The notes under the pieces: generated by a model
What the model was told of the DNA's origin: nothing
Database searches by the model: none
The model's input: only the letters and a program-made list of their open reading frames with translations
In this document: positions 1 to 37,197 of the stretch, piece after piece
How the letters are laid out: each line of letters starts with the position of its first letter
How positions within the stretch are numbered: position 1 is the stretch's first letter
Origin: Candidatus Zixiibacteriota bacterium
Lineage (GTDB): Bacteria > Zixibacteria > MSB-5A5 > GN15 > FEB-12
NCBI GenBank assembly: GCA_040752815.1
Contig: JBFMGC010000027.1
Location: 1 to 37,197, forward strand
Length of the DNA stretch: 37,197 nt
Direction: 5' to 3'
Program-made: the position numbers and the translations under genes

Positions 1-4
1 GTAA

Positions 5-907
5 CTACATGTCGTTTATAATGTAATCGTGCGGATTGAGTACTTTGCCGTTTCGCCAAACCTCATAGTGCAGGTGTGGGCCGGTGGAATATCCAGTCGA
101 GCCTACCCTGCCGATCGTCTCGCCCCGCTCCACCAACTGCCCGCGCTGGACGTCGAACGCCGACAAATGGCCATAGCGGGTGACGAAACCATAGCCGTGA
201 TCAATCTCAATAAGTTTACCCAATGCCCGATCCACGACTACCGCCTTAACTCTGCCGGCCGCCGGAGCGATTATCGGAGTGCCGGTATTGCTGGATATGT
301 CGACACCGCGGTGAAGCCGACGGTAGCCCGTGAACGGATCCGGCCTCATACCGTATCCCCTTGAGAGCCAGCCCCTTACCGGCCAGATCGAAGGGGTGTG
401 ATCAAGACGATCTTTGATGTCCTCAAGGCCGGCCTCGAGTTCAGCATACTTTTCGAGCTCAAAGGATGAAAGGCGAAGCAACCGGTCAATCTCGGCCTCC
501 GAGACCACTGCCAGCCGCGTGGTTTCGTCAATCATAGGGGCCAAATGCACCAATGGCCCACCGACTCCGAGTTGACGTTCTTCGACATTAATTTCGGGTA
601 GGCCGAACGCGGTGCGTATTGCTATCTCTTTTTGCACCAATTCGTTATAACGAGCATCGGTTTTTTCAAGATCAGCACGCAGCTGGGTGTATTTGTCGGC
701 CAGTACCTTGTTTTCAGCCCTAAGCCGCTCAAGTTCTGCCTGGTCAACCTCACCGGTAAGATAGGCCGATGCCAGAAGCGAGCTGAGCAGCAGCAGGACA
801 GCTACTCCGGCCAGTCCGGCCCAGAGGTACCAAACGCGGACCGAAAGCTGCCTAGAGAGGTTGCTCGAGTCAGGAACAACAATAAATGTCAATCTTCTGT
901 CAAACAT
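5..907 (-). CDS. Membrane-anchored M23 family metallopeptidase (LytM/NlpD-like)
   Basis: A 300-residue protein predicted to cut or regulate cell-wall peptidoglycan from the periplasmic side. A single membrane segment lies at about residues 27-48 after a short basic N-terminus. A charged region follows at about 53-95 with coiled-coil character, then a linker and a C-terminal M23/LytM domain from about 175. Zinc-binding motifs are intact: HRGVD (H199, D203), the HGYGF and YGHLS histidines H237 and H247, and HLH (H278, H280), so an active enzyme is expected rather than a degenerate activator. The stop codon is only 4 bases from the window edge, so downstream partners cannot be seen. The start codon has only a weak ribosome-binding site, but no better in-frame start exists before the membrane segment. 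Family known; exact substrate bond inferred. Confidence 0.93.
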   Translation of the reverse strand: MFDRRLTFIVVPDSSNLSRQLSVRVWYLWAGLAGVAVLLLLSSLLASAYLTGEVDQAELERLRAENKVLADKYTQLRADLEKTDARYNELVQKEIAIRTAFGLPEINVEERQLGVGGPLVHLAPMIDETTRLAVVSEAEIDRLLRLSSFELEKYAELEAGLEDIKDRLDHTPSIWPVRGWLSRGYGMRPDPFTGYRRLHRGVDISSNTGTPIIAPAAGRVKAVVVDRALGKLIEIDHGYGFVTRYGHLSAFDVQRGQLVERGETIGRVGSTGYSTGPHLHYEVWRNGKVLNPHDYIINDM

Positions 908-1038
908 CCGTGATTCAACAGGTTTGTGCCGAAATTCTGTATGTCAAAGCCTGGGATCGACAGTACGTTCCGACACGTACATAATGGTTGCCCAACGTAG
1001 GCCGCCGGCCACCGCTAGTCAAGCAAAAATCTTTGAGA

Positions 1039-1188
1039 TTATTTTATCAAGATGTACTCGCGGCGGAGTACCTTGTTGACAATCTCGGTCAGCTTATGGG
1101 TCTGCAGATTTTGCAGGCTGTACAGGTGCCAGTAGCGTTTCGGGGGTCGCACTACTTTGGTATCCTTACGTACCGATTTACCTGCCAT
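1039..1188 (-). CDS. Small basic protein of 49 residues, unknown function
   Basis: I do not recognise this protein. The reading frame is open further upstream, but the start at 1188 is favoured because it is preceded by GAAGGAG with about 7 bases before the ATG. The product is rich in Lys and Arg, begins MAGKSVRKDTK, has an aromatic patch PKRYWHLY, and ends in a probable amphipathic helix (KLTEIVNKVLRREY). There is no membrane segment or cysteine. A perfect TATAAT box on the same strand at 1246-1251 would give a leader of about 50 bases, although no good -35 box accompanies it. It is followed 131 bases later by the M23 peptidase gene on the same strand. A nucleic-acid-binding or ribosome-associated role would fit the charge but is only a guess. 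Confidence 0.55.
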   Translation of the reverse strand: MAGKSVRKDTKVVRPPKRYWHLYSLQNLQTHKLTEIVNKVLRREYILIK

Positions 1189-1615
1189 TGCCAACTCCTT
1201 CGAACCAGCCCCCGCGGCCCGATGGAGCTCAGCTTCGTATCTCTCATTATAGTATCGGGCTGGAGTCCGGTTTTGTTGATATTTCTCCGAAAAGACCATT
1301 GCAGGAGACGTGCCGACACGACAGCGCAACCTCACCATCGGCCAAGAATCTCACCCGATTGCCGCCCAACAACTTACGACCGAACCAACCCGCCTGAATA
1401 CCAGGCATATTGTGCAGATTTTGAACAGCGAAGCCGTCCGCCGGTCGGAGACGACAGCCGATGCTCAATTGTTGCTGTTCAGATTCTGAAAAAAAGCAGT
1501 CTTCTGCCCACCTTCCAAGCGGAGGCTTCAAATCCCAGACATCAGACCAGGTTTGACTCGTTGAGGCCCCGTGCCTAAATTGCCGCCACTTCTTCAACTG
1601 AGCGGAGCGTGATTG
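1189..1615. other. Intergenic region between divergent small gene and SDR gene
   Basis: No convincing gene is seen. Open frames cross it on both strands, but their products have no recognisable domain and none has a good ribosome-binding site except the start at 1188. It holds a minus-strand TATAAT at 1246-1251 (candidate -10 for the small gene) and the GGAG ribosome-binding site of the SDR gene at 1604-1607. Confidence 0.5.
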
Positions 1616-2374
1616 ATGGCCACTCTAACCGACAAAATCGTACTTGTAACCGGGGCATCGTCCGGGATCGGACGGGCAACCGCGATTCGATTCTCCCAGG
1701 CAGGCACCCGTGTCATAGTCGCGGCGCGGCGCGATGAGCGGCTTCGGGAGCTGGCTCGCGCACTCCCCAACCCCAGTCATGTTCTCAAACTCGACGTTCG
1801 TGACCGCAACGAAGTTGATTTGGCAATTGCGGGGTTGCCCCCGGAATGGCGCGACATCGACATTCTGGTAAACAACGCCGGGCTCAGCCGTGATTTGAGC
1901 AAACTCCACGAGGGTCGTCCGGAATCCTGGGAGGAGATGATCGATACCAACATAAAGGGACTACTCTGGGTCAGCCGGGCGGTGACTCCGAGAATGGTGG
2001 CCCGGGGCCGCGGGCACGTGATCAATATAGGCTCGATTGCCGGCCACGAGGTCTACCCCGGCGGGAATGTCTATTGCGCCAGTAAGTTTGCGGTCGACGC
2101 CCTCACGAAGGGGTTGCGCATGGACCTAGTGGACACGCCGGTGCGGGTGACGACAGTCGACCCGGGCATGGTCGAGACCGAGTTCTCGGACGTACGTTTC
2201 TACGGCGACAAGGAGCGGGCGAAGAAAGTCTACTCCGGCATTACGCCGCTCACGGGGGATGATGTCGCCGACGCGATCGTCTGGGCGGCCACCCGCCCGG
2301 AGAACGTGCAAATAGCGCAGGTCGTGATTTTGCCGAGCGCGCAGGCCTCGGCGATGGTGGCCCATAGAAAATAG
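1616..2374 (+). CDS. YdfG-like short-chain dehydrogenase/reductase (NADP-dependent 3-hydroxy acid dehydrogenase type)
   Basis: A cytosolic classical SDR of 252 residues, expected to oxidise or reduce 3-hydroxy acids or serine-like substrates with NAD(P). The Rossmann glycine motif TGASSGIG is at residues 12-19. A basic pair (ARR, about 37-39) after the second strand suggests NADP preference. NNAG is at 86-89, and the catalytic S140, Y153 and K157 (YCASK) are all present. The middle and C-terminal parts (PPEWRDIDILVNNAG, GGNVY, TEFSDVRF) match the YdfG subgroup closely. Translation could begin at TTG 1613, but ATG 1616 has the better 8-base spacing from GGAG. It is a lone gene followed at once by a strong hairpin. 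The true substrate is not determined. Confidence 0.9.
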   Translation: MATLTDKIVLVTGASSGIGRATAIRFSQAGTRVIVAARRDERLRELARALPNPSHVLKLDVRDRNEVDLAIAGLPPEWRDIDILVNNAGLSRDLSKLHEGRPESWEEMIDTNIKGLLWVSRAVTPRMVARGRGHVINIGSIAGHEVYPGGNVYCASKFAVDALTKGLRMDLVDTPVRVTTVDPGMVETEFSDVRFYGDKERAKKVYSGITPLTGDDVADAIVWAATRPENVQIAQVVILPSAQASAMVAHRK

Positions 2375-2377
2375 TAG

Positions 2378-2413
2378 GGCAGAACCCTCGCCGCTTCGGC
2401 GAGTGGTTCTGCC
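2378..2413 (+). terminator. Long hairpin directly after the SDR gene
   Basis: Arms GGCAGAACC+CTCGCCG and CGGCGAG+T+GGTTCTGCC pair over 16 bp with one bulged T and a 3-base loop, starting 3 bases after the stop codon. There is no T-tract, so it may be an mRNA-protecting or REP-like structure rather than a classical intrinsic terminator. Confidence 0.5.
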
Positions 2414-2423
2414 ATTGGGTACT

Positions 2424-2443
2424 GTCGGGCGACCCTGCCCGAC
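2424..2443. repeat. 20-bp palindromic element, copy 1
   Basis: GTCGGGC-GACCCT-GCCCGAC is a 7-bp inverted repeat with a 6-base loop. Exactly the same 20 bases occur at 20391-20410, 18 kb away, also between genes. The surrounding sequence differs, so this is a dispersed short element and not a duplicated region. Confidence 0.7.
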
Positions 2444-2479
2444 ATCAGGTAGCCCGCCGCTTGCTGTGGGTCGTCGGAT

Positions 2480-2491
2480 TCGCTTAAGCGA
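2480..2491. repeat. Perfect 12-bp palindrome
   Basis: TCGCTTAAGCGA reads the same on both strands. It lies about 140 bases upstream of the DUF4386 gene, in the same spacer as the hairpin at 2378 and the element at 2424. It could be a regulator binding site or part of a composite intergenic repeat. Confidence 0.4.
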
Positions 2492-2633
2492 CTCTCCCGC
2501 CAGCACACTCACCGAACCATCATTGGCGGGCCACCGGGGCCTATCATGGTATAGAAGATGCAACTTGTCGCATTACGCATCGTGTTTACACGGGACATCG
2601 GAGCAACCTGCAACCAACGAAGGAGACCCACAC

Positions 2634-3311
2634 ATGACTCTGAGGACGAACGCGAGAATCGCGGGCATCACGTTTCTGGGCTACATAGCCGCCGGACTCA
2701 CCAGTATGGCAGTTTACGGCCGGGCAGCGGCCGGAGACGGGATTTCCGAAAGGCTCGCGAGCATCGCCCAGCACGGGTCAGACATGGGCGTTGTCGTAGT
2801 GCTCGGACTGGCCCAAAGCTTCGCCGCTCTGACCCTTGCTGTTACGCTCTACGCTATCACGCGCGATCAGGACAGAGATCTGGCGATGCTGGGGATGATT
2901 AGTCGAGTCGTTGAGGGGGTAATGGGTGGCCTGTCGGTTTCTTCCACGCTGGCGCTGCAGTGGCTGGCGACTGCCGCCGGTCCGGATGCGCCCGACATCA
3001 CGGCTGGGCACGCGCTTGCCGCGTACCTCTTTAGAAACGAAATGGCTCTCTCCGCGACCTTCTTCGCCGCGGGGAGCACCTTCTTCGCCTGGCTCATGCT
3101 GCGCGGTCGCATGATCCCGGTCTCGCTCGCATGGCTGGGCGTGGTTGCGTCGGTTCTGTTAGTTATCGCCCTGCCCCTGCAGCTCGCAGGAGCCCTCCGG
3201 GGCCTGATAACACAGCTCATCTGGTTGCCGATGCTCCTGTTCGAGGTCCCGCTTGCGCTATGGCTGATAGTCAAGGGTGTTGCGGTTCCACGACCGAAGC
3301 AGGTTGTGTGA
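2634..3311 (+). CDS. DUF4386-family integral membrane protein
   Basis: A 225-residue, almost wholly hydrophobic protein with about six membrane segments (for example near residues 8-27, 47-70, 80-105 and 130-215). The sequence resembles DUF4386, a family of bacterial inner-membrane proteins without known function. The frame is open from 2403, but ATG 2634 is chosen because AAGGAG precedes it by 8 bases and because the part upstream is not hydrophobic and contains the palindromes listed separately. A central stretch rich in A, G and S (about 95-125) lies between membrane segments. No partner gene is nearby. Family assignment is from overall pattern; function unknown. Confidence 0.8.
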   Translation: MTLRTNARIAGITFLGYIAAGLTSMAVYGRAAAGDGISERLASIAQHGSDMGVVVVLGLAQSFAALTLAVTLYAITRDQDRDLAMLGMISRVVEGVMGGLSVSSTLALQWLATAAGPDAPDITAGHALAAYLFRNEMALSATFFAAGSTFFAWLMLRGRMIPVSLAWLGVVASVLLVIALPLQLAGALRGLITQLIWLPMLLFEVPLALWLIVKGVAVPRPKQVV

Positions 3312-3354
3312 TCAGGTAGGCGAGTTGATTGGCGGGCTCGTGGGCGGCAGTCCT

Positions 3355-3396
3355 GGTCTGCCCCTTCCGGATCCTTTTTCGATACACGGGCAGACC
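3355..3396. terminator. Hairpin downstream of the DUF4386 gene
   Basis: GGTCTGCCC (3355-3363) pairs perfectly with GGGCAGACC (3388-3396) around a 24-base loop that includes a TTTTT run. It may end DUF4386 transcription. Its right arm also serves as the outer left arm of the nested element at 3389-3608, so alternative foldings compete. Confidence 0.45.
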
Positions 3397-3608
3397 GGGA
3401 GAGGCTGTCTCATAAGCTGGAAAAGTTGCGGCAGGCCCTCTGTAGCGCTCGTCGAAAGACGGACGCGGACGGAGACCTGCCGCCGTAATTCTCTCATCTC
3501 CAATGGCGTCAGGTCACTGCCCTATTACTCCCGGTCCCCGGGAGTGGCGGGCTAAGGGCCTGACGCAACTCAAACCAAAACTTTTGGGACAGCCTCAGGA
3601 CGTCTGCC
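3389..3608. mobile_element. MITE-like non-coding element of nested inverted repeats
   Basis: The core is 3401-3596. Its left end (3401-3438) and right end (3556-3596) form an imperfect terminal inverted repeat of about 40 bp: GAGGCTGTC is identical at both tips, CA and AAG match further in, and the inner GTTGCG-x-CAGGCCC matches with one mismatch. Beyond the core, GGCAGAC (3389-3395) pairs with GTCTGCC (3602-3608) at equal distance. Inside are ACCTGCCGCC/GGCGTCAGGT (3475-3484/3505-3514, 9 of 10) and CTCCCGG/CCGGGAG (3528-3544). No transposase or other credible gene is present. Tips of the GAGGCTGTCxCAxAAG type resemble insertion sequence ends, so a non-autonomous element is a reasonable reading. 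No clear target duplication was found. A structured RNA is the alternative. Confidence 0.5.
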
Positions 3609-3677
3609 GCGCACGGAAAGAGGTGGGCCACCGACTGGCAGGTTCACGCCAAGGTGAGCAGGCGAAGCGGACCTGCT

Positions 3678-4886
3678 CTACCTCTTCCGCGGCTTGAGGC
3701 CCAAACCGGTTATTGCCGCGGGAAGCAGATGCTTGCGGTTCAGGATATGATAAACTATCGCCAGCACCACATACACCGCGGCGACCTCCATCCTGATTTT
3801 CGATACAACAAGTTGGGCCGTGAACAACACCACCAGCAATATACCGTCCATGCGGCTCAGTTTCAAATTGACCAGCACAGCGACGGCGAAGATCGACTGG
3901 GCGGCGGTCAGGTACAACTCGTGCTGCTGGAGGGTATCGAGCACGAACGGGCGGATCGCGCCACCCGAGATCGCGAACACGAGCGGGATCGTGCCGACCA
4001 GCAAGGTCCACTGGTTCACTTTCGAGGATATCAGTGCTTTGATGGCCGACTGTGCGCTGCCCCGCAGGGTCCAGGTGATCGCGATGATGAACTCGGGCGC
4101 CTCGGACGCGATCGGCGCCAGCCACTGCACGAGCAAAAACTCGCTCACCCCGAGCTGGTGCCCGGTCTCCACCAGTGACTCGGCGAACGGCTCGGCCACG
4201 AGAAAAATCGCGGCGCCGGACCATATGAAGAAGATCACCGTCATGATCCGCCGGGGCAGATCATTCATGTTGGCCAAAACCTTCACCGGCCCGACAAACT
4301 CCGGCTCGGTGACCTCCATCTGGGCAGCCCGCCGAGTGTAAAGCACGAAGAGAGTTACCAGGATGACCGTATCGATGAGATTGAGGCTGCCCTTGAGGGG
4401 AATGATGAACGAATAAAGTGTCGCCATGGCGAGATAGAAGATCTCGCAACGCTGGCTTTCGTCGAGGACGAGCTCTTTCTTTTTCCACGCCAGGATAAAG
4501 ACGAAAAGAATAACCGGCCAACCGACCCCGACCAGCAATCGGTTCGCGCCGGTCATGTTGGCAATGGCGTAATGCGCCTGGGTGGGATCGTGAGCCGACT
4601 TCCAGGTAAAGACAAAGTCGACAGCGTACTCCGGCAGAACGGCAATCAGCGCGAGCAGCGCCACCGCCAGTGATTCCGAGATGTCGATCTCGGCGGCTTC
4701 CGCGCCCCAGCTAAGTATAAACGCCGCGCCAAAGATACCCACGCCGAACACGAGCGCGCCGAGCCAGGGTGTCAGATGCGTGTGAGTATAACCGAAGTAC
4801 ATTCCCGGTATGGTCACCAGGAAGGCCAGATACAGGAGTATGTAGACGCCGGACTTTACTTCAAGCCGCTCGCGGGGTGCACTCAT
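3678..4886 (-). CDS. Sodium/calcium exchanger (CaCA) family membrane protein
   Basis: A 402-residue inner-membrane antiporter with about ten to eleven membrane segments. It carries the two alpha-repeats of the CaCA superfamily. The first, at about residues 58-95, has the GAEAAE motif and a conserved acidic LPEY. The second, at about 255-305, has ASEAPEF followed by a polar SSKVNQW stretch. The expected role is export of calcium, or another cation, in exchange for sodium or protons; ion choice cannot be read with certainty. The gene is last in the minus-strand run after nuoN, DUF502 and the EIIA-CBS gene, starting 25 bases after the EIIA-CBS stop codon, so it is likely co-transcribed with that regulator. 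The C-terminus is basic (LKPRKR) and cytosolic by the positive-inside rule. Confidence 0.88.
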   Translation of the reverse strand: MSAPRERLEVKSGVYILLYLAFLVTIPGMYFGYTHTHLTPWLGALVFGVGIFGAAFILSWGAEAAEIDISESLAVALLALIAVLPEYAVDFVFTWKSAHDPTQAHYAIANMTGANRLLVGVGWPVILFVFILAWKKKELVLDESQRCEIFYLAMATLYSFIIPLKGSLNLIDTVILVTLFVLYTRRAAQMEVTEPEFVGPVKVLANMNDLPRRIMTVIFFIWSGAAIFLVAEPFAESLVETGHQLGVSEFLLVQWLAPIASEAPEFIIAITWTLRGSAQSAIKALISSKVNQWTLLVGTIPLVFAISGGAIRPFVLDTLQQHELYLTAAQSIFAVAVLVNLKLSRMDGILLVVLFTAQLVVSKIRMEVAAVYVVLAIVYHILNRKHLLPAAITGLGLKPRKR

Positions 4887-4911
4887 GTAGTAATTCCTGT
4901 GTCGTGGATTC

Positions 4912-5817
4912 TCAGCCGCGAATCACCATGTTGACGATGTCTTTTCTCAGCAGAACCCCCACGAGCGTGTGCTGATCGGTGACGAACACGCGACGCACGT
5001 CCTTGAAAATCATCATCGCCGCAACCTCGACAATTCTCGTATCCGGACTGACCACCTCGTAGTCCTGTCGAAACAGTTGCGCGACTTTGATCTTATCTTC
5101 TCGTTTTAGCAGCTCCTCGAACGGCTCGACATCGAGCGAGTAATTGAGATTGGAGATAAGCGCCTTGTAGTCGGGCAGCGCAGCCTTGATCAAGTCGCGG
5201 TCGTCGATCACACCGAGCAGCTTGTCGTTCTGATCGACCACCGCCAGGGCCGACAGGCGGTGGCGGAACATCCGGTTGGCCACTTCTTTGAGCGTGTCCT
5301 CGGGCGTCACCTTGGCGACATTGTGCCGCATGACGTCTTTGACCATCAGTTCCTTGTCGACCGTCACCCCGGTATCGGCGATCAGTTTGATCAGATCCGC
5401 CTTGGTAGCGGCCGCCAGCACTTTTTGAAGGGTTCCCTCGCCGCGGGCAAAGGCAGCCAGGCCGGACAGCGTCTGCAGGTAGAGTTTGGCGATAGTCGAC
5501 GGCGTGAGCAGCAGGCAGATGACATGCACCGGGATATTGTCGGCGGTCTTCTCAAGCAACCCTTCGCGTGAGATGCCGATCAGGATGTACATTTCGGACA
5601 CGGCATCGGTGCGGGCGTGCGGGAAGGCGAATCCGCGCCCGTACGAGGTGTTCTCGATTTCCTCGCGCTCGCGGATCGACTGCATGATTTTGACGAGATC
5701 AAGGCTGATTCCCTCGGACGTGATCTGCTCGAGCAGCTCGATCACCGCCTCGTCTTTAGTTCGGGCCCGCAGATCCAGCCTGATCCGCCGCTCCATGAGC
5801 AAATTAGCAAGTTTCAT
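4912..5817 (-). CDS. EIIA-type PTS domain fused to a CBS-domain pair (regulatory protein)
   Basis: A 301-residue cytosolic protein. Residues 1-145 form a PTS EIIA type-2 (fructose/nitrogen-regulatory) domain with the phosphorylatable histidine H67 in GFAFPHAR. Residues about 155-215 and 240-300 form two CBS motifs (VKDVMRHNVAKVTPEDTL and YEVVSPDTRIVEVAAMMIF), which usually bind adenine nucleotides. No EIIB or EIIC domain is present, so a regulatory rather than sugar-transporting role is likely, perhaps sensing phosphorylation and energy state. The ATG overlaps the DUF502 stop (ATGA, 4 bases), and the cation exchanger follows 25 bases later, suggesting the protein adjusts that exchanger. The partnership is inferred from gene order only. 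Confidence 0.9.
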   Translation of the reverse strand: MKLANLLMERRIRLDLRARTKDEAVIELLEQITSEGISLDLVKIMQSIREREEIENTSYGRGFAFPHARTDAVSEMYILIGISREGLLEKTADNIPVHVICLLLTPSTIAKLYLQTLSGLAAFARGEGTLQKVLAAATKADLIKLIADTGVTVDKELMVKDVMRHNVAKVTPEDTLKEVANRMFRHRLSALAVVDQNDKLLGVIDDRDLIKAALPDYKALISNLNYSLDVEPFEELLKREDKIKVAQLFRQDYEVVSPDTRIVEVAAMMIFKDVRRVFVTDQHTLVGVLLRKDIVNMVIRG

Positions 5818-6467
5818 ATACTCTGACCCTTGTCGACAACGACCGGCGCGGGCGAGCCGCTCCTGATCACCTTGGGCGACACCACCCCGCCGGACACACA
5901 GAACTTAACACCATCTTCGATTGTCATATCGATAATTCTCACCTCTTCCTCCGGGATCATCACGGTCATTCCGGATACGGGGGTGGGCGTCGAGGGAATG
6001 AAACAGATGCAGTACACTCGCTCCTTCCCGTAACTGACTATAGTGACGCGCTGCGTAATAAAACAGATGCTATAAGCGCCGATTCGCGGGTACTCGATCA
6101 TAGCAACCTGCTGGAACGACGTTTTGTCGGCGCTGGTAATCGAAGTCAGCAGCTGTTTACTGGCGCCGTAGATAGGACGAACAAAAGGCAGTCCGGCCAG
6201 CAGGCGGTCGCCGATACGATAGAGCTCCGACCCGATCAGGTTGCGGGTCAGCAGTCCGGCGAGCAAGATAATCAGCAGCGTGGCCAGCACGCCGAGGCCG
6301 ATATGATAAGTCCCCAGCAGTTTTCCCAGGTACGGGCCGAGAATTCCGTCGATCGTCTCAAACAGAAAGCGGAGTACCAAAAAGGTGATGATAATCGGCA
6401 CGACCACCAGCACTCCGCCAAGGAAGTACTTCTTAAATATGTCAAATATAGAACCGGCTACCGACAT
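5814..6467 (-). CDS. DUF502 family membrane protein
   Basis: A 217-residue protein typical of DUF502. Two membrane segments (about residues 13-37 and 54-78) are followed by a soluble C-terminal domain with the family's GLPFVRPIYGASKQ segment and a PTPVSGMTVMIPEEEV stretch. DUF502 proteins are widespread in bacteria and plants and have no settled biochemical role. The start at 6467 is chosen because the membrane segment begins right after it; the open frame extends to 6530, but the extra 21 residues are unlike the family. The gene follows nuoN after about 80 bases and overlaps the EIIA-CBS gene by 4 bases, so it heads the small regulatory/transport tail of the operon. Confidence 0.88.
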   Translation of the reverse strand: MSVAGSIFDIFKKYFLGGVLVVVPIIITFLVLRFLFETIDGILGPYLGKLLGTYHIGLGVLATLLIILLAGLLTRNLIGSELYRIGDRLLAGLPFVRPIYGASKQLLTSITSADKTSFQQVAMIEYPRIGAYSICFITQRVTIVSYGKERVYCICFIPSTPTPVSGMTVMIPEEEVRIIDMTIEDGVKFCVSGGVVSPKVIRSGSPAPVVVDKGQSI

Positions 6468-6491
6468 AGTTTCATCGCAGACGGGCACACT

Positions 6492-6512
6492 ACCGCCGGT
6501 TAAGGGCGGTAA
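6492..6512 (-). terminator. Small hairpin between nuoN and the DUF502 gene
   Basis: TACCGCC (6492-6498) pairs with GGCGGTA (6506-6512), loop 7 bases. No T-tract follows on the minus strand, so partial attenuation or mRNA processing between nuoN and the downstream genes is more likely than full termination. Confidence 0.3.
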
Positions 6513-6545
6513 CCAGCTGGAACAAAACACATTTTGAAGCCGGGG

Positions 6546-8057
6546 TCAAGGGAGTATGAAGCCGAACGAGAGAGGGATTTGCGAGGCGAACTGGATTATC
6601 GGTTGGGGATAGAGGCCGAAGAGAATCACGCCGACCAGGCCAAGCAGAATGACCGCCACCGCCGGCGGATTGAAGGCCATAGTTACCGGTTCGGCGCGCT
6701 TGCCGAAATACATCAGGCGAATCACGTTGGCATAATAGTACAGGGCGAACACCGATGTCAGCAGCCCCACACCGACCAGCCAGTACAGCCATTGCAGGCC
6801 CGGCCGGCTGCCGGCTTGTTTGATCGCCGCCGCGAAGACGTAGAACTTGCCAACAAACCCAGCCAGCGGCGGAATACCGGTCAGCGATAACAGAAACACC
6901 GTTAGGGACAGGGCGATAAACGGCGAGCTTCGCGCCAGGCCGTCGTACTCCGCAATCTCGCAACTGCCGGTCTTATCTTCGAAAAGCGTGACGATTGCGA
7001 AGGCTCCCATATTGGTGAACAGGTACGCAAACATATAAAACGCTACCGAGGCCAGGCCCAACTCGTTCATGGCGAGCATGCCGATCATCACGTAGCCGGC
7101 GTGAGCAATCGACGAGTACGCCAGCATCCGTTTGATGTTGGTTTGACGGATTGCGACAGTGTTGCCCAGGATCATCGCCGCCGCGGCCAGCACGCCCACC
7201 AGGACTCCCCAGTCGTTCGGCGCCATGAGCGGTTCGTAGAACGAGAAGAGTCCGACCACCACGACATTGATAAAAGCCACCAGTCCGGCCGACTTGGAGC
7301 CGACCGACAGAAACGCAGTCACCGGTGTCGGCGCGCCCTCGTACACATCGGGTGCCCACTGATGAAACGGCGGCAGGGCGAGCTTGAACCCGAGACCGGC
7401 GACTATGGCGATTATCGCCAGGAGGAGAATCGCTCCCATCTCCCCCTGCGTGTACAGCTGCTTGGTAGCAAGGCTCATCTGCATCTGAAGCAGGTCGGTG
7501 CTGCCGCACAAGCCATACAGGAACGAAATACCATAGAGCAGCAGCGCCGACGAGAACGCACCGACGATCAAGTACTTGATACCGGCCTCGACCGATTTCT
7601 TGTCATCTTTGAAGAACGCCGCCAGCACAAAGAGCGGAATGGTGGTCAGTTCCAGGCCGATATACAACGACAGCAGTTCCCGCGACGATGCCAGAAACAT
7701 CATGCCGACAGTCGAGAGCATGATGAGGCCGAAAAACTCACCGCGATGATTGACGATCTTCTTGTGCGTGATGCCGAGCGAGCTACCGACCGTCATGAAC
7801 GCGGCGCCTATGAAGATAACCTTGAAAAACAGCGCCAGCGGGTTGTTGAAGAACATGTTGCCGAAGCCGCGACCGTAGCCGGCGTACGCGAGGATTACCC
7901 CGGTCAGCGCCAGCACGCCCAGGGAGAGATAACCGACCAGGTTGCCGTTCCGGCGGCGCGTAACGATATCGGCGGTCATCACCAGGAGCGCGCCGAGAAA
8001 CAGCACGATCTCCGGCGCCATCATGCGCAGACTGACTTCAGGCAGTTGGAACTCCAT
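6546..8057 (-). CDS. nuoN: NADH-quinone oxidoreductase subunit N
   Basis: A 503-residue, 14-helix antiporter-like subunit of the complex I membrane arm, of normal length. Recognisable features are the conserved KYLIVGAFSSALLLYG segment with its lysine (helix 7 region), the channel stretch FKLALPPFHQWAPDVYEGAP, SVGSKSAG, and the helix-12 lysine in FVGKFYVF. These carry the proton path in this subunit family. It is the last nuo gene of the operon, starting 4 bases after the nuoM stop, which suggests translational coupling. It works with NuoL and NuoM as three parallel proton (or sodium) channels driven by quinone reduction. Confidence 0.97.
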   Translation of the reverse strand: MEFQLPEVSLRMMAPEIVLFLGALLVMTADIVTRRRNGNLVGYLSLGVLALTGVILAYAGYGRGFGNMFFNNPLALFFKVIFIGAAFMTVGSSLGITHKKIVNHRGEFFGLIMLSTVGMMFLASSRELLSLYIGLELTTIPLFVLAAFFKDDKKSVEAGIKYLIVGAFSSALLLYGISFLYGLCGSTDLLQMQMSLATKQLYTQGEMGAILLLAIIAIVAGLGFKLALPPFHQWAPDVYEGAPTPVTAFLSVGSKSAGLVAFINVVVVGLFSFYEPLMAPNDWGVLVGVLAAAAMILGNTVAIRQTNIKRMLAYSSIAHAGYVMIGMLAMNELGLASVAFYMFAYLFTNMGAFAIVTLFEDKTGSCEIAEYDGLARSSPFIALSLTVFLLSLTGIPPLAGFVGKFYVFAAAIKQAGSRPGLQWLYWLVGVGLLTSVFALYYYANVIRLMYFGKRAEPVTMAFNPPAVAVILLGLVGVILFGLYPQPIIQFASQIPLSFGFILP

Positions 8058-8061
8058 GGCG

Positions 8062-9549
8062 TTACCGGGACATCAGCGATATGAGGTTCTGCAGCGTCTG
8101 TGTCATCAGCAGGCCGAACGGTTTCGGGTACACGCCGATCCAGAGTGTCAGCGCCATGAGCGGTGCGACAGTCAGAATCTCGCGAAGGTTGATCTCGGTC
8201 AGGAAGCCCCAGCGGGATTCATCGAACGGGCCGAGAAATACGCGCTGGACCATTCTCAGTAAATAGGCCGCGCCGAGCAGCACGCCCAGCACCGCGCCGC
8301 CGACAATCCACTTCTGCTCCAGCACACCGAACGAGCCGACAAAGATCATGAACTCCGAAATGAACCCCGACATACCGGGCAGGCCGAGCGAGCCCATCGC
8401 GAAAAACACCATGATTGCCGTGTAGACCGGAATCTTCGTGCCGAGTCCGCCGAAAGCGGCAATCTCACGGGTGTGGGCCCGGTCATAAATCACGCCCACC
8501 AGAAGGAACAGGGCGCCGGTGAGCAGGCCGTGCGAGATCATCTGGTACATGCAGCCGGCTATCGCCTGCTCCGAATTGTAGGCCGCCAGCGCCACCATAC
8601 AGAAGCCCATGTGCGATACCGATGAATACGCCACCAGCTTTTTCAGATCTTTCTGCGCCATCGAAACGAGCGCGCCGTAGATGATCCCGATCAGGCCAAG
8701 CAGAGCGATATAGAAAGCGCTGTCATGCAGTGCCGACGGGAACATCGGCCAGCTGATGCGCAGCATGGCGTACGTGCCCATTTTCAGCAACACCGCGGCC
8801 AGGATCACCGATACCGCCGTGGGCGCCTCGACATGCGCGTCCGGCAGCCAGGTATGGAACGGCCAGACAGGGACTTTGATCGCGAAGGCGATAAAGAAGA
8901 AGATGAAGCAGATCATCTGGAGCGTGTACGGCAGCATCGAACCCTGCTGAATGTGGGTCAAGATATTCAGCGTATGCGGCTCGCTGTTGAAATAGAGTAT
9001 CAGGATGGACACGAGCATGAAAATCGAGCCGAACAGGGTGTAGAGGAAGAACTTGATGGCGGCGTACTCTTTTCTCGGGCCGCCCCAGATGCCGATCAGG
9101 AAATACATTGGCACCAGCATGATCTCCCAGAACACGTAGAATAGGAAGAAATCGAGCGCCACGAATACACCCATCATGCCGGCTTCGAGCAGCAGGAAGA
9201 ACGCGAAGTACTCTTTCACCCGGTTTTCGATATTGAACGACGCCACCACCGATATCAACGACAGCAGTCCGGTCAACGCCAGCAAAGGCACCGAGATGCC
9301 GTCGGCGCCGAGATAATACTGCACGCTGAGCGCCGGCACCCAGTCGAACGGTCCCTCGACATAGGCCATCAAGTGCGATCCGGCATGGTTGTAGTAGTAG
9401 TCCACCAGGAGCCACAGCGACTGCACGCAGGGGATCGCGGCGAAGAAAGTCGTGGTCCAGCGCACCGCCCACTTGTTCTGTTTCGGCAGGAACATGACCA
9501 CGATCATCCCCACCAGCGGGATGAAGATCAATTGACTGAGTATGCCCAT
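8062..9549 (-). CDS. nuoM: NADH-quinone oxidoreductase subunit M
   Basis: A 495-residue antiporter-like subunit of the complex I membrane arm. Family marks are FWEIMLVPMYFLIGIWGG with the key glutamate, the amphipathic entrance IKVPVWPFHTWLPDAHVEAP, the helix KDLKKLVAYSSVSHMG, and MSGFISEFMIFVG, where a glutamate takes the helix-12 charge position as is normal for NuoM. GGAGG lies 11 bases before the ATG. It is preceded by nuoL (27-base gap) and followed by nuoN (4-base gap). Length and order are standard, and nothing suggests loss of function. Confidence 0.97.
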   Translation of the reverse strand: MGILSQLIFIPLVGMIVVMFLPKQNKWAVRWTTTFFAAIPCVQSLWLLVDYYYNHAGSHLMAYVEGPFDWVPALSVQYYLGADGISVPLLALTGLLSLISVVASFNIENRVKEYFAFFLLLEAGMMGVFVALDFFLFYVFWEIMLVPMYFLIGIWGGPRKEYAAIKFFLYTLFGSIFMLVSILILYFNSEPHTLNILTHIQQGSMLPYTLQMICFIFFFIAFAIKVPVWPFHTWLPDAHVEAPTAVSVILAAVLLKMGTYAMLRISWPMFPSALHDSAFYIALLGLIGIIYGALVSMAQKDLKKLVAYSSVSHMGFCMVALAAYNSEQAIAGCMYQMISHGLLTGALFLLVGVIYDRAHTREIAAFGGLGTKIPVYTAIMVFFAMGSLGLPGMSGFISEFMIFVGSFGVLEQKWIVGGAVLGVLLGAAYLLRMVQRVFLGPFDESRWGFLTEINLREILTVAPLMALTLWIGVYPKPFGLLMTQTLQNLISLMSR

Positions 9550-9576
9550 CTATTCGCTATCCTCCAGGTCTCTATC

Positions 9577-11664
9577 CTATTTGTCGCTCTCCGGCGTCTT
9601 GGCGGGCGCGGTTTCAACGGCGGGACGCCGCGCCGAAAGTCCAAGGAGCAAGGCACCCAACAGAAAGACCACGGCCATGAGCGGCCACCAGGCACTCGGC
9701 CAGAGTCTCGAAATTCCCAGAACCACAATCATCAACAGGATAAACAACGCATAGAACTGCACACCGCCAGACTGCAGGAAACGCAGCCCATGACCAATCT
9801 GCCTGACCACCCAACCGGAGCCGTTGACTGCACCGTCGACCACGTGCACGTCAAACACCTGCTTCGCCTCGGACCAGAAAACCGTGAACCAGGCCGAGCC
9901 GTTTACCAGGCCGTCGATAATCCAGATGTCAAAATTCCACAGCCAGCGGGTGAGCGCCATGACCGGACGAATCAAGATGAAGTCATAGAACTCATCGAAC
10001 CACCACTTGTGGTAAGACAGATTGTAGAGCGGCTTGAACGTCTCGGCGATCTTGTCCGCCGAGATGGCTTTCTTGTGGTAGATCAGCCAGGCCAGCGCAA
10101 TTCCCGCGAGACCGATGGCCACCGAGCCGACCATCAGCGGGATATTCCAGTGAATGTGATACGGCTCCCCGTGATAGACAAACGCCGGCATCCAGCCCGG
10201 TATCGCCACCCACCCGGCGCAGACAGAGAGGACGCCAAGAAAGATCAGCGGCCAGGTCATATTCGCCGGTGATTCGTGGGCATGCTCGTATCGGTGGTGG
10301 TCACGCGGCTCGCCGAAGAACGTCAGGAAGCAAAGACGCCACATGTAAAACGCGGTCATGAACGCGATCAGCAGCGTGAACACCATGAAGACTGGATGAC
10401 CCAACGTAGCGGCGACTATTTCATCTTTGGACCAGAACCCGGCCAGCGGGAATATGCCGGCGATGGCCGCCGACGCAATCAGAAAGGTCCACCCTGTTCT
10501 GGGCATCTTTTGGAGCAGGCCGCCCATGTCGCGAATGTCGTTGGTGTGCACGGCGTGAATCACTGACCCCGCGCCAAGGAAGAGCAGCCCTTTGAAGAAC
10601 GCGTGGGTCATCAGGTGAAACGTCCCCGCGTAGTAGCCGGGCGAATGATGGCCGTGGGCGGTATCGTAGCCGTACAGGCCGAGCGCCATGATCATGTAAC
10701 CGAGCTGGCTGACTGTCGAATAAGCGAGGATGCGTTTTATGTCGTTCTGCGTCAGGGCAATACTGGCGGCCAGGAACGATGTTATCAAGCCGATCGTAGC
10801 CACCACAAACGATGCCTCAGCCGAGCCGACGAAGATGTCCATAGTTCGTGCCACGAGATAGACTCCCGCAGCGACCATTGTAGCAGCATGGATCAGTGCC
10901 GAGACCGGCGTGGGGCCTTCCATGGCGTCGGGAAGCCAGACGTGCAGTGGAAATTGCGCGGATTTGCCTACTGCGCCGCAGAAGACACCAATCGCCGCGA
11001 TGACCAAAATCTCCGGAGCAATCGCGCCTCCGGATACCGCGGCGAAGACTTCATGGTAATTAAACGTCCCCGCATAGGTGCCGATCAAAAGGAGTCCGCC
11101 GATGAAGCCGAGGTCACCTATGCGAGTCGTTATGAAAGCTTTCTTGCCGGCATCGGCCGCAACTTTCTTCTCGAACCAGAAACCGATCAGCAGATACGAG
11201 GTCAGCCCGACCAGTTCCCAGAAGATGAAGATCATGAAGAAGTTGTTGGCCAGCACGAGACCGAGCATCGAAAACAGAAACAGCGAGAGATATGCAAAGA
11301 AGCGGCTGAACTTGGGATCACCGTGCATGTAGCCAAGTGAGTATATTTGCACGCAACTGCCGACCGTGGTTACTACCACCAGCATGATCGCGGTGAGGGG
11401 ATCGACTAATATGCCGATCTCCAGGTTGGCGCGCGAAAAGGCGGTCAGCAGCACCTTCCATTCGTAAGGGGTTACGTGCGCTCCGTGGGCGCCGGCGTAC
11501 TTGGCGATGGTCTCTATCAGCACCCCGATCGACATGACCCAGCCGAGGACGATCATCCCGATGGCGAATCCCGAGGCCAATTTTTCCCGCCAGCGCAAGA
11601 AAAACACAATCATCAGGAACGAGAAGAGCTGGAGCAGCGGAATCAGGTATGAGAGTTCGGTCAT
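9577..11664 (-). CDS. nuoL: NADH-quinone oxidoreductase subunit L
   Basis: A 695-residue subunit at the tip of the complex I membrane arm. The antiporter-like core (about residues 80-500) contains FIFWELVGLTSYLLIGFW, the channel segment KSAQFPLHVWLPDAMEGPTP, NDIKRILAYSTVSQLG, and the helix-12 lysine in FWSKDEIV. The C-terminal third holds the long lateral helix that runs along NuoM and NuoN, then a last membrane anchor (about 655-680) and a polar tail. A histidine-rich stretch near residues 435-450 (EPRDHHRYEHAHES) is a common variable loop. nuoK ends 9 bases upstream. The protein is somewhat longer than the 613-residue E. coli form, mostly in the C-terminal region. Confidence 0.97.
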   Translation of the reverse strand: MTELSYLIPLLQLFSFLMIVFFLRWREKLASGFAIGMIVLGWVMSIGVLIETIAKYAGAHGAHVTPYEWKVLLTAFSRANLEIGILVDPLTAIMLVVVTTVGSCVQIYSLGYMHGDPKFSRFFAYLSLFLFSMLGLVLANNFFMIFIFWELVGLTSYLLIGFWFEKKVAADAGKKAFITTRIGDLGFIGGLLLIGTYAGTFNYHEVFAAVSGGAIAPEILVIAAIGVFCGAVGKSAQFPLHVWLPDAMEGPTPVSALIHAATMVAAGVYLVARTMDIFVGSAEASFVVATIGLITSFLAASIALTQNDIKRILAYSTVSQLGYMIMALGLYGYDTAHGHHSPGYYAGTFHLMTHAFFKGLLFLGAGSVIHAVHTNDIRDMGGLLQKMPRTGWTFLIASAAIAGIFPLAGFWSKDEIVAATLGHPVFMVFTLLIAFMTAFYMWRLCFLTFFGEPRDHHRYEHAHESPANMTWPLIFLGVLSVCAGWVAIPGWMPAFVYHGEPYHIHWNIPLMVGSVAIGLAGIALAWLIYHKKAISADKIAETFKPLYNLSYHKWWFDEFYDFILIRPVMALTRWLWNFDIWIIDGLVNGSAWFTVFWSEAKQVFDVHVVDGAVNGSGWVVRQIGHGLRFLQSGGVQFYALFILLMIVVLGISRLWPSAWWPLMAVVFLLGALLLGLSARRPAVETAPAKTPESDK

Positions 11665-11673
11665 CGCGGCGCC

Positions 11674-11973
11674 CTACCACTTCATAATCGAATAATTCTC
11701 GGTCTCGATACCGCGCCAGTTCCGGTAAACGAGCAGCACGATCGCCAGACCGACTGTCGCCTCAGCCGCCGCAACAACTACTATGAAGATCGCGAACATC
11801 TGTCCGGCGAGGCTGTCGGTCATCACGTACCGATTGAATGTGACCAGATTTATGTTGGCGGCGTTGAACATCAGTTCCAAAGACATCAAAATGCCGACCG
11901 TATTGCGCCGGGTAATGACACCGAACAGCCCGATTCCGAAAAGCACTGCCGCCAGCATCAGGTAGTACTGCAT
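11674..11973 (-). CDS. nuoK: NADH-quinone oxidoreductase subunit K
   Basis: A 99-residue, three-helix complex I membrane subunit of exactly the usual length. The two membrane glutamates needed for proton movement are present: E33 in MSLELMFNAANIN and E71 in VVAAAEATVGLA, matching E36 and E72 of E. coli. The start overlaps the nuoJ stop by one base (TGATG), giving tight coupling. NuoK links the quinone-site module (NuoH, NuoA, NuoJ) to NuoN. Confidence 0.97.
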   Translation of the reverse strand: MQYYLMLAAVLFGIGLFGVITRRNTVGILMSLELMFNAANINLVTFNRYVMTDSLAGQMFAIFIVVVAAAEATVGLAIVLLVYRNWRGIETENYSIMKW

Positions 11974-12491
11974 CAGGCGCTCTCCTTTCGAGCCAGCACA
12001 ATCGCGCCGATCATCGCTGCCAGCAGCAGCACGGAGACCACCTCGAACGGCAGCATGAACTGGGTCAGGAGCAGCTTACCGATAGTCAGGATATTGTTCT
12101 CCGGCAGGGCGGCCTCGGCCATCTGCCAGACCTGGGCCTTAGTGGTCAGCTTGATAACGAACAAGACGCCCACTGCGAATACCACGCAGGCCAGCAGCGC
12201 CACACCTGCTTTCTGATTCGTCATAACGATCTTTCTGGAGGCCAGGTTTGAAGTCAGCATTATCGCGAAGACCATGAGGATCGCCACCGCACCCACGTAA
12301 ATAAGCACCTGCGCAGCCGCCAGGAACTCGGCGCTCAGCAGAACGAAAATCCCCGCTACCCCGGACAGGCAGAGTATCAGAAAAATGGCGCAGTGGAAGA
12401 TATTCCGAAGGGACACGACCATAAATCCCGAAACCAGGATGACAATCGAGAACACCCAGAACACAAAGCCGGGTTGAGCGGTCTCAGCCAT
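11973..12491 (-). CDS. nuoJ: NADH-quinone oxidoreductase subunit J
   Basis: A 172-residue complex I membrane subunit with five membrane helices. The AAAQVLIYVGAVAILMVFAIMLT stretch, the third helix that carries the pi-bulge and flips during turnover, is well conserved. The open frame reaches 12578, but ATG 12491 (MAETAQPG) is chosen: the residues before it are a run of Arg and Pro and are antisense-like in character. This start overlaps the end of nuoI by 8 bases, in keeping with the rest of the operon. Confidence 0.95.
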   Translation of the reverse strand: MAETAQPGFVFWVFSIVILVSGFMVVSLRNIFHCAIFLILCLSGVAGIFVLLSAEFLAAAQVLIYVGAVAILMVFAIMLTSNLASRKIVMTNQKAGVALLACVVFAVGVLFVIKLTTKAQVWQMAEAALPENNILTIGKLLLTQFMLPFEVVSVLLLAAMIGAIVLARKESA

Positions 12492-13056
12492 GGCTCTCCT
12501 CCGGGCTGGACGCCGACGGGGCGGGCGGATCGACCGGTGACGCCTGGGCCGGAGCGGACGCCGTGGCAACTGCGGCAACTTTCGGCGCGGCTTCTTTAGG
12601 CGCTTTCTTCTTGCGGGTATCGATATAGTCCACGTCGCGTCCCACTTCCTGCAGTTTCTTCACGTCCCAGATCAGATCGTCTTTGTTGAGAGCGGAAAAC
12701 TCATATTTCGAGGCCATCTTGATCGCACTGAAGTTACAGGCTTCCTCACACAGGCCGCAGAAACAGCAGAGGCCGAAATCGATGTCAAAAGACTTGAGCA
12801 CACGTTTTTTGTCTTCGCCGCGGGGGGCATCAATTCGGATGGCCGCAGTAGGACACGCCTGCATGCAGAGCAGACACGACGTACAATTAAGCTCACCGGT
12901 CTCCTTGTCGGAGAGCAGCACGACAATGCCGCGCGAGCGCTCCGGCATCGGCCACTTTTCCTCCGGATATTGGATGGTGACGGCGTGCTTGCCCAGATGC
13001 TTGCCGGTGATCTGCATCCCCTTGAGAAGATTCCACATGTCTTTCAGCACACCCAT
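12484..13056 (-). CDS. nuoI: NADH-quinone oxidoreductase subunit I, with an Ala/Pro-rich C-terminal tail
   Basis: A 190-residue peripheral-arm subunit carrying clusters N6a and N6b on the electron path to the quinone site. Two [4Fe-4S] motifs are complete: C58-x2-C61-x2-C64-x3-C68 and C97-x2-C100-x2-C103-x3-C107. The core ends near residue 145. A low-complexity tail of about 43 residues rich in A, P, S and K follows (KKKAPKEAAPKVAAV onward), which typical NuoI proteins lack or have only short. In an 11-subunit complex without NuoEFG, the exposed face of NuoI is where an alternative donor could dock, so the tail is of interest. That link is inference. Confidence 0.96.
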   Translation of the reverse strand: MGVLKDMWNLLKGMQITGKHLGKHAVTIQYPEEKWPMPERSRGIVVLLSDKETGELNCTSCLLCMQACPTAAIRIDAPRGEDKKRVLKSFDIDFGLCCFCGLCEEACNFSAIKMASKYEFSALNKDDLIWDVKKLQEVGRDVDYIDTRKKKAPKEAAPKVAAVATASAPAQASPVDPPAPSASSPEESHG

Positions 13057-13074
13057 ATCAAGACCAACCCATCG

Positions 13075-14145
13075 CTACCAGTACCAGCCCAGTTGTTTCA
13101 TCAGAGCGGCCAGAATCAGATTGCCGAAAGTCACCGGCACGAGGAATTTCCAGGCGAACTCCATCAGTTGATCGACCCGCAGACGCGGGTAGGTCCAGCG
13201 AAACAGCATCAGCAGCAGGACTACCGCCAGGGTTTTGATGAGGAACCATAGCCACGACGGCAACCAGGGGCCGTCCCAGCCGCCCAGAAACAGCGTCACG
13301 GCTATCGCCGAGACAGTAAACATGTTGACAAACTCGGCCAGGAAAAACATGGCAAACTTCATCCCGGAGTACTCGACATTGAACCCGGCCACCAGTTCCT
13401 GTTCCGCTTCTGGAATGTCAAACGGCGTGCGGTTGGCCTCGGCGGTGGCGGCCACGATGTAGGTGAGAAAGGCGATCGGGCCGAACGGGACGCGGAAAAT
13501 GAACCAGTTGAATATGCCGAGGCCGTTCTGCGACTCGACTATATCCACCATCGAGAGCGAGCCCGCGAATACCACCACCGTGAGGATCGATGCCACCATC
13601 GGCACCTCGTACGAGATCACCTGTGCCGCCGAACGCATTCCACCGAGCAGGGCGTACTTGTTGTTCGAGCCCCACCCCGCCATAAGCAGCGCGATAATAG
13701 TGAATGTAGTCACCGCCATGATGTACAGGATACCTATGTTCAGGTCGGCGACAATCAACCCGTCCCCGAAGGGGATGCAAATATACGCGAGAAACGCCGC
13801 GACAAAACACATGACAGGCGCCCAGAAGAAGACAAACTTGTCGCGGGCATCGATGGTGACATCCTCTTTCTGCAGAAGTTTGATGGCGTCGGCGATGGTC
13901 TGATACCAGCCGTGCCAGCCGTTGCGCATCGGTCCGTATCGCTGTTGGATATGACCGGCGATCTTTCGCTCCCACCACACGAGAAAGAGCGCCACCAGCG
14001 CGAGCACCCCGAACACGACCACGCTGAGCCCGGTGTAGCTGATTACCATGACCCAGAGCGGCGAGAGACCGGTATCGGCCAGGAGCTGATATGCCCAGCG
14101 AAAGATGTCCGCCAACTCAAGGGAAACGAGCGCCAGGGGAATCAT
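13075..14145 (-). CDS. nuoH: NADH-quinone oxidoreductase subunit H
   Basis: A 356-residue complex I membrane subunit forming much of the quinone-binding chamber together with NuoD and NuoB. Family hallmarks are WWERKIAGHIQQRYGPMRNG near the N-terminus, the cytoplasmic LLQKEDV stretch, GWGSNNKYALLGGMR and the acidic loop TPFDIPEAEQELVAGFNVEY. About eight membrane helices are visible. The start overlaps the nuoD stop by 4 bases (ATGA). nuoG, which precedes nuoH in the 14-gene operon of many bacteria, is missing here: nuoD is followed directly by nuoH. Confidence 0.97.
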   Translation of the reverse strand: MIPLALVSLELADIFRWAYQLLADTGLSPLWVMVISYTGLSVVVFGVLALVALFLVWWERKIAGHIQQRYGPMRNGWHGWYQTIADAIKLLQKEDVTIDARDKFVFFWAPVMCFVAAFLAYICIPFGDGLIVADLNIGILYIMAVTTFTIIALLMAGWGSNNKYALLGGMRSAAQVISYEVPMVASILTVVVFAGSLSMVDIVESQNGLGIFNWFIFRVPFGPIAFLTYIVAATAEANRTPFDIPEAEQELVAGFNVEYSGMKFAMFFLAEFVNMFTVSAIAVTLFLGGWDGPWLPSWLWFLIKTLAVVLLLMLFRWTYPRLRVDQLMEFAWKFLVPVTFGNLILAALMKQLGWYW

Positions 14146-15251
14146 CTATCCACCTCCGGCAGGATGACGTCAAACGTCGCGAAAATCGCCACCAGATCGG
14201 CGATCAGGTATCCCTTGCCGCGCACAATCTCCGGCAGGAACTGAAGCTGGTTGAACGATCCGCCCCGGGTCTTCACGCGCACCGGTTTTTCGGAACCGTC
14301 GGATACCAGATAGACACCCATCTCGCCGCGCGAGTTTTCGATTCGCACATACACCTCGCCCGGCGGCGGCTTGAATTTCGCTTTGACCTTGGCGCGGACT
14401 TCACCTTCCGGCAGACCGTCGAGCGCCTGCGAGACAATCTTCAGAGATTGGCGTATTTCCTCAAGTCGGACCAGGTATCGGTCATAGTTGTCGCCGTTCC
14501 ACCGTATGGGGATATCGAAGTCGAACTTGTTGTAGATCGAATACGGGTCATCGCGGCGCAGGTCGTATTTCACTCCCGATGCTCGCAGCACCGGCCCGGA
14601 TACTCCCCAGGCTATCGCTTGCCGCGGATCGGCACAACCGACCCCTTTCATGCGGGCCAGCCAGATCGGATTCTCGTTAAGAATACCCTCATACTCGGGG
14701 AGCTTGCTTTCGATGATTTTGATCGCCTCGCGGCACTTGGGGACAAATTCCGGGGGAATGTCACGCGATACCCCGCCAATGCGGATGTAGTTGTATGTCA
14801 GGCGCTGGCCGCAGGTCATCTCGAACAAATCCATGATCAGCTCGCGCTCACGGAGACCGTACAGAAACGGCGTCAGCGCGCCGACATCCATCGCGGTGGT
14901 GCCAAAGAAGATCAGGTGCGACGCCACCCGGTTGAGCTCGAGCATGATCACACGCAGATACTCGGCCCGCTCGGGGACTTCGATCTGCGCCAGCTTTTCG
15001 GCGGCCAGCGAAAAGACATAGTTGCATGACATCGCCGTCACATACTCGAACCGATCCAGTATCGGGATGCACATCGGGTAGGTCCGGTTCTCGCAGATCT
15101 TTTCAATCGAGCGGTGGAGATACCCCACATACGGCACCACATCCATCACCTTCTCACCGTCCATGGTCAAGAGCAGTCGACACACCCCGTGGGTCGAGGG
15201 GTGGTGCGGCCCCATGTTGATCTGGTATTCCTCGGTGTGCAGTTCCGGCAT
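14142..15251 (-). CDS. nuoD: NADH-quinone oxidoreductase subunit D
   Basis: A 369-residue 49-kDa-type subunit, related to [NiFe] hydrogenase large subunits but without metal ligands, that lines the quinone cavity. The N-terminal hairpin NMGPHHPSTHGVCRL carries the conserved quinone-contact histidine. Other family segments are GYLHRSIEK, GPVLRASGVKYDLRRDDPYS, RGGSFNQLQFLPEI and the C-terminal IFATFDVILPEVDR. It is a separate gene from nuoC, unlike the fused nuoCD of E. coli, and starts 3 bases after the nuoC stop. Confidence 0.97.
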   Translation of the reverse strand: MPELHTEEYQINMGPHHPSTHGVCRLLLTMDGEKVMDVVPYVGYLHRSIEKICENRTYPMCIPILDRFEYVTAMSCNYVFSLAAEKLAQIEVPERAEYLRVIMLELNRVASHLIFFGTTAMDVGALTPFLYGLRERELIMDLFEMTCGQRLTYNYIRIGGVSRDIPPEFVPKCREAIKIIESKLPEYEGILNENPIWLARMKGVGCADPRQAIAWGVSGPVLRASGVKYDLRRDDPYSIYNKFDFDIPIRWNGDNYDRYLVRLEEIRQSLKIVSQALDGLPEGEVRAKVKAKFKPPPGEVYVRIENSRGEMGVYLVSDGSEKPVRVKTRGGSFNQLQFLPEIVRGKGYLIADLVAIFATFDVILPEVDR

Positions 15252-15254
15252 GGC

Positions 15255-15725
15255 TTACAGCTCCGGCATCCGGATAAAATCGGGGGCGTCCCAGTTTTTC
15301 AGCATCGGATGACCCTGGTCCCAGTCATCGGGCAGAAGCAGCGGTCTGAGATCGGGATGGTTTCTGATCTCGATCCCGTACAGCTCATTCATTTCGCGCT
15401 CATACCAGTTGGCGGCCGGCCAGACCGAAGTGATGGTCTCCGCCGAGGGATTTTCGTATCCGAGGGCGAGCTTGAAATCCAACCTGAGATGTTTGGTCAT
15501 GGACGCTATTGAGTACACTACCTCCAGCCGTTGGCGGGTATCGACTCCGCCCAGATTGCAGAGAAAGTCGAACTTGAGCTGGGGGTCGTCACGCAGATGA
15601 CGGGCCGTGTCCACGAGATCTTCCGGCTTGACCTCGAACATCGGTTCGGCCCGTCCGGTATCGAGCAAGGTCAGCTTGCCGTCGAAGTTGGCCTGGATAT
15701 ATGCGGTCAGTTCCTGCTGCGTCAT
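15255..15725 (-). CDS. nuoC: NADH-quinone oxidoreductase subunit C
   Basis: A 156-residue 30-kDa-type structural subunit of the peripheral arm. The signature region WYEREMNELYGIEIRNHPDLRPLLLPDDW is present near the C-terminus (residues about 107-136). It holds no cofactor; it stabilises NuoD and NuoB around the last iron-sulfur cluster. The gene lies one base after nuoB and three before nuoD, so the three are almost certainly translated together. Confidence 0.96.
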   Translation of the reverse strand: MTQQELTAYIQANFDGKLTLLDTGRAEPMFEVKPEDLVDTARHLRDDPQLKFDFLCNLGGVDTRQRLEVVYSIASMTKHLRLDFKLALGYENPSAETITSVWPAANWYEREMNELYGIEIRNHPDLRPLLLPDDWDQGHPMLKNWDAPDFIRMPEL

Positions 15726-15726
15726 G

Positions 15727-16239
15727 CTACTTTTCTTGCCACTCCGACAACTTCTGTTTCCTTATCTTCTCCTGCAGGTGGAGGCAACCCTCCAGTAGTG
15801 ATTCGGGCCGGGGCGGGCATCCGGGAATATAGATATCCACCGGAACGATATGGTCGATCCCCTTCTCGACCGAGTAGCTGTCATAGTAGAACGGGCCGCC
15901 CTTGACCGTGCAACCGCCCATCGCGATTACGTAGCGCGGCTCGGACATCTGATCGTAGAGACGGCGGAGCCGTGGGGCCATCTTCTTGGTGATCGTGCCG
16001 GCAGCGATAATCAGGTCGGCCTGGCGCGGCGAGGCGCGGAAAATCATGCCGAGGCGATCAAAGTCGTAGCGTGATGCGCCCGTGCACATAAGTTCGATCG
16101 CACAACAGGCGGTACCGAACAGCAGATACCAGAGCGACTTGGAGCGCCCGAAATTCAGCACTGCCTCGAGATTAGTGGCCACAATCGCGCCCCCGGGGAT
16201 GCTCTCGGTATAGACCGGCAGCTTCTTGATTAGACCCAC
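15727..16239 (-). CDS. nuoB: NADH-quinone oxidoreductase subunit B (cluster N2 carrier)
   Basis: A 170-residue subunit holding the terminal [4Fe-4S] cluster N2, which hands electrons to quinone. All four ligands are present: the adjacent C45 and C46 (GTACCAIE), C110 (MGGC) and C141 (GCPPRP). The GTG start at 16239 is chosen: it follows a GGGGAG ribosome-binding site by about 9 bases, overlaps the end of nuoA, and gives the family's usual N-terminus. The frame stays open to 16458, but that part is antisense-like and matches nothing. Confidence 0.96.
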
Positions 16240-16589
16240 TTGAGCACTCCCCGCTTCCAGGCGTAATACAGACCGTAAAACAGAATCGCGATGAATATGA
16301 CCATCTCGATCAGGGCGAACATCTCCAACTGTCCGAAAGCGACTGCCCAGGGAAACAAGAAAACGACCTCGACATCGAAGATCACAAAGATCAGCGCGAA
16401 GATATAAAACCGGGGATTGAACTTGATCCAGGAATCGCCGATCGGTTCCTCGGCGCATTCGTAGGCCAGCCCTTTCGCGGCGTACGGATTGCGCGGCCGA
16501 ATCAGCCGCGCCAGGAAAAAGGTAAACAGGACAATTCCTGTCCCGACTACAAGAAATATAAGAATCGACAGATATTCCGACACTATCAT
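16230..16589 (-). CDS. nuoA: NADH-quinone oxidoreductase subunit A
   Basis: A 119-residue, three-helix complex I membrane subunit and the first gene of the operon. The conserved cytoplasmic loop [20 protein letters not shown] (residues about 43-62) follows helix 1 and leads to the acidic helix-2 region [18 protein letters not shown] 16589 is preferred over 16622 because the shorter form begins just before helix 1, as is normal. It overlaps nuoB by 10 bases. The spacer upstream (16590-16848) should hold the operon promoter, but no box pair stands out. Confidence 0.96.
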
Positions 16590-16848
16590 CAGCCTTTCGG
16601 CCCGAACGGCCACGTAATGCATGTGACCGTTTTCACAATTAGAATGTGGAAGAAAGCCGGAATCGTTTTTAAGTCAAGAGATTTTTCCCGCCCCTTCGCG
16701 GACACCAGCAGGTGTGACTGGCACCAATGGATGTTCGTACCATACAAGGAATTAACTCTAGGGGCAATTCCCGGTACGGACCCTCCCCATTGCTGTCCGC
16801 CTGCCGGTCCAGTTGTCCACTTACGCCCTCGGGCGAAATCCCACTCTT
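16590..16848 (-). other. Spacer between the multiheme cytochrome gene and nuoA
   Basis: No gene is seen. A minus-strand TTGACT at 16672-16677 resembles a -35 box, but no -10 box lies at the right distance. The nuo operon promoter is probably here because the preceding gene ends 260 bases before nuoA. A regulator-dependent promoter would fit the lack of consensus boxes. Confidence 0.35.
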
Positions 16849-18207
16849 CTACCCCAGCTTGCGGATTCTGAGGTAGAGGCAGACCGCTACGATAGTAATG
16901 AACAAGGTGGCCAGCGCCAGTCCTTTGCGACGAAAGAAATAGTTGTCGATCAGCGCTTTCGACCGGGCCAGGACCGTATCGGCTTTAGCGATTCCGGTGT
17001 CGGCCTTGCCCTTGAACTCGGCAGTTCCGAAAGCGTGGACAGCTGTGCGGGCTTTGATCAGAGCCTGGTCCACCTCACCGAGCATCAGTTCCACGTCGGT
17101 AGTGAGCATCCCTTTGGCGATTGCGTCATCGAGCACAGTCTTGGCTTGATCACGCGCGCTGACCAGCTTGTACAGACCGGTCGACATGGTATCAGCCACC
17201 ACGAATGCCCTCGTGCCGTCGTCAGCCGAATGGCAGTCGGCGCAGACCGCTCCCCCCGACGTCCCCACCATCGCGTCGTGTGGCTTCTCGATCCTGTGGT
17301 TGGAGTGGCAGGTTTCGCACATGGGGAAATCATTTTCCGCGAACGCCGTCTTGTGGGGCGATCTGTCGAAGAGTTCCATCTGAAAAACATGACAATTGCC
17401 GCATACCGCCGCCAGGGACTCGTGGCCGGGAGGCGCCGCCCCGTGATTGCTGTGGCAGTCGTTACACGCGGGCGCGCCCAAATCGTTCCGCTCGATCAGC
17501 GCCTTGCCGTGCACCGACTGCAGGTAATCGTCGAGCTGGGTGGTGGGAATGTTGTACTCGACCATGTAGGCCGGGTCGGCATGACACTTACCGCAGGTGG
17601 CCGGAACATTCACCGGGTGCGTGCTGGAGTGCGGCAGCTTGCCGTCGCCGATCTGATGCACCGCATGGCACGAGACACAGTTGGCTACCTTCGTGTCCCG
17701 GTTTTCGAACAGCCGCTTGCCGTGCACCGAAGTTTTGTACTTGTCGAGCTGGTCGGTCGGCAGCGACGGATTATGATTGCGCATGTAGGAGGCATTGGAG
17801 TGGCAGCGAGCGCAGAAATCAGGCACTTGCAGGTGATTCGGCACACCCCGGTAGCCGGCGCTCTTGCGCACATCGTCCATGTCGTCGAGCGACGGATCTC
17901 CACCGTGACAGTCGGCACAGCCCAGACCGTTCTGAAAGTGAATATCCCGCGTTATGAGATGTGCCGGGCCGTCTTCGTCCTCGATATCCTTATGGCAGGT
18001 GAGGCAGTTATCTTCGGCAGCGAAGGCTATCACAGGTGAAAACGCCAGGACGGCGAGTACCGCCGCAAACCTTCTCGCTGTGCGTGGTGGACGTCCTCGT
18101 CCACCACGAGGTCGAACCCAACCAAACTCGGCACATGAAGGCTCGCCGGCGGCGGGCCGGGCACGTGATGGTGTCGGGTGGATGGAAACCTCTTTCTGCT
18201 CACACAT
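16849..18207 (-). CDS. Nine-heme c-type cytochrome with C-terminal membrane anchor
   Basis: A 452-residue periplasmic electron carrier. Nine CxxCH heme-binding motifs are visible in order: CLTCH, CADCH, CARCH, CVSCH, CGKCH, CNDCH, CGNCH, CETCH, CADCH. Nearby conserved histidines (HITRDIHF-like and SVHGK segments, the latter twice) suit bis-histidine ligation. A long helical region without hemes follows, then a membrane helix close to the C-terminus. ATG 18207 has AGGAGG 7 bases upstream. The secretion signal (RRFAAVLAVLAFSPVIAFAA) begins only about 46 residues after this start, which is unusual, and the stretch before it contains the palindrome at 18083-18108. It sits 10 bases after cytochrome b, so it probably takes electrons from the Rieske/cytochrome b pair in place of cytochrome c1. 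NrfH/NapC-like roles are less likely because of the domain layout. Confidence 0.88.
   Translation of the reverse strand: MCEQKEVSIHPTPSRARPAAGEPSCAEFGWVRPRGGRGRPPRTARRFAAVLAVLAFSPVIAFAAEDNCLTCHKDIEDEDGPAHLITRDIHFQNGLGCADCHGGDPSLDDMDDVRKSAGYRGVPNHLQVPDFCARCHSNASYMRNHNPSLPTDQLDKYKTSVHGKRLFENRDTKVANCVSCHAVHQIGDGKLPHSSTHPVNVPATCGKCHADPAYMVEYNIPTTQLDDYLQSVHGKALIERNDLGAPACNDCHSNHGAAPPGHESLAAVCGNCHVFQMELFDRSPHKTAFAENDFPMCETCHSNHRIEKPHDAMVGTSGGAVCADCHSADDGTRAFVVADTMSTGLYKLVSARDQAKTVLDDAIAKGMLTTDVELMLGEVDQALIKARTAVHAFGTAEFKGKADTGIAKADTVLARSKALIDNYFFRRKGLALATLFITIVAVCLYLRIRKLG
18083..18108. repeat. Palindromic element inside the cytochrome c leader
   Basis: CGTGGTGGACG-TCCT-CGTCCACCACG is a perfect 11-bp inverted repeat with a 4-base loop. 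On the minus strand it encodes GGRGRPPR in frame, just before the secretion signal of the nine-heme cytochrome. Its shape and CCT-ending loop resemble the intergenic palindromes at 2424, 20391 and 24912. Confidence 0.6.
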
Positions 18208-18217
18208 CTGCTGCCTC

Positions 18218-19345
18218 CTACTCCGCCACGTAGCCAAGAAATGTCATGATGATTATAAACGCGAGCACCACGTATCCGAAAGCGTAGTACAGCCTGGAAC
18301 GCTGATTGACCTGCGACTTACGATCAAGAAACGGCACCAGCGCCCAGATCAGCCCGCCGATCGTGAACAGCAGGATGCCGAACAGCTCACCCTCAATAAA
18401 CAGCACGTGCGGCGGCAGCAGTTTGAGCGCCTGGAAGGCGAACATGAAATACCACTCCGGCCGGATAACCGGCGGCGGCGGGGCGAACGGGTCGGCCTTG
18501 GTTCCAAGCGGCCAGTGAATCGGCCCGACACCATCGGGAAAGACCACCGCCAGGAGCGCAAGAACATTCAATGCGATCAGCCAAACAAGCAGGTCGCGAT
18601 AAAGGAAGTTGGGAAAGAACTTCTGGTACTTCTTCTGCGACGCGGGCAGGTGCTGCCATTCGAGCGGCTCACTCATCCCCTGGCGCTGGACAAAAATCAA
18701 GTGCACCGACAACAGCACCGTGAACAGCGCCGGAAGTATTGCCACGTGAAGACCGAAGAACCGTCCGATAGTTGCGCCGGTGACTTCTTCGCCGCCGCGC
18801 ATGATGACCAGCAGTTCGTCGCCGATCACCGGAATCGCGCCCGCCATGCCGGTACCTACGCGAGTCGCAAAGAAAGCGAGTTCGTTCCAGGGCAACAGAT
18901 ACCCGGAAAAACCAAAACCCAGCGCGAGAGCCAGCAGGCCGACTCCCGAGAGCCAGGTCAGTTCGCGCGGCTTGCGGTAGGCGTGGGTAAAGTACACCGT
19001 GAACATGTGCAGAAAGGCAAACAAGATCATCAGGTTCGCCGACCAGGAATGCAGCGCCCGTATGAGCCACCCGAAGGCCACTTCCGAGACTATAAAGCGC
19101 ACCGATTCGTAGGCCGAATCGGCGCCCGGACGGTAGTACATCAGCAGGAGAATGCCGGTTACTACCTGCACGATGAACAGGAACAGGGTTATCCCGCCGA
19201 AGTAGTAGAAGATCGAATGCCCGTGAACCGGCACGACTTTGTGACCCATGTAATCAACCAGTGCGCTGATCTTGAAGCGCTGATCGAGCCAGTTGTGAGC
19301 GCGCGATTTGGAGGTGGCTTTAGTTTCCGACGGTGCAGTCATCAT
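18218..19345 (-). CDS. Cytochrome b of a Rieske/cytochrome b quinol-oxidising complex (b6-type heme spacing)
   Basis: A 375-residue integral membrane protein containing both the heme-binding N-terminal part and the C-terminal (subunit IV-like) part in one chain. Heme ligands are H99 and H113 on one helix and H200 and H215 on the other. The second pair has 14 residues between them, the spacing seen in cytochrome b6 and Gram-positive enzymes rather than the 13 of mitochondrial-type bc1. The quinol-site motif PEWY is present (RPEWYFMFAF). About eight helices are expected. It overlaps the Rieske gene by 4 bases and is followed 10 bases later by the nine-heme cytochrome, so the three genes appear to form one operon and one complex oxidising (mena)quinol. 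Confidence 0.94.
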   Translation of the reverse strand: MMTAPSETKATSKSRAHNWLDQRFKISALVDYMGHKVVPVHGHSIFYYFGGITLFLFIVQVVTGILLLMYYRPGADSAYESVRFIVSEVAFGWLIRALHSWSANLMILFAFLHMFTVYFTHAYRKPRELTWLSGVGLLALALGFGFSGYLLPWNELAFFATRVGTGMAGAIPVIGDELLVIMRGGEEVTGATIGRFFGLHVAILPALFTVLLSVHLIFVQRQGMSEPLEWQHLPASQKKYQKFFPNFLYRDLLVWLIALNVLALLAVVFPDGVGPIHWPLGTKADPFAPPPPVIRPEWYFMFAFQALKLLPPHVLFIEGELFGILLFTIGGLIWALVPFLDRKSQVNQRSRLYYAFGYVVLAFIIIMTFLGYVAE

Positions 19346-19794
19346 GCGCCCTCCCGTGATACGAAAATGTCCTCTCCCACCTCGTTGACCACATACCTCT
19401 CCAGCGGGCGGGGCGGCGGGCCGGATATGTTCTTGCCGTCGAGATCGTACCGCCCGTTATGGCAGGCGCACCAGATGATGCCGAGGTCGGGGCGGTGCTG
19501 CACGGTGCAGTCCAGATGCGTGCAGGTGGCTGCCATCGCCTTGAGTTCACCGGCATCAGAGGCCACAATTATGCCCAGCGTGCGACCGAACTTGAAAGTT
19601 CGGGCTCGTTGGGGGTCGGCCTCGATATCGCTCCGCTTGAACGGCAGCTTGAGCTGAGAGACGTTAGCCTCGCCGCTGGGCGGGGGAACGATAAAGCGAA
19701 AGGCCGGATAAACCACCGACCCCAGCGTGGCGAGTACCCCGCCGCCGAGAACATAGTTCAAAAACGAGCGGCGGGTCGGTTTAGCATCGTTCAT
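19342..19794 (-). CDS. Rieske [2Fe-2S] protein of the cytochrome bc/b6f-type complex
   Basis: A 150-residue membrane-anchored iron-sulfur protein. The N-terminus TRRSFLNYVLGGGVL looks like a twin-arginine (Tat) signal that stays as an anchor. Cluster ligands are C91 and H93 (CTHLDC) and C109 and H112 (CACHNG), with C96 and C111 placed to form the stabilising disulfide, so a high-potential Rieske centre is likely. The SGPPPRPLERY segment closing the cluster is normal. ATG 19794 is preceded by GGAGG; the frame is open 7 codons further. It leads the operon with cytochrome b and the multiheme cytochrome c. Confidence 0.95.
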   Translation of the reverse strand: MNDAKPTRRSFLNYVLGGGVLATLGSVVYPAFRFIVPPPSGEANVSQLKLPFKRSDIEADPQRARTFKFGRTLGIIVASDAGELKAMAATCTHLDCTVQHRPDLGIIWCACHNGRYDLDGKNISGPPPRPLERYVVNEVGEDIFVSREGA

Positions 19795-19888
19795 CTGGCC
19801 TCCGAACAGTTGCACAAGCAGTGTAGAGACGGGTCATCTTGGAGAGCTCTGTTCGTTTTCTGGTAGACTGCAGTGGCGACTCGAATCC

Positions 19889-20275
19889 CTACGGCAGCAC
19901 CGCGACAGCATCGATTTCGACTTTCGCCCCCTTGGGCAAACCGGCGACCTGAATCGTAGCGCGCGCCGGAGGGTCCGAGACGAAAAATGACGCGTAAACT
20001 TCGTTGACTGCCTGAAAGTCATTCAAGTCGGTCAGGTATATGGTGGTTTTGGCGACATCCGAAAGATGCGCCCCGGCTGCCTCGATTACCGCCTTAAGAT
20101 TTGCAAGCACCTGGCGGGCCTGCTCGGCTGCGGTGCCGCCTGTCAAAGCTCCTGTCGTAGGGTCGAGGGCGACCTGTCCCGCACAATAGATCACCGTGCT
20201 ACCGCGGACTTTAATCGCCTGCGAATACGGCCCCAGCGCCGCCGGTGCCCGGTCGGATTTCACCACATCTCTCAT
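19889..20275 (-). CDS. ridA: RidA family enamine/imine deaminase
   Basis: A 128-residue cytosolic trimeric enzyme that hydrolyses reactive 2-aminoacrylate-type enamines released by PLP enzymes, protecting other enzymes from damage. The catalytic arginine is R105 in PPARATIQV, with E120 in KVEIDAVA and the N-terminal GPYSQAI segment all conserved. Length is typical. The start follows GGAGG, and a reasonable minus-strand promoter lies at 20297-20325, so it is probably transcribed alone. It is listed as ridA on the strength of these residues; closely related Rid subfamilies cannot be excluded. Confidence 0.93.
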   Translation of the reverse strand: MRDVVKSDRAPAALGPYSQAIKVRGSTVIYCAGQVALDPTTGALTGGTAAEQARQVLANLKAVIEAAGAHLSDVAKTTIYLTDLNDFQAVNEVYASFFVSDPPARATIQVAGLPKGAKVEIDAVAVLP

Positions 20276-20296
20276 CGTGCCTCCAAATAATCGGCG

Positions 20297-20325
20297 AATA
20301 TACTTTTGCGGGCTGTAAAGGACAA
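20297..20325 (-). promoter_or_regulatory. Candidate sigma70 promoter of ridA
   Basis: On the minus strand TTGTCC (20320-20325) and TATATT (20297-20302) are separated by 17 bases. The -10 box ends 21 bases before the ATG at 20275, leaving a leader of about 15 bases that contains GGAGG. Confidence 0.5.
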
Positions 20326-20390
20326 CAGGAAATGGCGGGGCACAATGTGCCGTGGGGCCCCCTGCCTCGCGGCCTTGACTTTATTGTGCG

Positions 20391-20440
20391 GTCGGGCGAC
20401 CCTGCCCGACAGACCGTAGGCGGGGATGCTTGCCATCCCG
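20391..20440. repeat. Palindromic element, copy 2 of the 20-mer, plus adjacent hairpin
   Basis: 20391-20410 is identical to 2424-2443 (GTCGGGC-GACCCT-GCCCGAC). Twelve bases on, GGGATG (20423-20428) pairs with CATCCC (20434-20439). It lies between the DUF1801 stop codon and the ridA promoter, so it could also act as a terminator structure for the DUF1801 gene, though without a T-tract. Confidence 0.65.
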
Positions 20441-20463
20441 ACACGACACTGGGACCACGCCGC

Positions 20464-20880
20464 CTACTTGCCCGTTTTCGCCATCCTTGCCAATGAATCC
20501 CGAATCAGCTCAGAAAGAACCGAAAGATCGATGTCGGCGAGCTTTTTCACGTACAAGCAGCTCTTTCCGTGCGTGAATTTCCCCAGCTTCTTCATTAAGC
20601 GCGCGGGGCCTTCGTATCCGGTCAACAGGTAGATGGTCAGGTTCTGCTTTCTGGGCGAAAAACCTGTAACAAACCAATCGCCTTCACGACCACTGGCGTA
20701 CTTGTAGTGGAAGGTGCCGAATCCCACAATACTATCTCCCCACATGCTCGGCTCTTCTCCGGTGGCGGCTTTCATAAGCTTGACTATTTCGCGACACTCT
20801 TGTCGGCGCTGCTCGTCCGAGATCCTGCTGAGGAATTCGTCGACACTGCCTTCATGTTTTTTCGTTTTCAGTTCTGCCAA
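20464..20880 (-). CDS. DUF1801 domain protein (YdhG-like fold)
   Basis: A 138-residue soluble protein matching the DUF1801/YdhG-like family: EFLSRISDEQRRQECREIVKLM at the N-terminus, MWGDSIVGFGTFHYKY in the middle, and GKSCLYVKKLADIDLSVLSELI at the end. These small proteins are common and have no proven biochemical role. Translation appears to start with TTG, supported by AGGAG about 9 bases upstream; a TATACT -10-like box at 20908-20913 on the same strand is a possible promoter element without a clear -35. It is separated from ridA by the palindromic element. Confidence 0.85.
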   Translation of the reverse strand: MAELKTKKHEGSVDEFLSRISDEQRRQECREIVKLMKAATGEEPSMWGDSIVGFGTFHYKYASGREGDWFVTGFSPRKQNLTIYLLTGYEGPARLMKKLGKFTHGKSCLYVKKLADIDLSVLSELIRDSLARMAKTGK

Positions 20881-21091
20881 TTTGCCTGCTCCTGTTCGGG
20901 TTTATCGAGTATACGGAGAAGGAGGAGCTGGCGCTTGACCTTAAGAAATTCAAGCCGTGGGCGGTCAGCCTAAGGCGGAACCTCGCCTACCCCCCGGTTT
21001 CTTCACCATGCCCTGAACTCATTGCTGCAAGTGGATTTTTTGTTATGCGTGAATTCCGTCGGGTGAAACTGCAGTATTCACCGTGCCCGGC

Positions 21092-22075
21092 TCAAACATC
21101 CACCAAACCTGAAGGCCCCATAAGCTCAACGAAGGCGCGAAGAATCTGCTCGTCGTACGCCCCTTTGAGCGAAAACATGATCTTCAGGGCCGGATACGAG
21201 TCCATGGCATGCTGATATACGCGGTCGGTGGTCATGGCATCAAACGAATCCGCAATCGCAACGATTTTGGAGTAGACGTGCATCTCGTCGAGCGACAGGC
21301 CGGACGGGTAGCCGCGACGGTCCCCGCGTTCATGGTGCTGCAGAATCGGAAAGTGCGACGCGGTCTCAATCATGTTGGTCTCTTCGAGAATCTCCACCCC
21401 CCACTTGGGGTGCTTCTTCATGATTTCGAATTCAATTGGTGTAAGCGAGCCGCGCTTATTCAAGATACGATCGGAGATGTGCGACTTTCCGACATCATGC
21501 AGCAGCGATCCGATTCCCAGCTCGTGCAGGAATTCCTCGTCTTTGAAGCCGAGCTGCTGAGCCAGCGCAATCGAGAACGTGCAGACGTTCACCGAATGAG
21601 TATAGGTGTAATAGTCAAACGACGTGATCTTGAGCAGGTTGTGAAAAGCTTCCCGCCCCCGCAGGATGAAGTCTATGGTCTGGGAGACGAGGTCTTTCGA
21701 GCGCTGGATGTTCTCGCCGTACGTGGGGTTGTTCAGCACATCCTTAACCAGGTTGGTCGACGTGTCGTAAAGGATACTCGCCTTTTTGCCTTCGTCGATC
21801 TTAGGGTCAACAAGGATCTTATCGAGGTTCTTCTCGATGTACCGCTGGTAATTCTTCTTGCTCTCGAAGGCGACATAGAGCCGCTCTACCCGGTTGTCCA
21901 CCAGCTTGCGAAGGGTTCTATCGGTGAAAGCCAGGTTAGCCGAGCGGTACAGTACCAGTTGGTTGTTGACGTTCAGGTACAGGTCAAAATCCAAGACCGA
22001 GTCTACCCGGAGGGATTCCAGGTAAATGGGCATAAACCGATGCTCGGTCCGGTTTTTGATTAGAGTCGACGACAT
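21092..22075 (-). CDS. HD-GYP domain cyclic-di-nucleotide phosphodiesterase
   Basis: A 327-residue cytosolic signalling protein. Residues 1-130 form an N-terminal region of the type often found before HD-GYP domains (beginning MPIYLESLRVDSVLDFDLYL). Residues about 140-320 form the HD-GYP catalytic domain with the metal ligands in order: H160, H193-D194 (LLHDVGKS), H222, H247-H248 and the GYP triplet at 255-257, followed by IADSFDAMTTDR. The residue pattern indicates an active c-di-GMP (or cGAMP) hydrolase. No receiver or other sensor domain is recognisable. Start 22075 is used, though ATG 22033 is possible; neither has a strong ribosome-binding site. The neighbour upstream on the same strand is an unknown protein ended by its own terminator, so the two are probably transcribed apart. 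Confidence 0.92.
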   Translation of the reverse strand: MSSTLIKNRTEHRFMPIYLESLRVDSVLDFDLYLNVNNQLVLYRSANLAFTDRTLRKLVDNRVERLYVAFESKKNYQRYIEKNLDKILVDPKIDEGKKASILYDTSTNLVKDVLNNPTYGENIQRSKDLVSQTIDFILRGREAFHNLLKITSFDYYTYTHSVNVCTFSIALAQQLGFKDEEFLHELGIGSLLHDVGKSHISDRILNKRGSLTPIEFEIMKKHPKWGVEILEETNMIETASHFPILQHHERGDRRGYPSGLSLDEMHVYSKIVAIADSFDAMTTDRVYQHAMDSYPALKIMFSLKGAYDEQILRAFVELMGPSGLVDV

Positions 22076-22191
22076 AGCCCAGTCTTTCGGAACGCGCGTC
22101 CGGGGTAAACGGGCCGCCGGGCCGGTTTTCCCTTAGGATAGCGCTGTCATCTGATTATCGGCACGAAATCATATCGCCTTGAAATCAAATC

Positions 22192-22225
22192 GAAAGGCCG
22201 GAAACAGGGGGTATTCCGGCCTTTC
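22192..22225 (-). terminator. Intrinsic terminator after the unknown 206-residue gene
   Basis: GAAAGGCCGGAA (22192-22203) and TTCCGGCCTTTC (22214-22225) form a perfect 12-bp stem with a 10-base loop. On the minus strand a T-rich stretch (GATTTGATTTC) follows. It lies 29 bases past the stop of the 22255-22875 gene and before the HD-GYP gene. Confidence 0.75.
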
Positions 22226-22254
22226 TGGGGGCGCACATGAAAGGAAACAAGGCG

Positions 22255-22875
22255 TCAGGAACCGAAATTCTTGACCGTGGCCAACACGGAATTGAGGCGG
22301 GTGGTTATATCGGCAAGTATACCGGAGTAGCGGCGAAGGATTTCCGAATACTGCCAGCGCATTTGGAAAGCCTTCTCCGGGAAGTCAAAAAGTTCGAGCA
22401 GTACTACTTTGTAGATTTCGTCGAGATAACGGACTACATCATAAGTGTAACCGACCAGGTTGGGGTCGTGTACTTCGCCCCGCGCCAGGCGATCGCGGTA
22501 GACTTCCACTTTTTCCAGCACTACGGTCCCGAAGCACCAGGGGGTCATGATCACACCGAGATTGGAGCCGTCGGTGTAGAACCTGCGGATCGTTCGTATA
22601 AGAAGATCGACAATTACGCCCTTGGCGTGGTAGTACGCCAGCGTCTCGGTATTGTCCGAGGCTGTCGCGGCGATACACTCATCGAGCGCCTTACGGGCGG
22701 CGGCGGCACGGTCATGGGTCAAGCGAAGGAAGCTATAGAAGTCCTCGAAATAAACCCGGGTGTTTTCCGAAAGGGACATAATGTAAAAGCCCCGTTCGTC
22801 CGTTCGGACCTTCGGCTCTTTTGTAGAGGCCAGCCGCTCCGCTGAAAAACCCTGCTGGTATCGCCCGTCGAGCAT
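22255..22875 (-). CDS. Unknown soluble alpha-helical protein, about 206 residues
   Basis: I do not recognise this protein. The start at 22875 (MLDGRYQQGFSAERL) is favoured over 22917 and 22893 because AAGGAG lies 5 bases upstream. The sequence has no signal peptide or clear membrane segment and is predicted mostly helical, with a tyrosine-rich, mixed-charge second half (YDVVRYLDEIYKVVLLELF, MRWQYSEILRRYSGIL). Two cysteines only. Strong RBS, steady coding character and its own terminator all support a real gene. It lies next to an HD-GYP phosphodiesterase on the same strand, so a link to c-di-GMP signalling or motility is possible but unproven. Confidence 0.7.
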   Translation of the reverse strand: MLDGRYQQGFSAERLASTKEPKVRTDERGFYIMSLSENTRVYFEDFYSFLRLTHDRAAAARKALDECIAATASDNTETLAYYHAKGVIVDLLIRTIRRFYTDGSNLGVIMTPWCFGTVVLEKVEVYRDRLARGEVHDPNLVGYTYDVVRYLDEIYKVVLLELFDFPEKAFQMRWQYSEILRRYSGILADITTRLNSVLATVKNFGS

Positions 22876-23257
22876 CGCTTCTCCTTGTGCCATCACTCTC
22901 TGACCCCGTTCGAGCATAACCTGTGCCGTCCCTGTTCGGACTTTGGGCAGATCCCGATCCCACGGTCAGTATCCGGATGGACAAGGATTTACGGGCGGCA
23001 ATAGGGGGTTTTCACCATACCCAATGCCTTCCGGCGCTGAGCAAACCGTTGCGCGTTTGCAATGCCGCCGGAGTGAGGAATGGTAGCGTTAACGTGACCG
23101 TTTAAGCCATTTCACGCGTCGTGGATATACAACCTCGCCCATCGGAATCCTGGCCGGCAACTCGCACCCAACAATCGTCCCGTTGTTGCGTCATTAGCGT
23201 GGGCACCGTAATTTGACCGTAGCGGCGCCCCGGTCGAATGACGCCCCAACGAGGACC
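22876..23257. other. Intergenic region between divergent genes
   Basis: This 380-base stretch should hold promoters for the minus-strand unknown gene and the plus-strand lipoprotein gene. I see no consensus box pair and no gene: open frames are short, without ribosome-binding sites or family resemblance. Confidence 0.45.
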
Positions 23258-24835
23258 ATGAAACACACCCTTACCACCCTAATTGCCGCGCTTTTGATTT
23301 TCGCCGTACTCGGCTGTTCCGAGAACGGCACCAGTTCGCGGGAGCGCATTCTCGCGGTGACCGACCCCGTCCTGGAGTTTACGGCCTGGTCAGGATCGAA
23401 CCCCAACCCGGCCCAGCAGAAAGTGAACGTTATCTTCGAGAAGCGACCGTCATCTCAATGGACCGCGTATACCGACGCCGACTGGATTAGAATCGGCCCG
23501 CGCGGCACCGATACGGTATTCGTGACCGTGATTTCAACTGCGCTCGCCGCCGGGGACTATGAGGATACAATCATGGTCGAGCAGACCACGGCCACCAACA
23601 GCCCGATCCCTCTGGTGGTGCGTTTGCGGGTGCTGAACCGGGTGAACCTCTCCCCCCTGCAAATGACTTTCGCAACCCTGGCCGGTGGGCAGACTCCCCC
23701 CGCCCAGGAACTGATAATCGCCAATTTTGGCGTCGATTCCGCCGACTACACAATTGAAACCGCCGCGCCGTGGCTGCTGATCAGCTCCAATTCGGGGCAA
23801 ATGCCGGATACGGTCGCTGTTTCTGTTGACATCACCGGCCTTAACGCGGGACTGTACATTGACAGTCTCGTGGTGAATTCCCCTGACCTGCCGAACTCCC
23901 GCGCGATAGTTCCCTGTTTTCTCAGCCTGTCATCGTGGGCAGCGTACGGCATAAATCGCCTCGATGTAACTCTCGAGGGCGTGCATTTCAGCGATTCCGA
24001 GACCGGCTGGGCCTCCGGCTGGTGGGGCGGTGTCGGCGTGGAACGACACCACGGAGTAGTCTACCGTAGCTCCGACGGAGGCGAGGTCTGGACCCGTGCA
24101 CTCGACCAATCCCCGGCCCGTTTTGGCGGTATCGCTTCTACCGACCCCGCACGCTGCGTGGTGGTCGGCGACTCGGCCGCCATTTTCATCACAGCCGACA
24201 GCGGCAAAACATGGAATAGGATCACCGGACTGCCTATTGGAGCAGGGTCCAATCTTCGTGACGTACTTTTTGCCGATTCGGCCCATGGCTGGGTGATCGG
24301 AGCCGGAGGAGTAATTCTGCGGACGGCCGACAGCGGCCGCACCTGGAGCAAACGGCCGACCCCAACGGGTCAGGATCTGACCGGCCTGGATTTTCTCGAC
24401 CAGCAAACCGGCTGGGTGTCAGGCAACCATGGCACGATTCTGCACACCGGCGACGGCGGCATCACCTGGGTATCACAGAGCTCCGGCACGCTTTCCGATC
24501 TGCGAGCGGTGTCGTTTGTCGACAACCCCACCGGGTGGGCCGCCGGCGCCGACGGCCTGGTCATCTACACTGTCAATGGCGGCGCAACCTGGCAGCCACG
24601 CGACAGCCTCGGTGATGTGCTGTTGCTTGATATCGTGTTTGCCAATCGGCAGCGCGGCTGGGTGACCGGTATCGATGGGTCGATCTATCGAAGCGACGAT
24701 GGCGGCGTGACCTGGGTGGAGCAGGAGTCCGGGGTGAGCCAGATACTGACTGATTTGTTCTACATCGACGAGAGTCTCGGATGGGCGGTCGGCACAGCGG
24801 GGACCGTGATCAAAACCGCCAACGGCGGATTCTGA
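23258..24835 (+). CDS. Lipoprotein with BACON-like domains and a YCF48-like beta-propeller
   Basis: A 525-residue protein predicted to be lipid-anchored in the cell envelope: MKHTLTTLIAALLIFAVLGC ends in a lipobox (LGC). Residues about 30-225 hold two Ig-like, BACON-type units, each with a tryptophan-led strand (ADWIRIG and APWLLISS) and a closing strand ending in VRL or VVN. From about 235 to the end, a propeller follows with repeated GWxxG and SxDGGxTW motifs (SSDGGEVW, ADSGKTW, ADSGRTW, GDGGITW, VNGGATW, SDDGGVTW), as in Ycf48/photosystem II assembly-like and BNR/sialidase-like proteins. The asp-box pattern does not imply sialidase activity; no catalytic residues are recognisable. The frame is open from 23213, but ATG 23258 has GAGG and begins the signal. 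Likely a binding or assembly factor at the cell surface. Confidence 0.85.
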   Translation: MKHTLTTLIAALLIFAVLGCSENGTSSRERILAVTDPVLEFTAWSGSNPNPAQQKVNVIFEKRPSSQWTAYTDADWIRIGPRGTDTVFVTVISTALAAGDYEDTIMVEQTTATNSPIPLVVRLRVLNRVNLSPLQMTFATLAGGQTPPAQELIIANFGVDSADYTIETAAPWLLISSNSGQMPDTVAVSVDITGLNAGLYIDSLVVNSPDLPNSRAIVPCFLSLSSWAAYGINRLDVTLEGVHFSDSETGWASGWWGGVGVERHHGVVYRSSDGGEVWTRALDQSPARFGGIASTDPARCVVVGDSAAIFITADSGKTWNRITGLPIGAGSNLRDVLFADSAHGWVIGAGGVILRTADSGRTWSKRPTPTGQDLTGLDFLDQQTGWVSGNHGTILHTGDGGITWVSQSSGTLSDLRAVSFVDNPTGWAAGADGLVIYTVNGGATWQPRDSLGDVLLLDIVFANRQRGWVTGIDGSIYRSDDGGVTWVEQESGVSQILTDLFYIDESLGWAVGTAGTVIKTANGGF

Positions 24836-24851
24836 AAACGGGTAGGTCAGT

Positions 24852-24933
24852 GCGGTCACATCGTGACGCAGACGGCCTTCGGTCTGTGACCGCGCCGACG
24901 ATTGCCGTGCCCGGCAGATGCCCTCATCTGCCG
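24852..24933. repeat. Two palindromes between convergent lipoprotein genes
   Basis: GCGGTCACA (24852-24860) pairs with TGTGACCGC (24885-24893), and CGGCAGATG-CCCT-CATCTGCCG (24912-24933) is a perfect 9-bp hairpin. Both sit in the 144-base gap between stop codons of convergent genes. They could serve as two-way terminators, but T-tracts are missing; the second has the same CCT-ending loop as the elements at 2424 and 18083. Confidence 0.55.
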
Positions 24934-24979
24934 ACTCGTAGCAAACTCGTCCGCATGGTCTGTTGCGCACAAACGAGTC

Positions 24980-26050
24980 TCACTCCACCCAATCAGCAAT
25001 GAAGATATTCGTCTCCCCCGGCTGGCTGCCGTTGCGGTTCGACGCAAACACCAGCTTCTTCCCGTCGTGCGAAAACATCGGGAAGCCGTCGAACTCACCG
25101 TAATGCGTAATCTGCTCGACCTGCTTGGTGGCGATATCGACCATGTACAAATCGAAATTCCGGCCGCGCGGGTCACCCATGTTGGAAGCGAAAACGATCC
25201 GCCTGCCATCGGGGTGAAAATACGGCCCGAAATTGGCCGCGCCGTTGCTTGTCAGTTGAACCGGCTCACGATCCTTCAGATTCATCATGTAGATTTCCAG
25301 CTTGCCGGGGCGGATCAGGCCTTCTTTGAGCAAGCTCAGATAATCAGTCAACTCTTCTCCGCCCGGTCGCGACGCCCGCCAGCAGATCGATTGGCCGTCG
25401 AGCGAAGAGAACGCGCCGCCGTCGTAGCCGATCTCATGCGTCAGCCGCTCGACCCCAGTGCCGTCAGGGTTCATCATGTAAATGTCGAGATCGCCGTCGC
25501 GCACCGAGGTAAACAGTATCATGTCGCCCCGTGGCGATAAAACACATTCAGCATCGTAACCCGGCGTTTCGGTCAGGCGGACGATATTGGAGCCGTCGGG
25601 ATCAGCCTTGAAGATGTCGTAGCTGTCGTAGAGCGCCCAGGTGTAGCCGCGTGACATATCCGGCCGGGGCGGGCAAGAATCGCCGCCGAGATGAGTCGAC
25701 GCGTAAATAATCGACTTGCCGTCGGGGGCGATAAACGAACAAGTGGTCGACCCCTTGCCGCTGGAGACCATGCGGACATTGGAGCCGTCGGCGGACATCC
25801 TGAAGACCGCGTCGCACTGGAGTGAGTCACGCGTGGACTGGAAGATCAGCTCGGTGCCGTCGTGGGAGAAATACGCCTCGGCGTTCTGCCCGCCGAAGGT
25901 GAGCTGTTTGAGATTGGCGAAGTGCTCCTCGCCGGAGAGGATAATCGATGTCTCCGCCTGCGCGGGGCGTGAGGTTTTGGCCTGTTCGGTTTTTTGGGTG
26001 CAGGCGGTGAGTACGGAAAGCAACAGGGCTGCGTAAGTAATAAGCTTCAT
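24980..26050 (-). CDS. TolB/PD40-type beta-propeller lipoprotein
   Basis: A 356-residue protein with a lipoprotein signal (MKLITYAALLLSVLTAC). The mature part is a six-bladed propeller made of PD40/WD40-like repeats, each with a strand of the form FSHDGTELIFQS, APDGKSIIYAS, SPRGDMILFTS, SSLDGQSICW, HPDGRRIVFAS or SHDGKKLVFAS followed by a DLYMVDI-like blade edge. Such proteins resemble the C-terminal domain of TolB and usually bind other envelope proteins. There is no peptidase domain. The frame is open to 26137, but ATG 26050 has TGGAG upstream and starts the signal. It is divergent from the 13-repeat gene and convergent with the YCF48-like gene. Function beyond binding is not known. Confidence 0.88.
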   Translation of the reverse strand: MKLITYAALLLSVLTACTQKTEQAKTSRPAQAETSIILSGEEHFANLKQLTFGGQNAEAYFSHDGTELIFQSTRDSLQCDAVFRMSADGSNVRMVSSGKGSTTCSFIAPDGKSIIYASTHLGGDSCPPRPDMSRGYTWALYDSYDIFKADPDGSNIVRLTETPGYDAECVLSPRGDMILFTSVRDGDLDIYMMNPDGTGVERLTHEIGYDGGAFSSLDGQSICWRASRPGGEELTDYLSLLKEGLIRPGKLEIYMMNLKDREPVQLTSNGAANFGPYFHPDGRRIVFASNMGDPRGRNFDLYMVDIATKQVEQITHYGEFDGFPMFSHDGKKLVFASNRNGSQPGETNIFIADWVE

Positions 26051-26090
26051 TCTGACTCCAGTGCAACAATGGTTAGTTAGATGCTGGTGG

Positions 26091-26119
26091 AATGTAACGG
26101 GGTAGGGGACAGAAGGCAA
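26091..26119 (-). promoter_or_regulatory. Candidate promoter of the TolB-like lipoprotein gene
   Basis: On the minus strand TTGCCT (26114-26119) and TACATT (26091-26096) are 17 bases apart, each matching 4 of 6 consensus bases. The -10 box lies 40 bases upstream of the ATG at 26050. Confidence 0.4.
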
Positions 26120-26246
26120 GATGCGATCCTTAGCCATTGCTCCAGGAAGTGCGGTGCGAAGTGAAGAGCCAGGGAAGACCCTGAATTCTTTTCAGAGCGG
26201 CAACGCCGACGGTGGCCGAAACGCATGATGCAAAACACATTTGCCC

Positions 26247-26275
26247 TTGACAGATTCTGGCAAGAGGGCTATACT
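26247..26275 (+). promoter_or_regulatory. Consensus sigma70 promoter of the 13-repeat dockerin-tailed gene
   Basis: TTGACA (26247-26252) and TATACT (26270-26275) are exactly 17 bases apart. Transcription would start near 26282, so the ATG at 26319 is the real start and the open frame beginning at 26241 is excluded as a start. One of the two best promoters in the window; the other drives the initiator tRNA. Confidence 0.85.
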
Positions 26276-26318
26276 CAATCACGGGACACTAACGGTCCCA
26301 CAGAAGCAGGAAAACTTA

Positions 26319-28823
26319 ATGAGAGCACTGAAGCCATCTGGTCAGACGGCATACTTCCCTGTTCTATTACTAATGACCTGGCTGATTGGGTCCAGTTCAT
26401 GTGCCCGAAGCGATGCCATATATCTCGAATCCGACGGGGACGACGCAGATCTTTTTACGCCAGCAGGGGAATCGATGGTTCACGCCCCGTCCAGTCCTTT
26501 GCCCACGGATGATCCCGATGATATTTACTGGGACAATAGCCTATCACCATCCATTCCGGGAGTTAACGGAACCGTGTACGCGTTAGCTGTCTACGATGGA
26601 AGGCTCATTGTGGGCGGCAATTTTACCGTGGCAGGGGGCATAGTAGCACAGAACATTGCGGCATGGGACGGAGTTTCCTGGTCAAGTCTTGGCACAGGCA
26701 CTGACAACAGGGTCAAGGCGCTGGTCGTGCATAATGACACGCTGTTTGCCGGGGGATATTTTCGTAACGCGGGAGGCGTTAGCGCCAACAAAATAGCTGC
26801 CTGGGATGGTACGTCGTGGTCAGCGCTGGGGAGCGGAATGAATGACGATGTCTTCGCCTTGGCTGTCTATGGCGAAAGGTTGATCGCTGGCGGCAGGTTT
26901 ACTACAGCGGGAGATGTTAACGCAAGCCGCGCCGCAGCGTGGGATGGATCAGCTTGGCATCCTTTGGGACCGGGAACTAACAATAGAATCCGAGCTTTCG
27001 CCATCTACGACAATAGGCTCATCGCTGGCGGCGATTTCACGGTAGCCGGCGGTGTGAATGCAAGTCATGTGGCTGCGTGGAACGGAACAACTTGGGCGAA
27101 TCTCTCCTCCGGGGTCAATGCGGGTGTTTCCGGCTTAGCCAGCTACGGTGACAGGTTGATCGCCGCAGGTACCTTCGTGACTGCGGGTGGCATCATGGCA
27201 GAGGGATTAGCAGCTTGGGACGGTTCATTCTGGTCTGCCATGGGGCCAAGGGTCTTCGTTTACACTGATGTCTTAACAACGTGGAATGGGTTACTTGTAG
27301 CCGGTGGCAGCAGAACGGACACTTGTGGTGCGTGCGCCAAAGGGATTGCCGCGTGGGACGGGACATCATGGGCTACTCTTGGGTCCGGTACGAATGGTTC
27401 CGTGACTGCGCTGGCGGTCTTCAACAATAGGCTAATTGCGGGGGGATACTTCGACGCTTCCGGCAGTGTGAATTCTACGGGCGTCTCGGCATGGGACGGA
27501 GTGTCTTGGTCAACGTTATCGCCAGGCAACTGGCTGAATATGAATGTTCAATCTCTTGCAGTCTACGACAATAGTGTAATTGCAGGGGGAAAATTCACTG
27601 TTGCCGGGGGTACCATTGCTAGACGTATAGCTAAATGGAACGGGTCTGGTTGGTCAGCACTAGGGTTTGGAGTAGATTCTTTGGGCAGGGATTCGGCCAC
27701 AGTGGGGGCTTTGACCGTGCTTGGTCCTGCATTAGTCGCGGGGGGAGGCTTCAAGACCGCAGGAGGTGTGAGTGCCACCAACGTTGCCGCGTGGAACAGC
27801 GCCTCTTGGTATGCGCTGGGAACTGGTGTCGGCGAGTCGTCCCCCGGCTATCAAGACCAGAAGGTCTATGCGCTGGCTCTCTTCAATGGTAGCGTAATCG
27901 CTGCGGGACTATTCACGACCGCAGGCGGACAACCCGTCAACTACATAGCAGCCTGGAATGGGGTATCCTGGGCACCCTTAGGTTCTGGACTGGTCCCAAG
28001 CTCGCCGTACTGGCCGCCGGCATACGCGTTAGTAGTATACAACAACACTCTTATCGTAGGGGGGGACTTCACGTCCGCGGGAGGAGTCTCTGCAAGCAAT
28101 ATCGCAGCTTGGAATGGCAACTCTTGGTCCCCGCTGGGATCTGGGGTAGATTACCGGATAAACGCTCTGGCCGTATACGATGGCGAATTGATCGTGGGAG
28201 GTGATATCACAAGTGCCGGCGGGGTAACGACGAGTGGCATAGCGGCCTGGGATGGAAGCACTTGGTCAGCGCTTGGATCGGGCATAGGCGAAGTCATTTT
28301 AGGAGATCGAGCACAGGAAGTCTACGCACTGACCGTATACGAAGACAAACTTATTGCCGGTGGGTACTTCACTCGTGCAGGCGAAAGCTCTGCTAGGAAC
28401 ATCGCTTCCTGGAATGGGTCCGTGTGGTCCCCCCTAGGATCCGGGACTGACGGCGAAGTAGATGCATTGCTCGCGTTTGACAACGCCCTGATCGTGGGTG
28501 GGCAATTTGCGATCGCAGGTGGCAAAGCAACACCGCATATAGCACGCTGGACCAAGCATGACCTATGCTGCTCGGGTCGAGTCGGTGACGCCAACGGGAT
28601 AGGCGGGGACGAACCCACAATTGGCGATGTCACAATCATGATTGACGCCAAGTTCATTTCGCTTACTTGCGACGGCTTTATCGCGTGCCTCGCCGAAGCC
28701 GATGTAAATCAGTCAGGTGGCGGCAATCCGACTTGCGGCGATGTCTCCATCGGCGACATTACACTTCTGATCGACTATCTATTTATCACCGGCCAGTCGC
28801 TGGGTCTGCCGGACTGTCAGTAG
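26319..28823 (+). CDS. Secreted 13-repeat beta-propeller protein with C-terminal dockerin-like domain
   Basis: An 834-residue exported protein. The N-terminus MRALKPSGQ plus a hydrophobic stretch ending GSSSC is a signal, possibly a lipoprotein signal. Residues about 80-745 consist of 13 full repeats of roughly 45-55 residues plus a partial one, each with the plan AAWDGxSWSxLGSGxNxxV, ALAVYxxxLIAGGxFT and xAGGVxAxxI. Repeats 5, 8, 9, 10 and 12 carry insertions or altered signatures. The C-terminal 80 residues hold two calcium-loop-like segments (GDANGIGGDEPTIGDVT and ADVNQSGGGNPTCGDVSIGD), as in type I dockerins, with paired cysteines. A large surface propeller, perhaps attached through a cohesin-like partner, is expected. 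No enzyme motif is seen. Codon use looks less GC-biased than in the neighbours. Confidence 0.85.
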   Translation: MRALKPSGQTAYFPVLLLMTWLIGSSSCARSDAIYLESDGDDADLFTPAGESMVHAPSSPLPTDDPDDIYWDNSLSPSIPGVNGTVYALAVYDGRLIVGGNFTVAGGIVAQNIAAWDGVSWSSLGTGTDNRVKALVVHNDTLFAGGYFRNAGGVSANKIAAWDGTSWSALGSGMNDDVFALAVYGERLIAGGRFTTAGDVNASRAAAWDGSAWHPLGPGTNNRIRAFAIYDNRLIAGGDFTVAGGVNASHVAAWNGTTWANLSSGVNAGVSGLASYGDRLIAAGTFVTAGGIMAEGLAAWDGSFWSAMGPRVFVYTDVLTTWNGLLVAGGSRTDTCGACAKGIAAWDGTSWATLGSGTNGSVTALAVFNNRLIAGGYFDASGSVNSTGVSAWDGVSWSTLSPGNWLNMNVQSLAVYDNSVIAGGKFTVAGGTIARRIAKWNGSGWSALGFGVDSLGRDSATVGALTVLGPALVAGGGFKTAGGVSATNVAAWNSASWYALGTGVGESSPGYQDQKVYALALFNGSVIAAGLFTTAGGQPVNYIAAWNGVSWAPLGSGLVPSSPYWPPAYALVVYNNTLIVGGDFTSAGGVSASNIAAWNGNSWSPLGSGVDYRINALAVYDGELIVGGDITSAGGVTTSGIAAWDGSTWSALGSGIGEVILGDRAQEVYALTVYEDKLIAGGYFTRAGESSARNIASWNGSVWSPLGSGTDGEVDALLAFDNALIVGGQFAIAGGKATPHIARWTKHDLCCSGRVGDANGIGGDEPTIGDVTIMIDAKFISLTCDGFIACLAEADVNQSGGGNPTCGDVSIGDITLLIDYLFITGQSLGLPDCQ

Positions 28824-28860
28824 ATAATTACGAGAGCGATCGCTGTCGCTTCCTAACCCC

Positions 28861-28880
28861 GGCAGGCACGGAGGCCTGCC
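28861..28880. terminator. Hairpin between convergent dockerin-tailed gene and mfd
   Basis: GGCAGGC (28861-28867) pairs with GCCTGCC (28874-28880), loop 6 bases. It lies 38 bases after one stop codon and 33 bases from the mfd stop codon. No T-tract; a two-way terminator or another palindromic element. A separate 8-bp palindrome GCGATCGC is at 28836-28843. Confidence 0.4.
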
Positions 28881-28912
28881 GCTCAGGTTAAGCGTGTTGC
28901 GGATGCCCCGTC

Positions 28913-31900
28913 TCACACCCTCCCCAGCACGCTACGCAAATACGCCAGGCGTTCGTGCTCTGCCACCTGAGATAGGTCCAGGTCAATTCGTGGATCACCG
29001 ATCAGAGAAAACTGGAGTGGCTTGTCGGTCGCGCGGCGGAAGTTCTCCACCTCCTGGCGCGTTAGCTTGCGCTCTTTTGTAAAAAACAGATTGACCATCC
29101 CGAATCTGATCTTCACCCGCTCGATTTCCAATGCTGACGCCGCCACTTTCACCGCGGTCGCCTCAAACAAGTTCACGGCAGAGACCGGCGGGCGGCCGAA
29201 ACGATCGATCACTTCCTCGCGAATCTTCTCCACATCGTCGAGGGTCCGACTTCCCGCGAGACGGCGATAGATATCTACTTTGTGTTCGTTGTCATTGACA
29301 TAGGTGTCCGGCAGGTAGATTTCGATATCGGTTTCGAGCCGTGTCTCCGGCAGTTTGGGAATCTCGGAACCCTTAAGCCGGGCGATAGCTTCCTCGAGCA
29401 GCTTCTGATACAGATCATACCCCAGCTCTTCGATGAAGCCCGACTGTTTCGCCCCCAGGATCGTGCCCGCGCCGCGGATTTCCAGATCGCGCATGGCCAG
29501 CGCGAATCCGGCGCCGAGATCGGAGTGCGCTTCGAGCGCGCGCAGCCGCTTGACCGCATCGCGGGTCATCAGCCGCGTCTGTGGGGTCATCAGATAGGCA
29601 TAGGCGCGCCGGGCCGAGCGGCCGACTCTGCCTCGCAACTGATAGAGCTGCGCCAGGCCGAACCGGTCAGCCCGATTGATTATGATTGTGTTGACATTGG
29701 CCATGTCGAGACCGGATTCGATAATCGACGTGCACATGAGCACGTCGAACCGCCCCGAAAGAAACGCCAGCATGACGCCCTCGAGCGAGCGCTCGTGCAT
29801 CTGCCCGTGGGCGACTGCAATCTCCACTTGAGGCAAGTGCTTCTTCACATAATGATACATCGCGTCGATTGTTTGCACCCGGTTATGCACGAAAAACACT
29901 TGCCCGCCGCGGTCGATCTCGCGCAGGATCGCCGTAGCGATAATCGCCGGATCGAATTCGACAATCTCGGTGATAATCGGCAGCCGATCCTTCGGCGACG
30001 TGGCAATCAGGCTCATGTCGCGTACGCCGATCAGGGACATCTGCATGGTGCGCGGTATCGGCGTGGCGGTCATCACCAGCGTGTCAACAGTCGACTTGAG
30101 CTTGCGCAGTTTCTCCTTGTGTTTGACCCCGAACCGGTGCTCTTCGTCGATTACAAGCAGGCCGAGATCGTGGAAAGCAACATCCTCAGAGAGTAGGCGG
30201 TGCGTACCAATCACGAGATCGACTTTGCCCTGCGCGAGCAGTTCGACCGTCTCCTCTTGCTGCTGTCGAGTACGAAACCGCGAGAGCAACGCGATCTTAA
30301 CGGGAAAGTCGCTGAATCGCTCCGAGAACGTTGCGAAGTGCTGCTGCGCGAGAATCGTTGTCGGCACCAGCACGGCCACCTGTTTGCCGGCATCGATAGC
30401 CTTGAACGCCGCCCGCACCGCGACTTCGGTCTTGCCGTACCCGACATCGCCGCACACCAGACGATCCATCGGTCGCTCGCCGGCCATGTCGCGCTTGACA
30501 TCCTCAATGGCTTTGTCCTGATCCGGCGTCTCCTCGAACGGGAACGACGCTTCGAGCTGCTTGAGCCAGACCGTGTCCTCGCCGAACGAGTGCCCCTTCT
30601 TGGACATCCGCTCGGCGTAGAGCTTGATAAGGTCCTCGGCCATCTCCTCGATAGCCCGCTGCGATCTCTTCTTGAGCTTATCCCAGCCGGGGCCACCAAG
30701 CTGGGTTAACTGCGGAGCGCCCTCTTTTCCCGCGTATTTCGAGACGCGGTTGAATTCCTCGATCGGGACGTACAGCTTGTCGTTGTTGGCGTAACCGAGC
30801 AGCAGGCAATCGCGGTTGCGGTTATCGACTGTCAGCGTTTGAAGGCCGAGATACTTCGCGATGCCGAACTCGGTGTGAACCACGTAATCGCCGGCTTCGA
30901 GTGCCGTGTAATCCGAGATCGCCACCCCTTCTTTGAACTTCTTGCGGCGCAGGCGACGGTGATGCCGTCCGAAGATCTCGTGATCGGTGAGAATCGCAAT
31001 ACCGGCGTCGGCGCAAACAAACCCGCCGGTGAGGTTGGCAACTTCGACCACCGGCTGAAGCTCGGCGTCCCCCTTATCAGCTATCAGTTCCTTGAGGCGC
31101 TCCGCCTGATTCTCAGAGTCGACTGCAATTAGATAGGTCGTTCCGGCGCGTTCGTATTTGCGGAGTTCAGCGGCCAACAGATCCAATCGGGAGCCCAGCG
31201 CCGGGTGATGCGTGCAGCCGAAAGTAATTGTCTCGCTTTTGCCCCCCTTGAACGGGACGCGGTCGATTTGCGAATAGTGATTCAGCCGATCGAACAGTTT
31301 GTCCGGCACAACATAGTACTGGTCCGGCTGGGGCAATGATTCGAGTCGGCTCCGGAGTCGCTCGCGAAGGCCGGCCGCCTCGGCCATCACTTTGTAGGCG
31401 GCATCCCGGAGCAGATCTGCCCCGCAAGTATGAATCAGGGACGTATCCGGCAGGAAGTCGAGCAGGTTTCCCTGGGGCAGCCCGAACAGCACGGCCAGCC
31501 ATTCGAGACCGGGCAGTTCCGGGTCGTTGACATACCGGTGGCGTATGTACTCGGCGTCATCACCGGGAAGGCGGTCCAGATATTTCTCAAGAGTTTCTTG
31601 TGTGATCGGAATCTCGCGTTTCGGCAGTACCTGCACCTGGTCAAGGCGGCCACTGGTGCGCTGCGTGGCGACATCGAACTGGCGGATGGTGTCGACTTCG
31701 TTGCCGTAGAATTCGACCCTGACCGGCGCGTCTGAGTCGGGCGTGAAGAAATCGATCAGCCCGCCGCGATGCGCGAAATCTCCTACCTCTTCGACCAGAG
31801 CGACCCGTCGGAATCCAAACCGCACCAGGCGGCGCACGAGCTCATCGGGATCGGTCTCTGCACCCGCGCGAATGGCGATCCGCCCGGAGCGGAGCTCATT

Positions 31901-32344
31901 GGGCGGAATGGTTGGTTCCATCAGAGCACGAAGCGGGCAGATTACTACACTAATTCGACCGTCCAGAAGACCTGCCAAAGTGGAAATGCGCTGCCCCATG
32001 ATCTCGCCGACCGGCGCGCGGAAATCGTATGGCAGTATCTGGCGGGCTGGAAAGTGACCGACCCCGCCCGCGCCCATCAAGAACTGAAGATCGTCATAGA
32101 GATCGGCGGCTTCATCCGGACCCTCGGTAACTACGAGTATGGGCCGTGAGGATACGCCAGTCAGCGCACGGAGCAGGAAAGCCTCGGACGATCCGGCAAG
32201 TCCTGAGACACTGAGCACCTGCCGGCCTGGCATGGCGAGCTGGGTCTTTAGCTCAAGGAACGCCGGATGTTGCTGCCAGAGACGTATGATTCTGTCAAGT
32301 GTGCGGTCGCCGGTCGCTGTCAAAGTAGCGGTCTTGTCGTTCAT
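28913..32344 (-). CDS. mfd: Transcription-repair coupling factor Mfd
   Basis: A protein of about 1143 residues that removes RNA polymerase stalled at DNA damage and recruits UvrA. The N-terminal third is UvrB-like. Around 480-560 the CarD-like RNA polymerase-interaction domain is visible (GDYVVHTEFGIAKYLGLQ). The translocase core follows: Walker A GDVGYGKTEVA near residue 633, DEEH box (IDEEHRFG) near 733, TATPIPRTMQMS, then helicase motifs including QLRGRVGRS. The C-terminal TRCF domain is present (LPDTYVNDNEHKVDIYRRLA). Length is standard. Start: ATG 32344 or TTG 32353; the ATG is listed, although its GGAG is 12 bases away. Complete and apparently functional. Confidence 0.97.
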   Translation of the reverse strand: MNDKTATLTATGDRTLDRIIRLWQQHPAFLELKTQLAMPGRQVLSVSGLAGSSEAFLLRALTGVSSRPILVVTEGPDEAADLYDDLQFLMGAGGVGHFPARQILPYDFRAPVGEIMGQRISTLAGLLDGRISVVICPLRALMEPTIPPNELRSGRIAIRAGAETDPDELVRRLVRFGFRRVALVEEVGDFAHRGGLIDFFTPDSDAPVRVEFYGNEVDTIRQFDVATQRTSGRLDQVQVLPKREIPITQETLEKYLDRLPGDDAEYIRHRYVNDPELPGLEWLAVLFGLPQGNLLDFLPDTSLIHTCGADLLRDAAYKVMAEAAGLRERLRSRLESLPQPDQYYVVPDKLFDRLNHYSQIDRVPFKGGKSETITFGCTHHPALGSRLDLLAAELRKYERAGTTYLIAVDSENQAERLKELIADKGDAELQPVVEVANLTGGFVCADAGIAILTDHEIFGRHHRRLRRKKFKEGVAISDYTALEAGDYVVHTEFGIAKYLGLQTLTVDNRNRDCLLLGYANNDKLYVPIEEFNRVSKYAGKEGAPQLTQLGGPGWDKLKKRSQRAIEEMAEDLIKLYAERMSKKGHSFGEDTVWLKQLEASFPFEETPDQDKAIEDVKRDMAGERPMDRLVCGDVGYGKTEVAVRAAFKAIDAGKQVAVLVPTTILAQQHFATFSERFSDFPVKIALLSRFRTRQQQEETVELLAQGKVDLVIGTHRLLSEDVAFHDLGLLVIDEEHRFGVKHKEKLRKLKSTVDTLVMTATPIPRTMQMSLIGVRDMSLIATSPKDRLPIITEIVEFDPAIIATAILREIDRGGQVFFVHNRVQTIDAMYHYVKKHLPQVEIAVAHGQMHERSLEGVMLAFLSGRFDVLMCTSIIESGLDMANVNTIIINRADRFGLAQLYQLRGRVGRSARRAYAYLMTPQTRLMTRDAVKRLRALEAHSDLGAGFALAMRDLEIRGAGTILGAKQSGFIEELGYDLYQKLLEEAIARLKGSEIPKLPETRLETDIEIYLPDTYVNDNEHKVDIYRRLAGSRTLDDVEKIREEVIDRFGRPPVSAVNLFEATAVKVAASALEIERVKIRFGMVNLFFTKERKLTRQEVENFRRATDKPLQFSLIGDPRIDLDLSQVAEHERLAYLRSVLGRV

Positions 32345-32366
32345 GCGCGGCAATCACTCCAACGCC

Positions 32367-32395
32367 AAAAACCCCGGGGCCGTTTGGACCGGGGT
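32367..32395 (-). terminator. Rho-independent terminator after motAB (or attenuator in the mfd leader)
   Basis: On the minus strand ACCCCGG (from 32395) pairs with CCGGGGT (to 32371) around 11 bases and is followed directly by TTTTT (five T, 32371-32367). It lies 67 bases after the motB stop codon and 23 bases before the mfd ATG, downstream of the candidate mfd promoter at 32420-32448. Confidence 0.65.
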
Positions 32396-32419
32396 GGTGT
32401 CGTTTACTTTTCTGGGCCG

Positions 32420-32448
32420 AATATACGTGAATTCGGCCTCATCGCCAA
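32420..32448 (-). promoter_or_regulatory. Candidate mfd promoter overlapped by an 8-bp palindrome
   Basis: On the minus strand TTGGCG (32443-32448) and TATATT (32420-32425) are 17 bases apart. An inverted repeat, GGCCGAAT (32415-32422) with ATTCGGCC (32431-32438), covers the -10 box and half of the spacer, as an operator would. The hairpin at 32367-32395 lies between this promoter and the mfd start. Alternatively the palindrome is part of the 3' end of the motAB transcript. Confidence 0.45.
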
Positions 32449-32461
32449 TAACAATGCAGCC

Positions 32462-33307
32462 TTAAAGTTTGGACATCAAATCATGGCCAACTTCGAGCTG
32501 GTCGTACATTTTTTCCCGTTCGCGATATAGCACTACCAGCGACACCCTCCTGTTGCGCGGGTCCTGCGGACGATCCGCCAGCATCGGGAACTTATCGGCA
32601 AATCCGCGCACCTCGCGGACCTGGCCGTCATAAAGGCCGGACACCTCCATCAACTGGCGCGCGGAGTTGGCCCGATCGGCGGACAGCTCCCAGTTTGAGT
32701 ATTCCCCCTCATTCGAGCCGCTACGGTCGGTATGGCCCTCAACGACGATCCGGTTTTCTAACTGGCCCAGTTCGCGAGCGATAGTCACCAGGATTATGGC
32801 GCTCTTCTGCAGCAGCTTGGCCGAGCCGGGTTCGAAAAAGGCGGGGGAATCCTCGGATTCGTTCAGGATGATCCGAAGGCCTTCGGCGGTCATCTGTAGC
32901 TTTATGTTCTTCTTCAGGCGATCGAATTCCTCGTGCTTCTGAAGTTCTTCCAGAATCTCTTTGGCGACCAGTTCCAGCTTATCGGTCTCATCTTTCCCCG
33001 CGGACTCTTCATCCGTGGGCGGCTCAACTACTGATGACGGCTCATTCATCGTGGGGATCATGGCGTCGGAGCCTTGCAGAGCGCCCGATTTCCCCTGTTT
33101 CTGGTACTTGCCCGGATCGCGGAAGTAGCCCGCGACGGCCTCTTTCACCCGGTCGGATTGCCCCACCAGCCACATAACGAGGAAGAACGCCATCATGGCG
33201 GTCATGAAATCGGCAAAGGCCACTTTCCAGGAGCCGCCGTGATGCCCCCCGTGGGCTACTTTCTTGCGCCGGATTATGATCGGCTGTTGATCGTTATCTG
33301 CGGCCAC
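32462..33307 (-). CDS. motB: Flagellar stator protein MotB (OmpA/MotB family)
   Basis: A 281-residue protein that forms the ion channel with MotA and holds the stator to the cell wall. The single membrane helix (residues about 27-50, SWKVAFADFMTAMMAFFLVMWL) contains the proton-carrying D33, equal to D32 of E. coli. A variable linker runs from about 58 to 125, and the OmpA-like peptidoglycan-binding domain from about 140 (EGHTDRSGSNEGEY, LSADRANSARQLM, NRRVSLVVLY). The GTG start at 33307 is chosen: it lies 4 bases after the MotA stop codon. The frame is open to 33376, but that part would overlap motA by 65 bases. Serine residues near the aspartate hint at proton rather than sodium use, but this is uncertain. 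Confidence 0.9.
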   Translation of the reverse strand: MAADNDQQPIIIRRKKVAHGGHHGGSWKVAFADFMTAMMAFFLVMWLVGQSDRVKEAVAGYFRDPGKYQKQGKSGALQGSDAMIPTMNEPSSVVEPPTDEESAGKDETDKLELVAKEILEELQKHEEFDRLKKNIKLQMTAEGLRIILNESEDSPAFFEPGSAKLLQKSAIILVTIARELGQLENRIVVEGHTDRSGSNEGEYSNWELSADRANSARQLMEVSGLYDGQVREVRGFADKFPMLADRPQDPRNRRVSLVVLYREREKMYDQLEVGHDLMSKL

Positions 33308-33311
33308 GGGC

Positions 33312-34172
33312 TTACTTTCTCTTGGCCTCGTTGCAGGCAGCTTCGAGTTCGAGGAAACCGGGGCGGACATCGGCAAAAAGCGTCCGGCGAGCGAATTCGA
33401 CTGCGATCACCCCAGCCACTCCTTTATGGAATGAAAGCAAGGCGTGCTTCATAAGACCGATGTACTGGGCGTTTTCATCGACCCGAGCTTTCAGGCTGTT
33501 GGCGAGCGGCCCGACAAAGCCGTAGCAGGCAAGCACCCCAAGAAATGTTCCCACCAGGGCGGCCGCGACATTGCGGCCGATAACTTCGGGGCCTGCGTTG
33601 AGACTGGCCATGGTAATGACAATGCCCAGCACGGCAGCAACAATACCCAGTCCGGGGAGCGAGTCCGCGATCGTGGCCAGCGCCGACGGCCCCCGCATTT
33701 CGTCGTTGTGGGCGACCTGGAGATCGGATTCCATCAGCTCCTCGAGATCATGTGGCTGGACCGAACCGGAGATGATAACTCGCATGGTGTCGCAGAAGAA
33801 ATCGACCGCATGGTGATTCGCGAGGAATTTGGGATACCGTTTCAGGATTTCGCTTTCGTGGGGGTGCTCGATATGGTTTTCCAGTCCGACCAGACCGTCG
33901 CGCCGAGCGACATTGAAAATTTCGTACATCATGACCAGCAGGTTGAGATAGTCCTTTTTGCTGAAACTGGACCCCTTGAGCACGCCCAGAAGCTGGGCGA
34001 TCAGGGCTTTGAGCACCGACAGCGGGGCCGCAATTATAAGCGAGCCTAAAGCCGCACCTCCAATTATAAGGACCTCATTGGGTTGGTTGAGGGCGAGGGG
34101 CTGGCCCCCGTGCCACATGAACCCGCCCAGCACGCAGCCGATTACCACCGCTGCTCCGACTAAAAAAAGCAT
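33312..34172 (-). CDS. motA: Flagellar stator protein MotA
   Basis: A 286-residue inner-membrane protein with four helices: two near the N-terminus (1-20 and about 33-50) and two after the large cytosolic loop (about 165-190 and 200-225). The cytosolic loop has the charged residues expected to touch FliG (RRDGLVGLENHIEHP). The helix pair SLPGLGIVAAVLGIVITM and ALVGTFLGVLACYGFVGPLA are MotA signatures, including the two prolines that shape the channel. motB follows 4 bases later. No flagellar structural genes are in this window, so the motor is encoded elsewhere. Confidence 0.94.
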   Translation of the reverse strand: MLFLVGAAVVIGCVLGGFMWHGGQPLALNQPNEVLIIGGAALGSLIIAAPLSVLKALIAQLLGVLKGSSFSKKDYLNLLVMMYEIFNVARRDGLVGLENHIEHPHESEILKRYPKFLANHHAVDFFCDTMRVIISGSVQPHDLEELMESDLQVAHNDEMRGPSALATIADSLPGLGIVAAVLGIVITMASLNAGPEVIGRNVAAALVGTFLGVLACYGFVGPLANSLKARVDENAQYIGLMKHALLSFHKGVAGVIAVEFARRTLFADVRPGFLELEAACNEAKRK

Positions 34173-34389
34173 ATCGTTGTGTCTCTCTGTTTACGGGCTA
34201 CGCGATCCCGACTGATATCATTCTAATTTTCGGTAAGCCTGCCGAATTCTGAAGCTGGGGCGGAGCGGCAGCCCACGGCGGATCCGACCGGCAGAAATTC
34301 GGCCCGTTACCACTTGCCTGCCGCCCGTCACGACCTTACTTTTGTCCTGGCCGAACACTCGGCCTCTGAACGACTTATCCGGAGAGGTA

Positions 34390-35784
34390 GTGTTGCGAAT
34401 ACTGACATCTCGTCGCTCCCTGATTCTCATTTCCATCCTGGCGGTATTCAGCCTGTATGCCGTTGTGTTCGGCGCTTCCTGGTCGAGCGAAAACGCCGCT
34501 GGCTCATCCGAGGCTAATCACGGTGGTCAGGTGCTGGAAGTGCTCCTGGCACTGATAGTAATTCTGCTTGCGGCAAAACTCGGCGGGGACGTGTTCGAGC
34601 GTTTCGGCCAGCCGGCGGTGCTGGGCGAACTGGTGCTGGGGATGATTATCGGCAATTTGCACCTGATCGGCATCGATGCCCTCGAACCGTTCAAACATGA
34701 CATCACTCTCGAGATTCTGGCTCAGTTAGGCGTTATCATTCTGCTCTTTGAGGTCGGACTTGAGACCACCGTAAAAGAGATGATGGGCGTGGGGGTGGCG
34801 TCGTTCCTGGTGGCGACATTTGGCGTCGTCGCGCCCTTCTTCCTCGGCTGGGGTGTAGGGCTGTTGTTTTTGCCCGACGAAAGCACTTTGGTGCATGTTT
34901 TCATAGGGGCTACCCTGACCGCGACTTCGGTGGGAATCACCGCCCGCGTGCTCAAAGACCTCGGCAAGATGGATTCCAAGGAAGCGCGCATTATTCTCGG
35001 GGCGGCGGTTATCGACGATGTCCTCGGCCTTGTGATACTGGCGGTAGTCAGCGGGATTATCAGCGCTGCGGCGAGCGGATCCGGTGACAGTATCAGCATG
35101 GAACAGGTAGTTTGGATCATCGCCAAGGCGGTGGCTTTCATCGCCGGGGCAATTGTGATTGGATCCTTCATTCTCCCCCATTACTTCAAGTTCGGATTTC
35201 GACTGAAGGGTAAAGGGATTTTCCTCTCCTTCTGCTTGCTGGTCTGTTTCCTCTTGTCTTTTCTGGCCGGAAAGGCCGGGCTGGCGCCGATTGTGGGCGC
35301 TTTCGCCGCGGGACTGATATTGGACGAAGTCCAGTATCGCGAGTTCAGCGAGTCAGGCGAGCACGGTATCGAAGAGCTGGTGGCGCCCATTGGCACGTTT
35401 CTGGTGCCGATATTTTTCGTTTCGATGGGGATGGCGGTCGACCTGACCACATTCGGCCACTTTGAGATTCTCGGATTCGCTGCGGTAATGACGATAGCCG
35501 CTATAATCGGAAAACAGGTCTGCGGACTGGCGATTTTCGAAAAGGGGATCGACCGCCTTTCGATCGGTCTGGGGATGATTCCTCGCGGCGAGGTTGGGCT
35601 GATTTTCGCCGGTATCGGGGCCCGGCTGATGCTTGACGGCGAGCCGGTAGTGACTGCCAGCACCTACTCGGCGGTGGTTATTATGGTTATTGTCACTACC
35701 CTTGTCACCCCGCCCGCGTTGAAGGTATCTCTATTGCGAATGGATCGACGGCGGGAGAATGCCGTGTCAAAAGCTCCAGAATAG
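34390..35784 (+). CDS. CPA2 family cation/proton antiporter (NapA/GerN/KefB-like)
   Basis: A 464-residue membrane transporter with an N-terminal signal-like helix (residues about 10-28) followed by a 13-helix antiporter core. Family features are FGQPAVLGELVLGMIIGN, LFEVGLETTV, the paired aspartates D209-D210 in AAVIDDVLGLVIL, and GAFAAGLILDEVQYRE. The paired aspartate arrangement is that of NapA-type Na+/H+ (or K+/H+) exchangers. No RCK/TrkA-N nucleotide-binding domain follows, unlike KefB/KefC. GTG 34390 is chosen because GGAGAGG lies just upstream; TTG 34393 is possible and the frame is open to 34342. It is divergent from motAB. Its last bases run straight into the tRNA promoter. Confidence 0.9.
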   Translation: MLRILTSRRSLILISILAVFSLYAVVFGASWSSENAAGSSEANHGGQVLEVLLALIVILLAAKLGGDVFERFGQPAVLGELVLGMIIGNLHLIGIDALEPFKHDITLEILAQLGVIILLFEVGLETTVKEMMGVGVASFLVATFGVVAPFFLGWGVGLLFLPDESTLVHVFIGATLTATSVGITARVLKDLGKMDSKEARIILGAAVIDDVLGLVILAVVSGIISAAASGSGDSISMEQVVWIIAKAVAFIAGAIVIGSFILPHYFKFGFRLKGKGIFLSFCLLVCFLLSFLAGKAGLAPIVGAFAAGLILDEVQYREFSESGEHGIEELVAPIGTFLVPIFFVSMGMAVDLTTFGHFEILGFAAVMTIAAIIGKQVCGLAIFEKGIDRLSIGLGMIPRGEVGLIFAGIGARLMLDGEPVVTASTYSAVVIMVIVTTLVTPPALKVSLLRMDRRRENAVSKAPE

Positions 35785-35785
35785 C

Positions 35786-35814
35786 TTGACACGGTAATCC
35801 TGAGGGGGTATACT
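35786..35814 (+). promoter_or_regulatory. Consensus sigma70 promoter of the initiator tRNA gene
   Basis: TTGACA (35786-35791) and TATACT (35809-35814) are exactly 17 bases apart. The -35 box begins one base after the antiporter stop codon (35782-35784). Transcription would begin near 35821, 6 bases before the mature tRNA 5' end. The spacer holds a GGGGG run. Confidence 0.9.
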
Positions 35815-35826
35815 CTCAGACCTGAT

Positions 35827-35881
<55 letters not shown>

Positions 35882-35903
<22 letters not shown>

Positions 35904-37197
35904 AAATCGAATTCCACGAGATGACCCGGCGCACGATGGCAGGCCGCCTGCCTATCGCCTTGCGGTGGATTCTCAAAAACGACACGGGGGCAAGTGGGAT
36001 TAGTCGTATAGCGTTTGGCCGGTCGTCCGAGTACTTCTTCCGCTGCTGATGAACCTCCCGTCTGCAGCGAGGTTACATACAGAAAAAGTGGAGCTGAATA
36101 TGCCAAGCACGATCCGTCTTCACCGTGCCCTCCGGAGTACACCCGAGCGTGTCTATCGGAGCTCATGTCATTGTTAGCGGCCCTCTCGCGACTGACCGGT
36201 GTTGAACCATCCCGCAGCGTCCTACCCACTTGCCACGCCTTGATGGGACGGCCATGGACATCGTATGCAACCACATCTCCCCAACGGGCTGGCTTCACAC
36301 CACCTGGAGTGTTTATCTTGCCTTCAGTCTTGACCTCAGCGTCCGGTAATTCTGAACGGGCCCTCTCTGCTGCGTCTTTTACTCCCTGCTGGTGCGCTTC
36401 GTCACCCTTACGGCCGTTTGGATTGGGGTTCTTGTCAGCACCCGGCGCCTCTGACTGTTCTGCCAAAAGGAGCTGGGGAGCAATAGTAGCGCCGACCAAA
36501 AGCGCTGTACCCACTGTCTGCGCCGTCAAACCTGGACTTAACTTAACGGCGGTCTGCGCGATTGCGTCACCGACACTATTGAATGCCTCGGGATTTTGGC
36601 TGTAAGTAAGCAAACCAGCCGTTGCTGCAATCGTCGCAAAGCCGACCATTTGGGCAACTTTAGCCGCCAGTTCGGTAGCCCCGCCGTCCGGATCCACATA
36701 CCTCACCGGATTATTCCGGCAGTACACGTACGACCCTGTCCCCGGATCCTGAGCCCACTTCGGATCCACACTCGTGAATACCCTCAGCCCAGGATCGTAG
36801 TACCGCCTCCCATAATACGCCAATTCCCGGCTCAGTTCCTGATCCTGATACTGACCCGTGTACTGAAACTGGTTCTCCCGATTCCCCGATACCGTGCTGT
36901 ACAGCTTCTCCCCCCAAGGCCGATACAAATCCCGCACCCTGACCGTCCCGGCGTGATCCACCTGCGCCACCACCGACCCCAAATGATCCGTCAAATAATA
37001 ATCGACATCCTGTATGCTGCCACCTTCAAACTTGGCGATCCGCTCTCCGTTGACATACACGTAGTTGCCAATCAGAGTCGTGCTGCCGCCGGCCCTACGA
37101 TAATCCGCCAGCAAATCCTCGCCAAGATAATAAAACCCGGTCGTCAGGGAGTCCTTCTGGGGACACGGATACCAGTACCCTCCCCCACCCCCTCCCC
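35882..37197 (-). CDS. Rhs-repeat polymorphic toxin, 3' part only (runs off the window)
   Basis: The visible 437 codons are open to the window edge, so the N-terminal part is missing. The edge holds a Gly-coding run of G-rich bases. The Rhs core signature follows: YYLTDHLGSVVAQVD, GRRYYDPGLRVFTSVDP and NNPVRYVDPDGG, the conserved end of Rhs barrels, near 36680. The 265-residue C-terminal part has a hydrophobic region, then a segment at 36164-36420 (ARWGDVVAYDVHGRPIK, WQVGRTLRDGSTPVSRERA) resembling nuclease-fold toxin domains, which are often found after Rhs cores. That domain call is inference. The tail after RERAANNDM looks unlike a toxin end. The last seven codons and the TGA (35882-35884) lie antisense within the tRNA gene. 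No immunity gene can be placed between it and the tRNA. Confidence 0.85.

Follow-up and report, generated by a model that had tools for sequence, protein, structure and literature searches.

The window—the whole analysed stretch of 37,197 nucleotides—contains an inverted-repeat element at 3401–3596, located between the 3′ ends of two convergent genes, namely a DUF4386 gene (ending at 3311, + strand) and a Na/Ca exchanger gene (ending at 3678, − strand). The initial annotation, made from the letters of the DNA, had described a gene-free element filling the gap between these genes. This holds: no convincing gene was found in the core, and the sole + strand open reading frame crossing it (3277–3555, 92 aa) is purely mechanical. 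The features of the region, as interpreted here, are the following (handles beginning with C, L and G denote contigs, loci and genomes).

3340..3364, + strand: second hairpin of the target repeat, empty and partly decayed (GTGGGCGGCAGTCCTGGTCTGCCCC); compare the two-hairpin units L110–L113 and L052
3388..3396, + strand: 5′ arm of the occupied target hairpin, GGGCAGACC; 59 empty GGCAGAC-N6-GTCTGCC copies in the same genome
3397..3400, + strand: target duplication, copy 1, GGGA (loop of the target hairpin); 3/4 match with AGGA
3401..3596, no strand: MITE core, non-autonomous, IS1182-type, 196 bp; full copies at C77 and C2, flanks change at the boundary
3401..3416, + strand: left terminal inverted repeat, GAGGCTGTCTCATAAG; 15/16 positions pair with the right end
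3439..3473, no strand: internal stem 1 (predicted fold, helix 4)
3474..3515, no strand: internal stem 2, ACCTGCCGCCGT...ATGGCGTCAGGT (predicted fold, helix 5)
3519..3552, no strand: internal stem 3, TATTACTCCCGG...CCGGGAGTGGCG (predicted fold, helix 6)
3581..3596, − strand: right terminal inverted repeat, GAGGCTGTCCCAAAAG (read inward); the longer form GAGGCTGTCCCAAAAGTTTTGGTT closely matches autonomous IS1182 ends
3597..3600, + strand: target duplication, copy 2, AGGA; 3/4 match with GGGA
3601..3616, + strand: 3′ arm of the occupied target hairpin and tail, CGTCTGCCGCGCACGG; identical tail at empty hairpins and other filled sites

The 9-bp tips GAGGCTGTC of the core lie at 3401–3409 and 3588–3596, and a near-perfect inner block of the form GTTGCG(G/T)CAGGCCC is made up of GTTGCGGCAGGCCC (3425–3438) and GGGCCTGACGCAAC (about 3556–3569). 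Outer arms are present at 3389–3396 (GGCAGACC) and 3601–3608 (CGTCTGCC). All these parts were found where the initial annotation had put them; of the smaller internal stems, which it had counted as two, the predicted fold features three. The predicted folding energy of the core is −109.9 kcal/mol (z = −10.5 versus shuffled sequence), and the folding of both strands of 3380–3615, proposed earlier as a check, yielded a stable structure on each (z = −8.5 and −7.6 versus shuffled sequence). The inverted-repeat structure is far beyond chance. Being short, bounded by terminal inverted repeats with 15 of 16 end pairs, and free of a transposase gene, the 196-bp core has the build of a MITE.

A fold of this kind may also be read as a structured RNA or a regulatory element—a bidirectional terminator or an mRNA-end stabiliser—selected for its fold, and a large folded RNA or regulatory structure had been named from the outset as the alternative to a mobile element. 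The fold is very stable on both strands, the site lies between convergent gene ends, and two pairs are changed on both sides among the copies. However, the stability is about equal on both strands, as for any inverted repeat, there is no match in Rfam, and the covariation is barely above that of shuffled alignments (reached by 32 of 500). In addition, the element is multi-copy, carries target duplications and has transposase-bearing relatives, which leaves selection for an RNA fold very unlikely as its explanation; a secondary effect of the element on transcript ends could still exist.

Copy counts rest on searches of the genome to which the window belongs (G000; 3.19 Mb, 136 contigs). Full copies of the core occur at C77 (98% identical) and C2 (87%), and a diverged copy at C34. 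Six near-identical partial copies end at contig ends (C28, C60 twice, C47, C26 and C76), as is usual where an assembler meets a dispersed repeat; with left and right halves counted, the core subfamily would occupy at least six sites in this genome. The outer flanks of the full copies are unrelated; beyond the ends of the core the resemblance is lost, or the orientation toward the hairpin switches—the picture of multiple dispersed copies with different flanks that is typical of MITEs. A single copy genome-wide had been put forward as an argument against mobility, and the nucleotide search returned a multi-copy core instead. G000 contains 35 occurrences of the 12-bp tip GAGGCTGTCYCA, compared with 0 for the reversed control. 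The tip is abundant in some relatives as well (57 in G036, 9 in G001 of the same genus), with counts near background in others. A scan for tip plus arm over 84,980 species yielded 42 stretches; the contigs holding them nearly all bear the title Zixibacteria or Zixiibacteriota or belong to MAGs. The MITE subfamilies of G000 (L034, L036, L037, L048 and others) keep the layout of terminal inverted repeats plus hairpins ending GCGKCAGGTC/GACCTGMCGC, and their stem sequences vary widely.

The arms GGCAGAC/GTCTGCC do not belong to the element; they form a separate, independently repeated target hairpin, split in two by the core. The motif GGCAGAC-N6-GTCTGCC is found empty 59 times in G000 (control, 0), often as inverted pairs, and 38 of 54 genomes from the family contain it. 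Of the nested picture drawn initially, the part that stands is that these arms flank the core; their assignment to the element falls with the empty hairpins. Short, dispersed, palindromic and often arranged in inverted pairs, the target hairpin itself resembles REP and BIME sequences. The occupied hairpin of the window and the hairpin at 3340–3364 together form the same two-hairpin unit that is seen elsewhere (L110–L113, L052). With the core removed, the window flanks align gaplessly with the unoccupied two-hairpin unit of L052 (86.8% over 68 bp), the neighboring hairpin of which holds a 34-bp element.

Paralogous empty sites of this kind are available because the GGCAGAC hairpin also occurs empty, and they carry the argument for insertion. 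An alignable orthologous empty site was not found: the relatives searched lack a close DUF4386 homologue, and the intergenic DNA on the exchanger side is too diverged. At the exchanger gene, element and hairpin are absent from the 19 relatives examined, save one stray tip. A larger MITE or a BIME-like repeat comprising the whole of 3389–3608, with GGCAGAC as its outermost inverted repeat, would agree with the presence of this motif outside the tips on both sides in most copies. Yet the hairpin is so often empty, unrelated hairpins hold the core as well, the core faces either way with respect to the hairpin unit and its flanks, and the 4 bp adjoining the core behave as a duplication, so that a single element including the arms is highly improbable.

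The 34-bp micro-element GAGGCTGTCCCATAGGTTGATTTGGGACGGCCTC is a separate observation. It occurs in hairpin loops at G000:C6:42436–42469 (L033 1479–1512), with the perfect 4-bp duplication AGGA, and at C51:5451–5484 (L052 1479–1512), with the perfect 4-bp duplication TCCC. Its 34 bp equal the end of an IS1182 remnant at C21, C45 and C86, so that a fragment of an IS end appears to have been mobile on its own.

The order at filled sites is arm, 4 bp, element, 4 bp, arm, as seen at C34 (GGCAGACT/TCCC/element/TCCC/GGTCTGCC) and at C77 (GGCAGACG/TCCT/element/TCCT/GGTCTGCC). Over all loci, 36 complete short elements (140–260 bp, no more than one mismatch in either tip) were collected. The 4 bp on the two sides match at all four positions in 20 of the 36 and at three positions in a further 11, whereas random re-pairing of the oriented sides gave a mean of 8.1 identical pairs per 36 and a maximum of 16 in 10,000 trials. 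The target duplication expected of a MITE, and the 4-bp direct repeat of the IS1182 family, are thus present over the set; the window copy matches at 3/4, its mismatch of one base (GGGA/AGGA) being as expected of an old insertion, though imperfect. Palindromy was scored over 8 bp of flank per side at every offset combination from 0 to 8. It is highest, 0.84, at offsets 4 and 4 and about 0.1–0.4, roughly 25%, off register; some loci were fetched with a pattern requiring the GGCAGAC arm on one side, which biases the arm frequency and leaves the register and the other side unbiased. It follows that the element targets a hairpin whose loop measures 4 nt and that this loop becomes duplicated.

Other hairpins are hit as well, namely CCCACAG/CTTG/CTGTGGG, CCCAGGG/CAAG/CCCTGGG and TCGGGCG/ACCC/CGCCCGA, and structure rather than one sequence therefore seems to be the target. 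This preference is not absolute since the copy at L047 features a perfect duplication, TTTG, and lacks palindromic arms. In G036 (L146–L153), many related MITEs and IS1182 copies are located in CCCACAG or CCCAGGG hairpins with CTTG/CAAG loops.

Partners were sought with PF13751 in 61 genomes, followed by a search for tips beside the matches. L144 features tips at 1922 and 3457, a frame of 498 codons and the duplication TCCC, and lies inside the same GGCAGAC hairpin with the arm outside. L145 features tips at 658 and 2152 and 465 codons, with no target duplication; L146 and L148 are one-sided copies with a tip beside the transposase gene. The transposase genes of all four are complete, and their frames match DDE_Tnp_1_6 and/or DUF772 (PF13751/PF05598). 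NF033551, the NCBI model of IS1182, scored 348–388 bits in the three partners tested (cut-off 270)—a match that concerns the partner transposases, as the MITE itself encodes no protein. The right end of the window element, GAGGCTGTCCCAAAAGTTTTGGTT, is nearly equal to the end of L145, GAGGCTGTCCCATAAGTTTTGGTTG; the end of L144 is GAGGTTGTCCCATAAGTTTTGGTTG.

In G000, contig C76 ends in the N-terminal part of an IS1182 transposase, which starts immediately inward of a tip and lies beside a GGCAGAC arm; a C-terminal remnant lies at C21, likewise beside a GGCAGAC arm. No intact IS1182 transposase copy was seen in this genome, only these fragments; contig breaks perhaps hide one. Autonomous partners with matching ends are thus provided by L144 and L145 and, in G000, by fragments only. 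The lack of such a transposase in relatives had been named as a point against mobility, and the outcome speaks for mobility. The non-autonomous transposable element suggested initially is borne out by the multiple copies, the differing flanks, the target duplications and the transposase-bearing relatives with matching tips. An IS110-family element (PF02371, PF01548) lying between two tips in G000 (C6:28400; L032 1501–2960) was considered as the autonomous partner and rejected: it is inserted within a MITE copy, which itself lies in a palindrome with the duplication CAAT—a three-level nest.

Mobilization by a REP-associated tyrosine transposase (RAYT), with the element as a REPIN-like unit, has in its favor three weak Y1_Tnp genes in G000 and the resemblance of the inverted hairpin pairs to BIMEs. 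Against it, the palindromes around these three genes differ in sequence, and 4-bp target duplications and long terminal inverted repeats enclosing a DDE transposase are not RAYT features; RAYT mobilization of the core is extremely improbable. A RAYT could have spread the target hairpin, not the core. As to the RAYT gene flanked by its own repeat that is looked for in REP/BIME systems, a GGCAGAC hairpin was found within about 1.5 kb of none of the three Y1_Tnp genes. Each of these RAYT-like genes is located near hairpins of its own—CCGCGGGGCG, GTCGAAACC and GGCAGGACC (L191 1258–1384, L192 1180–1875 and L193 383–430)—and their differences suggest several REP families in this genome.

The preferred reading, held at a probability of about 0.93, is that the window carries a 196-bp IS1182-family MITE that was inserted into the 4-nt loop of a genome-wide repeated REP-like hairpin and moved by an IS1182-family transposase. 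Multiplicity, ends, transposase-bearing relatives, the 4-bp duplication and the hairpin target are established here. The transposase would act in trans on the MITE and would join the 3′ ends of the element to the two sides of the 4-nt loop in the GGCAGACC-NNNN-GGTCTGCC hairpin. Gap repair would then duplicate the loop only and leave one hairpin arm on each side, which would result in the nested palindrome of arm, duplication, terminal inverted repeat, internal stems, terminal inverted repeat, duplication and arm. The transposase may recognize an extruded cruciform rather than sequence alone, a reading that the varied arm sequences favor. A tentative generalization, given somewhat less than even odds, is that the IS1182-type transposases of this lineage select targets by structure, taking hairpins of whatever sequence that have a 4-nt loop and are extruded as a cruciform, joining at both sides of the loop and duplicating it.

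The kind of element is largely known: MITEs of the IS1182 family bearing 4-bp repeats have been published, as has the targeting of palindromes by ISs of this family and by ISs that insert into REP sequences. In Methanosarcina acetivorans, IS1182-family MITEs related to ISMac2 are 160–169 bp long, occur in 14 and 7 copies and feature inverted repeats of 25–26 bp and, in one of the two, 4-bp direct repeats (PMC3852290). They resemble the present element in size, multiplicity, inverted repeats, the 4-bp repeats of the one and the IS1182 partner; they differ in host and sequence, and a hairpin-loop target is absent from the part of the description available. ISPse1 of the IS1182 family shares with the present element 16-bp inverted repeats and a 4-bp direct repeat but is an autonomous IS of 1653 bp, and the accessible part of its description gives no target structure (PMC3281130). 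Relevant literature on MITEs in Zixibacteria was not found among openly readable publications.

Some IS1182-family members are described as targeting palindromes, and IS1272 transposes by replacing a stem-loop with no target duplication; its targets are inverted repeats, in one case with 9-bp arms and a 4-bp interval (PMC5678879). The present element shares with IS1272 the family and the inverted-repeat targets. However, IS1272 removes the target stem-loop and makes no duplication, whereas here the arms are retained and the loop is duplicated; the site does not have the form of a stem-loop replacement. Loop insertion with loop duplication is drawn as a hypothetical alternative, pathway c, of the IS1272 model (PMC5678879). 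Several families, IS3 and IS110 among them, use REP hairpins as targets; ISPsy8, IS1397 and ISKpn1 (IS3 family) insert into REP or palindromic units, and ISPsy8 does so at the symmetry axis, duplicating 3 bp (PMC1525189). What these share with the present element is entry into a REP hairpin at its axis of symmetry and a short duplication; they differ by their transposase family and by being autonomous ISs, not MITEs, and the duplication here is 4 bp (PMC1525189).

The least familiar part is loop insertion with loop duplication by an IS1182-type element, for which the openly readable literature holds the model for IS1272 only. Structural targeting, if true, would supply natural examples of this loop-duplicating pathway, which has been put forward for IS1272 only in the form of a model. 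The tens of natural sites at which an IS1182-type element targets 4-nt hairpin loops and keeps the arms make structure-dependent target choice testable, and they account for large nested palindromes in these genomes that might be misread as structured RNAs. The window has two more perfect palindromes whose loops measure 4 nt: CGGCAGATG-CCCT-CATCTGCCG at 24912–24933, which resembles a diverged copy of the target hairpin with nothing inserted, and CGTGGTGGACG-TCCT-CGTCCACCACG at 18083–18108.
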